From NCBI GenBank assembly GCA_028280845.1, contig JANQKZ010000053.1:1-64000 (forward strand): a DNA stretch of 64,000 nucleotides, in the 5' to 3' direction. The notes under the pieces are model-generated. The model worked only from the letters and a program-made list of their open reading frames with translations, was not told where the DNA came from and made no database searches. Below are positions 1 to 64,000 of the stretch, piece by piece; positions within the stretch are counted from its first letter, which is position 1, and each line of letters starts with the position of its first letter. This DNA is from Opitutales bacterium. GTDB lineage: Bacteria > Verrucomicrobiota > Verrucomicrobiia > Opitutales > JABSRG01. The translations under genes were made by a program, and so were the position numbers.

Positions 1-656
1 AGATCCGTCAGCTCCTTCGGATTGTTCACATAGGCCGCTCCATAATCCTCAATCGTCCAGGTACTGAATCGCAGGATAATGGGAAACTCCGGCCCCACCG
101 TGTTCCGGGTCACCTCCACGACCCGTTGGACAAACTCGGGTTGTCCGCTGCGCAAAAAACTATCGAGGAAATAGCCATGAGCCCCGTGCAGCTCGAGACC
201 ATCAAATCCGGATTCCACGGCAAGCTCAGCCGAAGCTTTATACAGATCTAAAAAGGCTTCCTTCTCCGATTCCGTCACCGCATGAACGACTTCCTTTCCC
301 TCGGCTTCCAGGGAAAATGCCGCAACCCCGGGTCGGGACACGGGCCCGCAGTGCCAGACCTGGACAAAGCTTTTGCATCCGCCCTCGCGGATTACGGCAT
401 TCACGTCGTTCCACCCTGCCACGGTATCCTCCCGCAGGTAGGGTACATCCCCATAGGCATTGGCCATGGGGTGATCGATCAGGGTCCCCTCGGTGATAAT
501 CATCCCCAGGCCCCCTTCAGCTCGTTTGCGGTAGTAGTCCACCATCGCATCCGTGGGAACTCCACGGTGCGCTCGCCCACGCGTCATGGGAGCCATGACA
601 AAGCGATTCCTGAGTTCGGTGTTCTGGATTCGGATGGGGTCAAACAAGTCAGCCAT
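1..656 (-). CDS. NADH:flavin oxidoreductase, Old Yellow Enzyme family (C-terminus cut by window edge)
   Basis: Reading the minus strand from ATG at 656 gives an open frame that runs off the left edge, about 218 codons. It begins MADLFDPIRIQNTELRNRF and contains the OYE-barrel hallmarks APMTRGRA, the segment RAEGGLGMIITEGT, VQVWHCG and LHGAHGYFLDSFLRSG. These match the FMN-binding TIM barrel of the Old Yellow Enzyme / 2,4-dienoyl-CoA reductase family, which reduces activated C=C bonds with NAD(P)H. Substrate cannot be inferred. The missing C-terminus would decide between a short OYE (about 360 aa) and a long form carrying an Fe-S and second flavin domain. It is divergent from the sulfatase at 781 across about 120 bp. 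A GAGGAG lies about 15 nt upstream of the ATG, which is rather far. Confidence 0.85.
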   Translation of the reverse strand, partial: MADLFDPIRIQNTELRNRFVMAPMTRGRAHRGVPTDAMVDYYRKRAEGGLGMIITEGTLIDHPMANAYGDVPYLREDTVAGWNDVNAVIREGGCKSFVQVWHCGPVSRPGVAAFSLEAEGKEVVHAVTESEKEAFLDLYKASAELAVESGFDGLELHGAHGYFLDSFLRSGQPEFVQRVVEVTRNTVGPEFPIILRFSTWTIEDYGAAYVNNPKELTD

Positions 657-780
657 AAGTTCACTTTGCTTCTCCTCTATCCGATTTCAATCCACGATCA
701 CCGGTTTCATGACTTGAACATCATTCAGCCCATGTGACGGGCAACGGATTTTCGCCGTTGCAGGAAAAGAGGCGCCGCTT

Positions 781-2235
781 TTGCTTAACCCTATGCGCAC
801 AATCATGCTCCTTTGTTTCGGACTTATAGGGGGAGGGCTCTACGGGAACGAGCGGCCCAACATTATTTACATCCTGGCCGATGACCTCGGATACGGGGAT
901 TTAGGGGTCTATGGTCAAAGTCATTTCGAGACCCCCCGGTTGGATCAGATGGCAAACGAGGGCATACGATTCACCCAGCATTATGCGGGCAGTACGGTCT
1001 GCGGTCCTTCGCGCTGCTCACTGATTACGGGTAAGCACACCGGCCGGGCATACATCCGGAGTAATTCCAATAGAAAACCCGACGATGTGGACGTGGGAGG
1101 AGACACGCCCCTTCCCGCGGAGGAGATAACCCTGGCGGAAGTACTGAAACCGGCTGGGTACACTACCGCAGCCATAGGAAAATGGGGCCTGGGATCTGTC
1201 GAATCTACGGGATTCCCTACCAGGCAGGGGTTCGATTTTTTCTTAGGCTATGCGGACCATATTCGGGCTCACAATGCCTACATCGATTATGTCTGGAAGA
1301 ATGAAGATAAGCTTTACCTCGGCAACGTGATCGAGGTCATCGATTTCAGTTACGCCAAGGGGATCGGTAGCGTAACCCGGGATAAGATCGTCCATACGCA
1401 AGATGTGTTTACGGAGGAGGCGCTCACCTTTATATCCAACAATCAGGAGGGACCGTTTTTCCTCTACCTGGCCTATACCCTGCCCCACGCCAATAACGAG
1501 GGTCCCAGGATGAATGCAATCGGGATGGAAACCCCGGAAGATCTCTACGAAGACCGACCCTGGTCCGAAGTCCAAAAGGCCATGGCGAGCTCCATCACCT
1601 ATTTAGATCGAGATATTGGCAAAATCCTCGATCACCTGGAAGCCCTGGGGATCGCGGAGCATACCCTTGTCATGTTCAGTAGCGATAACGGTCCTCATGC
1701 TGAAGGCGGAGTCGACCCGACGATCTTCGATGCCAATGGCCCCTTGCGCGGAATTAAACGGGATCTGTATGAAGGGGGAGTCCGCGTCCCCATGATTGCC
1801 TACTGGCCGGGATCCATCAAGCCCGGGAGCGAAACTGGCCACCTGTCCGCTTTCTGGGATGTCATGCCGACTTTAGCGGATCTGGCCGGCGTGGAAACGC
1901 CGGAGGAATCCACCGGTATTTCCTTCCTTCCCACCCTGCTTGGGGAAACCAAAAGGCAGGAAGCGCACAACTATCTCTACTGGGAGTTTCCCGTGGAACG
2001 GTTTGGGGGATACCAGGCCGTTCGATCGGGCCCGTGGAAGCTGGTACGCCGCAACACGATGTTGCCGGGAACCCCGGTCAATGAGCTATACCACCTCGGT
2101 CGCGACCTGGGAGAGTCAGCCGTACTCAACCAGGTCTACAGAGAAGAGGTAAACCGCCTGCTCAAGTATGCCAGGGAAGCCCACCAACCCAGCGACCTCT
2201 ACCCCCTGTTTTACGAAGCGGCGACAGACGAATAA
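781..2235 (+). CDS. secreted sulfatase (S1 arylsulfatase A-like)
   Basis: Hydrolyses sulfate esters, probably on a sulfated polysaccharide; acts outside the cytoplasm. The N-terminus has a hydrophobic signal segment ending near residue 22. It is followed by the sulfatase start pattern RPNIIYILADDLGYGD, whose DD pair binds Ca2+. The formylglycine motif CGPSR is present, with the modifiable Cys at residue 74 if counted from the TTG at 781. Further marks are GKWGLG near residue 132 and the SDNGPH segment that completes the metal site. Length 484 aa is normal for the family. Start: the TTG at 781 sits about 6 nt after a GAGG, while an in-frame ATG at 793 lacks close spacing; both give a signal peptide. 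No anaerobic sulfatase-maturating enzyme is seen in the window. Confidence 0.93.
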   Translation: MLNPMRTIMLLCFGLIGGGLYGNERPNIIYILADDLGYGDLGVYGQSHFETPRLDQMANEGIRFTQHYAGSTVCGPSRCSLITGKHTGRAYIRSNSNRKPDDVDVGGDTPLPAEEITLAEVLKPAGYTTAAIGKWGLGSVESTGFPTRQGFDFFLGYADHIRAHNAYIDYVWKNEDKLYLGNVIEVIDFSYAKGIGSVTRDKIVHTQDVFTEEALTFISNNQEGPFFLYLAYTLPHANNEGPRMNAIGMETPEDLYEDRPWSEVQKAMASSITYLDRDIGKILDHLEALGIAEHTLVMFSSDNGPHAEGGVDPTIFDANGPLRGIKRDLYEGGVRVPMIAYWPGSIKPGSETGHLSAFWDVMPTLADLAGVETPEESTGISFLPTLLGETKRQEAHNYLYWEFPVERFGGYQAVRSGPWKLVRRNTMLPGTPVNELYHLGRDLGESAVLNQVYREEVNRLLKYAREAHQPSDLYPLFYEAATDE

Positions 2236-2289
2236 CCCTCGAGGAAACTAAAGGGGTCAAACGTAGAGGGGGGAATATTCCTTTCAAAA

Positions 2290-2312
2290 GGTAAAGAGTA
2301 AAGGATTGGCCC
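2290..2312 (+). repeat. AAAGAGTAAAGGATTGGCCC interspersed repeat, copy D (split by MITE)
   Basis: This is one of five copies found only between genes in 2.2-7.7 kb. After removing the MITE and one target duplication, it reads on into TTTTAACTTCCTC at 2468-2480, matching the unbroken copy at 7622-7654. Confidence 0.7.
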
Positions 2313-2456
2313 GAATGGCACTAAGTTAAGCTCCTTTTCAGGGGTGGGCGGCCATCCTGCAAGCAGGAGGCCCTACGAATTAAGCCCAATTGTAGGGCCC
2401 GTTGCTTGTCAACGTGGCTAGAATATTTGGATACTTGCCTTAACTTAGGGCCATTC
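2313..2456 (+). mobile_element. MITE-like element, copy 1 (144 bp), with 11-bp target duplication
   Basis: The element starts GAATGGCACTAAGTTAAG and ends with the inverse CTTAACTTAGGGCCATTC, an 18-bp terminal inverted repeat with one mismatch. It is flanked on both sides by the identical 11-mer AGGATTGGCCC (2302-2312 and 2457-2467), as expected of a target-site duplication. Inside is a strong hairpin built on CCTGCAAGCAGG with GGCC on either side. There is no coding capacity. A second copy in the opposite orientation lies at 23770-23896. Target duplications of 10-13 bp are known for parts of the IS4 family, so an IS4-like transposase elsewhere could mobilise it (inference). Confidence 0.8.
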
Positions 2457-2648
2457 AGGATTGGCCCTTTTAACTTCCTCTCGAGAATCGGGGGTAAAGA
2501 GGATCAAACATACAAAGCATGAATCTCAATAAGTGAACAGCGGGTTGCCTCCCTTTCACTTCTAGAATTGCACGTATTGAGTTTTGGTCAGAGCGGCTAG
2601 GGTCTAAGTGATATTTGATTCTACGTTTGAGTCCTTTTATCTTACCTG

Positions 2649-3080
2649 TTACTTGGTCGACCATATTGAAGATGCATTGGTTGGTGTGGATTCAAAATCC
2701 CAAATCAATATTGAATCCACTTTTGTAAGTCCGAACTCTTGGTATTCTTCTATGTATTCAAACTTACCAATAATTCGACCATAACTATCCTTCCACTCGC
2801 TGTTAAGCATCGGTAGCCAGAATTCAGAAGAGTCCGAAGCAAAAATCCCGCTACTATAAGCCCTCATTTTTGCGAACTCTTTACTGGTATAAAACCTTAT
2901 TCCATGCTCTTCCCTTTGGGCGTATCCATATATGACCACAGTTTTCCCAGAATACTGATTACCATGGGATATTAGATCATAAATAGATGGAATTCCTTTT
3001 GCCCTATATTCCGTTGGCTTTTTACAGCCCCAAGTGGATAATATTACCAGGATTATAAGAGTTGAGATTTTAAAACGCAT
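2649..3080 (-). CDS. putative lipoprotein, possible accessory gene of the Rhs locus
   Basis: I do not recognise a named family. From ATG at 3080 the 143-aa product starts MRFKISTLIILVILSTWGC, a lipoprotein-like signal with Cys 19 as the probable acylated residue. It is followed by PSIYDLISHGNQYSGKTVVI, resembling the L-x(3)-P/G-x-x-Y-x-GK-x-V-x-V-x-G pattern of small secreted or OB-like proteins of unknown function. The frame stays open upstream to 3311, but that stretch contains an intergenic repeat (3211-3240) and overlaps the next gene, so I reject the longer form. Its base composition is AT-rich like the Rhs tips. It may be an extra immunity or adaptor gene of the Rhs array (inference). 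Confidence 0.6.
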   Translation of the reverse strand: MRFKISTLIILVILSTWGCKKPTEYRAKGIPSIYDLISHGNQYSGKTVVIYGYAQREEHGIRFYTSKEFAKMRAYSSGIFASDSSEFWLPMLNSEWKDSYGRIIGKFEYIEEYQEFGLTKVDSILIWDFESTPTNASSIWSTK

Positions 3081-3210
3081 AATTGACTTACGGAAACAAG
3101 GAGAGACAGAAAGAAGCCCTAAAAAAAAGGGGCATCCTGCGTATTTTAAGGGTTCTAACCATTTCAGACTACTCATACTGACAGGGTGGCCCTTTTCTAT
3201 CGCCTTGCGA

Positions 3211-3240
3211 AGTAAAGAGTAAAGGATCGACTCTTTTAAC
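3211..3240 (+). repeat. AAAGAGTAAAGGAT interspersed repeat, copy B
   Basis: A diverged copy of the 2290-2312 repeat, reading AGTAAAGAGTAAAGGATCGA and then CTCTTTTAAC. It lies between two lipoprotein-like genes. Confidence 0.6.
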
Positions 3241-3267
3241 TCGCCTTCTATTTGAGCAAGTATAGCT

Positions 3268-3831
3268 TCACTTCTCTTCTTGATCGGAAATCTCACGCTC
3301 TGTGAAGCCAATTAAAATATTCCTCTCAATTTCTTTAATCTTAAATTCTTCACTCTTTGAAACTCCTAAAACAACTTTCCGTATTAGTTTTTGCTGGATA
3401 GATTCAGTTTGATAGACAAACTTTATAGCCACCCAATTATAATTTCTTGTCTTAATTGAGTAGTTGAATTCGATACTGTTATCTGTATTGATAATCCAAT
3501 TTTCGCTTCCTGGCCCGAATCCAAAAACATAATCAAAAGAAATCAATTCCGCCCGTGTACTAATGCTATCTATTTCACCCAGTGAATCCCGCAGTAACTG
3601 GATCAAAAGTCCTAATTGGTCCTTTTCTGCAGCTATTTCCTCGGAGGATAATCCCGTGGGAAACTCGAAGGTGTTTAACAAGCTGGTAGTCTCACCATTT
3701 GAAAATTGCTTGATCCAATCACTGGATTGGCTATGAATTTCATATATAATGCCTTGGCTTGCTTCCTCATCTCCACTGCAAGGCACAAAGAAAAATATGA
3801 ATAGAAGTAAGTTATGTCTAATTTTTGACAT
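3268..3831 (-). CDS. putative secreted/lipoprotein of unknown function
   Basis: This 187-aa product begins MSKIRHNLLLFIFFFVPCSG, a short positively charged start and a hydrophobic stretch ending in VPC. That suggests a signal peptide and possibly lipidation at Cys 18, although the lipobox is not canonical. The mature part is soluble and rich in beta-type patterns (FNYSIKTRNYNWVAIKFVYQ) with a charged C-terminus. I recognise no family. The gene is AT-rich, lies in the tail of the Rhs array, and is bounded by copies of the interspersed repeat on both sides (3211-3240 and 3902-3926). It could be another immunity-type protein or cargo of the array (inference). Confidence 0.6.
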   Translation of the reverse strand: MSKIRHNLLLFIFFFVPCSGDEEASQGIIYEIHSQSSDWIKQFSNGETTSLLNTFEFPTGLSSEEIAAEKDQLGLLIQLLRDSLGEIDSISTRAELISFDYVFGFGPGSENWIINTDNSIEFNYSIKTRNYNWVAIKFVYQTESIQQKLIRKVVLGVSKSEEFKIKEIERNILIGFTEREISDQEEK

Positions 3832-3901
3832 GTTTTAATTCTCCTGCCTAAGAAAACAGAAATAAATTTCCTACGGCAAGTTTTCTTCAGCGGGGGGACA
3901 A

Positions 3902-3926
3902 AAAGGGTCAATCCTTTACTCTTGCA
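3902..3926 (-). repeat. AAAGAGTAAAGGATTGACCC interspersed repeat, copy E (inverted)
   Basis: On the minus strand it reads GCAAGAGTAAAGGATTGACCC followed by a T-rich stretch. It lies just upstream of the 3268-3831 gene and is the only copy in the opposite orientation. Confidence 0.6.
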
Positions 3927-3966
3927 GCCAACTCCAGATAAAATCTTCCTACTTTCCCCATGTCTC

Positions 3967-4036
3967 CCCGAAGAAGCTGTATTTTGACCCCCTCTGTATT
4001 CTGAAAAGTAAAGAGTAAAGAATTAATCCTTTTACC
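3967..4036 (+). repeat. 65-70 bp intergenic repeat, copy C
   Basis: It starts CCCGAAGAAGCTGTATTTTG, continues through CTGTATTCTGAAAAGTAAAG, and runs into the AAAGAGTAAAG repeat. It matches 7586-7654 almost base for base over its first 45 nt. Both copies sit directly downstream, in the leftward gene sense, of a candidate immunity gene. Confidence 0.75.
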
Positions 4037-4076
4037 CTTTCTGGTTCGAGAGAAGGTGGTGGCCAAGCGTTGGGGA

Positions 4077-4397
4077 TTAACCGAAGCTGTAATTTATTAA
4101 AATATCATCTGCCTCTACTGGATCACAGTACATCGCAATCCCCTTCAAAATTGCATCTTTCCTGGTCTCATCGTCAATTACATGGGGAAGCACAATTCTA
4201 AAGAACGCAATTTGAATAGGTGGTGGGATATTTAGATACTTATCTTCAAAAGCTATATCTAAAAACTCTCTTAAATCCTTTATGCTAGATGTAGCGATCA
4301 CCCACAGCAAATGATCATAACTTTTCTGATATTCAGGGCCATTGATATCTGCGATATCAAGAAGGGTATTGGCAAATTCTTTGATTTTTGGTCTCAT
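4077..4397 (-). CDS. candidate soluble immunity protein for orphan Rhs tip 3
   Basis: It starts at ATG 4397, four bases after the stop codon of the orphan Rhs tip, and yields 106 aa (MRPKIKEFANTLLDIADIN...). The protein is soluble, acidic and mainly helical, with no membrane segment. A GTG at 4445 would give 122 aa but would overlap the end of the toxin gene by 44 nt. The tight coupling, small size and position are those of a polymorphic-toxin immunity gene (established architecture; function inferred). A soluble immunity protein fits a toxin acting in the cytoplasm, in line with the nuclease-like tip upstream. I do not recognise a named Imm family. Confidence 0.6.
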   Translation of the reverse strand: MRPKIKEFANTLLDIADINGPEYQKSYDHLLWVIATSSIKDLREFLDIAFEDKYLNIPPPIQIAFFRIVLPHVIDDETRKDAILKGIAMYCDPVEADDILINYSFG

Positions 4398-4401
4398 TTT
4401 T

Positions 4402-5382
4402 CTAAGGATTTGGAGGATAATAATTACTAATTCGGATTGTTCCACCAGATTCTCGAACTACCTCATAAATAATTCTCTGTCCGTTTACGTTTATCTCTCC
4501 GCGATAAGGACGTGTTCCACTTCCAGTCGCTGGAGGTATAGCCAGAAGCCTTCTTTGAAGCATATGAAGATCATTTACAATACGGCTTTCAATGTAGTTC
4601 TGAGAAACTGGCAAATTTCGAAGGTCACCGCCGCTATGAGGTCTATTGTAGGCATGCCCTGAGTTTATTCTGTAGGTTACACCATCGATAACCGTGACCC
4701 TGTCTGCAGATCCAGAGACATTACCAAAGTTTCTTGGAGTGTTTAACATCTCCAATCGTTCCATGTTGCGGTAAAATTCAACTTCTCTACGCCAAAGGGC
4801 TTCTTGAGACACTGATGAACCTCGGGTAATTTCCCGGTATGGTCCATACTTTGCCCTCCATCTTGCAAGTTGATTTGGTCCTACGTAAGGATTGGAAGGT
4901 GGGCTCCTATCAAGCCAAGAATTTCGACGACTGCGACCCTTATTGTTCAAGTTTCTAGATGTCACAGGACGCCTAGGCGGAACTCGATAGGCAGTACCTA
5001 TTGGAAAAATCGAAGCGTGAGAGATTTGTGAGTCCCCCCCATGGTCCGATCCTTCTGGAATGGTTTTACCAGTAAGCCTGTAGAATTCCCGAGCCTCTTG
5101 AATAGACCATTCGCCAGGACCTTCCGCTTTCTCTGCTGCCGAGCGGGCATTCAAATGCTCAGTATAGAATGCGTCTCGGTCGTCTGCGGTAGCATGTCTA
5201 CCCGCATTTACAGCATCCTTAAAATTCCTTCTACGCTCTGAACTATCTTTAGCTGAGCTGTCGATTAAAAATGGCCGATCAGCGGAAAGCCCCATATAAT
5301 CCCAACTATTCACCGGATCATTGCCAACGAACCCGTAGAGGTTGACGCCGCCATTTTCCCGGATGGGGTCCTGGTTGAGGAA
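4402..5382 (-). CDS. orphan Rhs C-terminal module 2: core fragment plus toxin tip 3 (possible BECR-type RNase)
   Basis: Homology to the Rhs core starts abruptly at 5382 with LNQDPIRENGGVNLYGF, continues through NDPVNSWDYMGL, and then switches to a unique tip of about 290 aa. Only about 29 core residues remain, so this is an orphan cassette; the first plausible start inside it is a GTG at 5313. The last 90 residues contain INSGHAYNRPHSGGDLRNLP and end with an alternating strand pattern (IIYEVV..GTIRISNYYP). This resembles Barnase/EndoU/ColicinE5/RelE (BECR) ribonuclease domains, with the two His as candidate catalytic residues. That fold call is by eye and tentative. The candidate immunity gene follows after 4 nt. 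Confidence 0.65.
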   Translation of the reverse strand, partial: FLNQDPIRENGGVNLYGFVGNDPVNSWDYMGLSADRPFLIDSSAKDSSERRRNFKDAVNAGRHATADDRDAFYTEHLNARSAAEKAEGPGEWSIQEAREFYRLTGKTIPEGSDHGGDSQISHASIFPIGTAYRVPPRRPVTSRNLNNKGRSRRNSWLDRSPPSNPYVGPNQLARWRAKYGPYREITRGSSVSQEALWRREVEFYRNMERLEMLNTPRNFGNVSGSADRVTVIDGVTYRINSGHAYNRPHSGGDLRNLPVSQNYIESRIVNDLHMLQRRLLAIPPATGSGTRPYRGEINVNGQRIIYEVVRESGGTIRISNYYPPNP

Positions 5383-5412
5383 AAATTTTGAAATAGGATA
5401 AATGATATTTGT

Positions 5413-5694
5413 CTATCGCTTCGCTCTCGATTTCAAAATAAAACCAACAAGGCATGCTGGTACCAACAACACTATACCAAAGACACTAGTCTGTTCCGGG
5501 GTAAAAGATCGGGTCGGGTGTAAAACCCACGATACATTGAACAAAGCTGAAGCAATAAACATATTTAATCCCAAAATTCCGAGAAAAACAAATACGTCCA
5601 AGTATTCTATCTTTGCATACCAACGCCTTGGGATTAAGCAGAAGGCGCAAACCGCCAGAATAAAAATAGCAATATTATGTAGAATATCTGACAT
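5413..5694 (-). CDS. candidate membrane immunity protein for orphan Rhs tip 2
   Basis: It starts at ATG 5694, 16 nt downstream of the tip-2 stop codon, and gives 93 aa with about three hydrophobic segments (ILHNIAIFILAVCAFCLI, VFVFLGILGLNMFIASALF, TSVFGIVLLVPACLVGFIL) and a basic C-terminus. An AGGAGG overlapping the toxin stop is 24 nt upstream, so translation may be coupled to it. The frame stays open to a TTG at 5748 inside the toxin gene, but that start is weaker. Small multi-pass membrane proteins directly behind an Rhs tip are typical immunity proteins against membrane-damaging toxins (established pattern; the pairing is inferred). Its stop codon lies only 30 nt before the next Rhs core junction. 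Confidence 0.6.
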   Translation of the reverse strand: MSDILHNIAIFILAVCAFCLIPRRWYAKIEYLDVFVFLGILGLNMFIASALFNVSWVLHPTRSFTPEQTSVFGIVLLVPACLVGFILKSRAKR

Positions 5695-5710
5695 TGGAAA
5701 ATTTCTAGAA

Positions 5711-7219
5711 TTATGGCACCTCCTCTGTATGCTCAATCTGGCTTTCAAGGGATTGGAGAAGACTACCTAGATATAAACCTTGTACGGATTGAACCTCCTT
5801 ATTCGAATTCTCCCATACAATAGGTCTAGAGAAGAAATTCAATGCTCCAATCGCCGGATAACGGATGTCTCTCAATTTATTGTTCATCCAAACTTCCATA
5901 ATCCCCCCCATAGTATGCTCATATCCGGCTAATCTTCTGATTTTCTTTTCTTTCTCTCGTGAAGAAGCACCCGAGTCACCAGCATTGCCTCCTTCCTCCT
6001 CCAGTGGGTCAGCAATTACTACGAACCACTCCAGTGTCTCGCCGGTATCATATATATGATCAGATGAATATTTCATATGGTAATCAGGATCCATCATCCA
6101 GGGTTCCATCACAGGTGCAGTATTTCTATATTTTCCCCAAAGGGATGTAGGTCTAGGCGGCTCAGAGTGGTTAATTAGATTCCTTCTGCTATGATCCTCA
6201 TTATAGGATACTATGTTGTCTATTAATCTTCCAGCTTCGATTAGTCCACCTCCTGTAGCCTGCCCTGCGGCATTTGCAACCGAACCCAGTGCCAAGATCG
6301 TATTTCCGAGGGTAATACCCGAATCAAAGGAGGGGTCGATGTAATTGTTGGTTGATTTTAAATCGAACAAACCCGCAGTATATTCCGCACCACCATAGAA
6401 GTATCCACCTAGTAACCCAATTTTTTTCCCATTATTTGTTAGGTTTATGGCCAAGTTATTTAACCCCCCACTTCGAATGGCTGTTAAATAGGGGGCTGTT
6501 CCTTGAGAGGCCGCAAGTGCAAAGCCTGTAACCATTATAAATCTTACCCCCTCAACGACTCGTTGTGGTACTGCGGAGGGGTCATGAAAATGCGATGAAG
6601 GTAGCAATCCTGGAACGGGCGTGTATCCAAAAGACAAGCCCAAATAATCCCAGCTATTCACCGGATCATTCCCGACGAACCCGTAGAGGTTAACACCGCC
6701 GGCTTCGCGGATGGGGTCCTGGTTGAGGAATCGGCCGACCCTTGGGTTGTAGTACCTGAAGCCGTAGTAGACCAAGCCCGTCTCGTCGTCGGTGTATTTG
6801 GTGGCGTGGCGGAATGGGTTCGTCCTGGCATAGGTGCCGGTCATGCCCTTGGAGCGGCCGAAGGCGTCATAGTCATAGCCGGCCACATGGGTGGTGGGGT
6901 TATTTTTCTCGTGCAGAGCGATGACATTGTGGGAGCTGTCGTAAACAGGGACATAGGTATTGCCCCCGTCCTTGATCATGAGGAGACCTCCGACGCCTCC
7001 CGCACCCTGGGTGCTGCCGGAGGCATCCAGTCCCCAGGTGTAGCTTTTTTCAATGTCGCCCGACGAATCGGTCTCGGAAATGAGGTTCCAGCCGTTATAG
7101 ACAAACCGGGTTTCCTTGGTGGCGCTCAGGCTGTGATGCCAGAGGTCGGAGCTGGGAACGACTAGAATTAAGAAACATAAGAAATAAAATAGACAACAGG
7201 AATGATATGCACCCCCCAA
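5711..7219 (-). CDS. orphan Rhs C-terminal module 1: core fragment plus toxin tip 2
   Basis: Core homology to the main Rhs protein begins at 7162 (VVPSSDLWHHSL) and runs about 450 bp without indels against 9023-9474, with about 94% nucleotide identity by eye. It includes the Rhs hallmark region ETGLVYYGFRYYNPRVGRFL and then DPIREAGGVNLYGFVGNDPV. After NSWDYLGLS it changes to a unique tip of about 315 aa. That tip has a Gly/Ala-rich hydrophobic middle and a polar C-terminal half with WFVVIADPLEEEGG. I recognise no toxin family. The open frame reaches a TTG at 7219, but residues before 7162 are not Rhs-derived. No signal peptide or promoter is evident, so it is probably silent unless recombined into the main gene. 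Confidence 0.7.
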   Translation of the reverse strand: MGGAYHSCCLFYFLCFLILVVPSSDLWHHSLSATKETRFVYNGWNLISETDSSGDIEKSYTWGLDASGSTQGAGGVGGLLMIKDGGNTYVPVYDSSHNVIALHEKNNPTTHVAGYDYDAFGRSKGMTGTYARTNPFRHATKYTDDETGLVYYGFRYYNPRVGRFLNQDPIREAGGVNLYGFVGNDPVNSWDYLGLSFGYTPVPGLLPSSHFHDPSAVPQRVVEGVRFIMVTGFALAASQGTAPYLTAIRSGGLNNLAINLTNNGKKIGLLGGYFYGGAEYTAGLFDLKSTNNYIDPSFDSGITLGNTILALGSVANAAGQATGGGLIEAGRLIDNIVSYNEDHSRRNLINHSEPPRPTSLWGKYRNTAPVMEPWMMDPDYHMKYSSDHIYDTGETLEWFVVIADPLEEEGGNAGDSGASSREKEKKIRRLAGYEHTMGGIMEVWMNNKLRDIRYPAIGALNFFSRPIVWENSNKEVQSVQGLYLGSLLQSLESQIEHTEEVP

Positions 7220-7548
7220 ATCAATAACATTAGGAAATATTGCGCCATGAGCTTAATGGCGGGGCCTGATTTTAATTCTTCAATTCCAATCTTTATGCTA
7301 CTTGGAATACCTAATAACTCTTTAAATGAATACTTTTTGTAAAAATTTATTATCAAGAAAATGAAATTGTAGAAAAAGGGAATAATTATTATTAGCAGAG
7401 TAATCCAAATATAGCCATCAATTACGGTACCATCATCTAAATTGTGAGATGGGGTTGTGGTGAGAAAAACGGTTATTGCCAGCGCAATTAACCAAGCCCA
7501 ATATGTAAATTTAGGGGATATAATAATGTAATTAATCATCGCCTTCAC
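7168..7548 (-). CDS. small multi-pass membrane protein, possible second immunity gene of the main Rhs tip
   Basis: The 126-aa product has four or five hydrophobic segments (FTYWAWLIALAITVFLTT, IWITLLIIIIPFFYNFIFLI, LMLLIWGVHIIPVVYFI). I recognise no family. It lies between the main Rhs gene's first downstream gene and the first orphan module. Its stop codon (7168) is only about 6 nt before the point where Rhs core homology begins (7162), so it forms the end of one cassette. The gene is AT-rich. It may be immunity-related or a transport helper (inference); no domain decides. Confidence 0.55.
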   Translation of the reverse strand: MKAMINYIIISPKFTYWAWLIALAITVFLTTTPSHNLDDGTVIDGYIWITLLIIIIPFFYNFIFLIINFYKKYSFKELLGIPSSIKIGIEELKSGPAIKLMAQYFLMLLIWGVHIIPVVYFISYVS

Positions 7549-7585
7549 TTGGTTGGGGAGGAGACAGAAAAGTTCACCATTTCTT

Positions 7586-7654
7586 CCCGAAGAAGCTGTA
7601 TTTTGACCACCGCTGTATTCTGAAAAGTAAAGGATTGGCCCTTTTAATTTCCTC
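7586..7654 (+). repeat. 65-70 bp intergenic repeat, copy A
   Basis: It starts CCCGAAGAAGCTGTATTTTG and continues to CTGTATTCTGAAAAGTAAAG, then GATTGGCCCTTTTAATTTCC. It pairs with 3967-4036. Its second half is the unbroken counterpart of the MITE-split site at 2290-2312/2468-2480. It starts directly behind the 7644-7988 gene. Confidence 0.75.
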
Positions 7655-7988
7655 TTTTAACTCCCTCTTTTTTTATGAAATTTATATAAATATATTTATA
7701 TATTTCTGACAATAAAATACAGACTGCAGGTATTATATATATCTCTCGAGTATGATAGAATCTATAACAAAACACAAAAAAAAGTAATCCAAGGAGCCCT
7801 GAAACAATAGCGTTTTTAGTCAAGCTACTTCTAAACAATGTTAAAGACAGAAAAAGATGAGAAATAGAAACAAAGACAATTGGATATAGCAATGGAGATT
7901 TATCCAGAGTTTCATCCACGAATACCAATAAAAATAATATTCCGAGGACGATGTGGTACCCAAAGTTGGTTTTCAAATATGGCATCAT
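7644..7988 (-). CDS. small multi-pass membrane protein, candidate immunity protein for the main Rhs tip
   Basis: It is the first gene downstream of the large Rhs gene (118-bp gap) and encodes 114 aa with about four membrane segments (YHIVLGILFLLVFV, LLYPIVFVSISHLFLSLTLF, VSGLLGLLFFVFCY, IYIIPAVCILLSEIYKYIYI) and a basic tail. I do not recognise a family. Position directly after an Rhs toxin tip, small size, low GC and membrane nature make it the best immunity candidate for the main tip, which would then act at the membrane (inference). It is separated from the next gene by the 65-bp repeat. Confidence 0.6.
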   Translation of the reverse strand: MMPYLKTNFGYHIVLGILFLLVFVDETLDKSPLLYPIVFVSISHLFLSLTLFRSSLTKNAIVSGLLGLLFFVFCYRFYHTREIYIIPAVCILLSEIYKYIYINFIKKEGVKRGN

Positions 7989-8106
7989 TATATCAATTAA
8001 ATAAAGTTGATCTTCCTAAGAAAGAAAACTAACTAAGATAATGACCTTTCAATAATTTAATTCTTCGTGTGACTAAATCAACTCTACAATATTTATATTT
8101 AACGGT

Positions 8107-11100
8107 TTAATCGTCATCTTCGCTTGGAGATGGTTCTTCGGGAGGGGGCGCTGGGGTGATTTCTCCCACTTCAACGACACCTCCAGGAATATAAAAGTGC
8201 CCATTTCTAATATTTTGAGGATTTCCCTGATTTGATCCCATTTGACCCTTGTTGGTAATTTTGAGATCTCCAGTTTCTTTGTTATAGATAATCAATCCCA
8301 GATTAGAGCCATCGTCATTTGAAAGTATATCTTCTAAAGCCTTGCGTAATTTCGAATCTTTAATATTTACATTTACCTCATCTGAATCCCCCTTAAGGAA
8401 ATCATCAGTTTGAAAAGCAATATTCAAAATATCTGGGATTTGGAGAGGGTTATTTAAACCATGTTCTAATAATTTCCGGGCATTTTTTACTCCCAATTGA
8501 TCGCGCAAGAACGATATTCCATGAGCAATCTTTGCTTTAAATGAAGCATAATTTATCGCGCTATTTACACCAAAAGATCCAAATAAACCCGTTCTGAAAG
8601 AAGAATTTATTGCTACCCCTTGTAAAAATGAATAAGTGAGAATTCCAGCGGCTCTAGCAGGGGACATTCTATGGAGATTATCGTGTGCAAATACAGCAAC
8701 TGCGATCGCATTTGTTTTAGCAAGATCTATATATTTCTCAGCATAATCCAATGAAAATCGAGCCCTTTCTTGGATGTACTCAGAACCATAGTTCAAATCA
8801 TGGTCAAAAGCAGCCATTACTCCGTGAGACTTCGGTAGATCAAAGAAACCATCCCTGTATTGAATTCCATCTCTCCTCAGAGCCTCTCTTCGTTTCTCGA
8901 GTTCCTCTGGAAGGTTCTCAAGATTAGCATAAGGATTTAGTGTATACAATCCTAATAAGTCCCAATTATTCACTGGGTTATTCTTATTGAAAGCATACAG
9001 ATTACTTCCCCCAGTCTCTCTAATGGGGTCCTGGTTGAGGAATCGTCCGACTCTTGGGTTGTAGTACCTGAAGCCGTAGTAGACCAGGCCCGTCTCGTCG
9101 TCGGTGTATTTGGTGGCGTGGCGGAAGGGATTCGTCCTGGCATAGGTGCCGGTCATGCCTTTGGAGCGGCCGAAGGCATCGTAGTCATAGCCGGCCACAT
9201 GAGTGGTGGGGTTATTTTTCTCGTGCAGGGCGATGACATTGTGGGAGCTGTCGTAGACGGGAACATAGGTGTTGGATCCGTCCTTGATCATGAGGAGACC
9301 CCCGACGCCTCCCGCACCCTGGGTGCTGCCGGAGGCATCCAATCCCCAAGTGTAGCTTTTTTCGATGTTGCCCGACGAATCGGTCTCGGCAATAAGGTTC
9401 CAGCCGTTATAGACAAACCGGGTTTCCTTGGTGGCGCCCAGGCTGTGATGCCAGAGACCGGAGCTGGGAACAACCTGCCTGGATTGCCCCGGGCCGGACC
9501 ATTCCAGCTTGATGCTGGCGGTGCCCGTGGTTTCAATCATGTCGATCATGAGGTGGCGCTTCACCCCCTTGTCAAAGTGGATGGCGACACTGGACGACCC
9601 CGTCCAGTAATTGACCAGTAATCGTCCATCAACTCGCATGGCGGCTCCATCGTTGGCCGTCAGATAGAGCGTCCAGGTTCCGGAGGAGGGAGCCTCGATG
9701 AAGCCGGTCCAGCGCACGAGGAAGGTGTCGCCGTCCACCCCCGGCTGCGGTGACCCGCTGCCCCAGTCGTAATTCAAGGTCTCATGTTTCTTCTGGCTGT
9801 GGTAGCCCGTCCAGTTGGTGTTGTTAAAGAACTTGGCTTTCAGTCCATTTTCCATGGTGGGGCCGGATTTTTTGGTCCGGCGGCCCAGGTAGTCATATTC
9901 GAAGCTGTAGGTGCCCCAGTCCCAATTATCCACCATCTTGGTGAGCCGGTTTTCCGAGTCCCAGGTATAGAGATAGATCCCGTCGGAGGTGACATTGCCA
10001 TTCTCGTCATAGGAATGGGTATTGCTGGTCCCGAAGTCCTCCGGTGTGCTCGTGTACTGGTTCAGGTTATTGACCCCGTAGCTGTTGTTTACAAATCCCA
10101 TCTGGGTGTCCAGGGTCCGGTTGCCCATGGCATCATGCGTATAGGACCGGTAGGCCCCCGGAACGGTTGTCCCGGTGACAGAGAACCCGGGATTGTTCAG
10201 GAATTTTGCGTCGGATGTCGCCACCTCATTTCGGTCGGAATAGGTAACATCGAGGGTAATGCCATCGTAGGTGTTGGTAACGATATAACCCAGCGTTCCC
10301 GTGGCGTTGGCGGCATACGCCGCAGAGCGTTTCATTTCGCGGGTTTTCCTACCAATCGTATCATAGGTGTTGCTGAACCGGGCCAGCTGGCTGCCGCCAT
10401 CGGTGGTGCCCACCACGGCCGAGGCCAGGCGATGGCTGTTGGATTGGTAGGTATGGGTGCGGTACATTTTCCATGAAGCGCCATACTTTACCTTCAGCTT
10501 ATGAATCAGGTTGGAGTTGCCCAGGTAATCATACTCAAAAATCGTGTTTAAAGATGAGGTCGGGGAAACTTGCTCGAGCCTGCCATAATTATCATAGGAG
10601 TAATTGGTCTGGTAGGAAGTCGAATTAATATAATGAAAAGACTTTGCACTGCCGTTGAGGAGCGTGCTGTGCCCATAGTTATACTGGTAGGAGAGGACCT
10701 TGCCTCCGAAGTCCGAGCCCAGGGTTTCCGTTTGCAGCAGGAGGCTTCCCTCCTCGGCCGGATCGCCGGACTCATTCAGTTCAAAGTAATTAAAAGTCCG
10801 CGTTCCGGTTTCGTCGGCAACGGTAAGCAGGTTGCCCGTCCGGTGGTAGGTATAGGTTACATTCTTGGATAACTTCGAGTGGGAATCTGTCGTTCCGGAG
10901 TAGAGCATTCGATGCAGGCGCCCGCGGTGCCCGTCGGAATTGATATACTCGTAGGTGGTGATTAATCCCCTCGGGTCGCTTCTGGTGAGCAGGGCTCCGG
11001 CCTTATTGTAGGTAAAGGTATGGCTTTTGTTGGCCGCATCGGTCCGCGTTTTCAGCACGTTGGTGTAATTGTCATAGGCGAACGTGGTTTTGTCTCCGGC

Positions 11101-14100
11101 CGATGAAAAATTGCCCGGCAGGCTGGACCCGGTCCACCCGGAAGTCCCCCGGTAGGTATGCTGTTCCGTCATTCTCCCGGCACTGTCATAAACATACTTT
11201 ACCGGATTCGGCACATGCCCCCACACATGGGTGGCCTGACCGTAGGTGTTGTATTGGAAATAAGTGTATTTGTTCTGGTGGTTTTTCTCGTACCATTTGA
11301 GACCGGCAGCGGTGTAATCCAGGGTCGTTTTTTGCCCGTCCGGGGCGATAATTTCTTTCAGCTCTAAACTCCCTGAATTGTAGGTGTAATCGGTTCCTCC
11401 AATTCTGGGATCAATGGATTCTTTTGCCCGAGCCAGGTGGTCGTAGGCCGTTTTGTATACATTCCCGGCCGCGTCTGAGCTTTCGACTAACAGGCCATTG
11501 TGATAGAGGGACTCCATGGTCGTCGATGTGCCCTGACGCACGCGTTCGACAGTTTTAGTTTTCGCGGACCCGCGATCCACCGTGACGCGGTCTTCATTGA
11601 GGTTTCCGTGGAAGTCATACCAGTAGGCATAATTAAAAACGCCGCTGTCGAAGTTTTTAGTCTTGGTAAACCGCTCCAAAGCAATAACTGATGTTCCGCT
11701 TGAGGGGTAAGGGTAAGTTTTTACCACCTCATGAAGGTAGGTCTTTCCTGAAATATTGTCATAAGAGAAAGAGTATTCCTGGATATCGAGGTCCAGATTA
11801 CTGTTAAAAGTAAAACTGACCGCACTTGAGTCTTTCCAGGTTCTCAACACTCTTCCATACGTGTCATAGCTGATAACAACGGGGGGAGAGAGGTGGGTGG
11901 GCCCATCCTTATGGGTGATGAGGTATTTTTGCCCCAGCGAATTGTAGGAGTGATATTTTGCCCAATTTCCGCCGTTATTAAAGCTGGGTCCCGCTTCCAG
12001 GTGGAAGTCGCCAGTCCAATAGTACTTCCTTCGATGCCAGTTCGACGTGGAGGTTTCATTGCGGGTTTCGAAGAGGATACCGCCGGCATCGTATAAATAA
12101 TCTACGGAATAACCGGGCTGGGCGGTCCCGGATACACTCTTCAGCCGGCCATCCTTGTAGAGCGTTTGTATGGTCGTGGCGCCTCCGGGTTGGGTCGTGG
12201 TGGTCACCGTTGGGCTGGAATAGGTGAAGGAGGTGGTATAACTGCCCGGCGCAGTCGTGGAGGTAATCCTTCCGGCCGTATCGTAGACGTACGAAGTAAT
12301 TAACTGCTCGGCGTGAGCCGCGCCTTTCACCTTTTCCTGGGTGATCCGGTGAACCCCATCGTAGACATAGGTGGTGGTGATATCTGCCTGGGCCGGGTGG
12401 GACGGATTGGACAGGGCAGCCACTCCCTTCTTTGTTTGGGTAGAGACTCGACCATAGGCATCATAGGTGTAGGTCGTCTCCACGCCGGATTCGTCTTTTT
12501 CGGAAGTCAGGCGATCCCCCTGATAGGTGGCTTCATAAAACACCCGATTTGCGCCGTAAGCGGATAAAGCACTGATAAAGATCAGGTCGTACGATTTCAG
12601 CAGTTGGCCAAAGTCGTTGTAGTGGTAGAACACTTCCTGAACGACATCGAAGGTCGTTCCTCCTCTATAGACATAGGTTTTTTCAAATGCGAGGCGTCCT
12701 GAACCATGAAAGGCTCTTTCAATGGCGATGCTTTTGTTGACTTCCATCGTTAAGGAGTCGATGGCTCCCCCGTCAAAGGTGCTCACTCCTGAACCGTCTT
12801 TACCTTCCAGAGTGACGATACGATAGCCACTACCGGAAGTGCTGGGGCTGAAGTCGGGATACAAGAATCCATTGATCGTGACATCCCCTTTTTGCCGGAG
12901 GTAGGACCTTTGGGTCCCGTCAGGCCGGATTACCGAAATAATTGCTCCCCGGAGATGGTTTTCCTGCACCTTGGGGCCATAAAACTTGATTTTTGTCAGT
13001 AAGCTGGTGCCTCCGGAGGACATTTTTTCTGTTTTATTCAGTTGAATATAGGCTTCTCCGTCGAAGGTGCCTTCGGATTTGGTGTAGCTGATGTCTCCAA
13101 TAGTAGTGGAGCCATACTTCGTAAGCATAGTCAGTGGGAGAGGGATCCGGTTATCGGAATCGGTTGTGTAGGTCAGTGTGGTCTTTATTGCATCTGTATC
13201 ATCCTCAAAAGTCTGAACAAGTTCTTTGGGCTCGTTCAGGAGGACCTTATTGGTGGCGGACAGCTCAGAGGGGCTGTAGGTATCCGCGCCCGTGACGCCG
13301 CCCAGGGTGTCGGTAAACTTTGTCCCGTACGGTCCACCGGAATAGATGGCGACATAGGGATCAAAATTATAGAGGGTCAAGGCCCCTTTCTTCCTTTGCG
13401 TAAACAGCCTGGGATTTGCCTCATCAAATTGGAAAGAGTAAGTTTCCAGGGTAGACCCGGTTGGAGAGGTCCTGACATCGATATCCACCGTGTGGGAGGC
13501 GATATCACTACTATCCGGGGCCGCGTAGACGATATAGTCATCATGATAGAAATACCGTTGGGTGGAAGCGTTGTAATTATGCCAGTCCTCTATCTTCGTG
13601 ATGGTCCGGGTGTGGAACGAGGTATCCGTCACGTCCTGCTCCAGGGATAATTCCTGCCTGGTCAGTCCCGAAACGGTTTTTTCAACTACAATTTCTGAAT
13701 CCTTATAATCGGCAGTCGAATTGTTCCCGTCCTTGACGAGGAAGGTGGCAAAGGGCGTCGCCCCTCCATTGATGGTGTAGTAGGGAGAGCCCGCGGTGAC
13801 ATCGGCGGGATCATAAAACCGGATTTCAAAGCTGTCCCCCGCCGTCACGGTCTGCATGTCGACCAAGGCTTCCGGCACCATAATCTGGCGTTCTTTCCAG
13901 GATTCCCCCGGGGGGGTGATGATCTCAATCTCGCCATCGGAGCCCCGGTCACCGGAGACCTCAATATCCCAATAGTCGACTACGTTGCTGCCAAACCAGA
14001 GGGGGGCCAGAATTATTCGGCCCACTCCGCCTCCCTGGCTGTTTCTTCCCAGCCCAATGATAATCCGGGTCTTTTCTGCGGTCACCACCGAGGACCCCTG

Positions 14101-14577
14101 GGCCACCGGGATATAAGGCTCGCTGCCGTTGCCCCCTCCCACCTGGATAAAGCATCGGCGGGTAGAGGAAGAATAATACGTCAGCTCGGAGCGTCTCACC
14201 CGGTTCACCGCCATGGTGTCATCGCTGCCGGTCAAGCCGGTAAATAAGATCTGCTGGTCCGGAACCCCGCTATGGGCATAGCGCTGTTTCGCATAGACCT
14301 CGTAGTCCGTGACCCCGTTTTGGGTGGCGGACAGGAGGTAGGGCTTGTTGTTGTCCACCGCCACTTCCAGGGTCAGTGCGGACTCGCTCCACCCCGACCC
14401 GGAGAATGAAAACCGCTGGATCTCCCCGTTGACGCTCAGGTCGACATAACCCGAGCCATACCCTCTGACATTGAACGAGACAAACTTCGTCACCCCGTCT
14501 GAGTTAGCCGAGAGGGAAACTACGGATAATACCGTTATGAATGTTGCAGTGAAAAATTGCTGAATCGACATCTTCAT
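8107..14577 (-). CDS. large secreted Rhs/YD-repeat polymorphic toxin protein with PA14 domain
   Basis: This 2156-aa protein begins with a Sec signal (hydrophobic TATFITVLSVVSLSA, ending near residue 24). Residues about 25-600 are an unrecognised secreted N-terminal part. About 640-1570 hold many YD/Rhs repeats (for example TYTYDAYGRVSTQ, YVYDSAGRMTEQ, FEYDYLGRRTKK) that form the toxin-enclosing shell in this family. Residues about 1575-1702 are a PA14 domain, a predicted carbohydrate-binding module, starting GLKAKFFNNTNWTGYH. The Rhs core ends at DPIRETGG...NPVNNWDLLGL near 1870. It is followed by a unique tip of about 285 aa ending in an acidic PSEDDD; I recognise no toxin family in it. Start: ATG 14577 or the ATG at 14571, which has better spacing to the GGGG upstream. 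The 14581-15273 gene precedes it by 3 nt. Confidence 0.92.
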   Translation of the reverse strand: MKMSIQQFFTATFITVLSVVSLSANSDGVTKFVSFNVRGYGSGYVDLSVNGEIQRFSFSGSGWSESALTLEVAVDNNKPYLLSATQNGVTDYEVYAKQRYAHSGVPDQQILFTGLTGSDDTMAVNRVRRSELTYYSSSTRRCFIQVGGGNGSEPYIPVAQGSSVVTAEKTRIIIGLGRNSQGGGVGRIILAPLWFGSNVVDYWDIEVSGDRGSDGEIEIITPPGESWKERQIMVPEALVDMQTVTAGDSFEIRFYDPADVTAGSPYYTINGGATPFATFLVKDGNNSTADYKDSEIVVEKTVSGLTRQELSLEQDVTDTSFHTRTITKIEDWHNYNASTQRYFYHDDYIVYAAPDSSDIASHTVDIDVRTSPTGSTLETYSFQFDEANPRLFTQRKKGALTLYNFDPYVAIYSGGPYGTKFTDTLGGVTGADTYSPSELSATNKVLLNEPKELVQTFEDDTDAIKTTLTYTTDSDNRIPLPLTMLTKYGSTTIGDISYTKSEGTFDGEAYIQLNKTEKMSSGGTSLLTKIKFYGPKVQENHLRGAIISVIRPDGTQRSYLRQKGDVTINGFLYPDFSPSTSGSGYRIVTLEGKDGSGVSTFDGGAIDSLTMEVNKSIAIERAFHGSGRLAFEKTYVYRGGTTFDVVQEVFYHYNDFGQLLKSYDLIFISALSAYGANRVFYEATYQGDRLTSEKDESGVETTYTYDAYGRVSTQTKKGVAALSNPSHPAQADITTTYVYDGVHRITQEKVKGAAHAEQLITSYVYDTAGRITSTTAPGSYTTSFTYSSPTVTTTTQPGGATTIQTLYKDGRLKSVSGTAQPGYSVDYLYDAGGILFETRNETSTSNWHRRKYYWTGDFHLEAGPSFNNGGNWAKYHSYNSLGQKYLITHKDGPTHLSPPVVISYDTYGRVLRTWKDSSAVSFTFNSNLDLDIQEYSFSYDNISGKTYLHEVVKTYPYPSSGTSVIALERFTKTKNFDSGVFNYAYWYDFHGNLNEDRVTVDRGSAKTKTVERVRQGTSTTMESLYHNGLLVESSDAAGNVYKTAYDHLARAKESIDPRIGGTDYTYNSGSLELKEIIAPDGQKTTLDYTAAGLKWYEKNHQNKYTYFQYNTYGQATHVWGHVPNPVKYVYDSAGRMTEQHTYRGTSGWTGSSLPGNFSSAGDKTTFAYDNYTNVLKTRTDAANKSHTFTYNKAGALLTRSDPRGLITTYEYINSDGHRGRLHRMLYSGTTDSHSKLSKNVTYTYHRTGNLLTVADETGTRTFNYFELNESGDPAEEGSLLLQTETLGSDFGGKVLSYQYNYGHSTLLNGSAKSFHYINSTSYQTNYSYDNYGRLEQVSPTSSLNTIFEYDYLGNSNLIHKLKVKYGASWKMYRTHTYQSNSHRLASAVVGTTDGGSQLARFSNTYDTIGRKTREMKRSAAYAANATGTLGYIVTNTYDGITLDVTYSDRNEVATSDAKFLNNPGFSVTGTTVPGAYRSYTHDAMGNRTLDTQMGFVNNSYGVNNLNQYTSTPEDFGTSNTHSYDENGNVTSDGIYLYTWDSENRLTKMVDNWDWGTYSFEYDYLGRRTKKSGPTMENGLKAKFFNNTNWTGYHSQKKHETLNYDWGSGSPQPGVDGDTFLVRWTGFIEAPSSGTWTLYLTANDGAAMRVDGRLLVNYWTGSSSVAIHFDKGVKRHLMIDMIETTGTASIKLEWSGPGQSRQVVPSSGLWHHSLGATKETRFVYNGWNLIAETDSSGNIEKSYTWGLDASGSTQGAGGVGGLLMIKDGSNTYVPVYDSSHNVIALHEKNNPTTHVAGYDYDAFGRSKGMTGTYARTNPFRHATKYTDDETGLVYYGFRYYNPRVGRFLNQDPIRETGGSNLYAFNKNNPVNNWDLLGLYTLNPYANLENLPEELEKRREALRRDGIQYRDGFFDLPKSHGVMAAFDHDLNYGSEYIQERARFSLDYAEKYIDLAKTNAIAVAVFAHDNLHRMSPARAAGILTYSFLQGVAINSSFRTGLFGSFGVNSAINYASFKAKIAHGISFLRDQLGVKNARKLLEHGLNNPLQIPDILNIAFQTDDFLKGDSDEVNVNIKDSKLRKALEDILSNDDGSNLGLIIYNKETGDLKITNKGQMGSNQGNPQNIRNGHFYIPGGVVEVGEITPAPPPEEPSPSEDDD

Positions 14578-14580
14578 CCC

Positions 14581-15273
14581 CTACCCTTCTACAACGGATT
14601 CTCTTTTTGCTTCGGCTTCTCGGAGTGCCCGGGCCGCCTCCAGGCGGCGGTTGATTCTATCCTTTTTTAATAGAATTTTCTCAAGATCACGGGCTGCGCT
14701 TTGCTTCGGATCCCCCTTCTCAAATGTGATAGCCTTCCTGCGGGACTTGAACCTGGAGGTGTCGGAGAGTTCCTCTTCTGAAAAGTCGTCTTTGAGGATG
14801 CGTTGCAGCAGCTCCATCGACGCGTTCTGATCGCCCAGGACGATCCCCTCGAATTGAGCCATCTGGTAGAGTTCCGCATGGCCCAGCCGGTTCAGCTCCG
14901 CTTTGGACCGCATGGCGCTATAGCGCTTCCACAGGGCGGTATGGATTTTTTCCTTATCGCGGCCCAACGAATCGTCGGTCAGCAGTTCGGTGATGAGGCT
15001 TAATTCCCGGTGGAACTTATCCGTTCTCGAAGGATTATTTCTATTCGATGCTTCTTCGAATAAGGCCATGGCATCCTGCTCCCGGTCCGCATTTATGGCC
15101 TCAACAAAGTCCTTTTTATTGAACTGGGCCCAGTGTTGCTCCCCCGAATGCTGCGGGCTGGTGCGCTGGAAATTTTGTGCTTCCCCGCTGAGCGAGGTGA
15201 AGCCTGATACCAGGCCTAGACAAATGAGCGCGCACGAACAATAGCGGCGAAAGGTGGGGTTCCCATATTGCAT
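14581..15273 (-). CDS. secreted protein of unknown function, co-transcribed with the Rhs gene
   Basis: The 230-aa product starts MQYGNPTFRRYCSCALICLG and has an export signal (hydrophobic to about residue 30). The remainder is a highly charged, probably all-helical chain with a strongly basic C-terminal third. No family is recognised. The start is well supported by a perfect AGGAGG five to six bases before ATG 15273. Its stop is 3 nt before the Rhs start, so the two are almost certainly one operon and translationally coupled. A role as partner, chaperone or anchor for the secreted Rhs protein is a guess from context only. Confidence 0.7.
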   Translation of the reverse strand: MQYGNPTFRRYCSCALICLGLVSGFTSLSGEAQNFQRTSPQHSGEQHWAQFNKKDFVEAINADREQDAMALFEEASNRNNPSRTDKFHRELSLITELLTDDSLGRDKEKIHTALWKRYSAMRSKAELNRLGHAELYQMAQFEGIVLGDQNASMELLQRILKDDFSEEELSDTSRFKSRRKAITFEKGDPKQSAARDLEKILLKKDRINRRLEAARALREAEAKRESVVEG

Positions 15274-15598
15274 AATTCCTCCTGTTAAGTGGGTTTAGTA
15301 TAAAATAAACTAATTGCTACCAGGATATCAATAAGAAAATCTATAAAAAATGCCCGCCGGCATCTGGGCATTCAATCAGGTCGCTCATCCCGCGGATTGA
15401 TTGGCACAGACGCCCTTTTCTCTGTGTCGTGGGAGAAAGCCACCGCAAATAGGATGATTGCTTCGAACTGGAAGACGTATGGGCCGGGTTTCCAGCCCCA
15501 AACCGCGCTGCCCTGAGGTTTGCAGGAGAATTGTTCGAGATTGTAAATTACCCTAACTGTGGATCTGAGTTCCACGCTTCCGGGCTCAGGCGAATCAC
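15274..15598. other. 325-bp gap between valS and the Rhs operon
   Basis: It contains the valS-side terminator at 15345-15372 and the Shine-Dalgarno and presumed promoter region of the Rhs operon. A minus-strand frame of 67 codons at 15372-15575 has no recognisable product and probably is not a gene. Confidence 0.5.
15345..15372 (-). terminator. rho-independent terminator downstream of valS
   Basis: On the minus strand the stem AATGCCC / GGGCATT closes a 10-nt loop and is followed by six T. It lies between valS and the Rhs operon and isolates the two. Confidence 0.75.
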
Positions 15599-18298
15599 CT
15601 AATCCAGGCTCTGGATCAGGCGCCTGATTTCCTCCAGTTTAGCCTGGTTATCCGCCAGTTGATCGCGGGCTCCCTGGACAATGTTCTCCGGGGCATTGGA
15701 AATAAACTTCTCGTTCTTCAGTTTAGCTTCGCCAGCCTGGACAAGCTTTTCCAGCTTGGCCAGTTCCCTGGAGAGGCGCTCGCGCTCGGCTTCCACGTCG
15801 ATACTTCCTGAAAGATCGAGATAAAAAGTTCCCAGCGGAGTCACCGTAGCCGGGCTGCCTTCGGGTTTCGTTTGAATCCGGGTCAATTCGCCGGCGCCCA
15901 GAAGCGATATGATTTTTTCGAGATGCTTTTCTATGATGGCGGCAGAGGCGTCTTCGGCTTCATAGGAAAAGGACACATCCCGCTTGGCCGCCAGGTTATA
16001 CTCCGCCTTCAGGGCCCGCGCCGTAGTCACGGTCTCGCGCACACTGGAAATCTCTTCGATCGCGGACGCATCAATATCCAAGTCCAGGTCGGCCAGGCTG
16101 TGGCGGCCATCGACGATGAGGGAACGTCCGTCTCCAAAGCCCATACGGCTCCAGAGCTCTTCGGTAATGAATGGAATAAAGGGATGCAGCATGAGCAACA
16201 GCTCGCGAATCACGTAATCCTGAATGGCCAGAACGGTGGTCTGGTGTCTCCGGTCCTTCAGCTTTGTTTTGCTGACCTCCACGTACCAATCACAAAAGTC
16301 GGTCCAGAAAAAGGCATAGAGGTGCTGGGTGATACGGGTGAGTTCATACTTGGCGAAGTCGGCTTCAATCGCCTGGAAAGTGGCCTTCAGCCGGCCCAGG
16401 ATCGCGTGGTCATCCGCATCCATGGCATCCGGGTCGATTCGGCCCAGGATCGCTTCAGCCGAGTGGTTGTCTGCAATCTCTCCGGACATCTGGCGGAAGC
16501 GGCAGACATTCCAGAGCTTGTTGCAGAAATTACGTCCCGGCTCGAGGCGTTCTTCGGCAAAGAGGATATCCAGGCCCTTTGGGGCGATACTGACCAGACC
16601 CAGGCGGATCCCATCCGCGCCATATTTATCGAGCAGGGCCAGGGCGTCCGGGGAATTGCCCAGGGTCTTCGAAAATTTCCGGCCCTGGATGTCCCGGATG
16701 AGACCGGTAAAATACACATCCTTAAAGGGGATCCGCTCTCGTATTTCTTCGATGGACAACTCTTTTTTATCCGCTCCCCCAAATTCAAGGCCGGCCATGA
16801 TCATCCGGGCGACCCAGAAGAAAATAATGTCAAAACCGGTAACGAGCAGCGAGGTGGGATAATAGTAGTGGAACCCGCGCTTGGCCTCTGCCGCTTCGTC
16901 TGGCCACCCCAGGGTCGCGAGGGGCCACAGCCAGGAGGATGCCCAGGTATCCAGGACATCTTCTTCCTGTTCCCAATTCTCCGGGTCTTCCGGCCCATGG
17001 ACGGACACATGCTGGTTGGCCGGATCATTCCGGTCGGCTCCCTTTTTATACCATACGGGAATGCGATGCCCCCACCAGAGCTGGCGGCTGATGGTCCAAT
17101 CATTGATATTGTTCAACCAATGCGAATAGGTCTTTTTCCAGCGCTCCGGATAAATATTGATGATGCCCTCGTCCACAGCTTTTAAAGCCTCGTCGACTTT
17201 GGGATATTTCATGAACCACTGCTCCGATAAGCGGGGTTCAATGGGGACGTCGGCACGCTCAGAAAAGCCGACATTGTTCTCGTAGCTTTCTTTTTTGACC
17301 AAGGCTCCCAGCTCATCGAGTAATTTCGCTGCGGCTTTCCGCGCCTCAAAGCGTTCCATGCCGACAAAGGGTTCGCCCAGCTCACTGACATGGCCATCCG
17401 GGGTCAAGACGTCCCGGGACGGGAGATCGTGCCGTTGTCCAATTTCCCAGTCCAGGATGTCGTGGGCCGGGGTTACTTTCAAAACGCCGGTCCCAAATTC
17501 CCGGTCCACGGCTTCGTCTGCCACGATGGGAATGGCCTCCCGGGGAAACGGCCGCCAGACATGTTTACCCACTAGAGCCCGGTAACGGTCATCTTCCGGG
17601 TGAACCGCCACTCCGGTGTCACCCATGATGGTTTCGGGACGCGTGGTCGCGATTTCGACAAAAGTCCCCGGCTCCTCCACAATCTCGTAGCGCATGCGGT
17701 AGAGAAACCCGGTTTGCGGTTTCATGATAACCTCCTCATCCGACAGCGCTGTCATGCTGGCGGGGCACCAATTGACCATACGCCATCCACGATAAATATA
17801 GCCTCGCTCATAAAGCTTAACAAAAGCGGTTAAGACCGATTCGGCATAATCGTCATCCAGAGTATGGACGTAGCGATCCCAGTCGCAGGAACAACCCAGG
17901 CGTTCCAGCTGCTTCAGAATGATCCCTCCATGATCGTCCCGCCAGGTTTTAGCCCGCTCGACAAAGCCATCACGCCCCAGGTCGTGGCGCGTTTTTCCCG
18001 CTTTCCGCAAATCCTTCTCCACCATGGTTTGCGTCGCGATGCCGGCATGGTCTGTGCCGGGGATCCAGACTGCACTTTTTCCCTGGATACGGGCCCGGCG
18101 CACGAAGATGTCCTGGACCGTATTGTTCAGAATATGCCCCATATGCAGGACCCCCGTCACATTGGGGGGAGGAATCACAATGCTATAAGCCGCTTTCGAC
18201 GAATCCACCTCTCCCTGAAAGGCGCCCGTTGCTTTCCAAGTTGAATACCAACGGTCCTCAACTTCTCTAGGCTCATATGCTTTAGGTATTTCTGACAT
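15599..18298 (-). CDS. valS: valyl-tRNA synthetase
   Basis: Charges tRNA-Val with valine in the cytoplasm; class I synthetase. The 899-aa length is typical. It shows the HIGH-type motif as HMGH at residues 52-55 within PPPNVTGVLHMGHIL. The editing domain follows (GDTGVAVHPEDDRY). The KMSKS loop appears as KFSKT near residue 541, within GRKFSKTLGNSPD. An anticodon-binding domain and a C-terminal coiled-coil arm (about 830-899, AERERLSRELAKLEKLVQAG) complete the ValRS plan. It diverges from glnD across 112 bp, and a terminator lies downstream at 15345-15372. No strong Shine-Dalgarno precedes ATG 18298. Confidence 0.97.
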   Translation of the reverse strand: MSEIPKAYEPREVEDRWYSTWKATGAFQGEVDSSKAAYSIVIPPPNVTGVLHMGHILNNTVQDIFVRRARIQGKSAVWIPGTDHAGIATQTMVEKDLRKAGKTRHDLGRDGFVERAKTWRDDHGGIILKQLERLGCSCDWDRYVHTLDDDYAESVLTAFVKLYERGYIYRGWRMVNWCPASMTALSDEEVIMKPQTGFLYRMRYEIVEEPGTFVEIATTRPETIMGDTGVAVHPEDDRYRALVGKHVWRPFPREAIPIVADEAVDREFGTGVLKVTPAHDILDWEIGQRHDLPSRDVLTPDGHVSELGEPFVGMERFEARKAAAKLLDELGALVKKESYENNVGFSERADVPIEPRLSEQWFMKYPKVDEALKAVDEGIINIYPERWKKTYSHWLNNINDWTISRQLWWGHRIPVWYKKGADRNDPANQHVSVHGPEDPENWEQEEDVLDTWASSWLWPLATLGWPDEAAEAKRGFHYYYPTSLLVTGFDIIFFWVARMIMAGLEFGGADKKELSIEEIRERIPFKDVYFTGLIRDIQGRKFSKTLGNSPDALALLDKYGADGIRLGLVSIAPKGLDILFAEERLEPGRNFCNKLWNVCRFRQMSGEIADNHSAEAILGRIDPDAMDADDHAILGRLKATFQAIEADFAKYELTRITQHLYAFFWTDFCDWYVEVSKTKLKDRRHQTTVLAIQDYVIRELLLMLHPFIPFITEELWSRMGFGDGRSLIVDGRHSLADLDLDIDASAIEEISSVRETVTTARALKAEYNLAAKRDVSFSYEAEDASAAIIEKHLEKIISLLGAGELTRIQTKPEGSPATVTPLGTFYLDLSGSIDVEAERERLSRELAKLEKLVQAGEAKLKNEKFISNAPENIVQGARDQLADNQAKLEEIRRLIQSLD

Positions 18299-18410
18299 CA
18301 GTCCGTAACGCTTTTGATTTGAAGAAAACGATTAACGTGCACAAAAAAAGGGTCACTGTCATGCTGAAAATCGGACTGAAAGAGATAACCCCACGCGCTC
18401 CTCTGTTCTA

Positions 18411-21233
18411 ATGGACGATCCATTGTTCAGGAGAATTCGACTACACGCCCAAAAGCGATTAGGTGACACCCGCGGTAAGCCTCGAGACCAGCGCTTACCC
18501 GCTTACAAGCGCTTCCTCTCTCTGGAGGACGAGATGCTGCTACGCTACCAGAAAAAGGGCGATTCCGGCCTTCGGGTGAGCCGGGCCCGCGCCGTCATGA
18601 TGGACGTGTTGATGGATAGCCTCTACGAGGATGCCGAGCACATTTACCAGGAGCAATATGGAACCCCGCCCTGTAAGTTGGCCATTCTTGCAACAGGCGG
18701 CTATGGTCGTAGCGAGCTGAGCCCTTTCAGCGACATTGACCTCATGTTTCTCTTCCCCAACCGGGTCAGTGCAGACCGAATTGGGCCATTTCAAACCGTC
18801 ATGACGGAAGAGATCCTCTACATCTTGTGGGATCTGCGCTTAAAAGTAGGGCACTCCGTGCGCAACACGAGGGAAGCAATCGAGGAAGCCAAAAACGAGA
18901 TAAAGTCCAAGAATGCCTTTCTCGACAGTCGACTGATTAGCGGTGACGCTAAATTGTTTAAACGCTTCGAGAGAGAGTATCGGAAATGGGTCCTGAAGGA
19001 TGAGCCCGAGGAATACGTTCGCAACCGTCTCGCCGCCATCGCCAAGCGCCATGCCAAATATGGGAACACGCCCTTTCTCCAGGAGCCGGAAATCAAAAAC
19101 GGGGTCGGCGGTCTGCGGGATTACCACAACATCCTTTGGCTGGCCCAGATCAAGCTCAGCGCAAACGACATCGAGGCTCTTGAAAAACGCGGCTACCTGC
19201 GGGTAGAGGAGCGAAAAAACCTGATTTCCAGCTATGACTTCCTGCTCCGGGTTCGCAACCAGTTGCACTTCCAGAGTAAACGGCCGACAGACCTCCTCAA
19301 CCTGGAAAATCAACCCCTGGTCGCTTTTCGCCTGGGTTACCGGCAACGTAATATCCTGAAACGGGTGGAAGTCTTCATGCAGGACTACTACCAGCACGCC
19401 AACACCATCTACCGCACGAGCGAGCGTATTTTGCGGCGCATGCGGATGAACCTTTTACCCGGGCGGGAACGCATCTCTTTCAGGTCGGTGATAGAGAGCC
19501 GCCAGGGAGGATCCAACAAGGAGCTCGATGGCTTGATCCTCCGCGACGGCCGCTTCTACAGCACGCAAAGTAATATATTTGAGGATGACCCCGAGCGGCT
19601 CATCCGCGTCTTTCGTCACGCGCAACAGTTCAATGTCGAATTTAGCCTGGAGTTAGCAGATCTCATTGAAGCCTCGGGGAATCTCATCACCCCGGCGGTG
19701 ATCAATAGCTCCACGGCCAACCGTTCCTTCCGGGCCATCATGCAGACCCCGGGCAACGTATTCCCCTTCCTCAGCCAGATGCATGAGCTGGGAATCCTGG
19801 GAAAATTTGTTCCCGAATTCGGTCAACTCACCTACCGCGTTCAGCATGAACACTATCATCGCTATACGGCGGATATCCACATCCTTGGCACCATCCGAGA
19901 GCTTGACCGGGTCAATCGCATTGATTTGCCGGAAATGGCCAAATACCGTGAGGCCCTTCGGGAGACTCCTACCCCTAACCTGCTCTACCTCATGTTGTTA
20001 CTTCACGACATTGGGAAGATTGAAGGGGTGAAGGATCATCACCAAACAGGTTTGAGCATAGCCAAGCCCATGCTCAACCGGCTCCAGATTATCCCCGAGA
20101 TGCAAGAGCAAATTCTGTTCATTATCGAGCATCATCTTGAAATGGCACGATTCTGGCAACGGCATGATATTGATGACTCGAAAACAGCAGCTCTCTTTGC
20201 TCGACAGGTCGAAGATACAGATAATCTCAAGTACCTTTACGTCGCCACATACTGCGATGCCCGGGCAACTTCTGAAAATTTATGGAATGGTTATAAAGAT
20301 GCTCTCCACACCCGCCTCTACCATACGACCCTGTCCGTATTAACCCCGAGAGGTGGACGGGGACCAAAGACGATTGACCATAAGATGGGTATCTTGGAAG
20401 AGATAAAGGCGAGAGCTATTGAAGGCGTCGGGCAGGAAGAAATCGAGGCGCATTTCAGTTTGCTGCCCGAACGCTACTTTATACATCACACTGCGGATGA
20501 TGTGGAACTGCATCTCCGTATGGTGCATGAACTGTTAACCAATATCTACGAGGCCGATTCTCTTGGAAGCCTGGTTCCAGTGGTAGACTGGAAGGACGAT
20601 CTGGATCAAAGTCTGACCGTCGTCAACGTCGTTACCTGGGATCGCCCCGGCCTCTTCTTCAAGCTGGCTGGCGCCTTCAGTGTGGCAGGCATCAACATCC
20701 TCAGCACCAAGGCAATCTCACGATCCGACCACATTACGATCGACACGTTTTACGTCGCAGAGCCCTCTGGCGGGGTGGTTACCAGCCAGAAAGCGCGGGG
20801 ACTATTTGAACACTACGTGAAGGAGGCCCTTTTGCACAACCGAGACCTGTTGCCAGAGATCCATGGCCAGTCCCGCCGCTTCCGTTTAAACAAGGCCAGT
20901 GACCTCGAAAAAATGCAGGCCCCCTTCCCACCTCAGGTCGATATTTACCACGAAATTTCCCTGAAACGGACCATTGTTGAAATCCAGGGGATTGACCGCA
21001 TCGGGCTACTCTATGAGTTGGCTCGGGCTATCTTTGACTCTGGCTTTGATATTACCTTTGCCCGGATTGCGACTGAACGCGGCATCGCCATGGATACCTT
21101 CTATATCGAGAGCATTCAGAAGGATAAATCCAAACAGGAAAAAACCCGAACCCGGAATCTGGTCGAACTCAGGGAATTGCTCAACCGGATCATTCGGGAA
21201 AGCGGCCCCGACGATACCCGGGCCGCCGGCTGA
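18411..21233 (+). CDS. glnD: bifunctional PII uridylyltransferase / uridylyl-removing enzyme
   Basis: Senses glutamine and modifies PII proteins, controlling nitrogen metabolism. Domains in order: nucleotidyltransferase with GGYGRSELSPFSDIDL near residue 100 (G-G, S and D-x-D catalytic motif); a helical linker; an HD phosphohydrolase domain with LLLHDIGKIEG near 530; and two ACT domains at about 735-810 (VTWDRPGLFFKLAGAF) and 852-925 (QGIDRIGLLYELARAIF) for glutamine sensing. Length 940 aa is normal. No glnB is in the window. The GAF histidine kinase follows after 51 bp and may share its transcript. Confidence 0.95.
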   Translation: MDDPLFRRIRLHAQKRLGDTRGKPRDQRLPAYKRFLSLEDEMLLRYQKKGDSGLRVSRARAVMMDVLMDSLYEDAEHIYQEQYGTPPCKLAILATGGYGRSELSPFSDIDLMFLFPNRVSADRIGPFQTVMTEEILYILWDLRLKVGHSVRNTREAIEEAKNEIKSKNAFLDSRLISGDAKLFKRFEREYRKWVLKDEPEEYVRNRLAAIAKRHAKYGNTPFLQEPEIKNGVGGLRDYHNILWLAQIKLSANDIEALEKRGYLRVEERKNLISSYDFLLRVRNQLHFQSKRPTDLLNLENQPLVAFRLGYRQRNILKRVEVFMQDYYQHANTIYRTSERILRRMRMNLLPGRERISFRSVIESRQGGSNKELDGLILRDGRFYSTQSNIFEDDPERLIRVFRHAQQFNVEFSLELADLIEASGNLITPAVINSSTANRSFRAIMQTPGNVFPFLSQMHELGILGKFVPEFGQLTYRVQHEHYHRYTADIHILGTIRELDRVNRIDLPEMAKYREALRETPTPNLLYLMLLLHDIGKIEGVKDHHQTGLSIAKPMLNRLQIIPEMQEQILFIIEHHLEMARFWQRHDIDDSKTAALFARQVEDTDNLKYLYVATYCDARATSENLWNGYKDALHTRLYHTTLSVLTPRGGRGPKTIDHKMGILEEIKARAIEGVGQEEIEAHFSLLPERYFIHHTADDVELHLRMVHELLTNIYEADSLGSLVPVVDWKDDLDQSLTVVNVVTWDRPGLFFKLAGAFSVAGINILSTKAISRSDHITIDTFYVAEPSGGVVTSQKARGLFEHYVKEALLHNRDLLPEIHGQSRRFRLNKASDLEKMQAPFPPQVDIYHEISLKRTIVEIQGIDRIGLLYELARAIFDSGFDITFARIATERGIAMDTFYIESIQKDKSKQEKTRTRNLVELRELLNRIIRESGPDDTRAAG

Positions 21234-21284
21234 AAATAAGCCTTGGCCACGGCTTCGGCCACTTGTAGATAGCTTCTTTGCTCT

Positions 21285-22994
21285 ATGCATAGCCTTGGAA
21301 ATGAAGCGCGGGTTATCGATTCCCTCTATCGAATCAGCAGCCTTGTCAGTAGCACGGAAGACCCAAAGGAAGCCCTCAGGTTTATCCTCGATGAGGTCAT
21401 GGCCGTGCTCCGGCCGGACAGTGCCTGTATTTCCCTGATCAATCCGGATACCAATCGACTCGAACTGGAATCGACCGCGGGAATGGAATTTGAGGGCAAT
21501 GACCTTGAGTTGAAGCTGGGCCAGGGAATCACCGGTTGGGTCGCCCTCCATGGAAAACCCGTCCTCGTGCCCGATGTAGAGGAGGAAGCGCGTTACATCG
21601 GCATATTCCCCGAAATTCGATCGGAAATGGCAGTGCCGATGGAGGAGCAGGGGATAGTCATCGGGGTCCTGAATGTGGAAAGCACCCAAGTGAACGCCTT
21701 CCTCGAAGATGACCTGAAAATCCTGACCCTTCTGGCCAACGAGGCGACCAAAGTGGTCAGCAAGCTGTGGTTGATTAATCAGCTGAAAATCAAAGCCGAA
21801 CAGCTGCAAGGCCTGGTCAGCCTGGGGCAAAACCTGGGCGGCACGATCCAGATCAATAACGTCTTTGAGAATCTGGTCCGAGAATCGCAGAAATTGATGA
21901 AAGCTCCCGTTTCGGCCCTTTTTCTGCTCAGCCCGGATAAGCAGAGCCTGCAACTTTCTACGCTCTACGACCGGGATGAAGGAATCATTCCTTATAAGGA
22001 AGAATTCTTTTTGGGCGATTCCGTCCTCGGCGCCTCGGTTCAGTTTCAAAAGCCGGTTGAAATCCCCGATCTCTTCCGGACCGATGAAGGCCACTTCCGC
22101 AGACTGGCCATGGAAAAGAATCTCCTATCCATGCTGGCCTGCCCTATCGTTACGGATGAAGAAGTGTTTGGGACCCTCCATATCTACACCGACGTGCCGC
22201 GACGGTTTAACAACGATGAGCGCAAAATCCTGCAGACCCTGTGTCGTATCGGCGGAGTCGCCATCCAAAATGTTCATCTCTACCAGCGGGTATTCTCTTC
22301 CGAGGAAACTCTGAGGAAAAATGAGAAGCTCACCACCCTCGGATTACTTGCCGCAGAAATCGCTCATGAAGTCCGTAATCCTCTCACGGTCATCAAACTG
22401 CTTTTCGAATCGCTGGACCTCAGTTTTCCGGAAGATCCCGGCAAGCAGAAGGATCTGACCATTATTTCGGAGAAACTGGTTCAACTTGAAGAGACGGTCG
22501 GACGCGTTCTGAGTTTTGGAAAGACCCGGCAGGATATGCATGCCCGGTATAACCTGGTGGATTTAATCCGGGATACGCTGGCCCTCGTGCGCCTGAAATG
22601 CCGCCAGAACCAGATCCAGCTCTTCTTCCGGACCGAGATGGACACTATCCCTATCGAATGTAATAAGGGACAACTTCAGCAAGGGCTCCTCAACCTCATC
22701 ATCAATTCCATTGAGGCGATAGGAAGTAAGGGCTCCATTCATATCCGAGCTACCATCGAGGGCGAAGCTCCGGCCCAGGTTGCCGCGATCTACATATCCG
22801 ACTCCGGCATCGGGGTGGCGGAAGATATCCAGGCTCAGATTTTCGATTCCTTCCTTACCCGGAAAAAAGGGGGAACCGGGTTGGGCCTGTCCATCGTCAA
22901 GCGTATCATGCGGACCCACCGAGGTGATATCGAACTGGTGGAAACTGGAGAACAGGGGACGACTTTTCGTATCTGGCTGCCGGTAAGCGAATAA
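21285..22994 (+). CDS. soluble sensor histidine kinase with two GAF domains
   Basis: The 569-aa protein has no membrane segment. Residues about 15-165 and 190-345 are two GAF domains (for example LGQGITGWVALHGKPVLVPD in the first), which may bind a small ligand. The HisKA phospho-acceptor is at about His 360 in AAEIAHEVRNPLTV. The HATPase_c domain shows the N box LNLIINSIEAIG, the G1 box DSGIGV and the G2 box KKGGTGLGLSIVKRI. There is no receiver domain and no response regulator nearby. Placement directly behind glnD suggests an NtrB-like role in nitrogen control, but the signal and partner are unknown. Confidence 0.9.
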   Translation: MHSLGNEARVIDSLYRISSLVSSTEDPKEALRFILDEVMAVLRPDSACISLINPDTNRLELESTAGMEFEGNDLELKLGQGITGWVALHGKPVLVPDVEEEARYIGIFPEIRSEMAVPMEEQGIVIGVLNVESTQVNAFLEDDLKILTLLANEATKVVSKLWLINQLKIKAEQLQGLVSLGQNLGGTIQINNVFENLVRESQKLMKAPVSALFLLSPDKQSLQLSTLYDRDEGIIPYKEEFFLGDSVLGASVQFQKPVEIPDLFRTDEGHFRRLAMEKNLLSMLACPIVTDEEVFGTLHIYTDVPRRFNNDERKILQTLCRIGGVAIQNVHLYQRVFSSEETLRKNEKLTTLGLLAAEIAHEVRNPLTVIKLLFESLDLSFPEDPGKQKDLTIISEKLVQLEETVGRVLSFGKTRQDMHARYNLVDLIRDTLALVRLKCRQNQIQLFFRTEMDTIPIECNKGQLQQGLLNLIINSIEAIGSKGSIHIRATIEGEAPAQVAAIYISDSGIGVAEDIQAQIFDSFLTRKKGGTGLGLSIVKRIMRTHRGDIELVETGEQGTTFRIWLPVSE

Positions 22995-23044
22995 CCCCTT
23001 ACATTTTTTTGTGGATCCCCGGAAAGCAGGGGTGACAGCAGATA

Positions 23045-23698
23045 CTAGTTTACCTTGTTACTCCCGAGAAAATTTTGCCATTCATCTTCTACTTCCACGT
23101 CAGTGAGAGTGCTCACAAAAGGTCTCCACTTGGGTCGCTCGGGTTTCCGAATCAGATGCATGCCTGCCTCATGGGGGAGACGGTTGGCCTTCCTGGTGTT
23201 GCAGTGAACACAACTGGTCACCACATTTTCCCAGGTCGTCTTTCCTCCGTGATGACGGGGAATGACATGGTCCAGATTCAGATCGGCGGGAGTGAAGGAT
23301 TTGCCGCAATACTGACAACGATAATCATCCCGATCATAGACTGCTTGCCGCGTAAACTTAACCTCCTGAGCAGGGAGCTTATCGTAATAACGCAGTAGCA
23401 GGACCTTCGGGATGCGTAGAGTCATCTTAACCGTCCGTATACAAGGCTGGTTCGGCCTGGGTGGATATTCCAGGGAAAACGCGAACCAGTCCTGTGCATC
23501 GAAGATCTGGAAATTGTCTTCTTCAGCAAATATCACTTGCGCGTGATCTTGAACAAGAAGACCGATGGCTCGTTTGACGCAGATGATGTTAACCGCTTGC
23601 CACACACGGTTTAGGACGAGAGTCCGATGGGAATAAACGCCATCCATCGGGACCGTTTTATGATCGAACAAGGGGGGTGTTGTCAATCCTTTGATCAT
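23045..23698 (-). CDS. HNH endonuclease family protein
   Basis: 217 aa. The C-terminal half carries an HNH/zinc-finger nuclease domain. It shows CQYCGKSF, then LDHVIPRHHGG with the catalytic His, then NVVTSCVHCN, giving two CxxC zinc pairs around the beta-beta-alpha metal core. The N-terminal ~110 residues (VLNRVWQAVNIICVKRAIGL...) are the extension common to a widespread stand-alone HNH family. The role is unknown: such proteins may be DNA nicking or repair nucleases or remnants of restriction or mobile systems. It stands alone, convergent with the histidine kinase, and the MITE copy 2 lies just upstream. Confidence 0.88.
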   Translation of the reverse strand: MIKGLTTPPLFDHKTVPMDGVYSHRTLVLNRVWQAVNIICVKRAIGLLVQDHAQVIFAEEDNFQIFDAQDWFAFSLEYPPRPNQPCIRTVKMTLRIPKVLLLRYYDKLPAQEVKFTRQAVYDRDDYRCQYCGKSFTPADLNLDHVIPRHHGGKTTWENVVTSCVHCNTRKANRLPHEAGMHLIRKPERPKWRPFVSTLTDVEVEDEWQNFLGSNKVN

Positions 23699-23769
23699 AA
23701 TAACATGTGAATATCCCTATTTATGGGCCATCTGTTACGGTTTCGGAACAATATGTTGGGGTCAGCCTG

Positions 23770-23896
23770 GAATGGCCCTAAGTTAAGGCAAGTATCCAAA
23801 TATTCTAGCCACGTTGACAATTGGGTTTAGTTCGTAGGGCCTCCTGCTTGCAGGATGGCCGCCCACCCTGAAAAGGAGCTTAACTTAGGGCCATTC
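23770..23896 (-). mobile_element. MITE-like element, copy 2 (127 bp)
   Basis: Same element as 2313-2456 in reverse orientation. The 18-bp terminal inverted repeats GAATGGCCCTAAGTTAAG are perfect here. The flanks GGGTCAGCCTG (23759-23769) and GAGTCAGCCTG (23897-23907) differ at one base, so an 11-bp target duplication is again likely. Relative to copy 1 it lacks 16 nt between two TTGT motifs and one G; the rest is nearly identical. It lies between an HNH nuclease gene and the end of a TPR-like gene. Confidence 0.8.
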
Positions 23897-23940
23897 GAGT
23901 CAGCCTGCATTTTGTTAAAAACTCGGACAAAGCGCCGCTC

Positions 23941-24726
23941 TCAGGGTTCCCTGAAACGGTTGCCGGCGGGGATCCCTAATTCCTGCTCCAGATTGCGTAT
24001 CCTGGATAACACCAGCGGACGCATGGCAAAAGGATCTTCAGGATCCAGACGGGGATACCAGGATGTGTAAAAGGCGTAGGCCAGGTCCGGGCGTCCGCCT
24101 CTTCTCAAGAGTTCGGCATGTAACCGACCGGCAAAATATGGCCCCTGTGGTGAGCTTGCCGCTTTCCCGAAATAGTCTGCAGCCATTAACGGTTGTTTCA
24201 GGATATTGTGATAGATCTGGGCAATTTCGATAAATAAGCGCGGATTGTCCTTATGATAATTCATGGCTTGCTCCAGGAGGTCGATCCCCGCATAGGCCTG
24301 CTCCGCGCGGATCCGATCGACCTGGCCTTCCGATTGGAGCTGTCCGCTGGTTTCCAATTCCCGTATTCTCCAATTGGATACATCATAGGCCAGGATACGA
24401 GCTCCCTGAACCCAGAAGTAGAGCGGCCGCGGATCCAATTGAGTCGTCGCGCGCAGGGCAGTCTCCGTTTTTGGCCAGTCTTTATCGAGCCAGAAATAGG
24501 AAGTTTGAATCCAGGCCATGTCGGCCAGGAGCGACCGAAATCCCCCAAAAAGCCCGAGGAGAATCCCCTGCCCGGCCGCCGCCCCCAGGGATTCCTGATT
24601 CAACACGGGCTGACCATCCAGGACCTCTTTCCACGCCGGCCGAACCCACGCACGACTCAGCGCGCCGGTCAGGAGCAGAACGAGAAAGACGAGGCCGAAG
24701 CGAAATACAGGTTTCATCGGAGTCAT
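23941..24726 (-). CDS. membrane-anchored TPR-like protein linked to an ABC exporter
   Basis: 261 aa with one N-terminal membrane segment (FGLVFLVLLLTGALS) that serves as anchor or uncleaved signal. The rest is helical with TPR-like spacing (ETALRATTQLDPRPLYFWVQ, FIEIAQIYHNILKQPLMAADYF). It starts 3 nt after the permease gene, so it belongs to the acylphosphatase-ABC operon. No enzymatic motif is seen. It is probably a periplasmic or membrane partner of the ABC-2 transporter (inference from context). Confidence 0.65.
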   Translation of the reverse strand: MTPMKPVFRFGLVFLVLLLTGALSRAWVRPAWKEVLDGQPVLNQESLGAAAGQGILLGLFGGFRSLLADMAWIQTSYFWLDKDWPKTETALRATTQLDPRPLYFWVQGARILAYDVSNWRIRELETSGQLQSEGQVDRIRAEQAYAGIDLLEQAMNYHKDNPRLFIEIAQIYHNILKQPLMAADYFGKAASSPQGPYFAGRLHAELLRRGGRPDLAYAFYTSWYPRLDPEDPFAMRPLVLSRIRNLEQELGIPAGNRFREP

Positions 24727-24729
24727 GAA

Positions 24730-25551
24730 TCAGACTTCACGCTGTTGAAAGATCATGGCAGCCAGCCCCAGCAACACGCCGATGTAGAGGACTCCATACC
24801 CCATGATCATCCACGAGCTAGTCATTGACAAGGCATCCCCGCTGGGAAACACGAGAAGATCACTGGTGTTAAACAAACTGAAATTGGGGAAAACCAACTG
24901 GATGATTTGCAAAAATGCGGAGTAGAACCAGCTCCGTCCGGCAAGGGTGGCTTCCTGCGCGATATACTGAAGCTGGCAAATCATGACCCCCATGAAAGAA
25001 ATCACCATGGCGTACATGGTCGACCTGGACAGCGCTGTGAAAAACAAGGTCATCGCGCTGATGACCCCAAGTCGAACGCCTTGGATGAGTCCAAAGATGA
25101 GCAGGTCTCCGTAGCGTGTATGACGGCCATCCGGGAACAGATCTGGGGTCAAATGGAGTAAGGCCGACTCCCGGAAGAACAAGATCACGCCAAGGAGCGA
25201 GGTAACCACCAACACAAACACCCACATCAGCAGCCAGATCCCAAGAAATTTACCGAGTAGAAATTGGAGTCGATGCACCGGACGCGCGAGAATGGTAAGC
25301 GCGGTCTTGTTCTCGATTTCGGTAAAAATCAACTGAGCCGTGAGGAGCACCCCCAAGAGGGTTCCAAAAAAGAGCACCGTGCCCGAACCGAGATCATAAA
25401 TAAACTTAAGCTCAGAACTTCCGAAGTTAAATTGCTGGAAAAACAAGGAGGACCCGGAGAACACCAGGGCCAGCAACAGCAGGAAATTGAAGAAGCGCTG
25501 CCGGACCACTTCCAAAAAAGTGATTTGCGTGATGGAAAAGATAACCCTCAC
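24730..25551 (-). CDS. ABC-2 type transporter permease
   Basis: 273-aa integral membrane protein with about six hydrophobic segments (FFNFLLLLALVFSGSSLFF, TVLFFGTLLGVLLTAQLIF, LLMWVFVLVVTSLLGVILFF, VLYIGVLLGLAAMIF). The segment FTEIENKTALTILARPVHRLQFLLGK is the conserved cytoplasmic loop of ABC-2 permeases. Its start overlaps the ATPase stop by 4 nt, so the two are translationally coupled and make one exporter. Substrate unknown. Confidence 0.85.
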   Translation of the reverse strand: MRVIFSITQITFLEVVRQRFFNFLLLLALVFSGSSLFFQQFNFGSSELKFIYDLGSGTVLFFGTLLGVLLTAQLIFTEIENKTALTILARPVHRLQFLLGKFLGIWLLMWVFVLVVTSLLGVILFFRESALLHLTPDLFPDGRHTRYGDLLIFGLIQGVRLGVISAMTLFFTALSRSTMYAMVISFMGVMICQLQYIAQEATLAGRSWFYSAFLQIIQLVFPNFSLFNTSDLLVFPSGDALSMTSSWMIMGYGVLYIGVLLGLAAMIFQQREV

Positions 25552-26408
25552 CTGTCCCGGCCTCCTTTTCTCGCGTGCTCCAGGAAAAGAGCCTCGAGGG
25601 AACCCCGGTCCATGCGGACCCCTTCTACCGGGATTCCGGCTGCTTTTAAAGCCTCAAGCGCCTGCTGTTCAACCTCCGGGCTCCAATGGGGGATACGAAT
25701 CGACCCGGCTGCGTTCCGCTCAAGCAATTCCTCAAGGGGCCCCTGAACTAAGCACCGCCCCTTATAGAGGATGGCCACGCTATCGCACAGCTGTTCGACC
25801 TGGCTCAGGTGGTGCGAGCATAGCAAAACAGTTTTCCCAGCAGCTTTCAGCGCCAGAATGATGTCGGCCATGGCCTCGGCTCCGAGGGGATCGACCCCGG
25901 CTGTCGGCTCATCCAGGATGACCAGGTCCGGGTCATGCACAATGGCCTGGGCTAATCCAATTCGCTGTAGCATGCCCTTCGAATAGGTTGAAAGGGAGCG
26001 ATCCGCGGCGTCCACCAGGTTGACCTGATGTAAGACTTCGTTGGTCCGCTCCTCCAGCCTAACATCCGCCAAACCGCTTAACTTTCCATAAAAGTGAATC
26101 AGCTCCCGACCGGTCAGGAATTGATAGAAATCGGGACGCTCGGGAAGATAGCCCACACGCTGACGTGAAACTATGCTGGAGGATGAGCTCCCAAAGATCT
26201 GCAAGCTCCCCCTCGTTGGTCGGATCAGGCCCAGGATGGCTTTTATTGTCGTGCTCTTGCCGGATCCATTCGGTCCCAACAGCCCGAAAACCGAATTGGT
26301 CGGCACACTCAGGGATAAGTCGTCCACCGCTCGAACGACAAATCCTCGCAAACCCAGGCGATACTCCTTGGTTAGTTTTTCTATCGTGATGGCAGGGATC
26401 TCAGCCAT
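25548..26408 (-). CDS. ABC transporter ATP-binding protein
   Basis: Energises the ABC-2 permease encoded next. It shows Walker A GPNGSGKST, the signature YSKGMLQRIGLAQAI (a variant of LSGGQ), and Walker B LVILDEPTAGVDP with the H-loop LLCSHH, in the arrangement of ABC-2 (drug/lipid exporter-type) ATPases. The C-terminal ~70 residues are a family-typical extension. I start it at ATG 26408 (MAEIPAITIEKLTKEYRLG); a TTG at 26420 would overlap the acylphosphatase stop. It overlaps the permease by 4 nt. Confidence 0.92.
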   Translation of the reverse strand: MAEIPAITIEKLTKEYRLGLRGFVVRAVDDLSLSVPTNSVFGLLGPNGSGKSTTIKAILGLIRPTRGSLQIFGSSSSSIVSRQRVGYLPERPDFYQFLTGRELIHFYGKLSGLADVRLEERTNEVLHQVNLVDAADRSLSTYSKGMLQRIGLAQAIVHDPDLVILDEPTAGVDPLGAEAMADIILALKAAGKTVLLCSHHLSQVEQLCDSVAILYKGRCLVQGPLEELLERNAAGSIRIPHWSPEVEQQALEALKAAGIPVEGVRMDRGSLEALFLEHARKGGRDR

Positions 26409-26416
26409 GGACCGTC

Positions 26417-26707
26417 TCAAATGATCTTAAAACCACGTAACCTGGGGGCGCCGAAGGACGACTCGCTTTGAGTCTCCCGGACATACCCTTCCATTTGGTT
26501 TTCGATTTCCTGAACAAAGGCATCGACTTCGGAGGATTCCCCTTCGACGACGAGGTGAACCCGCCCATCCATGAGGTTCGACACGGTGCCGGAAACCTCG
26601 AATTCTCGCGCGATCTGCATGGTTGTATACCGGAAGCCCACGCCTTGTACCCGCCCGGAAAACCAGACGGTTCTTTGGTAAATTTCAGCCCTGCTCATTT
26701 CATCCAT
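26417..26707 (-). CDS. acyP: acylphosphatase
   Basis: Small cytoplasmic enzyme that hydrolyses acyl phosphates. The 96-aa product contains the signature GRVQGVGFRYTTMQIARE with the catalytic Arg, and the conserved Asn in GTVSNLMDGRVHLVVEG. I choose ATG 26707 because a GAGGAA lies about 7 nt upstream. The longer frame to 26755 adds 16 residues with no family match. It is the first gene of the leftward cluster that continues with the ABC ATPase 8 nt on. Confidence 0.93.
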   Translation of the reverse strand: MDEMSRAEIYQRTVWFSGRVQGVGFRYTTMQIAREFEVSGTVSNLMDGRVHLVVEGESSEVDAFVQEIENQMEGYVRETQSESSFGAPRLRGFKII

Positions 26708-26894
26708 GATTCTTCCTCTGTTGGTTATTATGGGGTTATGAATCTTTTCAAGCAATGTTCAATCCACTTTCCACCAGGATTCGCCGAGTCTTCTCTCCCC
26801 TTCTTTCATTCGGACTCAAAAATAAATTTCGGGAGGGCGAATTCGGTGTTGATTTTTTTCCGCAGGATTACAGGGTGTCGAATAGGTTTTACTC

Positions 26895-27602
26895 ATGAGT
26901 AATTTCGAATCCGACCCACATTTTGACGGCGACTGGGAAGACAAGGGTGGACTGACGTGGAACGAGTTTGATTGGCGACGATACCTGAAGGACTCCGACA
27001 AGGAAATTGCACGATTTCTTTCCATTTACAACAGCCTGAAGGACCAACCTGACCATTTAGATGAATCTGCCCATCTCATGGGATGGGAAATGGATGACTG
27101 GTCCAACCCGGTAGACTCCGACGACCTGGATAGCGACGATTTTGATGATCTCGAGGATGCATCCTCCGAGGATATTGATTTCGACGATATGGACCCGTAC
27201 ACCCTGCATAAACATCCGGTCTTCATCGTCACCCGGGGATTGCATGAATTTTTGCGTCACAGCTGGGAGCATTTCATGCTGCACAGCCAGCAACATGTCT
27301 CAGCCCAGGTGGCCTGGTCGCTGGCCAACAGCCTGCACCGCTCGGAGAGTTTTTCCGTATTAGGACTCCAGGCCCTCGACCTGGGCGACTACGCCCTGAC
27401 GATCTGCCATCTCAAAACGGCATTGGCCGCCCTTAACCAGACCCTGTCCACTTTGCAGAATCTTTCCCACCGCAACACCCGCTTCCTTGAGTTGTTCCAG
27501 AAGGAAATGTATATCCGCATCTTTGACCTGCGTGAGGTCTGGCTTCGGGTTATTCAGGATTGTCGAGAGGAAGTGCGCCGCCGCAACAGCGGCAACCGCT
27601 AA
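26895..27602 (+). CDS. hypothetical protein with acidic linker
   Basis: 235-aa soluble protein of unknown function. Residues about 1-70 contain Trp-rich motifs (TWNEFDWRRYLKDSD). About 72-100 is a highly acidic linker (DSDDLDSDDFDDLEDASSED). The C-terminal half is helical, starting PVFIVTRGLHEFLRHSWEHF, with HSQQHVSAQVAWSLANSL and a basic end. I recognise no family. It is followed after 46 bp by another unknown protein in the same direction, so the two may be an operon. No Shine-Dalgarno is obvious at ATG 26895. Confidence 0.65.
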   Translation: MSNFESDPHFDGDWEDKGGLTWNEFDWRRYLKDSDKEIARFLSIYNSLKDQPDHLDESAHLMGWEMDDWSNPVDSDDLDSDDFDDLEDASSEDIDFDDMDPYTLHKHPVFIVTRGLHEFLRHSWEHFMLHSQQHVSAQVAWSLANSLHRSESFSVLGLQALDLGDYALTICHLKTALAALNQTLSTLQNLSHRNTRFLELFQKEMYIRIFDLREVWLRVIQDCREEVRRRNSGNR

Positions 27603-27648
27603 TCCGGATTCCGCTCCGGGATCTGCCTATCCGTTTCAGTTTTTTACC

Positions 27649-28464
27649 ATGTCGCCGTTTCGTCATTTAAGACGTATCCAGCATCTTAGAGATATTCCCC
27701 GTGTCCAGTTGCGCTACTGGTTGAAAGTCGGTTCACGGGGGGACAAAAAAGCCTATCTCTCGCTCATTCGCTGTTACATCAATCTCGTGCTGGAGTATCT
27801 CTATTTTTCCGGTTTCGAAGTGGAAGAAGAGCGGCGCGAAGTGGCCCGTAAAATCTTTCATGGGGCCTGGTCTCGACTCCAATACGCGAACCGGGTGTCT
27901 GACTTTGAATATCTTCTCTTTCGTATCCTCATCTTGCATTCTGCCCCCATCGAATCCATTCGAGATTCCCTGGCCCGTCAGATCGCAAACTTGCCACCCT
28001 ATCAGCGGTTTGCCCTTGTCGCCCGGGAGATGGAGGATTGGCATCCTTACTGGATTGGTCTGGCCGGTCGGGTTAAGCCAAAAACAATCAGTCAATGGCT
28101 CAAAGACAGCCGGTGCCTCCTCGCGCATCTCGAGTCCCAGGATCTCTGCTCCAGGAATCGGCGCGTGCTTAAAGGTGTATCCCGTAGTTTTGATCGGGAT
28201 CTCTCCGATTCAAAAAAGCTTAAGCTTGCTCGTCACCTCGAGGAATATCCCCGCGTGAAAGCTTTCAAGAGTGAATGGCTCGAGTTGCGGTGCGCCTTAA
28301 TTGAATTGCGGCAGGACCTCCGTCTGCCGGATGAAGATCAGGAGACCTTTATTCTCGAGCTGGGGATGCGGTTGACCGCGGATTCCTTTATTCAACCCCT
28401 GCTGATTCACCGCATTTTCAATTTTCTACGCTTTAACCGGTTTCCTGAATACAACCCTTCCTGA
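27649..28464 (+). CDS. hypothetical basic helical protein
   Basis: 271 aa from ATG 27649. The frame is open further upstream but would overlap the previous gene by more than 100 nt. The N-terminus is basic (FRHLRRIQHLRDIPRVQLRY) and the whole chain is charged and helix-rich, with no signal peptide or membrane segment. The N-terminal part (AYLSLIRCYINLVLEYLYFSG, then FLLFRILILHSAPIE-like spacing) loosely recalls the size and pattern of RNA polymerase sigma-like region 2 helices, but I cannot support that as a call. It pairs with the gene before it. Confidence 0.6.
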   Translation: MSPFRHLRRIQHLRDIPRVQLRYWLKVGSRGDKKAYLSLIRCYINLVLEYLYFSGFEVEEERREVARKIFHGAWSRLQYANRVSDFEYLLFRILILHSAPIESIRDSLARQIANLPPYQRFALVAREMEDWHPYWIGLAGRVKPKTISQWLKDSRCLLAHLESQDLCSRNRRVLKGVSRSFDRDLSDSKKLKLARHLEEYPRVKAFKSEWLELRCALIELRQDLRLPDEDQETFILELGMRLTADSFIQPLLIHRIFNFLRFNRFPEYNPS

Positions 28465-28496
28465 TGACAGGACCCAGATGTTCGGGCAGATAAAAA

Positions 28497-29840
28497 ATGA
28501 AAGGGCTTGGGGCAGCAATTGGATTGGGATGTGTATTGCTGGGCTGGGGCGGACTCCATGCACGTGAGTTGATTTGGGGGCCGGTTTTAGGCGAAGCGCA
28601 TTCCAGGGAAATTGTGATTGGGATGCAACTCGATGGGTCGGCGGAGGTGCAAATCCTCTATTGGGAATCGGGAGAACCCGGTGTTGAGAAATCCACTCCG
28701 CCGATCCAAGTCCAAGCCGACCCGTATTACTCGACATCCATCTCAATTTCCCGGCTTAAACCTGGCACCCGCTATGAATACGCCATCCTGGTCGATGAGG
28801 ATCCCCTCCTGCTTCCCTACCGCCTGCGCTTTTCCACCCCTCCCCTGGTTCACCCCGATGCAGCCGACTTTCCCACATTCACCTTTTGCCTGTTGTCCGG
28901 AGTCCAGCGCCACGATCCGGAGACTGATTCAGTCATGCGGCGAGATCAGCACGCTACCGGGATGATCAGCCAGGTCCTGGCTCAAGACCCCGATTTTATC
29001 CTATGGTTGGGCAACACTTATTATCTTCGCCCCGGTGAAGCAGGGTCTCCCGCGGCCATGACCAGGCGGCTTGAGTATAGCCGAAACCTGCCAGACCTCA
29101 TGACCCTGCTGGCCACCCGACCCAACTGGGCTACATGGTCAACGGCCGAAACCGAGGGGTCTGCGCTTGGGGCGTTCCATCCTCACTTCCTCCAGGCTAA
29201 AACCATATATGCCGCGGCATGGCCTACCCTGACTCCAACCCGGCTGCGCGAGATTCAGCCCACTCCTCGGCAGTTTTACTACGGGGATCTTTCCTTTCAT
29301 GTGCTGGACACCAACGCATTCAGGAAACCTGAGGTTGATGGGTCATCCGAGGGTTCCGCTATTTTGGGGCAGGCTCAAATCGATAATCTGATTCGCCAGC
29401 TCAAATCCAGTCAGGCGGCCTTCAAGCTGGTTTGCGCAGGTTCTCCTTTGATACATCCAGGCCCGCATGCGCCCGGGCTGGGATCCGATAAAGCCGAGCA
29501 GGAATACCTGATGGAACGCCTCCGCCAGAACCCGATCGACGGTCTTTTTTTCTTAACCGGAGGTCTTGGCATGGGCGAATTCACCAAGCGCGTCCGATCT
29601 GGAGCGGTTCCCCTTTACGAACTCGCGGTGGGCCCGCTGACCGCTCCCCCCGCCAATTCAGATTTCAATTCCCAGAATTACTATCGGGAGCCCGGAACCG
29701 GCATGAAAGCGGCCAACTATGCCCTGATCCGGGTAGACGGTCCGGCGGGTCAACGAAAGCTGGAAATAACGGTTTATAATGAGGTCAATGTTCCCGTCTG
29801 GAGCGCGATTATCCACCAGGACGACCTCCGCCACCGCTAG
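28497..29840 (+). CDS. secreted PhoD-like metallophosphatase fold protein with degenerate active site
   Basis: 447 aa with a signal peptide (GLGAAIGLGCVLLGWGGLHA). An N-terminal fibronectin-like domain (VQILYWESGEP, LKPGTRYEYAILVD) is followed by the PhoD-type metallophosphatase layout, including RPNWATW, LGQAQIDNLIRQLKSSQAAFKLVCAGSPLI and a C-terminal ELAVGPLTAPP. All expected metal-binding motifs are changed. The GD(x)xY site reads GNTYY near residue 171, W-D-D-H reads WSTAE near 214, LDDR reads LDTN near 270, and SGDRH reads TGGLG near 354. It is therefore probably a non-catalytic pseudo-phosphatase. Its 3' end overlaps the convergent gene by 32 bp. Confidence 0.75.
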   Translation: MKGLGAAIGLGCVLLGWGGLHARELIWGPVLGEAHSREIVIGMQLDGSAEVQILYWESGEPGVEKSTPPIQVQADPYYSTSISISRLKPGTRYEYAILVDEDPLLLPYRLRFSTPPLVHPDAADFPTFTFCLLSGVQRHDPETDSVMRRDQHATGMISQVLAQDPDFILWLGNTYYLRPGEAGSPAAMTRRLEYSRNLPDLMTLLATRPNWATWSTAETEGSALGAFHPHFLQAKTIYAAAWPTLTPTRLREIQPTPRQFYYGDLSFHVLDTNAFRKPEVDGSSEGSAILGQAQIDNLIRQLKSSQAAFKLVCAGSPLIHPGPHAPGLGSDKAEQEYLMERLRQNPIDGLFFLTGGLGMGEFTKRVRSGAVPLYELAVGPLTAPPANSDFNSQNYYREPGTGMKAANYALIRVDGPAGQRKLEITVYNEVNVPVWSAIIHQDDLRHR

Positions 29841-31197
29841 GCCGACCCCCACCAAACTGCCCTCCCCTGCCGCCTCCCTGATTTGCGCGACGGGCATCAA
29901 ACTCGGCCAGCCGGTTTTCTACCTGGGTTTTTACTTCCGGGGCCATGGGCTGGGTTTCAAAGTAAGCCGTGGCCGTTTCACGATCTCTAACCATCCAACG
30001 GGTTCCCACTTCCACCATAACTTGGGAGCGCATGTCCTCATCGGTAATGGATCCCGCCCAGGACATGGCTCCCTCCGGGTCCGCCCGTTGTACCTGGTAG
30101 GCATAGGTTGCCACCGGCTGGTCTAACTCCGGTGAAGGTGGGAATTGGTTTAACCATTCACCCGCTCCTACAGGGTCATTCCGGGCCCATTGATTGACCA
30201 GGGCCTGTAAACCCTGGGTCCTGGTATCCCCCTCCGGTAAATTCATGACAAACTCCGCGGCCGTGGCAGGGTCATTCTCGGTCCACCCCTGCACCAGCTC
30301 GCGAACCGCTCTCGGGTTTTCCATTGAAGGATCCATCGCCTGGAGAAACTCCAGCGATTTTTGGGGATCATCCCGTGAAATCTGGTCAGTCAAAGCGACA
30401 GTTAAATCGGCGCGAGTGGAATCATCCGTTATCCCATTCAGCCAGGCGGTCAACTGAAGCACATCCTGGGTGGCCAGCTCCCGGGCAACCCCGGACAAGG
30501 AGCGTTGGCGCATTTGATCATTTTCCAGGGAAGCGGCGTAGAGCGCGGCGGTCATGGGATCCTGTTCGGCCCATCCCGCGACGATTCCCGGCAAGTAGGG
30601 GTTGGCTTCGGTCATCAGTCCCTGGTCATTCAACCAATCCAGGGCTGCTACATGGTCGGTTTCCGCCCAACTGCGCAAAGCAGTTGCGGTCAGAAACACC
30701 TGGCTTCGCCCATCATTGCGCTCATTGGCGTAGTTCAAGGCACCCTCGGGATCAAACGAAGCCCACTGGTAAACCAGATAAGACAGGGTGCGCCCATCGA
30801 CATCGCGCCGGGGCAGGTCTTCCAGGGCCGCTACTACCTCTTCCACGTTGTCAGCACTGAGGTTTTGCAGAGCGGCCAGGATTCCCTGCATACGTTCCAG
30901 GGGGTTATCACTATCCAGGGCGGCCTTCAGTCGGTTGATGACCGCCTCGGGGGACATATCCAGGGAGTTGATGTCTTCCTGCGCAAAATCCGCACCCCAC
31001 TCACTCACATGTTCCAGGGGACTCTCATCTTCCCCGCCTATGTCTTCCAGGACAACCTCAGTTCCTGTTATCGTTTGGGTTGAACCAGGCGTGGAAGATG
31101 GGTCTCCGGAACCACTGGACCATCGGCCGGCCACAAACGCTAAAGAAACCGTAGCTACCCATGCGGTAGCCCAGCCGATTATTGAGAGGCCTTTCAT
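29809..31197 (-). CDS. membrane-anchored helical-repeat protein (W-A-x-x-D-P repeats)
   Basis: 462 aa. An N-terminal hydrophobic segment (IIGWATAWVATVSLAFVAG) acts as anchor or signal. The body is a run of about 35-residue helical repeats with recurring W-A-x-x-D-P-x-x-A (QWASFDPEGALNYAN, GWAEQDPMTAALYA, GWTENDPATAAEFV, QWARNDPVGAGEWLN, MSWAGSITDED). The C-terminus is Gly/Arg-rich and disordered (GGGRGGQFGGG). Repeat proteins of this kind are common in Verrucomicrobia and have no assigned function; they look like periplasmic scaffolds (inference). Tail-to-tail overlap with the PhoD-like gene is 32 bp. Confidence 0.75.
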   Translation of the reverse strand: MKGLSIIGWATAWVATVSLAFVAGRWSSGSGDPSSTPGSTQTITGTEVVLEDIGGEDESPLEHVSEWGADFAQEDINSLDMSPEAVINRLKAALDSDNPLERMQGILAALQNLSADNVEEVVAALEDLPRRDVDGRTLSYLVYQWASFDPEGALNYANERNDGRSQVFLTATALRSWAETDHVAALDWLNDQGLMTEANPYLPGIVAGWAEQDPMTAALYAASLENDQMRQRSLSGVARELATQDVLQLTAWLNGITDDSTRADLTVALTDQISRDDPQKSLEFLQAMDPSMENPRAVRELVQGWTENDPATAAEFVMNLPEGDTRTQGLQALVNQWARNDPVGAGEWLNQFPPSPELDQPVATYAYQVQRADPEGAMSWAGSITDEDMRSQVMVEVGTRWMVRDRETATAYFETQPMAPEVKTQVENRLAEFDARRANQGGGRGGQFGGGRPSGGGGRPGG

Positions 31198-31265
31198 TGT
31201 GTGTATAGAACCTCCAAAGTCCGGTTGAGTTTCAACTCAGCAGAAAAAACCCAATATAGGGGGGC

Positions 31266-32477
31266 CTACGGATAAATAAAACTCGCCTGGGAGGCATTTC
31301 CGGCATTCGGGGAGTGCAGACCCACACTTTTTTTTGTCACTGTGTCCAGAACGCGAAGTTGCTTCCGCCCTGCCGCCCGCAGGGTGTAGATGAGATGCCG
31401 GCCGTCACTGGTCCAGGCAGGCTCCACGGAATCGCTCCCGCCGGAGGTCAACACCGTGGAAGTGGCGGTTGAAATATCATAGACTGCGATTTGAAAGCCG
31501 CTGCCCTGGAGCACGGTGAAGGCAATTAAATCGGGGTTTACCGGATTCCAGACCGGCTCGGAGCAGTTGCGGCTCAGGCTACGGGCAATGCGCTGCATGC
31601 CTGAGTTGTTGCGGGAGGGACCGTCCAGGGTAAGCATGTAAATCTGGGGAAATCCCATGGGATCCGAAGTCAGGACCAATCGACGCCCATCCGGGCTGAA
31701 TGAAGGGGACGCCTCCAGGGTCGCATTCATGGTCATGCGCCGAGGCCGATTCCCCTGGGCATCGGCCAGATAGATTTCCGGATTGCCGGGGCTGGAGAGC
31801 ACCATGGCCAGGCGGCGCCCATCCGGGCTGAAAGTGCCACCTGTATTGGTGCCTCGGAAGCGGGCAACGGTAGACCGCGTGCGGTTTTCGACATCCAGCA
31901 TGTAAATCTCAGGGAATCCCGAGCGGAAGTAGCCGGTATAGACAATCCGCTTCCCATCCGGAGACCAACGGGGACTGACCGACTCGGACCGGTCCTGTGT
32001 TAAGGCCCGAAAGCGCTGGAAAAACAGGTCCCCGACAAAGATTTCCTTATCTCCGGTGCGCTCACCGACGAAGGCCAGCCGGCCGGCGAAAAATCCTTTT
32101 AAGCCCGACGTGCGCTCCACCACTTGATCGCAGGCTAATAAGGTGGCATTCATCCAGTCGCTCCCGCTGATTCGCCCTTGGGCAAGCGTTTGATTGGTCT
32201 CTCCCGACTGAATAATCAAATTCACCTGATTGGAACTGAGACGATCGATGCGGACTTTTACTTTTCCGCTGTCGTTCGCTACCACGCGGTAGGCCCCATG
32301 CACCCCAAAAGCCCGCCTCGCCAGGACACTGATCTTCTCATCATTACTTTCGATTGAAATTGGATAGACCGGGTTATCGACCGTCCGAACAATTCCGGGG
32401 ATAGTAATGATATCGGATGCGCAGAGGGCATTTCCTAAAAGAACAAATATCAACCAAACCTTGAACCTTTGATGCAT
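31266..32477 (-). CDS. TolB-like periplasmic beta-propeller protein
   Basis: 403 aa from ATG 32477, with a signal peptide (KVWLIFVLLGNALCA). Residues about 25-150 resemble the TolB N-terminal domain (YRVVANDSGKVKVRI...ACDQVV). The rest is a propeller of PD40 repeats: SPRWSPDGKRIVYTGY, GGTFSPDGRRLAMVLS, SPSFSPDGRRLVLTSD and PAWTSDGRHLIYTLRA. TolB bridges Tol and Pal in the envelope. No pal, tolA or tolQR is nearby, so it may be a solitary paralogue. It is divergent from mrp with an 79-bp gap that should hold both promoters. Confidence 0.85.
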   Translation of the reverse strand: MHQRFKVWLIFVLLGNALCASDIITIPGIVRTVDNPVYPISIESNDEKISVLARRAFGVHGAYRVVANDSGKVKVRIDRLSSNQVNLIIQSGETNQTLAQGRISGSDWMNATLLACDQVVERTSGLKGFFAGRLAFVGERTGDKEIFVGDLFFQRFRALTQDRSESVSPRWSPDGKRIVYTGYFRSGFPEIYMLDVENRTRSTVARFRGTNTGGTFSPDGRRLAMVLSSPGNPEIYLADAQGNRPRRMTMNATLEASPSFSPDGRRLVLTSDPMGFPQIYMLTLDGPSRNNSGMQRIARSLSRNCSEPVWNPVNPDLIAFTVLQGSGFQIAVYDISTATSTVLTSGGSDSVEPAWTSDGRHLIYTLRAAGRKQLRVLDTVTKKSVGLHSPNAGNASQASFIYP

Positions 32478-32556
32478 TAACCAATAGTTGGTGATTCTTT
32501 CGGCGCATCGCAATCGATAAACTTTATAAATCCGTTTTAACTGCCTGTTTACAATC

Positions 32557-33648
32557 ATGGCTACACAAGAAGAAGTCATCCAATCGCTTAAGACAGTTCC
32601 CTATCCGGGATTCAGTCGGGATATCGTGTCCTTCGGGCTCGTCCGCGAAGTGAGAATCGAAGACGACCTCATCGAGGTAAACCTCGCCCTGACCACGGCA
32701 GATCAGGACATTCCCCTCCGTGTGAAGGAAACCGTCGAACAACAGCTAACCCGGGATTTTCCCACGACTCAGGAAGTCAATGTGGTCGTTGCGGTATCCC
32801 GGCCGGCCCAGTCCCAGTCCCAACCGTCCACTCCCGGCCAGGCCAGCCAGCCGACTGCCAATCCACTCAGCGGCGTGAAACACGTCATCGCCATCGCCAG
32901 TGGGAAAGGCGGCGTGGGAAAGTCTACCTTTGCGACCAACCTGGCGTGCGCCCTGAATCAAATTCTGCTCAAAGAGGGGAAATCTCAAGCGGTCGGCATC
33001 ATGGACTGCGACATTTACGGCCCAAGCATTCCTCTCATGATGGGGATCCACCAACAACCGGAGATTGAAGACAACCTCATCATCCCGCTATCCAATTTCG
33101 ACATCGAAGTGATGTCCATGGGCTTCCTGGTCGATCCGGAAACTCCTGTCATCTGGCGCGGCCCGATGATTATGAAAACCATCCAGCAATTTGCCCAGAA
33201 TGTGAAATGGGGTGACCTGGAAGTGTTGGTCATTGACCTTCCACCCGGAACCGGGGATGCCCAGCTTTCCCTGGTCCAAACGATCCAGCTGGATGGCGCC
33301 GTGGTGGTCACTACCCCCCAGCCCGCCGCGGTGAATGTGGCGCGTCGCGGAGCTCGCATGTTTGGTCAGGTCAACGTTCCATTAATCGGCGTAGCGGAAA
33401 ATATGTCCTACCTGGAAATGCCCGACGGAGGACGCTCCCATATTTTCGGCGAGGGCGGCGGCCCCCAGACCGCAGTGGAACTTCAAACCGGGTTTCTGGG
33501 TCAGATTCCCTTAGATACAAATATTCGGGAAGGCAGTGACCATGGCACTCCCATTGTTCTGGCCAAACCAGACAGCCTTCCCGCCAAGGCTTTCCATGGG
33601 ATCGCTGTGCAAGTCCTGGATGAACTGAGGAAACCCGACCAAGCCTAA
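32557..33648 (+). CDS. Mrp/ApbC-type P-loop iron-sulfur carrier protein
   Basis: 363-aa ParA/MinD-like P-loop ATPase. Residues 1-75 are the MIP18/DUF59 domain (VIQSLKTVPYPGFSRDIVSFG). A Q/P/S-rich linker of about 25 residues follows. Then comes the deviant Walker A SGKGGVGKST near residue 117, the switch segment DCDIYGPSIPLMMG, and VIDLPPGTGD. Mrp/ApbC proteins carry or assemble Fe-S clusters. The CxxC that usually follows MSY is absent here: the position reads MSYLEMPDGGRSHIFGEGGG. This CxxC-less form also occurs in alphaproteobacterial Mrp proteins (recalled). A terminal role in Fe-S delivery is therefore less certain. Confidence 0.9.
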   Translation: MATQEEVIQSLKTVPYPGFSRDIVSFGLVREVRIEDDLIEVNLALTTADQDIPLRVKETVEQQLTRDFPTTQEVNVVVAVSRPAQSQSQPSTPGQASQPTANPLSGVKHVIAIASGKGGVGKSTFATNLACALNQILLKEGKSQAVGIMDCDIYGPSIPLMMGIHQQPEIEDNLIIPLSNFDIEVMSMGFLVDPETPVIWRGPMIMKTIQQFAQNVKWGDLEVLVIDLPPGTGDAQLSLVQTIQLDGAVVVTTPQPAAVNVARRGARMFGQVNVPLIGVAENMSYLEMPDGGRSHIFGEGGGPQTAVELQTGFLGQIPLDTNIREGSDHGTPIVLAKPDSLPAKAFHGIAVQVLDELRKPDQA

Positions 33649-33792
33649 CGGCTTTAAGGGTAGGAAATATATTTAATTTAAACCCAAAACTGTCGATATT
33701 TTAGCTCAAAACCTGTTAAATAACCTTGTCATTTTCCTGAGGTAAATCCCTTATGGAACTCAATTTCAGGAGACCTGTGCTATTGTGTGTGG

Positions 33793-34032
33793 ATGAAAAA
33801 GGATCTCTCCAGTAAAAAAGGCGATACGCGATTCGTCCAAAAATCGAGTCTCTACCAGGAGTTTCTGGCAGAGCGGGAGGAGATTTTGAGGCATAAATGG
33901 TTGGAGTCTGAAAAAGCGGGCAAAGACGTCGGGTTTGAGAAAGCCCTCCTCGATTGGATTCGCAATCACCGGGAAGATTGGCGCAACTACCGCCGTGGCC
34001 CCGAACTGAAAAAACCGCCCAAGGCATCCTGA
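33793..34032 (+). CDS. conserved small charged protein
   Basis: 79 aa from ATG 33793 (a GTG at 33787 would add two residues). It is fully soluble and charged. The C-terminal part HKWLESEKAGKDVGFEKALLDWIRNHREDWR matches a motif I recognise from small uncharacterised bacterial proteins: a W-x-x-S-E-x-x-G-x-D-V-G followed by A-x-x-D-W-x-x-x-H-x-x-x-W. Function is unknown. It is convergent with rpmG, with a minus-strand terminator between them. Confidence 0.7.
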   Translation: MKKDLSSKKGDTRFVQKSSLYQEFLAEREEILRHKWLESEKAGKDVGFEKALLDWIRNHREDWRNYRRGPELKKPPKAS

Positions 34033-34052
34033 GCAAATTCGCTCGGGACCAT

Positions 34053-34084
34053 AAAAAACCCGCTCAGGTTGACCTGAACGGGTT
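34053..34084 (-). terminator. rho-independent terminator downstream of rpmG
   Basis: On the minus strand AACCCG-TTCAGG pairs with CCTGA-GCGGGTT around a TCAA loop, followed by six T. It lies 26 nt beyond the rpmG stop. The stem could also slow transcription of the convergent small gene. Confidence 0.85.
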
Positions 34085-34109
34085 GTAAAGGGGCTGGAGT
34101 CAGAAGGGC

Positions 34110-34280
34110 TTACTTCTTGATTTCGCGGTGCAAGGTGTGCCGGCGTAAGCTCGGATTGTATTTTTTCTTTTCCAAGCGGCCTTGCTTCAGCTTCATATTG
34201 CGGTCCGTCATATAACGGGAAGGCGACTTCCCTTCGGCGCGGGCTTCGGTGCACTCTAAAATTACAGTATCTCTTGGCAT
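34110..34280 (-). CDS. rpmG: 50S ribosomal protein L33 (bL33)
   Basis: 56-aa basic ribosomal protein of the large subunit near the E site. The product [20 protein letters not shown]... ends [11 protein letters not shown], with the YMTDRNMK and [13 protein letters not shown] segments characteristic of bL33. It lacks the CxxC pairs, so it is the zinc-independent form. ATG 34280 is the family-consistent start. The EIIA-DAC fusion gene lies 81 bp upstream in the same direction, and a terminator follows. Confidence 0.93.
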
Positions 34281-34361
34281 GGCTAAATTTGATGAAACCG
34301 TGAAAGGTAAGCCCTGAGCCCGGGAATGCAATGACAAAATAGCAAATTCCCTGGCAGCCGG

Positions 34362-35720
34362 TTATCGTCCGTGGCCAGCCATTTTCTCGACCAGAGGCAG
34401 CATTTCGCCTCGCCGGAACAAGGTGACCTGCCCCGTGCTGCTACTGACCACAATAGCGAGAGAGTCAGAGGCCATGGTAATGGCAGCGGCAGCCGCATGG
34501 CGTGCTCCTAGCCCACCCGGCAGGGTATGCTTGTAATCCGGGGTGTGGATTAGCGTGCCGGCGGACTCGAGCACGCCGTTTCCGCGAATGATAAAAGCCC
34601 CGTCAATCGAAGATAGCTCCTTCACGGTTTCATCCATAAAGGGACTCAGAATATTGCGGTCCTCTTCCCGGTACCCATAAAACGGATTTAAGACCAGAGG
34701 TTTGGTATACTGCTTCACCTGATCTGTATCTCCCAGCACAAACAGGCTACCTACTGGCGTCCCCTCACGGCCTTCCACCGACAATTCGGTGGCAATGGCC
34801 AATACCCGCTCCACAACTTCAGGATGCACGCTACTGGGCAACATTTTCGTGTCGAGGGTCATGATGGTTCGGAACTCACGCTCTACATCTACCACCACGA
34901 TGGTATCAAACTGGTTACTCTGCGGAATTCCGCCTACACAACAGAGTCGCGAATTGAAGGCAAATAGTCCTCGGGTCAGCCCGATCAGGACTGCGCTGCG
35001 CAGCTGGCTGAGTCGGTTATTGGAGTAAGATCGGACCGCCAGACTGGCATCGATAAATTTTCGAGGAGTACTGCCCTCGCCCACACTCGGAGTAATGAGA
35101 ATGGTTTTGAATCCCTTAAAGGCCCGAGCCAGTTCAATGCCTCCGGCGAAGGTATCTCCAAAGATCAGGATGGCCTGACATTTTGCACCACGGGCCACCG
35201 TCTCGGCCTCCTTCAAAATAAGCCGGTTGAACTTATTTTGCTTGGTCTGCGGAGTCACCGCATCCCCCTCAAAGACTTTGGACAATTCGCTCCGGTAATC
35301 CGATAGCAGGTGAGCCCCCTCCAGGCGATTCATCATTTGCGGGTCCTGAAAGACCCGGGCCAGGGACGCCAGAACGTTCAGATAGTTGCGGGCCGTTTCA
35401 TTCGCCAGGAGCAAAAAGATTTGGCGCACCTCTCCATATTCATTGTGCCCCTTGTGCGTCAGCCCGGTCGGGGTGCGCCCGACGGCCAGGAGATAACGTC
35501 GTCGCATCGGGATGCGTATGTGGGGAAGAGCCACTCCATTGCCCAGGTAGGTCGTCATGGTCGCCTCCCGGTCGAGAAGCTGTTTCAGGAGCTGTTTCCG
35601 GTCCACCTTGTCCTCTTCATGGAAATTGCAGACGTCCAACAATTCCTTCAAGGCCCCATGGAGGTCATTGCTTTTCAGGTCGATTACCCGGTTTTTGGCG
35701 ATGTAACTATTCAGGCGCAT
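34362..35720 (-). CDS. PTS EIIA / diadenylate cyclase (DAC) domain fusion protein
   Basis: 452 aa. Residues about 1-150 are a PTS EIIA type 2 (fructose/mannitol/Ntr) domain. It has LGNGVALPHIRIP with the phospho-acceptor His 67 and a GEVRQIFLLLANE segment. Residues about 165-330 are an unrecognised linker with alpha/beta patterns (AILIFGDTFAGGIELARAF). The C-terminal ~100 residues match the DisA_N/DAC fold that makes c-di-AMP from ATP. They show DGAFIIRGNGVLESAG (DGA near 372), then GGLGARHAAAAAIT (RH near 405) and VVSSSTGQVTLFRRGEM. The usual RHR reads RHA, and the SEETG-type acidic pair reads SSSTG, so activity must be tested. Product and signal would link sugar/nitrogen phosphotransfer to c-di-AMP. 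Confidence 0.85.
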   Translation of the reverse strand: MRLNSYIAKNRVIDLKSNDLHGALKELLDVCNFHEEDKVDRKQLLKQLLDREATMTTYLGNGVALPHIRIPMRRRYLLAVGRTPTGLTHKGHNEYGEVRQIFLLLANETARNYLNVLASLARVFQDPQMMNRLEGAHLLSDYRSELSKVFEGDAVTPQTKQNKFNRLILKEAETVARGAKCQAILIFGDTFAGGIELARAFKGFKTILITPSVGEGSTPRKFIDASLAVRSYSNNRLSQLRSAVLIGLTRGLFAFNSRLCCVGGIPQSNQFDTIVVVDVEREFRTIMTLDTKMLPSSVHPEVVERVLAIATELSVEGREGTPVGSLFVLGDTDQVKQYTKPLVLNPFYGYREEDRNILSPFMDETVKELSSIDGAFIIRGNGVLESAGTLIHTPDYKHTLPGGLGARHAAAAAITMASDSLAIVVSSSTGQVTLFRRGEMLPLVEKMAGHGR

Positions 35721-35830
35721 CTAGTGTGTAGTTGAATGCCTGATACAACCCAAATCCTTCATTGGCAAGGATTTTTAACAATTCTACCCGCTCCCGATTC
35801 CCTCACCGGGGATTCAGCCCAGGCCGCGCA

Positions 35831-36937
35831 TCATGGAAGATCGATATTGGTAATGAAATCCGGATTCCACTGACCCAGTCCCAGTGTCTCCGCATAATAG
35901 AACAAAGGCTGCTCTTGAGCGACCATATCAAACCCGTGTTCTCGCCTGGCCAGGTTGATCAATCGCAGGCCGATATAATCAAGAATGACCGGGTTTTTAC
36001 TGAGCATGATTCTTGGCTGGGTTTTGGTGTAAAGGGAGTTGAAGAGAGGCCCGCCGATAAACTGGTAGCTTTCCAGAGTCATAATGGTGAACGCCCACCC
36101 TTCATATAGTTCTGGAATGGCCGCAATCTCCGTCGCAGCCGCCGGGGCCGAAGCCCGGTTCAGGAAAAAACGCCGATTATTGCTCACGCTCCACAGGGTC
36201 GGATTGGTCAAGGCTCCACTCACTCCCAGGGCGGGATGGTCCAGCACCATGGGTAAATTAATCCAGAAATCCACTTCCAATAATAACGGAGTCGGCAGGT
36301 AGCTTTTCCGGTCTTCTGGAGTGGTGCGCTCCTCTATCTCTTCAAACGCGGGGCTCCCCCCCTCAAATATATCCCGCCGACTCTTCATCGAGCTGGAGGG
36401 CAAAGGATTGTCATAATACCAGATCGGATCATAGAATGCACCTGAATCGAGGACTAATACCGGCACTCCGTTATAGGTGTAATCCCCACTGCTGACTTTG
36501 GGCAGATACCCGGATTCCCTCAGGTTCACCGCGTTCAGGTCCGTAATGAAGACTTGAGTTCGTGTGTAGCCACGCTCCACCAACAGATCAATGACCGCAT
36601 CCACCAGGGGAAGCGGAGTGGCGATGCCCGCTCCGGAATTGGTATATACCTTCAGCCCCACTTTTCCTTTCGCCCCGGGCGCAATGGGGAAGCCCCGCTC
36701 TTTTTCAAAAGCTTCCACCAGCGTGTGGACGGCCGTCCGATATTGATCCCGGTTAAATTCATCCACCTCATAGCTCCAGACTACCGCATTCATGGGGTCC
36801 AGCATACTCATGTATCGGTTATCCACCGTGCCTCCCGGCTGCGCACCGCAAATCAGAACCCAGAAAAACAGGCCAAATCCCGCTGTCTGGATGAGCCTCA
36901 GGGCTCCGCTCCCAATCGTTCTATATGCTCGGATCAT
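35831..36937 (-). CDS. secreted DUF362-like protein
   Basis: 368 aa with a signal peptide (LIQTAGFGLFFWVLICGAQP). The stretch KGKVGLKVYTNSGAGIATPLPLVDAVIDLL, then RGYTRTQVFITDLNAVNLRESGYLP, matches the DUF362 pattern of a conserved metal- or Fe-S-associated family. It lacks a CxxCxxC ferredoxin motif. The C-terminal half (VDFWINLPMVLDHPALGVSGAL, TQPRIMLSKNPVILDYIG) completes it. Biochemical role is unknown. It diverges from the TPR lipoprotein gene (81-bp gap). Confidence 0.75.
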   Translation of the reverse strand: MIRAYRTIGSGALRLIQTAGFGLFFWVLICGAQPGGTVDNRYMSMLDPMNAVVWSYEVDEFNRDQYRTAVHTLVEAFEKERGFPIAPGAKGKVGLKVYTNSGAGIATPLPLVDAVIDLLVERGYTRTQVFITDLNAVNLRESGYLPKVSSGDYTYNGVPVLVLDSGAFYDPIWYYDNPLPSSSMKSRRDIFEGGSPAFEEIEERTTPEDRKSYLPTPLLLEVDFWINLPMVLDHPALGVSGALTNPTLWSVSNNRRFFLNRASAPAAATEIAAIPELYEGWAFTIMTLESYQFIGGPLFNSLYTKTQPRIMLSKNPVILDYIGLRLINLARREHGFDMVAQEQPLFYYAETLGLGQWNPDFITNIDLP

Positions 36938-37018
36938 ATTCTTCTACACGACACCCGCTACCCTATCCACTTGACACGATTTGTGGTGAAATCGAGATTT
37001 AAGGTTCTGTTACAATAC

Positions 37019-38551
37019 ATGATTAGCTTCAAAACAATCAAAGCACTCCTGGGGTTCCTCGCTCTGCTACTCTTTTTAGGGGGCTTCGCCGGATGCTCAA
37101 GCCCCGAAAAGCGCTTGGCTCAATCGCTTGCTGAGGCCAGAGAAGCCGTCGATTCGGGTGACGTCAACCAAGGCCTGCAAATTCTTTTGAAGCTCAATGA
37201 CGACTTTCCCGACAATCCGGAAATCCTCGAGGAAGTAGGGTTTGCCTATGCTGAAGAGCCGGACCCGTTTTCTGCTGCCATTTTTCTCCAACAGGCTGTG
37301 GACCTGGACGCCACCCGCACCTACCTCCTGAAAGCCGTGGCCGAAAACTATCAATCCGTGGGCAACGATTCAGCGGCAAAGATGGCCTACCTGCGTTATT
37401 TGGGGGATTTTGCTGAGGACGGGGAAGCCTGGTATGCGATTGCCGAGCTTCACCGGGAGGATAATGAGGTCAAACCTGCCGTCGACGCCTACTTGAAGGC
37501 TTTTGCCTTTCTTGGGATGCCTCCCACCGGCGATCAAGCTATCTTTATGGGCGACCTGTTCTACCAGCTGCGCAATATTCCCCGCGCGGAAAGCTACTAC
37601 CAGATGGCTCTGGAGGCAGATGAGCTCTCCGCCCTTCCCGCCCTCTTTGGTCTACTCCAGATCAATGTGGAGCAGGGCAACTGGCAAGTGGTCGAGCGTA
37701 TCATCGGGCGACTGGATGAGGATTTTCCGGGGGCTTTAGATGCCAGCCCGCTCGCCACGGCCCGAATGGATTATCTGGCCTGGAAAGACGCCAAAGAAGC
37801 CTTTGAAGCGGAGCAAGCCGCCAACCGGATTGCTGCCGAAGCACTGGAGCAGAGTCTAGCCGAAGGTATCGCTGCGGCTGAGGTAGACCCCGAACCGGAG
37901 CCGGTAGAGCCGGTGGAGCTCACCTCTGATACGACGACCGACCCCGCTGCCGTCGACTCACCCGCTGAGGGAAATGATTCCGTAGAGGATCCGGCTGCCT
38001 CCGGAAAGATGGCCTTACTGGATGGAGAAATTCCTCCACTGATGGAAGAGCCCGAGGTGATCGAAGATCCGGTCATTGAACTGACTCCGGATGAACGCCT
38101 CGTCGAGGAGGCCCGGGCCGCCCGACTGGCCGGGGATTACACAGAAGCAGTCCGCCTCCTGTGGCAGGCCCTCGGAATCAACCCGAGTAATGCCGCTGCC
38201 TGGTTTGAATTGTCTCAGGCGTATCTGGAAAACAATGAACCCGCCGCCTCGGAAACTGCTTCACTCGAAGCGATGCGCCTCAGCCCGAACAATCCGCAAT
38301 ACGCCCTGCATCATGTCGATGTCATTCGAGAAAGCCGCTCGCCGACCATCGTCATGCGCGAATTGCGCCGAGCTATCGATCGGTTTCCGGACAATCCGGA
38401 GATTACTTACGAAATGGCCAAGGCTTTCGAAGAGTTAGTCGACGACCCCCGTAATGCCATCTACCTCTATCGCGAATTTCTCGAGATCGCTCCAGCTCAT
38501 CCCCTCGTTCCTGAGGTAGAGGCCAGTTTGCGGCGATTGGGAGCTCAATAA
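37019..38551 (+). CDS. TPR-repeat lipoprotein
   Basis: 510 aa from ATG 37019, giving the lipoprotein signal IKALLGFLALLLFLGGFAGC with Cys after a good lipobox. Two groups of TPR repeats flank an acidic, Pro/Glu-rich linker (about residues 285-355, EPEPVEPVELTSDTTTDP). The first group starts ALQ-like at LQILLKLNDDFPDNPEILEE; the second includes ARLAGDYTEAVRLLWQALG and IYLYREFLEIAPAHPL. It is probably a periplasmic scaffold. The longer frame from 36554 is antisense to the DUF362-like gene and is rejected. dnaG starts 13 nt downstream, so it leads the dnaG-rpoD transcript. Confidence 0.85.
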   Translation: MISFKTIKALLGFLALLLFLGGFAGCSSPEKRLAQSLAEAREAVDSGDVNQGLQILLKLNDDFPDNPEILEEVGFAYAEEPDPFSAAIFLQQAVDLDATRTYLLKAVAENYQSVGNDSAAKMAYLRYLGDFAEDGEAWYAIAELHREDNEVKPAVDAYLKAFAFLGMPPTGDQAIFMGDLFYQLRNIPRAESYYQMALEADELSALPALFGLLQINVEQGNWQVVERIIGRLDEDFPGALDASPLATARMDYLAWKDAKEAFEAEQAANRIAAEALEQSLAEGIAAAEVDPEPEPVEPVELTSDTTTDPAAVDSPAEGNDSVEDPAASGKMALLDGEIPPLMEEPEVIEDPVIELTPDERLVEEARAARLAGDYTEAVRLLWQALGINPSNAAAWFELSQAYLENNEPAASETASLEAMRLSPNNPQYALHHVDVIRESRSPTIVMRELRRAIDRFPDNPEITYEMAKAFEELVDDPRNAIYLYREFLEIAPAHPLVPEVEASLRRLGAQ

Positions 38552-38564
38552 GGTTGCTCCGTTT

Positions 38565-40442
38565 ATGCCGATCATTTCTCGCCAAACTATCGAAGATATC
38601 AGGGCCCGCGTAAACATCCACGATGTGGTGGCCCCCTATGTCCAGCTTCGCCGGGTTGGCTCCAGCTATCGGGGGTTAAGCCCCTTTAATCCTGAGAAAA
38701 CCCCCTCTTTTTATGTGCACCCCGACCGCGGCTTTTTCAAATGTTTCAGCTCGGGTGAAGGCGGTGATGTTTTTAAGTTTATTCAGAGGGTCGAAAATCT
38801 GAACTTTCAGGAAGCTGTCGAGCGTATCGCGGAAAGTTTTAATATTCAGATTGAGTATGAGAAAGGAGGCGCTCCCGGCCCACCCCGTTCACTGAAAAAC
38901 GAAATTCTTGCTATCCACGAGGACGCTACGGCCTTTTATGCCGATCAATTTTGGGCCGCCTCGGAATTGGGTCAGGAAATCCGGAATTACTGGGTGGATA
39001 ACCGGAAATTTGACCTCGAGATTGCCAAATCGTACCGGATAGGGCTCGCCCCTCCGGATCCGAAGACCCTGGTCAATTTCTTCCGAAATAAGCCGTATTC
39101 GATGGAGGCGTTTCAGGCCTGCGGCTTGTTCTATCTAAAAGAAACCCAAACCTCCCTGGATTATGCACGACCCCGGTTCCGTGGACGGCTGATGATCCCA
39201 ATCAAGGATATCCAGGGACGTGTGATTGCCTTCACCGCCCGGCAATTGAGCATGACACCGCAGGACGACTCCACACGGGATGCCAAGTATATCAATTCGC
39301 CCGAAACCCCCATCTTTCACAAAGGGGACGTCTTGTTTGGCTTGGAACATGCGCGTAAGCATGTCGAGGCCGAGGGCGCTTTCCTCATGGTGGAAGGCCA
39401 ACTCGACGCCATTCGCTGTTTCTCCTCCGGCCTCCACACTGCTGTAGCTCCCCAGGGAACGGGCATCACCGAAATGCAGCTGGCCAAACTGAAGCGCTAC
39501 ACGGATTTACTCTACATTGTCCTCGATGGGGACCAGGCCGGGCAAAAGGCCGCCCTCCGCGCCCTTCCCCTTACCCTGGCTGCCGGTTTGGATACCCGCT
39601 TCATTCCGCTTGGGCAGGGTCAGGACCCCGATAATCTTCTGGCCGAGCAGGATGGTTCAACCCTTTGGCAACGCTGGAAATCGGAAGCCATTTCCGGTAT
39701 GTGTTTTGCCGTTCGCAGCCTTTCCGGAGGCCCGACGCGAAACCTGTCTCCGGGGAAGAAAACCGCCATTCTGGAACAACTCTACGGTATCATTGCCCAG
39801 GCGGACTCGGCCGTAATTCGGGAAGATTATCTCTTGGAAGCCGCCCATGAGCTCCATGTTGACCTCTCTGCCGTGAAGCGGGATTATTATTCCTTTCTGG
39901 AACGTAAAAAACGATTTCCCACACCAGCTTCTCGGCTATCGGCGGAAGGGGGCATGGACTCCGCCGCCGCTTCATCGCCCGGGCCGTCAAAAGGCGTATT
40001 GACAAGCGCGGAGGAAGCCATATTATTCCTCCTTTTCCATTACGAGCAGTACGGTAAATTAATCTCACAGTATGTTGATCCTCAATGGATTAACGAGCAA
40101 ACAACGGCCGGATCACTGCTGCACAAGACGCTAGCTGAATTTGAACATGATGCGTGGAGGGGTACCAGCAACCTGGACTCCCTTCTCGAATCCGACGCCG
40201 AATCTAATTTGATAACTGACTTATTAATCAGGGAGCAGCCTGGTGAAGACTTCGATCCGCACCCTCATTTCGAGGCCGCCCGCCGGAGGCTTTTTGATAA
40301 ATTTTTCGATAAACAACGACAACAAATAGACGAAGAAATAGCCAATCTCCCTCCGGATTCTGAAGAAACAGCCGATCGAATGAAGCAACGCGTTGAACTC
40401 AGGCGTCTAAAGTCCAAGTTTCCTCCACTTCCCAAGCCCTAA
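38565..40442 (+). CDS. dnaG: DNA primase lacking most zinc ligands
   Basis: Makes RNA primers at the replication fork. 625 aa, normal length. The N-terminal CHC2-type domain keeps its framework (GLSPFNPEKTPSFYVHPDRG, KCFSSGEGGDVFKFIQ). Of the four usual ligands Cys-x2-His and Cys-x2-Cys, however, only Cys 60 remains; the others are Ser 39, Asn 42 and Ser 63. The catalytic TOPRIM part is intact: VEGQLDA near residue 280, with LDGDQAG holding the metal-binding acids. A C-terminal DnaB-interaction region follows. It is in the classical macromolecular-synthesis order with rpoD 33 bp downstream. Confidence 0.95.
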   Translation: MPIISRQTIEDIRARVNIHDVVAPYVQLRRVGSSYRGLSPFNPEKTPSFYVHPDRGFFKCFSSGEGGDVFKFIQRVENLNFQEAVERIAESFNIQIEYEKGGAPGPPRSLKNEILAIHEDATAFYADQFWAASELGQEIRNYWVDNRKFDLEIAKSYRIGLAPPDPKTLVNFFRNKPYSMEAFQACGLFYLKETQTSLDYARPRFRGRLMIPIKDIQGRVIAFTARQLSMTPQDDSTRDAKYINSPETPIFHKGDVLFGLEHARKHVEAEGAFLMVEGQLDAIRCFSSGLHTAVAPQGTGITEMQLAKLKRYTDLLYIVLDGDQAGQKAALRALPLTLAAGLDTRFIPLGQGQDPDNLLAEQDGSTLWQRWKSEAISGMCFAVRSLSGGPTRNLSPGKKTAILEQLYGIIAQADSAVIREDYLLEAAHELHVDLSAVKRDYYSFLERKKRFPTPASRLSAEGGMDSAAASSPGPSKGVLTSAEEAILFLLFHYEQYGKLISQYVDPQWINEQTTAGSLLHKTLAEFEHDAWRGTSNLDSLLESDAESNLITDLLIREQPGEDFDPHPHFEAARRRLFDKFFDKQRQQIDEEIANLPPDSEETADRMKQRVELRRLKSKFPPLPKP

Positions 40443-40475
40443 GGCTTCCAAACCATTTGATTCTAATCCACCGTA

Positions 40476-42524
40476 ATGCCCGCCAAGAAAAAAACCACTC
40501 GGACCCCCCAGGCAGCCGCCAAGAAAAAGGCAGTTAAGAAGGTCAAAGCCGCTCCCAAAAAAGTGGCCGCCAAGAAGAAAAAAGCTCCGGCAAAAAAAGC
40601 CGCCGTGAAAAAGGCCCCGGCCAAGAAGACTAAGGCCCCCGCCAAGAAAAAGGCAGCCCCAAAGAAGAAAACCCCCACGAAAAAGGCAGCCCCGAAAAAG
40701 AAGGCGGCTCCTAAGAAAAAGGCTCCCGCCAAAAAGAAAACCAAGGCTTCGGCTGAATCTGATCCTAAGAGCGCAAGCCGAAGAAAAGAATCCAAGAGCG
40801 CGGCGGTCCCGCCTCCTCCGGCCAAGAAAAAGTCGCGGTCAGTCGCGGCACGCACTCAGGCCAAACTCAACGAGAAGATCCGGCAACTCATTCGCCTTTC
40901 CAAAGAACAGGGTTACCTCACCTATAAGGATATCAATAAATCGCTCCCCGAGAGCGTGAACAATCCCGAGGAGATCGAAAACGTCATCTCCATCCTGGAA
41001 AATCTGGAGGTCGATATCCTCGATTCCCAGGAGGTGGAAACCTACAAGGCCCGCCTCGAAGAAAGCGAGGAAAAGGAAGTCCGCACCTCCCAGATGGATA
41101 TCCTCGACGATCCGGTTCGCATGTATCTAAAGCAGATGGGCCAGGTTCCACTGCTCACCCGTGAGGAAGAAGTTGCCATCTCTAAACGCATTGAAAACGC
41201 AGAACAACGGGCCACCAATCACCTGTTCTCTGTCGCGTTGACCAATGCTTACCAGATTGATTTGGTGAAAAAGCTGCTCAATCGCCAGGAGCGCTTTGAC
41301 CGTATCGTCCTCGATAAGAAGATCGAAAGCCGGGAAAACTATTTCAAAGTGCTTCCAAAGTATATTGAGCAGGCGGAAGATGTCGAAGCGCGCCTCAATA
41401 AGACCTGGGACGATATCCAAAACGCAAGCAACGAAACGAACCGCAAGCGCGCCGTTACCCGCTACAAAAAGTACGAGGCAAAACTGAAGCCGATCTTTAG
41501 AAAGTTCTGCCTGAAGCTCAAAATTTTTGAAGAGTGGCTGGCCAACCTCGATCCCATTATTCGGGAAATCCATCGGCATGCCGAAAACCTTGAGCTGGCC
41601 GAAAAAGCCACCGCTCGCCGTCATCGCAACATCGACACCAAGGCGATCCAGGCCCGGCTTAAGGTGTTTGAAAACCAGTTCCATATGGATCCGCTCGAGA
41701 TGCTGGAACTCCTGCGTGAAGTCCGTAAAGCCATGCGCGAGGCGCATCGTGCCAAAACGGACATGGTGGAAGCAAACCTGCGCCTGGTGATCTCGATCGC
41801 AAAGAAATACACCAACCGCGGCCTCTCCTTCCTCGACCTGATCCAGGAAGGGAATATGGGGCTCATGAAGGCAGTGGAGAAATTCGAGTATCGCCGTGGT
41901 TATAAGTTTTCGACCTACGCAACCTGGTGGATTCGCCAGGCCATTACCCGGTCTATTGCGGACCAGGCCCGGACCATCCGGATTCCCGTCCACATGATCG
42001 AAACCCTCAACAAGGTCATGCAGGTGCAAAAACAACTGCTGCAGGAACTGGGTCATGAACCTACCGCAGAGGAAGTGGCCGAAGAAATGCAGCTTCCGGT
42101 CGAACGGGTCCAGCAGATCATGAAGATGGCCCAGCAACCCATTTCCCTGCAGAGCCCGGTTGGAGACAGTGATGACACAAACTTCGGTGATTTTATTGAG
42201 GATAAGGGTGCAGAAAACCCCTATGATCAGACAGCCTACTCCCTCCTCCGGGAGAAGATTGTCGACGTCCTCGACTCCCTGACTGACCGCGAGCGGCGTG
42301 TGTTGTCTCTTCGCTTTGGCCTGCAAGACGGTTACAGCCGTACCTTGGAAGAGGTCGGCCGGCAGTTTAAGGTCACCCGGGAGCGCATCCGCCAGATTGA
42401 AGCCAAGGCACTCCGCAAGATGCGACATCCCACCCGAATCCGCCAGCTTCACGGATTTTTCGAGGGAGATGTCCCGTCGCCCCAGGATGCCAGTGTGGAA
42501 ATGTTCCGTCGAAACGAAGGTTAA
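40476..42524 (+). CDS. rpoD: primary sigma factor sigma-70 with lysine-rich N-terminal tail
   Basis: 682 aa. Residues 1-~125 are a histone-H1-like tail: 40 of the first 90 residues are Lys, mostly as KKK with A/P/T between. Region 1.1 follows (about 130-200, [20 protein letters not shown]), then 1.2 near 210 ([20 protein letters not shown]). A non-conserved helical region comes next, then region 2 near 429 ([37 protein letters not shown]), region 3, and region 4 near 601 ([34 protein letters not shown]). It recognises -10/-35 promoters for housekeeping genes. The tail is in frame and there is no better internal start, so I include it in the protein. Confidence 0.95.
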
Positions 42525-42549
42525 TCCCGCTTGTACTTCCTCTTTCAGG

Positions 42550-42990
42550 ATGCCCCGGAATCCCTTTCAGTTGGTCTCCTGGCTCCTGCCCATACTGCTC
42601 CTGGTTGCGTTCGGCGGATGTGGAACCACCCCGCCGTTGGAATCCGCCACGCTCGGGCAATCTGCCGCCATGAATCCCTTGGGGGTGGAAATTAGCCCGG
42701 CGCAGATGGTCGGCACCCTGGTCCGGATAGACTCGGCAAACCAGATTGCGGTATTGGAAGCATCGGCGGCCCGTCCTCCAGGCCTGGAGACAAGCTGGCT
42801 CTTCGTCAGCTTGTCGTCGGAAGGAACAGCTAGCGGGGTGCTCCAGGCCGCCAATGTGCGGTATGGAGACCTCAGAGGGTTATTCATTATTGGGGGAAAC
42901 CCTCAGCCCGGTCATCGTGTCATTATTCCACATGGCCCGGCATTCGACCAAATTCTGGAGCCATACCGCCGGGATCAGTCCTCACAATAA
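42550..42990 (+). CDS. small putative lipoprotein
   Basis: 146 aa from ATG 42550. It has a lipoprotein signal LVSWLLPILLLVAFGGC with the lipobox FGGC. The mature part is small and soluble with a beta pattern (VGTLVRIDSANQIAVLEASA, GVLQAANVRYGDLRGLFIIG) and no recognised family. It resembles other short verrucomicrobial lipoproteins that may bind a ligand or an envelope partner. It starts 26 nt after rpoD, so it is likely co-transcribed. Confidence 0.7.
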   Translation: MPRNPFQLVSWLLPILLLVAFGGCGTTPPLESATLGQSAAMNPLGVEISPAQMVGTLVRIDSANQIAVLEASAARPPGLETSWLFVSLSSEGTASGVLQAANVRYGDLRGLFIIGGNPQPGHRVIIPHGPAFDQILEPYRRDQSSQ

Positions 42991-43023
42991 TTGTAATTTT
43001 CGTATTTCCAAACCGCCTTCTTT

Positions 43024-43032
43024 TGCTATTAT
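43024..43032 (+). promoter_or_regulatory. candidate extended -10 promoter of tatA
   Basis: TGCTATTAT matches an extended -10 (TGn plus TATTAT). It would place the transcription start about 17 nt before ATG 43056. No good -35 is seen at the usual distance, in keeping with an extended -10 element. Confidence 0.35.
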
Positions 43033-43055
43033 AACCCTTTAAATCCTTAATTATC

Positions 43056-43358
43056 ATGGTTTTTCTGACTTCCCCATTTCTTGGTATTTTTCAGCAGATC
43101 GGCATGCCTGAGTTGCTGATCATCGGTTTTATTGTCCTCCTCCTCTTTGGGGCTAAACGCCTCCCTGAACTCTTCCGCTCCATGGGCCGCTCCCTCGGTG
43201 AGTTTAAAAAAGCAACCCGCGAGATTGAAGACGAAGTTAAATCCGCCATGGATATGGAAGAAGATTACTCCCGACCCAAGCCCAAGACGCCGGCGAAGAC
43301 CACACCGGTCACTCCGGCGGCCCCCCAGGGAGAATCCCAAGTCCCCAACAACAACTAA
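43056..43358 (+). CDS. tatA: Sec-independent (Tat) translocase TatA/E-type subunit
   Basis: Forms the pore-like oligomer that exports folded proteins via Tat. 100 aa: a short N-terminus, a membrane segment GMPELLIIGFIVLLLFGAKR containing the FGxxxLPEL hallmark, then an amphipathic helix (FRSMGRSLGEFKKATREIEDE) and a Pro/Thr-rich tail. Whether it is TatA or TatB cannot be told from this segment alone; the plain LPELFRSMG favours TatA. The gene is followed by a good terminator. Confidence 0.9.
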   Translation: MVFLTSPFLGIFQQIGMPELLIIGFIVLLLFGAKRLPELFRSMGRSLGEFKKATREIEDEVKSAMDMEEDYSRPKPKTPAKTTPVTPAAPQGESQVPNNN

Positions 43359-43386
43359 GACCTTCTTCCCATCCCCAACCCCTTTC

Positions 43387-43419
43387 AACCCCTGAGAGCC
43401 CAGTGCTCCAGGGGTTTTT
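43387..43419 (+). terminator. rho-independent terminator downstream of tatA
   Basis: The stem AACCCCTG / CAGGGGTT is extended inside by GAGC / GCTC and is followed by five T. It ends the TPR-lipoprotein to tatA cluster. Confidence 0.85.
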
Positions 43420-43528
43420 ATATATCCCCATCTCTATCTCCATCGCTACCAGCCTATTCATTCACCCGACATCGCTCACCCAGCCAGTTTTCAAATTCAG
43501 ATCTCCGACCTCCAACTTGCTCTCCCAG

Positions 43529-43933
43529 CTACCCACCACGCTGGACCGGCCGAAACCCCATATCTGTCAACACAGCTTTCACCTGCTCCATTTGCTCCCC
43601 CTGAATTTCAATAGTGTCCCCCTTCACACTGCCCCCGGTCGACGTCGCTTTTTGCAGATGTTTCAAAATGGGCTTGAGCTGGCTGCTGACATGGCCCCGA
43701 GGGAAATCGTAGACTACACAGACCGACTTACCGCCGCGCCCTTTTGTTTCACGTCGCAGGGAGACCGTGCCCTTGAATTTGGGTTTCCCGGATTTCGCAG
43801 GGGAAACGGGATGGGGAGCCGCTGTATTCGAAGGCAACTCGCCTGACTCACCCAACACATTGGCAAACGGATTCTCTGCCAATGGCTCAGATGCAGATCC
43901 ATCTGTGGAAATTTTGCGCCGCTTTTTACTCAC
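43529..43933 (-). CDS. yciH: YciH/SUI1 family translation-factor-like protein
   Basis: 134 aa. About 60 residues of low-complexity N-terminus are followed by a SUI1/eIF1 domain: GRGGKSVCVVYDF, then LKPILKHLQKATSTGGSVKG and IEIQGEQMEQVKAVLTDMGF. Bacterial YciH can act at translation initiation like eIF1 (known for E. coli YciH; general role debated). Its start overlaps the preceding small gene by 8 nt, so the two are coupled. Convergent with tatA. Confidence 0.9.
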   Translation of the reverse strand: MSKKRRKISTDGSASEPLAENPFANVLGESGELPSNTAAPHPVSPAKSGKPKFKGTVSLRRETKGRGGKSVCVVYDFPRGHVSSQLKPILKHLQKATSTGGSVKGDTIEIQGEQMEQVKAVLTDMGFRPVQRGG

Positions 43934-44144
43934 CCAGGTTGTTCTGCAAATAAGTCCAGGCTTTCTGGTAGCTGCGGTTCTTCAAATAATGTTGAAGCTC
44001 TGCCCCCAGCTCCACTTCCGGATTGGCAACCAAATCATCCATGGAATTGACCGCATCCTGCATAGCCAGCCCGCCTCCGCCGGGGGTCTCTCCAAGGATG
44101 ATCATTAATGCATCCACCAGTTGGTTACGTTGTGCCTGATTCAT
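43926..44144 (-). CDS. small conserved-looking protein coupled to yciH
   Basis: 72 aa, acidic and helical (NQLVDALMIILGETPGGGGL, LQHYLKNRSYQKAWTYLQNN). No family is recognised and there are no motifs. It overlaps the yciH start by 8 nt, so the two should be translated together. It diverges from sucA across a 146-bp gap. An adaptor or partner of the YciH protein is possible but only inferred from the overlap. Confidence 0.55.
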   Translation of the reverse strand: MNQAQRNQLVDALMIILGETPGGGGLAMQDAVNSMDDLVANPEVELGAELQHYLKNRSYQKAWTYLQNNLGE

Positions 44145-44290
44145 AGTGGGTTGTGAAATTTATCCCAGGTGTAACCTTGTCAAAACAGGATAATTAATAA
44201 ATCACAAATATATTATAGCGAAATCAATACGAGCTTTTCCATTTTGAGATTCCGTGTATTGTTTCGGCCACGTCGTATCCCAATCTTCCT

Positions 44291-47068
44291 ATGAAACACC
44301 TATCTTTCGGTAGCCGCTGGAATGCGGACCTCATCGACCAATACTATGAAACCTGGCTGAGCAATCCAGCCGACCTGGACGATCAATGGAGGGCCTTCTT
44401 CGAGGGCTTTGAGCTCGGCCTTACCCACGACGACGATGAAGAATTCGGCCCCTCAGGGACGGCTTCCGGCCCCTCAGCTTCCCAGCCCTCGTTTGAGGGC
44501 TTGGCAGGTGTCAACGCCAAGAAGCAGGCACGGGTCATTGGAGCCATCTACGCTTACCGCTCAATTGGCCACACCCAGGCCCATATCAATCCGCTGTTTG
44601 AGCCCCAGGCAAATCCCAGGCTCTCCCTCGAGCGTCTGGGCCTGGAAGAAGCAGACCTCGACACCGTTTTTGATTCCGGTAACTACCTCGGTGGAATCGA
44701 CATCAAGCTCCGGGACCTGTTGCACCGTCTGAACAAAACCTACTGCGGTTCGCTGGGGTGTGAATACATTCACATTCAGGAAACGGCCAAAAGACGCTGG
44801 CTCCAGGCCAGGATGGAGCCTCACGACAACCAACCCAGCTTTTCCCACGACAAACAGATCCAGATCTTGCGGAAACTGTATGAAGCCGAGATTTTCGAGA
44901 GCTTTCTGCACACCCGCTATGTCGGCCAGAAGCGATTCTCCATGGAGGGGGCCGAAACCCTCATTCCACTCCTCGATGCGGTCATTCAGAAAATGCCTGC
45001 AATGGATATGGAAGAAGCCGTCATGGGCATGGCTCACCGTGGCCGACTCAATGTCCTGGCCAACATCATGGGCAAAAGCTACCAGTTCATTTTCAATGAA
45101 TTCAGCGAGAACTATATGCCTGATATGGCCTTTGGCGATGGAGACGTAAAATACCACCTCGGCTATGAAAACGTCTATAAAACCGAATCGGGCAGAGATA
45201 TCGAAATTCGTCTCGCCGCCAATCCCAGTCACCTGGAAGCGGTCAACCCTGTGGTGGAAGGTAAAACCCGGGCCCGCCAGCGCATGCGGGGCGACCTGGA
45301 GCGCAAAAAAGTGCTCCCCATCCTGATCCACGGTGATGCCGCCGTGGCCGGCCAGGGCATTGTCGCCGAAGTTTTCAACTTCTCCAAACTGCCCGGATAC
45401 CGCACCGGAGGCACCCTCCATGTTGTGATTAATAATCAGATTGGCTTCACGACCCAGCCCGAGGATGCCCGCTCCAGCATGTATGCGACTGATATCGCAA
45501 AGATGGTCGAGGCCCCCATTTTCCATGTAAATGGTGATGATGTTCTCGCTACGATTTACGCGGCCGAACTCGCCCTGGAATACCGGCAGACTTTTGGGGA
45601 AGACGTCGTGATCGATATGTATTGCTACCGCAAACACGGCCACAACGAGTCCGATGAACCCAAGTTCACCCAACCGGTGATTTATCGCCAGATCGCCAAG
45701 CTCCCGAAAAAGTCGGAAATCCTCTCCCGCCAGATGATGGATGCCGGCATTATCGACATGGAGGAATCGCGCTCCATTCAGGATGAGTTTCGCAACGAGC
45801 TGGACGATGCCTTCGACCGGGCGAAACGGGCCGAGGAGGTCAAAAGAGGAGGGAGCAAGTTGTTTGGATCCAATGCGGTCTTCCAGCCTCGCTTCAATTT
45901 TAATCCCGTCGATACCACCGTCCCGGTGGAAAATTTGCGGAATGTGGCAGAGATCCTGACCACCGTCCCGGAAGGCTTTAAGATCAATCCAAAGATTCGG
46001 CGCCAAATCGAATACAAGTGGAACGCCTTTGAGGAAGGCAGTGGCTTGGACTGGGCCTTCGCCGAGCAACTGGCCTTCGGTACCCTCATGATGGAGGGCC
46101 ATTCAGTTCGGCTTTCCGGGCAGGATTCCAAGCGCGGCACTTTCTCGCAGCGCCATTCGACCTGGTATGACCTCGAGAATCGCGACCGCTACGTCCCGCT
46201 CAAGGAGCTGGAGGGCCAGGGTGCACAGTTCTGTGTATACAACTCCCTGCTCTCCGAGGCGGCGGTCCTCGGATTTGATTTTGGCTACTCCCTCGATTAC
46301 CCCAACATGCTCGCCATCTGGGAAGCCCAATTTGGGGACTTTGCCAATGGAGCCCAGGTCATCATCGATCAGTTCATCACCAGCTCAGAGTCCAAGTGGC
46401 AACGCGTCAGCGGCCTCGTCATGCTGCTCCCCCATGGGTATGAGGGCCAGGGACCGGAACACTCCAGCGCGCGCCTCGAGCGATTCCTCCAGGCCTGCGC
46501 TGAAGATAACATCCAGGTGGTCAACACCACCACCCCTGGCCAGCACTTTCATGCTCTGCGTCGCCAGATGAAGCGGGAATTCCGTAAACCCTTAATCGTC
46601 ATGTCGCCCAAAAGCCTGCTCCGGTCCAAGGATTGTGTCTCTTCCGTAAGCGATCTGGCCAACGGCAGCTTCCAGGAGATGATCCAGGACCCCAACCCAC
46701 CCGAAGCCCCCAAACGCGTGGTTCTCTCTACGGGCAAGGTCTTCTACGATCTTTGGCATGCCCGGGAGAAAATGTCGGGTGAAAAGCCCGCCCTCATCCG
46801 TGTCGAGCAGCTGTATCCCTTTCACGCGGACAAACTGAAAGACCTGATCAGCCCTTATGCCTCCAGCCTGGAGGAGGTCGTCTGGTGCCAGGAAGAACCC
46901 CGGAATATGGGAGCCTGGAACTTTATCCGGTATCGCCTCGAGGATGTGACCGGAATCCGCCCCATATACGCGGGGCGCGATGAGGCCGCCAGTCCCGCCA
47001 CGGGCTCTCTCGCCATTCATAAGATTGAACAGAACGACTTAGTCGAATCTGCCCTTCAGCTTTCTTAA
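44291..47068 (+). CDS. sucA: 2-oxoglutarate dehydrogenase E1 component
   Basis: Thiamine-diphosphate-dependent E1 that decarboxylates 2-oxoglutarate and passes succinyl to SucB; TCA cycle, cytoplasm. 925 aa, typical. The N-terminal E2-docking helix [20 protein letters not shown] is kept. The ThDP and catalytic parts are present: [49 protein letters not shown] and [20 protein letters not shown]. The C-terminal transketolase part has [19 protein letters not shown]. It leads sucB-lpd. Confidence 0.97.
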
Positions 47069-47180
47069 ATCTTAAATATCTACAAACCAACATCTTATAG
47101 TTTTTGACTGATTGGTCTAATTCTATCGACTTGCAAAGCAGGGCAAAGGCGATTCGATACAGATTTAACGATATTAACAG

Positions 47181-48440
47181 ATGGCGACTGAGGTAAAAGT
47201 CCCCTCCATGGGGGAATCCATAACGACCGGGATCTTAGCGTCCTGGAATGTAAAAGACGGGGAATCCGTTTCCCCGGAGCAGGTACTCTACGAGTTAGAA
47301 ACCGATAAAATTACTTCCGAAGGACTCGCCGAGGTGGCCGGGGTCATCAAAATCCTGGTGGAGGAAGGCGAAGAGGTCGAAATTGGCCAGGTTATCGCGA
47401 CCATCGATGAGTCCGCATCTCCGGCACTCGCCCCCGAAGACAAAGCGGACACCTCAACCCCGGCTCCGGAACCCGCTCCGGTTGAGGCGGCACCTGCCGC
47501 AGTCCCGGTAGACAGCTCGGGCGAATCTCCTGCCGTCCGCCGGATTGCCGCAGAAACCGGGATCGATCCCGCATCCGTAGACGGGACCGGCAAAGCTGGA
47601 CGGGTAACCAAGGGAGACATGCTCAAGGCATCGAGCGCTCCACCTCCGGCGGCTGAAGTCAAACCTCAGGTCCCGTCCCCCGCTTCAGCCAACCCTGCTC
47701 CGGTCCAAACAAGCCCGGCAGCTGAGGCTGCAGCTTTATCAGAGCGGCAAACGCGCAAAAAGCTGACCCCGCTTCGGCGTAAGATCGCGGAGCGCCTGGT
47801 CATGGCTCAACGGCAGGCAGCAATTTTAACGACCTTTAATGAATGCGACATGGGGGGAATCATGGCCCTGCGCAAGAAACACCAGGAGTCTTTCGTCCAG
47901 CAGCACGGCATTAAGCTGGGCTTTATGTCCTTTTTCTGCAAAGCCGTTGTCCATGCCTTACAATCCGTCCCTCAACTGAACGCCCAGATTGATGGAGACG
48001 AGTTTGTCCAGAATCACTTTTTCGATATCGGGGTCGCAATCGGGACGGAGAAGGGGCTCATCGTTCCGGTTCTGAGAGACGTCGACCAGAAGTCGTTTGC
48101 TGAAATCGAGCAGGACATCATCGATTATGCCACAAAGGCCCGTGAGGGGAAGATTTCGCTCGATGATCTCCAGGGCGGCGTCTTTACCATCAGCAATGGC
48201 GGCGTTTACGGATCCCTGCTCAGCACACCGATCCTGAATCCCCCCCAGAGCGGGATTCTTGGTATGCATTCCATCCAGCAGCGCCCCATGGCCCTAAATG
48301 GTGAAGTGGTCATCCGCCCGATGATGTATTTGGCGCTCAGTTACGACCACCGTATTGTGGACGGCAAGGAGGCCGTCACCTTCTTGATCAAAATCAAGGA
48401 GGCCATCGAAGACCCCGTCCGCCTCCTCTTCCAAATCTAA
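47181..48440 (+). CDS. sucB: 2-oxoglutarate dehydrogenase E2, dihydrolipoyl succinyltransferase
   Basis: Transfers succinyl from E1 to CoA and forms the complex core. 419 aa. The lipoyl domain at residues 1-75 has the modified Lys 43 in [11 protein letters not shown]. An Ala/Pro linker follows. The E1/E3-binding domain lies at about 113-146 ([20 protein letters not shown]). The catalytic domain ends with [16 protein letters not shown], the active-site His near 390 and DG. 112 bp separate it from sucA. Confidence 0.97.
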
Positions 48441-48490
48441 TTCAGGGAGCCCCTACCCCTTTCCCTCGACTCTAGTCCCAGACACATCCC

Positions 48491-49897
48491 ATGAAATCTT
48501 TTGATGTCCTCATCATAGGCTCCGGTCCAGGCGGTTACGTTGCCGCTATTAAAGCTGCCCAACTGGGTCTCAAAACCGCCATCGTCGAAAAGGATCCATA
48601 CCTGGGAGGTACCTGCCTGAATATGGGCTGTATTCCCAGTAAAGCCCTACTCCACTCCACAGAGATGTTTCACTTCCTCAAAGATGGATCCGAAGCGCAT
48701 GGTATCTCCGGGGATAACATTGCCGTAGACATCCCTGCCCTCATGAAACGGAAACAAGGGGTAGTCGACAAGATGAGTGGCGGCGTAGCCCTCCTGATGA
48801 AAGGAAACGGAGTCGAGGTACTCACCGGTCTGGGGAGCCTGGAAGGTGATGGCAAGGTGAAGGTCACCGGCGAAAAGGGCGATGAAATGGTCGAGGCCCA
48901 AAACATCATTCTCGCCACGGGATCCGCTCCCGTAGAACTTCCCTTTCTCCCCTTTGATGGCCAGCATATTGTGAGCAGCGATGAAGCGATTGCCTTTGAT
49001 GCCATCCCTCCCAGCCTGATCGTCATTGGCGCAGGCGCTATCGGGTTGGAACTCGGTTCGGTCTGGAGTCGCCTCGGCAGTGAAGTGACCGTTTTGGAAT
49101 TTCTGCCCAAAATCGCACCCACCTTTGATGACGACATCAGCAAACTGGCCCAGCGCATTTACAAAAAGCAGGGCATCCAGTTTGAACTGTCGACTAAGGT
49201 GACCGGGGCCAAGCTGCTTGACGATGGACGCGTCGTCCTGAGGGCCGAACAAAAGGGCGAAGAAAAAACCTATGAGGCGGATCGTGTGTTGGTCTGTGTC
49301 GGCCGCAAGCCCTACACGGATAAACTTGGGCTGGAAAAGGTAGGTATCGAAACCGACAAGCAGGGCCGGATTCCGATAAATGAACAGTTTCAAACTTCCG
49401 TCCCCGGGGTGTTTGCCATTGGAGATGTAACCATTGGCCCCATGCTGGCGCACAAAGCAGAGGAGGAAGGGGTCGCCTGCATAGAGCTCATCGCCGGCAA
49501 AGGAGGGCACGTCAATTACGATGTCATTCCCAATGTGATTTATACGGACCCCGAAATTGCTTCGGTCGGGATTACCGAACAACAGGCCAAGGAGCAGGAC
49601 ATCCCCGTCAACACCGGGAAATTTCAGTTTCTTGCCAATGGCCGGGCCGTGGCTTCCGGTGTAACCGACGGGGTGGTCAAAGTAATCGCTGACAAGGAAA
49701 CCGATAAATTGCTCGGGGTTCAGATTGTCGCCCACGGGGCCTCGGAGCTTATCGCCGCCGCTGTCACTCACATGGAATATGGGGGCAGCGCCGAGGACAT
49801 GGGGAGGACCATCCATGCGCATCCCACCATGTCAGAAGCGATGAAAGAAGCCGCCCTCGCGGTAAATCGCGAAGCCATCCACGCCATCAACAAGTAA
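48491..49897 (+). CDS. lpd: dihydrolipoyl dehydrogenase (E3)
   Basis: FAD enzyme that reoxidises the lipoyl group of E2 with NAD+. 468 aa. It has the N-terminal FAD motif [18 protein letters not shown] and the redox disulfide [13 protein letters not shown]. The NAD-binding motif is [20 protein letters not shown], and [10 protein letters not shown] is present. The dimer-interface active site is [13 protein letters not shown] with the catalytic His-Glu. It completes the sucA-sucB-lpd set. Confidence 0.97.
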
Positions 49898-49984
49898 GGC
49901 TCTTTTTAACCCTCAATGGCTGAGCTTATAACTTGGTTTAGCCTGAAACCTGGATGGGGGTAAGGTCGGTTTGACTCCTTTAGG

Positions 49985-50422
49985 ATGCACAAACTCAAGT
50001 TTTCTCTACGCGGATGTATATCGCTTGCCAGCATGGTCTGTTTTTTAAGCCTGTTCCTTTCCGGGCTTTGTCTCTGGAAACACTGGGACCTTGGACTGTA
50101 TCGTGAGTTTTGGAAGCAATTCCATTTTAATTCCGGGCTATGTCTCGTCCTCGCTATAGGCTTTCATCTTTATTTCAATCGTCGCGCCATGATCTCTTAC
50201 CTTAAGCTCCAAAAACGGGCTTTACTCCCGCTGAGGATGGAATGGGCACTTATCGGGGCGCTCCTAATCGGGCTGGCAACAATTAGCCTGATAGGACCTC
50301 AATGGGACCTGCGGGGGCCCGGTCAACGGAGAAAAGCGGCAATCCAGCAGGCCGGGTTGAATGAATCTCCCTCCGATCCTGAATTGGAAAATTCGCCCAA
50401 ACGACAGCGGCACGGATGGTAA
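49985..50422 (+). CDS. DUF4405-like membrane protein
   Basis: 145 aa with about three membrane segments (ISLASMVCFLSLFLSGLCLW, FNSGLCLVLAIGFHLYFN, WALIGALLIGLATISLIG) and a basic, soluble tail. HFNSGLCLVLAIGFHLYFNRRAMISYLK fits the DUF4405 pattern seen in membrane proteins with two His in the membrane that may bind heme. Only His 48 and His 60-ish are visible, so heme binding is not proved. It stands alone after lpd. Confidence 0.7.
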   Translation: MHKLKFSLRGCISLASMVCFLSLFLSGLCLWKHWDLGLYREFWKQFHFNSGLCLVLAIGFHLYFNRRAMISYLKLQKRALLPLRMEWALIGALLIGLATISLIGPQWDLRGPGQRRKAAIQQAGLNESPSDPELENSPKRQRHGW

Positions 50423-50541
50423 TTCATGCCGTTTAATCTAATCGCTTGGCTCCTTTTTTTGTTTCCAGCTTTCCGGCTTCCGGCTAACCGTCCTGTAACC
50501 CTGGTTTTTCCTCAAGCAGCATTGCCGCTATGGTAGTCACC

Positions 50542-51720
50542 ATGCGCCCCTCGCATCGGTTCTACCTTATTATCCCCTCCCTGCTCATGATGTTCCCCGG
50601 GTTCCACCCAGCCGCCGACCCGGTTGAAACCGACCCACGGTTTCAGCAGGTTCAGTCCAACCGAACTCCCGGTCCGGTAATGGATCGTGAAACCATCCTG
50701 GCCGGTTTGGAAAGCCACGATCGCGCCCTCTACATTAAGGCCGGTTGGATCCGGGACCCCTATATTACCCTCGGGCCCGACAACCTTTATTACCTGACCG
50801 GCACCCAATCCGTAAAGGGAGACCCCCGAGAGGCGGAGGATCCCTACAATTTGGGGCTCGGGGTGCACAGTATCGTGGGAAATCACGTCAGGGTATGGCG
50901 AAGCAAAGACCTCGTGGACTGGGAAGAACTGGACACTCCCTTTCTTCTGGATCGCGACAGCTGGCACGCCGATCCAGGCCATCGGGTATGGGCCCCCGAG
51001 GTCCATTGGCTGGGTGACCGCTGGGCTTTGGTGCACTGCCCCGGTCCAACGGCAAATTTCAGCCTGTCCCCAGGCAACCAGATTCAAGGCCCCTGGTCGC
51101 ATCCCATGGGTGAGCGTCTGGGGCGCAAACACGATCCTTCACTGTATAAAGACGGGGACACCTGGTGGATGCTATGGGCCAACACCATGGTCGCTCCACT
51201 GAGTGAGGACCTTACCCGATTCACGGCAGAACCCGTGCGAATTGATCCCGCGGGCTCCCGCCCCGGACCTGACGGGAAACCGATCAACCGAATTGGTCAC
51301 GAGGGCGCGACGATGATGAAAGTGGGAGGCAAATACATTCATCTTGGCACGGCATGGTCTACTGATATTTCACGCAAGGGCTCCTACAACCTTTACTACT
51401 GCGTCGCAGACCAAATCGATGGACCCTACGGACCCCGAAAATTTGCTGGACGGTTCCTCGGCCATGGTACCCCCTTTCAGGATCGGCAGGGCCGGTGGTG
51501 GTGCACTGCCTTTTTCAATGCTAACCGTCCTCCTGTAGAGCTGGAGGGGATTCAGAGCAGAGACCTCAGCGAGGATGCCCAGACCATTAACGAACAGGGA
51601 GTCACGATTGTCCCTTTAGATGTCCGGGTCATGACAAATGGCGAAATCCACATCCGGGCCAAAGACCCCGCCTACGCCAACCCCGGCCCCGACGAAGCCC
51701 AACAGACCTTCCGGCAATAG
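50542..51720 (+). CDS. secreted GH43-like glycoside hydrolase
   Basis: From ATG 50542 (a GTG/ATG cluster begins at 50530) about 392 aa with a signal peptide (FYLIIPSLLMMFPGFHPAA). The five-bladed propeller pattern of GH43/GH117 is visible: IRDPYITLGPDNLYYLTGT, with the base Asp near residue 75; VWRSKDLVDWEEL; APEVHWLGDRWALVHC; KHDPSLYKDGDTWWMLW; and GHEGATMMKVGGKYIHLGT with the likely acid Glu. Substrate may be arabinan, xylan or another sugar polymer. It fits with the sulfatase at 781 as polysaccharide use. It is convergent with gdhA. Confidence 0.8.
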   Translation: MRPSHRFYLIIPSLLMMFPGFHPAADPVETDPRFQQVQSNRTPGPVMDRETILAGLESHDRALYIKAGWIRDPYITLGPDNLYYLTGTQSVKGDPREAEDPYNLGLGVHSIVGNHVRVWRSKDLVDWEELDTPFLLDRDSWHADPGHRVWAPEVHWLGDRWALVHCPGPTANFSLSPGNQIQGPWSHPMGERLGRKHDPSLYKDGDTWWMLWANTMVAPLSEDLTRFTAEPVRIDPAGSRPGPDGKPINRIGHEGATMMKVGGKYIHLGTAWSTDISRKGSYNLYYCVADQIDGPYGPRKFAGRFLGHGTPFQDRQGRWWCTAFFNANRPPVELEGIQSRDLSEDAQTINEQGVTIVPLDVRVMTNGEIHIRAKDPAYANPGPDEAQQTFRQ

Positions 51721-51818
51721 GAGGACAGCATTCCGCACCGCTAATCTCCGGAAAAGCCAGCGGCAGTTTGGATCCCTGAAGCCCGGAGAATTCCAATCAC
51801 CCTTCGCCCTGCCAAGTC

Positions 51819-53452
<1,634 letters not shown>

Positions 53453-53571
53453 CCCCCCATTTTCCTCCGACCGTCACCGCTGTCAATGTCCCCTCATGCT
53501 CTTTTCCTTGCAACAGTCTGCCTTGCAGTGTGAGTTAACGGGTTTTATAAGAATCATACCGGCAGCAGTTT

Positions 53572-54345
53572 ATGGCAAATCCGTCCGCACCCATCAAAAA
53601 TCCTGACCCTTTCCATGTCGCCATCGTCATGGATGGAAATGGTCGATGGGCTCAACGTCGCAACCTTCCCCGCGCGGATGGGCACCGGACGGGAGTGAAA
53701 AATGTGAAGCGAATTATGCAGGCCGCACGGGATCTGGATATTCGTATGCTGACCCTTTATGCTTTCAGCGCGGAAAACTGGAACCGTCCTCCGGATGAGG
53801 TGAAGCTGCTCATGGGCATGCTGAGAGGATTTCTTGAACAGGAAGGCCGTGAATTGATACGGCAGGAGGTTCGCCTGCAAATCGCAGGAGATCCCAGCCC
53901 ACTTCCATCTGCCGTCCGCCAGGTCTTAGATAAGGTCATGGAAGACACCCGGCACTTTGAAACCTACACCCTGATTCTCGCCCTGAATTATGGATCACGG
54001 CAGGAAATCCTTCGGGCTGTCCAACACCTGTCCCGAGAAGCTCAAGCAGGCCGGGTCGAGCCGGACCAGCTCACCTGGGGAGACCTCGAGCAATCCCTGT
54101 TCACCGCAGGCACCCCCGACCCCGACCTCGTCATTCGCACCTCAGGGGAGTACCGTTTAAGTAATTTTCTACTCCTCCAAAGCGCGTATTCCGAATTTGT
54201 GTTCAGCCCGGTATGCTGGCCCGACTTTGATGGAGCGCAACTCAAAACCGCGGTGGAGGAGTACCGGCAACGCGAACGGAGATTTGGTCAGACTGGCGAA
54301 CAGATCCGGAGCAAATCTATCCTGCCATCGCTTTTCAAACTGTGA
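53572..54345 (+). CDS. uppS: isoprenyl (undecaprenyl) diphosphate synthase
   Basis: Builds undecaprenyl diphosphate, the lipid carrier of peptidoglycan. 257 aa. The signature HVAIVMDGNGRWAQRR has the catalytic Asp, followed by GHRTGVKNVKRI, LYAFSAENWNRP and the C-terminal DPDLVIRTSGEYRLSNFLLLQSAYSEF. First gene of the envelope/isoprenoid operon; its stop overlaps the cdsA start by 4 nt (GTGA). Confidence 0.97.
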   Translation: MANPSAPIKNPDPFHVAIVMDGNGRWAQRRNLPRADGHRTGVKNVKRIMQAARDLDIRMLTLYAFSAENWNRPPDEVKLLMGMLRGFLEQEGRELIRQEVRLQIAGDPSPLPSAVRQVLDKVMEDTRHFETYTLILALNYGSRQEILRAVQHLSREAQAGRVEPDQLTWGDLEQSLFTAGTPDPDLVIRTSGEYRLSNFLLLQSAYSEFVFSPVCWPDFDGAQLKTAVEEYRQRERRFGQTGEQIRSKSILPSLFKL

Positions 54346-55208
54346 AAAATCGGATTCTCAGCACGCTAGGGCTCTGGCTGGGGGTATTCCTCATTGTTAT
54401 CTTTTTCCGCATCCAGGGCGCGGTTTGGATCATTGCCGTAGCGGCTGCTATTTCCCAATACGAACTCTATCGCATGTTTGAAAAGATGGACCTCCATCCG
54501 GATAAATCCCTCGGAATCCTCACCGGACTCCTCATTCCGCTCGGGGGATATTATTTTGGAGCCATCAGCCAGCGGTTTACCAATACGGAGGCGGGCACCG
54601 ATTTATTTATCTTTGGCGTCCTGCTGCTCTCGCTGGCCGCGGTCAGCTCCAGTCACACGAAGGAGCGCTTGAAGAGCTTCATGTCCACCCTGGTCGGTCT
54701 GCTCTACATTCCCTTCATGCTGCATTTCTTTATGCGCATTCTCCTCGATGGGGAATTGCATGGGTTTTCCCATGCCACCACGCTGTTCCTCGCTATCTGG
54801 GTCCTGGCGGTGGCCAAGTTTAACGATGTTGGCGCCCTGCTGACCGGGTTAATGTTTGGTAAGAATAAAATGGCGCCCAATATGAGTCCCGGGAAAACCT
54901 GGGAGGGCGCTGTCGGCGGTGTGCTGACCTCGGTCCTGATCGCGGTCCTGCTCATCTATCTGGATTCCCTCTTCAAGACGAATTGGAGTCCTCCTTCTCT
55001 CACCTATCTCGAAGCGGCCATCATGGCCGTGCCGATTGCCATCGCAGCTATTGTCTCAGACCTGATGGAATCTGCTTTCAAACGGGCTGCCGGCATGAAG
55101 GATTCCGGCAACATCATTCCAGGGATTGGAGGCGCTTTTGATCTGACAGATAGCCTGATCCTGGCTGGTCCTCTCGCCTACCTTATGTTTAAAGTGACGG
55201 TCTTTTAG
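54342..55208 (+). CDS. cdsA: phosphatidate cytidylyltransferase
   Basis: Makes CDP-diacylglycerol for phospholipids. 288 aa, GTG start fixed by the 4-nt overlap with uppS. It has about seven or eight membrane segments and the CDS signature SDLMESAFKRAAGMKDSGNI followed by PGIGGAFDLTDSL. The usual PGHGG has Ile for His here. Order uppS-cdsA-dxr-rseP is the classic bacterial arrangement. Confidence 0.95.
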   Translation: MKNRILSTLGLWLGVFLIVIFFRIQGAVWIIAVAAAISQYELYRMFEKMDLHPDKSLGILTGLLIPLGGYYFGAISQRFTNTEAGTDLFIFGVLLLSLAAVSSSHTKERLKSFMSTLVGLLYIPFMLHFFMRILLDGELHGFSHATTLFLAIWVLAVAKFNDVGALLTGLMFGKNKMAPNMSPGKTWEGAVGGVLTSVLIAVLLIYLDSLFKTNWSPPSLTYLEAAIMAVPIAIAAIVSDLMESAFKRAAGMKDSGNIIPGIGGAFDLTDSLILAGPLAYLMFKVTVF

Positions 55209-55225
55209 TTGCTTGCTCACCCGTC

Positions 55226-56398
55226 ATGCCGACCAAGAAAAAAATCGTAATCCTTGGTGCCACTGGCTCCATTGGCACCAGCGCCCTCCGGGTTATCGAA
55301 AAGCACGCGGACAAGCTGGAGCTTATCGGCGTGTCGACTAACCGCCGCTACAGGGAATTGGCGGCTATCACTCAGCAATTTAATGTCCCCGCAGCCGCCA
55401 TTTCAGATGAGACTGCCTATACGTCCGCCCGGCTCGATTCCGTCTTTCCTGATTGTTGCGAATTGCATGCCGGACCTGAGAGTTTGACCCAGTTGGCCAC
55501 GTTGTCCGATGCCGATCTCGTCCTCATCGCCACCGTTGGCACCAGCGGGCTGTATCCCTGCCTCGCGGCTATCCAGGCTGGTAAAACCATCGCCCTGGCC
55601 AACAAGGAGGTGCTGGTCATGGCAGGCGCCATCGTGATGGAAGCAGTTAGCAAACATAACACCCTCCTGTTACCGACCGATAGTGAACACAACGCCATCT
55701 TCCAATGCCTGCACGACCCGGATCAATCGCTTCCCCAGGTGGAAAAGCTGATCCTGACCGCTTCCGGAGGTCCATTTCGTTCATACACCCTTGAGGATAT
55801 GGCCCACGTTACCTTGGAAGCGGCCCTCAGGCACCCCAATTGGGACATGGGACCCAAGGTCACGATCGACTCTGCTACCATGGCGAACAAGGGCCTGGAA
55901 CTGATTGAGGCCCGGTGGCTTTACGGTATCCCGGTGGACCAGCTGGAGGTGGTTGTCCATCCGCCGAGCATCGTCCACAGCATGGTCCAATTTGTTGACG
56001 GTTCGGTCCTGGCACAGCTGTCTCCCCCCTCCATGACCTTTCCTATCCAGCATTGTCTACTCTATCCGGAACGGGCCGCTGCCGTAGACCCCGCACTCGA
56101 TTTCTCGCAAGCCCTCAGTCTGGAATTCTTCCCCCCGGATTATACGCGCTTTCCCTGCCTTGCCCTGGCCCGGGAATCCCTCCGGCAGGACAAATCCGCA
56201 TCCTGTGTCTTTAACGCTGCCAATGAGGTGGCCGTGGCCGCTTTTATCGACGGGAAACTCGACTATCTAGGTATTCCCCGTGTCATTGACAAAACCCTCC
56301 AAAGGGCCTCTATTGTTGAACCCTCCTCCTTAGATGCTGTCCTAGAGGCAGATCGGGAGGCGCGCGCAATCGCTCAAGGGTGCATTCCCTCATCATGA
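55226..56398 (+). CDS. dxr: 1-deoxy-D-xylulose 5-phosphate reductoisomerase
   Basis: Second step of the MEP isoprenoid pathway. 390 aa. NADPH motif ILGATGSIGTSALRVIEKH, then ANKEVLVMAG, LLPTDSEHNAIFQCL with the metal-site acids, and ILTASGGPFR. It shares an operon with ispG of the same pathway at 58352. Its last codons overlap the rseP start by 4 nt (ATGA). Confidence 0.97.
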   Translation: MPTKKKIVILGATGSIGTSALRVIEKHADKLELIGVSTNRRYRELAAITQQFNVPAAAISDETAYTSARLDSVFPDCCELHAGPESLTQLATLSDADLVLIATVGTSGLYPCLAAIQAGKTIALANKEVLVMAGAIVMEAVSKHNTLLLPTDSEHNAIFQCLHDPDQSLPQVEKLILTASGGPFRSYTLEDMAHVTLEAALRHPNWDMGPKVTIDSATMANKGLELIEARWLYGIPVDQLEVVVHPPSIVHSMVQFVDGSVLAQLSPPSMTFPIQHCLLYPERAAAVDPALDFSQALSLEFFPPDYTRFPCLALARESLRQDKSASCVFNAANEVAVAAFIDGKLDYLGIPRVIDKTLQRASIVEPSSLDAVLEADREARAIAQGCIPSS

Positions 56399-57891
56399 CT
56401 GACTCAAGCATTTTGGAGAATTTTCTCGGGTTTGGAGCCCTTATTCTCGCCCTCTTCTTTTTGGGCTCCTCCATTTTTGTCCATGAACTCGGACATTTCC
56501 TCGCAGCGCGAAAACGGGGCCTGAAGGTCGAGCGCTTTTCTATTGGCTTCGGACCACCGATCGTCAGCTGGAAAGGAAAAGACGGGGTGGAGTATCGCAT
56601 CTCCTGGCTACCCTTTGGCGGCTATGTTGCGCTCCCTCAACTGGCGGACATGGGGAGACTGGAAGGTAATGAAGGGGAGGAAAATGAGGCGCATGTAGAA
56701 TACATGAAATCGCTCCCCGAGGGCTCTTACTCGGACAAGATGATCGCGTTGGTCATGGGATCGGTATTCAACCTCATTTTTGCCTTCTTGCTCTCCATCA
56801 TTCTCTGGACCACGGGACAGGAGGTGATGTCGGCCATGCAACAGACCCGCATCGGTTCTGTTTCTCCCACCCTGGCGGCCTTTGACCAGCCCGATACGCC
56901 ATCTCCTGCCAGCATTGCCGGGCTGCAACCTGGCGATGAGGTTGTGGCTATCGACGGGGCTCCCATCCAGGATTGGCAAGACCTCACCTACCGGATTGTC
57001 ACCGGGCTTAAGCGGGATGAGGCCGGCAGTCCGGTCTGCATCATGACTGTGAATCGGGATGGCGCCCTCATCGATATTGAGGTGAAGCCCACCCTGGTCA
57101 CCAAAGAGGGCCGACGGTTCGTGGGCATTGGGCCCATGGATATCTTCGAAGTCAGTGCCGTCGAACCTGACAGCCGTGCCGCCCGGGCCGGTTTCCGCGA
57201 TGGGGACATCTTTCTTCAACGGAATGATGAGCGAATCTTGAGCTACTTCGGAATGCGCCAGGCTATACTCGATGCTCCGGACACTCCATCCACCTTCACG
57301 ATGCTTCGAGGTGAAGAAGCGGTCACCATCAACTTCTCTCCGGCCGTGGTCGTAGACGAGGCTTCGGGTATGGAGCGTCTGGAATGGGGCTTTCAGCCAA
57401 TTTATAAGCTGGAGAAAATCTATCCCAACCCCGTGACGCAGTTCATGGAAAAGATGGAAATGTTTTACCTCACCCTGCGCGCCCTCATCTCCCCCTCCTC
57501 CGATGTCAAGGTGCGTAATATGAGCGGACCTGTTGGCATCATTGATAATTTGCAGATGGCAACCCGCATCGGCATCAAACAGGCCATTTGGTTCCTCGTC
57601 TTCATCAATATCAATCTGGCTATCCTGAATTTGCTCCCCATTCCCGTCCTCGACGGCGGACACATGATGTTTGCCACCATTGGAAAAATCATGGGAAAAC
57701 CCCTGCCCCAGCGATTTCTGGAAAGCACCCAGGCGCTCTTCGTCGTCCTCCTTTTCTCCTTCATGCTGTATGTCACCTTCTTCGACTTCGGCCGTCTGAA
57801 AGACCGCTTCCTCCCGGAGGACAATCCGGCTCCGGCAACAGCCCCGGCAACGGAAACTGCTTCTCCTTCCGAGAGCACTCCCCCGGAATAG
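56395..57891 (+). CDS. rseP: RIP metalloprotease RseP (site-2 protease)
   Basis: Membrane zinc protease that cleaves anti-sigma factors or signal-peptide remnants. 498 aa from ATG 56395. HELGH at residues 30-34 is the zinc motif. Two PDZ domains are visible: ASIAGLQPGDEVVAIDGAPIQDW and SRAARAGFRDGDIFLQRNDE. The C-terminal NLLPIPVLDGGHMMF motif gives the third metal ligand Asp. The C-terminal tail is Ala/Pro-rich. The overlap with dxr is 4 nt. Confidence 0.95.
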   Translation: MTDSSILENFLGFGALILALFFLGSSIFVHELGHFLAARKRGLKVERFSIGFGPPIVSWKGKDGVEYRISWLPFGGYVALPQLADMGRLEGNEGEENEAHVEYMKSLPEGSYSDKMIALVMGSVFNLIFAFLLSIILWTTGQEVMSAMQQTRIGSVSPTLAAFDQPDTPSPASIAGLQPGDEVVAIDGAPIQDWQDLTYRIVTGLKRDEAGSPVCIMTVNRDGALIDIEVKPTLVTKEGRRFVGIGPMDIFEVSAVEPDSRAARAGFRDGDIFLQRNDERILSYFGMRQAILDAPDTPSTFTMLRGEEAVTINFSPAVVVDEASGMERLEWGFQPIYKLEKIYPNPVTQFMEKMEMFYLTLRALISPSSDVKVRNMSGPVGIIDNLQMATRIGIKQAIWFLVFININLAILNLLPIPVLDGGHMMFATIGKIMGKPLPQRFLESTQALFVVLLFSFMLYVTFFDFGRLKDRFLPEDNPAPATAPATETASPSESTPPE

Positions 57892-57944
57892 GTGTCAGAT
57901 TTGGCTAAAAATCGTAGTCGTGGTCGTACTCGCAATCGAAAAAC

Positions 57945-58355
57945 ATGAAATTCGGTCACGAGAAACTAGATGTATACCAATTAGCTCTGGAGTATGCGTC
58001 TCGGGCATTTCACCTCACCGAAAACCAAAACGGTTTAAACCGACACGCAAAGGATCAACTGATCCGAGCCCCCCAGTCAATGGTCTTGAATATCGCAGAA
58101 GGAAACGGAAAAGGCACCCCGGCTGACAGACGAAGATTTTTTGAAATCTCTAGGGGGTCTGCTTTGGAATGTGCTGCGATTCAGGACATATTATGTAAAT
58201 ACAAAACATTGACTCCGGAGTTGAACAAAGAGGGAAAGTCCATGTTGTTGCGCATAGTCTCAATGCTGACCAAACTGGGTCATCGAAAATGTTATATTCA
58301 AGAGCAAGCTGCAGAATATTCCGACAACGATTTTGACAACGACTCCATCAAATGA
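57945..58355 (+). CDS. four-helix-bundle protein (S23 / 23S rRNA intervening-sequence type)
   Basis: 136 aa. The pattern KLDVYQLALEYASRAFHL, then RHAKDQLIRAPQSMVLNIAEGNG, and RRRFFEISRGSALECAAIQD is that of the four-helix-bundle / S23 protein family first seen inside intervening sequences of 23S rRNA. Function is unknown. The gene sits between rseP and ispG, whose start overlaps its stop by 4 nt. A 13-nt near-inverted repeat flanks it: AAAATCGTAGTCG at 57908-57920 and CGACAACGATTTT at 58322-58334. This suggests an inserted mobile unit (inference). Confidence 0.88.
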   Translation: MKFGHEKLDVYQLALEYASRAFHLTENQNGLNRHAKDQLIRAPQSMVLNIAEGNGKGTPADRRRFFEISRGSALECAAIQDILCKYKTLTPELNKEGKSMLLRIVSMLTKLGHRKCYIQEQAAEYSDNDFDNDSIK

Positions 58356-60394
58356 ACTCATATTGTTACAGTCGCAGCCAGACTATCCGCCAGACCACCC
58401 GCGAGGTCATGGTCGGTCATGTGGGAATTGGAGGCGGCAACCCGATTCGCGTTCAGTCCATGACGACGACCGATACCATGGATGTGGAGGCCACGGTTCA
58501 GCAATCTATCGCCCTCGCAGAAGTGGGTTGCGAAATTGTCCGGATCACAGCTCCCAATACTAAGGCCGCTGCCGCTCTTAAAGACATCAAACAAAAGCTG
58601 CTCGACGCCAAAATCGACGTTCCCCTGGTCGCTGATATTCATTTCACGCCCAATGCGGCCATGGAGGCGGTCAACCATGTGGAAAAAGTCCGAGTCAATC
58701 CCGGCAATTACGCAGACCGAAAGAAATTCAAGATTCGTGAGTATTCGGATGACCAATACGAAGAGGAACTGGAGCGCCTCTACACAGCTTTTTCGCCTCT
58801 GGTCCTCCGCTGTAAAGCGCTCGGCAAGGCCATGCGTATCGGGACCAACCACGGATCGCTCTCCGACCGAATCATGAATCGCTACGGGGATACGCCGCTC
58901 GGCATGGTCGAAAGCGCGCTGGAATTCATCCGTATCGCTGAAAGTCACGGCTATCAGGAAATCATCCTTTCCATGAAAGCGAGCAACCCCAAGGTCATGA
59001 TCGAAGCCTATCGCCTCGCCGTTGCTAAAATGGCCGAGGAAAACATGGCTTATCCCTTGCATCTAGGGGTCACTGAAGCCGGAGACGGCGAGGATGCCCG
59101 CATTAAGAGCACCATTGGGATCGGGTCGCTCCTCTATGATGGTTTAGGCGACACCATCCGCGTATCGCTAACGGAAGACCCGGTTTATGAAATTCCCGTA
59201 GCACAGGCTCTGGCCCAACGGGCTATGGCGCTCTGGTCCGGAGAGGATGAACGCGAGGAGCCATGGCACGATTCCATTGACCCCTACACCTATACCCGGC
59301 GGCCTGTTATCCAACAGGGCTTTGGAGGAGACGCCTCCATCGGGCCCAAGGAACCGCCTCGGGTAATCATTGCCTCTCCTCACCATCCGCGCCAGATCCG
59401 TGACATCCTTTCCGGGGTCGCCCAGGTGCACAGCCGCCTGCGGGACAGTAAAATCGAGGGGCTCCTGCTTTCCGTCCAGTCGAGTGAAGATGCGGAAGCC
59501 CTTCCCGTGCTCATGGAGAGCTTGTGCTCGACCCTGAAAGCCATCGTAGTTGAAACCCATCCCGCCATTCGAGACCTTGCGCACGATATCCTCAAACGCA
59601 GGGCCGAAAAGGAACTCGGAGTGCTCTGGGTAGTGGAGCCCGGCCCCTTTAATATGAGCGAATGGGACAAAATCCGCCGGCAGGCCCGGGAAACCCTGGC
59701 CACGCTTGTCCTTGACCTGGACCCCGAGCGCTTGACCGACGACATGTTGACCTGGATTCGTATGCATGAGAATGAAATCATGGTCAGCTTTAATCAATCC
59801 AATGCCTCGACCCATGCCGTGGGTTCGGTTCGTCGTGGCGCTGAGTGGCTGGCCTTCAAAGAGGTAAGGGCGCCACTCTGGATCCGCTGTCGCGCGAATA
59901 CCCAGATTTTTCCCCATACCACGCCTGGAGATCGGCTCATCGAGTACAGCCTGCTATGCGGCCCACTCCTTTGTGATGGCCTTGGGGATGTCATCAGCGT
60001 CGAGGATGAACCTGACATGGTGAAAGCCACTGCCCTGGCTTATAATATTTTGCAGGGGGCAAAAGCCCGAATTTCCAAGACAGAATTCGTCGCCTGTCCG
60101 AGCTGCGGCCGCACCTTGTTCGACCTGCAATCCACCACCCAGAAAATTCGCTCCCGAACCGACCATCTCAAGGGGGTGACTATTGCCATCATGGGCTGTA
60201 TTGTGAATGGCCCCGGGGAAATGGCCGATGCGGACTTTGGCTATGTAGGGGGCGCTCCCGGCAAAGTAAATCTCTACGTGGGAAAAACCCCGGTTAAGTA
60301 TAATGTTCCCGAAGACGAGGCAGTGGATCAACTCATTGACCTTATTGCAGAGCATGGTAAGTGGACAGAACCCGTGGGTGTGGTGAATGATTAG
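58352..60394 (+). CDS. ispG: 4-hydroxy-3-methylbut-2-enyl diphosphate synthase, long form
   Basis: Sixth step of the MEP pathway, a 4Fe-4S enzyme. 680 aa, much longer than the roughly 370 aa of E. coli. It is the three-domain form with a large central insert, as in Chlamydia, Bacteroidetes and plants. The TIM-barrel part has IRVQSMTTTDTMDVEATVQQ and RITAPNTKAAAALKDIKQ. The cluster part has ACPSCGRTLFDLQ and IAIMGCIVNGPGEMADADFG with the Cys ligands. Overlaps the S23-like gene by 4 nt. Confidence 0.96.
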   Translation: MNSYCYSRSQTIRQTTREVMVGHVGIGGGNPIRVQSMTTTDTMDVEATVQQSIALAEVGCEIVRITAPNTKAAAALKDIKQKLLDAKIDVPLVADIHFTPNAAMEAVNHVEKVRVNPGNYADRKKFKIREYSDDQYEEELERLYTAFSPLVLRCKALGKAMRIGTNHGSLSDRIMNRYGDTPLGMVESALEFIRIAESHGYQEIILSMKASNPKVMIEAYRLAVAKMAEENMAYPLHLGVTEAGDGEDARIKSTIGIGSLLYDGLGDTIRVSLTEDPVYEIPVAQALAQRAMALWSGEDEREEPWHDSIDPYTYTRRPVIQQGFGGDASIGPKEPPRVIIASPHHPRQIRDILSGVAQVHSRLRDSKIEGLLLSVQSSEDAEALPVLMESLCSTLKAIVVETHPAIRDLAHDILKRRAEKELGVLWVVEPGPFNMSEWDKIRRQARETLATLVLDLDPERLTDDMLTWIRMHENEIMVSFNQSNASTHAVGSVRRGAEWLAFKEVRAPLWIRCRANTQIFPHTTPGDRLIEYSLLCGPLLCDGLGDVISVEDEPDMVKATALAYNILQGAKARISKTEFVACPSCGRTLFDLQSTTQKIRSRTDHLKGVTIAIMGCIVNGPGEMADADFGYVGGAPGKVNLYVGKTPVKYNVPEDEAVDQLIDLIAEHGKWTEPVGVVND

Positions 60395-60563
60395 TACTTG
60401 TCGCTAAGCTAAGACCTCTTCATTCATTTTCCCTGCCTTCCTTCGGCCTTTGGAAACGCGGAAAGCACTTTGAATTCCTCACAGGAAGGGGTTCATCCTT
60501 TGATTCTTAAATTTTGAATTCAAAGATTGCCTCACAATCACCCCCACCCCACTTTTTCTCAGA

Positions 60564-61349
60564 ATGACTGATTCCTTTTCCGATATAGCAGATGAATTGG
60601 ATATTCCATTTCGCCGTCCGAGTGGGCGCGAAATCAACGACCTGCGAGAAGTTACCCTCCAGACCGACATTGCCCCGCATGCCATGGGGTCCGTCCTCAT
60701 TGGTTTTGGGAAAACCCGGGTCATCTGCGCAGCCACGATTGAGAATAAGCTTCCCCGCTGGATGAACGCTCAGGGCCTCTCCGGGGGCTGGTTGACCGCC
60801 GAATACTCCATGCTCCCTTACAGTACCCTGGACCGTAAAGACCGGGACATCTCAAGAGGAAAACTGGATGGGCGCACCGTAGAGATTCAACGCCTGATCG
60901 GGCGCTCCCTTCGGGCTGTCGTGGATCTCCCTAAGATGCCGGGGAAAACCCTTTGGATCGACTGCGATGTCCTCCAGGCCGACGGAGGCACCCGCACGGC
61001 ATCCATCACCGGCGCATGGCTGGCCACAGCCATGGCCGTTAAGCGGTTGATGCTTACAGGAGATTTAAGAGACAACCCGATCAAGGACCAGGTGGCCGCT
61101 ATCAGCGTAGGTGTCTTTGCCGATCAAGCTGTACTCGACCTGGATTACCCGGAGGATAAAGACGCCTCCGTCGATTTCAATATCGTGATGACAGGCTCTG
61201 GCGACTTCGTCGAAGTCCAGGGCACGGGAGAAGAGGCCACCTTTAGTCATACCCAGCTTCAGGACCTGCTCAAATTGGCCGAAGGCGGCATTCAAAGCCT
61301 GGTCCGGATCCAGAAAGATGCGCTTGAAGCATGGAATCCCCCTGCCTAA
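60564..61349 (+). CDS. rph: ribonuclease PH
   Basis: Phosphorolytic 3'-5' exonuclease that trims tRNA ends. 261 aa, with an N-terminal extension of about 16 residues relative to typical 238-aa proteins. The family motifs RPSGREINDLREVTLQTDIA, GLSGGWLTAEYSMLPYST and the conserved RLIGRSLRAVVDL are all present, followed by ADGGTRTASITGAW. It is followed by sucC after 21 bp. Confidence 0.95.
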   Translation: MTDSFSDIADELDIPFRRPSGREINDLREVTLQTDIAPHAMGSVLIGFGKTRVICAATIENKLPRWMNAQGLSGGWLTAEYSMLPYSTLDRKDRDISRGKLDGRTVEIQRLIGRSLRAVVDLPKMPGKTLWIDCDVLQADGGTRTASITGAWLATAMAVKRLMLTGDLRDNPIKDQVAAISVGVFADQAVLDLDYPEDKDASVDFNIVMTGSGDFVEVQGTGEEATFSHTQLQDLLKLAEGGIQSLVRIQKDALEAWNPPA

Positions 61350-61370
61350 CTCTTTTTTAAACCATTCCTC

Positions 61371-62564
61371 ATGAATATCCACGAATACCAGGCAAAAGAA
61401 CTTTTCGAGCAATATGGTGTTCCCGTCCCTGCCGGGAAAGCTGTCCAGAATGAGGCCGATTTCGCATCGGCCATAGATTCCTTACCCGATGGAGCCGTGG
61501 TGGTGAAATCACAGATCCATGCGGGCGGGCGGGGTAAGGGCACGTTTACCGATGGCTTCCAAGGCGGTGTGAAAGTGCTCGAATCCAAGGACCAGGCCGC
61601 CGGAATTGCCGCCAAAATGCTGAACAACATCCTCGTAACCCACCAGACCGGTCCCGAGGGTCGCAAAGTCCAAACCGTTTACTTTACTGAGGCCAGCGAC
61701 ATCGAAAAGGAATACTACCTGGCCATTCTTATGGATCGCGCCACCGGAGGACCAGTCATTATTGCCAGCACCGAAGGCGGGGTCGACATCGAGGAAGTCG
61801 CCGCCTCTACCCCGGAAAAAATTACCACAGTCAAGATCGACCCGGCTATAGGGCTCCAGGCCTACCAGATGCGGGAAGTTGCCTTTGGGCTTGGATTCAG
61901 CGGGGATCAGCTCAAGCAGATGGGCAAAATCCTTTCCGGGCTGTATAAGATGTTCTGGGAGAAGGACTGTAATATGGTGGAAATCAACCCCCTCATCACG
62001 ACTCCCGAAGGGCAGATTATGGCCTTGGACGCCAAGGTGAATTTCGACAGTAACGGAATCTTTCGTCACCCCGATATCCTGGACTTGAGGGACCTGAACG
62101 AGGAAGACCCCAAAGAAATTGAGGCCTCCAAGTTCAGCCTGAGTTATATCGCTCTGGATGGAAATATCGCCTGCATGGTCAATGGGGCTGGCCTCGCCAT
62201 GGCTACGATGGACATCATCCATCACTTTGGAGGTGAGCCGGCCAACTTCCTGGATGTTGGAGGGGGAGCCACCGAAGAAAATGTCACCGCCGCCTTCCGG
62301 ATTATTTTAAGCGACCCCAATGTGGAGGGGATCCTAGTCAATATCTTCGGAGGTATTATGAAATGCGATGTCATCGCCCGAGGGGTCATAGCCGCCGCTA
62401 AAAACGTGGAAATCAAAGTTCCACTGGTCGTCCGCCTGGAGGGCACCAACGTCGAGGAGGGAAAGCGACTGCTTAATGAAAGCGGCCTTGCCATCACAAG
62501 CGCAGACTCCCTCTCCGATGCTGCCCAGAAAATCGTAAAAGAAGTCGAGGCCGCCAAGTCCTGA
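61371..62564 (+). CDS. sucC: succinyl-CoA synthetase, beta subunit
   Basis: Couples succinyl-CoA cleavage to nucleotide triphosphate formation in the TCA cycle. 397 aa. ATP-grasp features: [50 protein letters not shown]. The CoA-ligase part has [18 protein letters not shown]. It pairs with sucD (46-bp gap) and continues the step started by sucA-sucB-lpd. Confidence 0.97.
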
Positions 62565-62609
62565 CCCCCTCCTTTTTTCAATTTTAAATCTTCAATTTTG
62601 CATTAACCC

Positions 62610-63485
62610 ATGTCCGTTCTCGTAAACAAAGACACCAAAGTCGTCGTCCAGGGATTGACCGGTAAAACGGGTACTTTCCACGCTCAACAGTGTATTGATT
62701 ATGGCACCCAAATTGTCGCAGGGGTCACTCCCGGCAAAGGAGGCCTCCTATGGGAAGACCGGGTTCCTGTGTTCGACACGGTTCGCGAGTCCGTTGAAAA
62801 GGCGGGGGCCAATGTATCGGTCATATTTGTACCTCCTGCGTTTGCCGGAGACTCTATCATGGAAGCCATTGATGCCGGGATCGAATTGGTCATCGCGATC
62901 ACAGAGGGCATCCCTGTAAAAGATATGGCCATCGTGAAGAAGAAGCTGCTTCAGAGCAGCGCTCGCTTGATTGGGCCTAACTGTCCGGGCATCATTACTC
63001 CGGGCGAATGCAAAATCGGTATCATGCCCGGCTATATCCATCGCCCCGGAAAGATTGGAATTGTTTCACGTTCCGGCACTCTCACCTATGAGGCCGTCTT
63101 CCAAGTTACTCAAGCCGGGCATGGACAATCTACCGTCATCGGCATCGGGGGAGACCCCATCAATGGAACCAGCCATACCGATGCCGTCAAACTCTTCAAT
63201 GAGGATCCAGACACGGAAGCCATCATCATGATTGGTGAGATTGGAGGATCCGCCGAAGAAGAAGCCTGTGCCTTTATCAAGGAAAACGTCGATAAACCGG
63301 TAGCCGGGTTCATTGCAGGCACGACGGCCCCTCCGGGCCGCCGCATGGGTCATGCCGGGGCCATTGTCTCAGGTGGTCAGGGCACGGCCGCGGCCAAGAT
63401 TGAGGCCATGAAAGATGCCGGCATCGCCGTCGCTGACACGCCGAGCGACATCGCGCAAGCCCTCTTCTCTGTCTACCAACCCTAA
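62610..63485 (+). CDS. sucD: succinyl-CoA synthetase, alpha subunit
   Basis: CoA-binding and phosphohistidine subunit. 291 aa. CoA-binding Rossmann part with [20 protein letters not shown] and [15 protein letters not shown]. The [20 protein letters not shown] stretch is present. The phosphorylated His lies in [21 protein letters not shown] strong terminator follows at 63542. Confidence 0.97.
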
Positions 63486-63541
63486 TTTTCTTTCGGCTGA
63501 GATTGCCGAATCCGGAATTCAGGTTTGGTTCAATTTTGGAG

Positions 63542-63569
63542 CCGGGGTGTCCACGCCCCGGTTTTTTTT
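63542..63569 (+). terminator. rho-independent terminator downstream of sucD
   Basis: The stem CCGGGGTG / CGCCCCGG with loop TCCA is followed by eight T. It closes the rph-sucC-sucD unit. Confidence 0.9.
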
Positions 63570-63610
63570 GAGCTTCCCATCCCAATTCACCCTCACATTC
63601 CACATCCCCG

Positions 63611-63949
63611 ATGAATATCTACGCTGATTGGCTTCCAGAACGGGCTTATTACCTGTTTCACCTGCTGGCGTGGATGCTGCCCATCGTGTTGCTTCAATGG
63701 ATCATTGCGGGGAAAATTCTACGCCGACACTGGAAGCTGCTGATTGGCATTCCCTTCGTCGTGGGAACCTACCTGATCCTGACCGACATGGTCGCCGTCT
63801 ATTACGGGGTCTGGTACTTCGATAAAGCCCTAATTCTTGGGTTCAGCCCGGGAGGTGTCCCCATCGAAGAATGGATTTTCTTCTACCTGACCGCCCTGCT
63901 CGTGGCTCAAAGCTTCATTATGTTTCTCCCCGATAAATACCGGCACTAA
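63611..63949 (+). CDS. lycopene cyclase domain protein (one half, CrtYc/CrtYd-like)
   Basis: 112 aa with three membrane segments (LLAWMLPIVLLQWIIAG, LIGIPFVVGTYLILTDMVAVY, IFFYLTALLVAQSFIMFLP). VWYFDKALILGFSPGGVPIEEWIFF is the hallmark of the heterodimeric (CarR/CrtYcd) lycopene cyclase domain, with the EEW acids. Working cyclases need two such domains, so a second half is expected just beyond the right edge. Role: ring formation on carotenoids. The preceding isoprenoid genes supply the same pathway. Confidence 0.85.
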   Translation: MNIYADWLPERAYYLFHLLAWMLPIVLLQWIIAGKILRRHWKLLIGIPFVVGTYLILTDMVAVYYGVWYFDKALILGFSPGGVPIEEWIFFYLTALLVAQSFIMFLPDKYRH

Positions 63950-64000
63950 GCCCACCCTTTTACTTTGAATCATACCCCTACGCTTTCTCCCCTGACTCTA

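Follow-up and report, generated by a model that had tools for sequence, protein, structure and literature searches.

Two short repeats in the 64,000-nucleotide stretch analysed here (the window) raise the question of what kind of element they represent, what moved it and what it carries. The first-pass annotation described them as a MITE-like element at 2313-2456 and 23770-23896, in opposite orientation and with a common 18-bp terminal inverted repeat (TIR), and these coordinates turned out to be exact. Its interior, which holds two REP palindromes, was missed at that time. The element is very probably an IS4-subgroup MITE with two host-derived REPs inside, moved in trans by an IS4-type transposase.

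Copies of the MITE and their flanks

Copy 1 (W1; 2313-2456, plus strand) is 144 bp long and is bounded by a left TIR at 2313-2330 (plus strand, GAATGGCACTAAGTTAAG) and a right TIR at 2439-2456 (minus strand, GAATGGCCCTAAGTTAAG). The direct 11-mers reported for it are the same on both sides, AGGATTGGCCC at 2302-2312 and 2457-2467. Copy 2 (W2; 23770-23896, minus strand) has 127 bp and is near-identical to copy 1 except for a deletion of 16-17 bp, which removed half of one of the palindromes (REP-B). Its direct 11-mers, also reported before, are GGGTCAGCCTG at 23759-23769 and GAGTCAGCCTG at 23897-23907. The window contains four matches to the TIR, compared with 0.04 expected by chance.

A search for more copies across the genome had been suggested, and it gave 20 TIR matches at no more than two mismatches (none with the reversed-pattern control) and, in BLAST with copy 1, 12 element stretches of 86-100% identity. 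Six contigs (C9, C12, C46, C50, C53, and C54) start or end in a copy, as expected because repeats break assemblies. Some copies are known from contig ends only, and the copy number was obtained by pairing these ends by their flanking 11-mers: C9 with C54 (GGGATAGATTC at both sides), C12 with C50 (GGTCAAACGTA common to both), and C46 with C53 (CAGCATGACTC and CAGCATGACCC as flanks), the last pairing being uncertain because two element subtypes are present there. The pairing leads to approximately 10-11 copies in the 4.8-Mb genome, each of 127-144 bp with 18-bp TIRs (GAATGGCMCTAAGTTAAG). Duplications of 11 bp with zero to two mismatches flank the MITE at eight sites: they are exact at W1, C4, C18, and C9/C54, have one mismatch at W2, C6, and C46/C53, and two at C22. 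The C12/C50 copy is the one atypical site, with 13 extra bases at the junction of its right end. At this end, a tandem GGGTCATTCGG duplication (C50, 85-128) is located directly outside the TIR. The earlier reading as a transposed, non-autonomous element is supported by about 11 copies with target duplications genome-wide.

The element is short, non-coding, and multi-copy, as is typical of a MITE, and no open reading frame of 100 amino acids lies inside the window copies. Five of the six complete copies do not overlap any frame of at least 100 codons. The exception is the C22 copy, which runs over the start of a frame of 604 codons (C22, 2524-4338) and may thus have altered the beginning of that gene. 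Elsewhere in the window, a 2156-codon open frame occupies 8107-14577 on the minus strand. Among the 273 genomes of the order that were searched, the MITE was found in none of the other 272, which belong to different genera.

IS4-type ends, autonomous relatives, and target sites

The ends of the IS4 subgroup follow the signature -AATR--------WTW----, and its direct repeats are 10-13 bp long (De Palmenaer et al., 2008; PMC2266710, Table 1). The TIR of the MITE matches this signature at seven of seven fixed positions, and the 11-bp duplications lie inside the published range. Other genomes of the order contain autonomous ISs that share these ends. The one in G223 is 1525 bp long, with the TIR GAATGGCGCTTAGTTAAG, the exact duplication GGGTCGGGTCG, and a 463-codon frame; that in G024 has 1556 bp, the exact duplication GGGTCAGGCCT, and a 490-codon frame; and that in G063 has 1584 bp and a 507-codon frame, without a matching duplication. 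In G007, a TIR adjoins a partial transposase start at a contig edge. The NCBIfam model of the IS4 family transposase, NF033592, recognizes the proteins of G223, G063, and one gammaproteobacterial MAG (197-211 bits, cut-off 115), and inspection shows the Y(2)R(3)E(6)K motif in those transposase sequences, which come from other genomes and not from this one. The relatives resemble the published subgroup also in a length of approximately 1.5 kb and a single frame with YREK, whereas the MITE has approximately 140 bp and no transposase gene (PMC2266710). The IS4 family, which the first-pass annotation had brought in on account of the long target duplications, is supported by these ISs with their ends, 11-bp duplications, and NF033592 matches, as well as by the fit to the published subgroup.

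Other candidate ISs, decayed or without direct duplications, were left out of the count of intact ones. In G001 (C7, 1049-2718), a decayed IS4-type transposase frame of 489 codons has a second half resembling an unrelated enzyme; it is apparently a chimera that arose by IS decay. The IS4-type IS of G048 (C3, 1414-2840) retains intact ends around a broken and partly deleted transposase, and its flanks are inverted repeats (GACATGACTC / GGGTCATGTC), not direct ones.

The transposase whose absence from the window had already been noted was not found in the whole assembly either, as far as the IS4 type is concerned: no DDE_Tnp_1 domain (Pfam PF01609) was found in this genome, an IS4-type transposase of a relative used as a query gave no match in it, and inspection around the solo TIR-like matches on C31 and C6 recognized no transposase frames. 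The MITE family therefore looks orphaned. The search for an autonomous IS with the same ends, proposed earlier, thus succeeded in relatives and gave none in this genome. Judging from the ends, the mobiliser here was probably an IS4-type transposase. Such a DDE transposase would act in trans, as with other MITEs, binding the TIRs and moving the whole unit; it may since have been lost from the genome or may be located in an assembly gap.

The matches listed place the exact TIR in many bacteria, from Gammaproteobacteria and Verrucomicrobia to Pontiellaceae and cyanobacteria; the pairing of ends among these matches gave more than 20 short elements of approximately 110-260 bp and several of approximately 1.55 kb, most of which carry 11-bp duplications. 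The consensus of the duplications is a loose pseudo-palindrome, GGGTCWGACCC, with G at position 7 in 23 of the 23 used. A target model trained only on these 23 duplications from elsewhere, and not on those of this genome, predicts the nine duplications found here with a combined p of 8e-9 against all window 11-mers, among which W1 ranks in the top 0.9% and W2 in the top 0.1%; the C12/C50 duplication fits it poorly. IS231A, a member of the IS4 family, prefers GGG-N5-CCC. Insertion of the MITE would accordingly take place at an 11-bp site like GGGTCWGACCC, which would be duplicated.

Two copies, C4 and C12/C50, are placed in the repeat GGGGTCAAACGYARA, other copies of which are empty, including that at 2253-2267 (plus strand, GGGGTCAAACGTAGA). 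The GGGGTCAAACGTAGA repeat also flanks, in inverted orientation, a 311-codon Y1 tyrosine-transposase frame (C44, 914-1923), an arrangement like that of TIRtrons (PMC3733652), in which another tyrosine transposase stands between TIRs near GGGGWSAS (PMC3733652; PMC2817692). Specific insertion into repeats associated with tyrosine transposases, through their GGGTCA, was considered and rejected as the main rule, since targets like GGGTCWGACCC are also used in Gammaproteobacteria and cyanobacteria, although two copies do lie in such a repeat.

REP palindromes inside the element, in this genome and elsewhere

In copy 1, REP-A (2351-2376, minus strand, GTAGGGCCTCCTGCTTGCAGGATGGC) is a GTAG-type REP and is positioned head to head with REP-B (2392-2418, plus strand, GTAGGGCCCGTTGCTTGTCAACGTGGC), which is of the same type with one extra T. 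Copy 2 carries REP-A at 23834-23859 (plus strand) and a remnant of REP-B at 23808-23819 (minus strand), the other half of which is deleted. Both follow the plan GTAGGGCC-stem-loop-stem-TGGCC, and folding places the GTAG head outside the stem. The weak extra matches obtained in the genome BLAST fell on two inner segments of the MITE, namely, the REPs. A search with the REP pattern gave 36 matches, 10 in MITEs and 26 outside, and none with the reversed control. The free REPs show a wider range of stem types than the MITE (CCCTGC, CGTTGC, CACTTGC). They are arranged in outward-facing pairs, in contrast to the head-to-head pair of the MITE, so a capture would not simply have been that of one whole REPIN. 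A RAYT-like Y1_Tnp frame of 208 codons (C13, 1060-1828) is located between two REPs of the GTAGGGCCACTTGC type. The GTAG head outside an imperfect palindrome, the repetition in the genome, and the RAYT flanked by REPs agree with the GTAG REPs described previously (PMC3733652; PMC2817692). Unlike in those reports, where movement of REPs by RAYTs is proposed, the REPs here are found inside a DDE-type MITE. An association of REPs with an IS4-family element, ISRm22, is also known from REP-targeting ISs (Tobes and Pareja, 2006; PMC1525189); in those cases the REP is the target of the IS, whereas in the MITE it is carried as cargo between the ends.

MITEs of other bacteria with the same ends often hold inverted palindromes as well, as judged by eye. 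The contigs sampled for the counts below were, in each genome, the first twenty and not a random selection. The interior of the Thiogranum MITE is a pair of CGTC-type REPs, and most free units in that genome end at the same core positions, approximately 36-112 of the MITE, without TIRs. Ten Thiogranum matches were picked because BLAST covered the core only: eight had no TIR within five mismatches, one had a match at chance level, and one (L361) a degenerate end. In a 400-kb sample of this genome, 12 of 18 core clusters had no TIR and 5 of 18 had both, while the REP pattern gave 24 without a TIR and 10 with both. Free copies of a 123-bp core are found at many sites in Microbulbifer rhizosphaerae and end near positions 29 and 151. 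In these two bacteria, MITEs with the same ends thus enclose a free repeat unit of the host. The same probably applies to a Pontiellaceae MAG, in 217 kb of which three free and two MITE-borne copies of a GTAGG REP were found. The Sedimenticola sample contained 10 CGTC REP matches, of which 8 have a TIR on either side and just one is free. The search for a free copy of the whole MITE core gave nothing clear in Nostoc and Chthoniobacter, and the pattern is therefore recurrent, not universal. In the Chthoniobacter flavus MAG (G277), a 137-bp MITE with the same ends is present in approximately 40 copies, two of which stand in tandem with the common duplication AGGCCTGACCC.

Origin of the REP cargo and its significance

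We infer that the two palindromes were acquired from the host genome and did not originate in the MITE. They may have been taken up as filler when the miniature element was formed, or they may have been put in later by a RAYT. As the IS4-type transposase would move the whole unit, each insertion would place the REP pair at another position in the genome, in most cases between genes.

The later entry is the core of a possible, though less probable, alternative, which differs from the preferred explanation in the order of events only. It assumes that the MITE initially arose from an IS by internal deletion, that a RAYT later inserted the REPs, and that the IS4-type transposase then spread the product. 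The presence of Y1/RAYT-type genes in the genome is consistent with such an order, and, to the eye, the sub-terminal sequence immediately inward of the TIR has a loose likeness to IS ends. Against it, REP-A is present in every copy, the head-to-head spacing is constant, and no REP-free version of the MITE was found in this genome.

It is rather unlikely that the palindromes were born in the MITE and that the free REPs are truncated MITEs left after decay of the ends. The free REPs and the MITEs do have sequence in common, and the small REP-like copies of QMITE2 of Coxiella burnetii were read in this way by the authors (PMC5896051). However, the free REPs of this genome have more stem types than the MITE, form outward-facing pairs, and flank a RAYT, and the free units of Thiogranum and Microbulbifer mostly share end points and lack TIRs, which is what one would expect of an independent element. 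The notion of a mere structured RNA or terminator that mimics a MITE, with flanking 11-mers by chance, finds some encouragement in the ability of the whole MITE to fold as a single long hairpin (z -5.2) and in the location of copy 1 between convergent frames, but it is refuted by the 11-bp duplications, which are exact at four unrelated sites and near-exact at another four, and by the autonomous ISs that share the ends of the MITE.

Capture of host REPs by an IS4-subgroup MITE, the reading preferred here, has one precedent in its arrangement. QMITE2 (PMC5896051) is a MITE of 150-190 bp with direct repeats of 7-11 nt and a GTAG REP inside, and free, small REP-like versions occur in the genome, as they do here. 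The likeness is one of plan, a MITE with direct repeats and a GTAG REP inside. In the passages on QMITE2 that were consulted, no transposase family is named, whereas the ends found here are those of the IS4 subgroup, and for the present MITE similar cargo recurs in other lineages. A literature search that covered few subscription journals gave no earlier description of host REPs inside IS4-subgroup MITEs across several lineages. An IS4-family MITE as such is not new; it is the recurrent REP cargo that is of interest.

For this genome, the MITE accounts for two repeats of the window and six contig ends. Beyond it, we propose that REPs, those of the CGTC class among them, can use IS4-type MITEs as vehicles. 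No transposase is known for CGTC REPs; they are described as lacking a dedicated one, and their mobility as unsolved (PMC3733652). The cases of Sedimenticola and Thiogranum offer a concrete, testable route for their movement. A broader view, that IS4-subgroup MITEs are a general vehicle of REP/REPIN dispersal across phyla, repeatedly capturing host palindromes that are then spread by DDE transposases, is tentative and somewhat more doubtful than not; if true, CGTC REPs would have a mobiliser. The idea of REP-carrying MITEs can be tested in cultured hosts, e.g., Microbulbifer or Sedimenticola. Few repeats between bacterial genes are as common as REPs. If MITEs with IS4-type ends routinely carry REPs, then the number and placement of REPs would be partly set by an unrelated DDE transposase, besides RAYTs.

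Follow-up and report, generated by a model that had tools for sequence, protein, structure and literature searches.

A PTS EIIA domain joined to a DacD-class diadenylate cyclase in Opitutales, probably a PTS-regulated c-di-AMP synthase

The window, a stretch of 64,000 nucleotides from an Opitutales genome, carries on its minus strand a dacD-like gene whose product joins a phosphotransferase system (PTS) domain, a middle domain and a diadenylate cyclase (DAC) domain in one chain. The gene and its parts are, with the basis for each:

34362..35720, minus strand: dacD-like gene, EIIA-DacZ_P-DAC, 452 aa plus stop (open reading frame, Pfam and relatives)
35313..35684, minus strand: PTS_EIIA_2 domain, residues 13-136 (Pfam, fold match)
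35520..35522, minus strand: codon of His67, predicted phospho-acceptor, in an LPH motif (sequence)
34866..35234, minus strand: DacZ_P domain, residues 163-285, pyruvate-kinase C-terminal-like fold, probable sensor (Pfam, fold match)
34404..34781, minus strand: DAC domain, residues 314-439 (Pfam, fold match)
34596..34604, minus strand: DGA motif, residues 373-375 (Asp373 and Gly374 invariant, 191/191)
34497..34508, minus strand: GARH, residues 405-408, of the GxRHx motif (R407 and H408 invariant, 191/191)
34437..34448, minus strand: VSSS, residues 425-428, counterpart of VSEE in CdaA (S426 invariant; S428 in 189/191)

The start codon is ATG, and its position agrees with the N-terminus conserved in about 100 relatives (MRLDRYI...). 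All three domains of the 452-aa protein exceed their Pfam cut-offs, PTS_EIIA_2 with 66.7 bits as compared to 27, DacZ_P with 61.6 as compared to 27.4, and DAC with 73 as compared to 27. The sequence-only reading had already placed a PTS EIIA and a DAC domain in one chain of 452 aa, and it was exact in its coordinates and right about its motifs; His67, DGA at 373-375, GARHA at 405-409 and VSSSTG at 425-430 are all there. It gave no strand, though, and its two-domain description overlooked the DacZ_P domain, with its pyruvate-kinase C-terminal-like (PK_C-like) fold, in the middle. An AlphaFold2 model made from 49 homologues had a mean pLDDT of 85 and a pTM of 0.57; the predicted domains are reliable, their mutual arrangement is not. 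In structure searches the EIIA range of the model resembled EIIA-Ntr (Z 18.2, to 1a6j), the DacZ_P range the C-domain of pyruvate kinase (Z 14.7), and the DAC range the DAC domains of CdaA and DisA (Z 14-16). The domains, the predicted catalytic residues and the single-copy state of DAC and EIIA_2 can all be read from the sequence together with the predicted structure.

On one side the gene is flanked by mrp/DUF4032-like genes and on the other by DUF362, TPR, dnaG and rpoD genes, and much of this neighbourhood is common to the relatives. No PTS or c-di-AMP gene was found beside dacD in the window or in the neighbourhood shared by the relatives, and operon context was for this reason rejected as a guide to the function. 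An Rfam scan of the window gave no match.

The EIIA domain has the fold and the active-site His of EIIA-Ntr (PtsN), a regulatory IIA which in Proteobacteria controls K+ transport via protein contact. EIIA-Ntr is however a free protein, whereas the domain seen here is part of a second-messenger synthase. At the other end of the chain, the DAC fold and the DGA/GxRH core are the same as in CdaA/DacA and DisA. CdaA has, however, a membrane part, and DisA a DNA-binding part at its C-terminus, that are replaced here by the PK_C-like and EIIA domains, and RHA and SSS stand where those proteins have RHR and SEE. Identity with CdaA and with DisA was rejected, the scores being 32.4 bits as compared to a cut-off of 188.8 (TIGR00159) and 22.4 as compared to 201 (NF010009). 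A PK_C-like domain together with DAC is also found in archaeal DacZ (Haloferax volcanii) and DacY/CdaZ, and a PK_C-like domain in front of DAC is shared with the DacZ/CdaZ superfamily, which includes DacD. The RHx and SxS motifs are the same in DacZ of Haladaptatus, 34% identical over 183 aa. Archaeal DacZ is, on the other hand, without EIIA (268 aa in Haladaptatus), and the archaeal DacZ equivalog of NCBIfam, NF041371, gave 110.4 bits as compared to its curated cut-off of 430. Braun et al. (2019, PMC6741144), using the class names of Corrigan and Grundling (2013), list Lacunisphaera limnophila, Puniceicoccaceae, Coraliomargarita and Opitutae bacteria as representatives of the DacD class. These belong to the window's order, of which the dacD product is the standard DAC, and our assignment to DacD is based on these shared taxa and not on a domain definition or a sequence match to the accessions of that study.

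DAC is present in nearly all of 289 genomes of the phylum, mostly one per genome. The DAC-model scores in the window's order are about 1e-20, as for the dacD product, while nearly all others among the 289 genomes range from 1e-31 to 1e-44; the order therefore uses a different DAC lineage. DacD, full-length or EIIA-less, was found in 118 of the 132 genomes sampled from the order, and the organism names of the relatives include Opitutales, Puniceicoccaceae and Opitutus. A scan of named genomes, led by an alignment headed by the most distant copy, also gave the EIIA-DacZ_P-DAC fusion in Spirochaetota, Fibrobacterota, Planctomycetota, Hydrogenedentota, Kiritimatiellota, a deltaproteobacterium and other Verrucomicrobiota, as well as EIIA-less DacZ_P-DAC versions in Thermodesulfobacteriota. 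Since the fusion is spread across several phyla, the architecture is old rather than a local accident. Phage records held no EIIA-DAC fusion, the matches there being weak and confined, among those listed, to the N-terminal 30-39% of the protein. A PADLOC search for a link to defence systems matched only the generic diadenylate cyclase model.

Some loci contain further genes of the same kinds. A second, EIIA-less DacZ_P-DAC gene of about 300 aa is present in two of them (L068:496-4945 and L069:821-5201), lying after genes for a UDPGP-type uridylyltransferase and a phosphoglucomutase/phosphomannomutase; the arrangement calls to mind the association of CdaA with GlmM. The EIIA-less paralog of L071 is followed by the gene of a DUF2254 membrane protein. 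In Pontiellaceae (L192:4976-10366) dacD is situated between two more EIIA_2 proteins, one with a zinc ribbon joined to EIIA, the other a fusion of an amino acid permease with EIIA. Fibrobacterota-type loci (L160, L162-L165, L167, L176, L178, L196) have an acyltransferase gene 5' of dacD, mostly directly upstream, and one of these acyltransferases matches glycerol-3-phosphate acyltransferase in Pfam. Position 67 is often Gln in loci of this type.

The window's genome encodes EI (C6:97476), HPr (C18:8623) and HPrK (C51:69481). The EIIA_2 of the dacD product is its only EIIA_2 match, and no EIIA-Man was found in this genome. Three single-contig genomes (G292, G313, G358) likewise have their only EIIA_2 within dacD, with EI, HPr and HPrK all present. 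Exactly one EIIA_2 match was seen in 70 of the 107 DacD-positive genomes that have any, and the location of this match inside dacD was checked only for the window's genome and the same three single-contig genomes.

His67 tends to follow EI. Position 67 is His in 71 of the 79 rows of the order with EI, as compared to 9 of the 27 without, but the naive Fisher p of 3e-8 ignores kinship, the EI losses being few and clustered, and is not taken as proof. A phylogenetic pair test of EI against His67 had only 4-5 independent pairs and the sign test was not significant, and some of the EI-negative calls come from fragmented genomes and may reflect gaps in the assembly. In small EI-less genomes the EIIA domain is gone (f80 and two of f81) or decayed (f83), or its His has become Tyr (f82), with all DAC residues kept. 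EI is encoded in 45 of the 47 genomes with relatives from the named-genome scan, and His67 is conserved in most other phyla. There are exceptions among the EI-positive genomes, as Tyr67 occurs in four of f64, the EIIA is decayed in four of f4 and several Fibrobacterota carry Gln67, and in the reverse direction f67, most of it EI-less, still has His. That His67 and EI tend to go together fits phospho-control of the protein. Taken as a whole, anatomy and genome content support the link to the PTS well, evolution moderately.

The 7TMR-HDED domain of the c-di-AMP phosphodiesterase PgpH is present in the window's genome (C23:13063). Across the genomes of the order, 112 have both DacD and PgpH and 9 have neither, with 6 and 5 discordant, and in family f4 PgpH is missing wherever DacD is. 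c-di-AMP riboswitches were detected in six of the order's genomes; in four the riboswitch precedes trkH. In G085 such a riboswitch occurs together with a single detected DAC, which is of DacD type; the window's own genome gave no riboswitch match. The four loci upstream of trkH, which encodes the TrkH K+ transporter, are L240, L242, L243 and L244, while the other two are found before an SPFH protein (L245) and an amino acid permease (L241). Five f4 genomes that are at least 97% complete (G102, G336, G357, G377, G388) have neither DacD nor PgpH, and related f4 genomes of g21 have retained the two proteins, their EIIA being decayed. In the f4 genomes without the two proteins c-di-AMP signalling may have been lost naturally, the absence of any DAC being checked in G102 only. 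An active c-di-AMP system in the order is very likely because of the invariant DAC residues, the likeness to DacZ, the sole DAC, the co-occurrence with PgpH and the riboswitches, and the dacD product is, as judged from its sequence, probably an active cyclase.

The full RHR and (V/I)SEE motifs of CdaA are absent from the protein, which has RHA and VSSS, and from this the sequence-only reading suspected an altered or inactive domain. A catalytically dead DAC domain, or one with another product, would leave the protein as a non-enzymatic PTS sensor. Ser428 also occupies the position of Glu124 of CdaA, which is a metal ligand (PMC7288161), and metal use may differ with Ser in place of Glu. The same changes are however a trait of the whole family: Asp373, Gly374, Arg407, His408 and Ser426 are unvarying in 191/191 homologues, in place of RHR there is mostly RHA or some other RHx, and in place of SEE nearly throughout SxS. 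Two archaeal DacZ proteins of Haladaptatus have RHH and SES at the same positions, and DacZ of H. volcanii makes c-di-AMP in vitro, with Mn2+ (PMC6741144), although the motifs were compared in the two Haladaptatus proteins and not in the H. volcanii protein itself. The search for other DAC genes that had been suggested was run and found none, so that this is the sole DAC found in its genome. Inactivity was rejected as the likely reading on these grounds, and the loss of DacD together with PgpH, the riboswitches of relatives and the invariance of the DAC residues even after EIIA loss also speak against it; we regard a dead domain as very unlikely. It is hardly credible that the EIIA domain serves a sugar transporter as phosphoryl carrier and was fused to the cyclase by chance, since its nearest folds, for all its homology to fructose/mannitol/Ntr IIA, are those of the regulatory EIIA-Ntr and no transporter gene adjoins dacD in the window.

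The main rival mechanism is that of an active cyclase whose EIIA domain senses through the binding of HPr, for example HPr phosphorylated on Ser by HPrK, or through dimerisation; phosphorylation of the His would then play a secondary part or none. Several lineages have retained the EIIA domain with Tyr67 or Gln67, and the EI-less g185 (f82) keeps HPr in most genomes. In four of the seven g185 species hprK is directly downstream of dacD, in three it was not detected. Loci with hprK directly 3' of dacD are L231:7001-9344 and L096, L097, L098 and L100 (EI-less, small-genome f82 g185, with Tyr67). As far as known enzymes go, HPr of the EI-less g185 would be phosphorylatable on Ser only. The Tyr67 and Gln67 lineages and the g185 loci imply that the phospho-site can go while the domain and the link to HPr/HPrK stay, and because EI-less g185 keeps HPr and has hprK adjoining dacD, HPr/HPrK may signal to DacD there without His phosphorylation or EI. 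As a mechanism for the family it is rather improbable, as His67 is kept in 71 of the 79 EI-positive genomes and in most other phyla, above what pure docking would lead one to expect.

The sequence-only reading had proposed a direct coupling of PTS state to c-di-AMP synthesis. Because EIIA and DAC lie in one chain, EI and HPr are encoded in the genome, the DAC is the only one and His67 is mostly kept with EI, such coupling is the best reading. The dacD product is then probably a PTS-regulated cyclase of a known class. We hold it to be likely that it is a DacD/DacZ-type enzyme making the c-di-AMP of the cell, and that it is modulated by phosphorylation of His67 via PEP, EI and HPr. Phosphate from PEP would pass to EI, to HPr and on to His67 of the EIIA domain, the phosphorylation state of which would report the PEP/pyruvate state, that is energy and carbon, and would modulate the DAC domain of the same chain. 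A ligand of the middle PK_C-like domain would perhaps act on DAC jointly with the state of His67. The c-di-AMP made would have potassium and osmotic balance as its target and would be cleared by PgpH. For the dacD product we infer catalysis, His67 phosphorylation and the allosteric transmission with its direction.

The EIIA receiver, these findings suggest, is the main or only known output of the PTS relay in many of these bacteria. There is about an even chance that in much of the order the PTS has been reduced to a signalling relay of EI, HPr and HPrK, whose sole EIIA output, as seen in searches for EIIA_2 and EIIA-Man, is the c-di-AMP synthase itself; the state of the PTS would then determine how much there is of a second messenger that is often essential, and where EI is lost the receiver would decay and the cyclase stay.

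A literature search for EIIA together with either diadenylate cyclase or c-di-AMP turned up no publication about a fusion of this sort or about PTS input to a DAC. A review of DAC architectures by Galperin from 2023 reportedly may describe EIIA-DacZ_P-DAC. The architecture has very probably been catalogued already, since Braun et al. (2019) list DacD in these taxa and Pfam names DacZ_P. For DacD, a link to EIIA or the PTS, the status as sole copy and the loss together with EI were not found in the literature consulted. The protein is of a known class, and the functional link to the PTS is a new, testable proposal.

To our knowledge, the signals that set c-di-AMP synthesis are largely open. Here a sensor lies in the same chain as the cyclase, with phosphorylated His67 as a candidate covalent input, and the lineages without EI, without His67 or without the whole EIIA domain, all with the cyclase kept, offer natural controls. 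If true, the proposal would tie carbon and energy state to the control of potassium in several phyla of bacteria, a part that EIIA-Ntr plays in Proteobacteria through protein contact.
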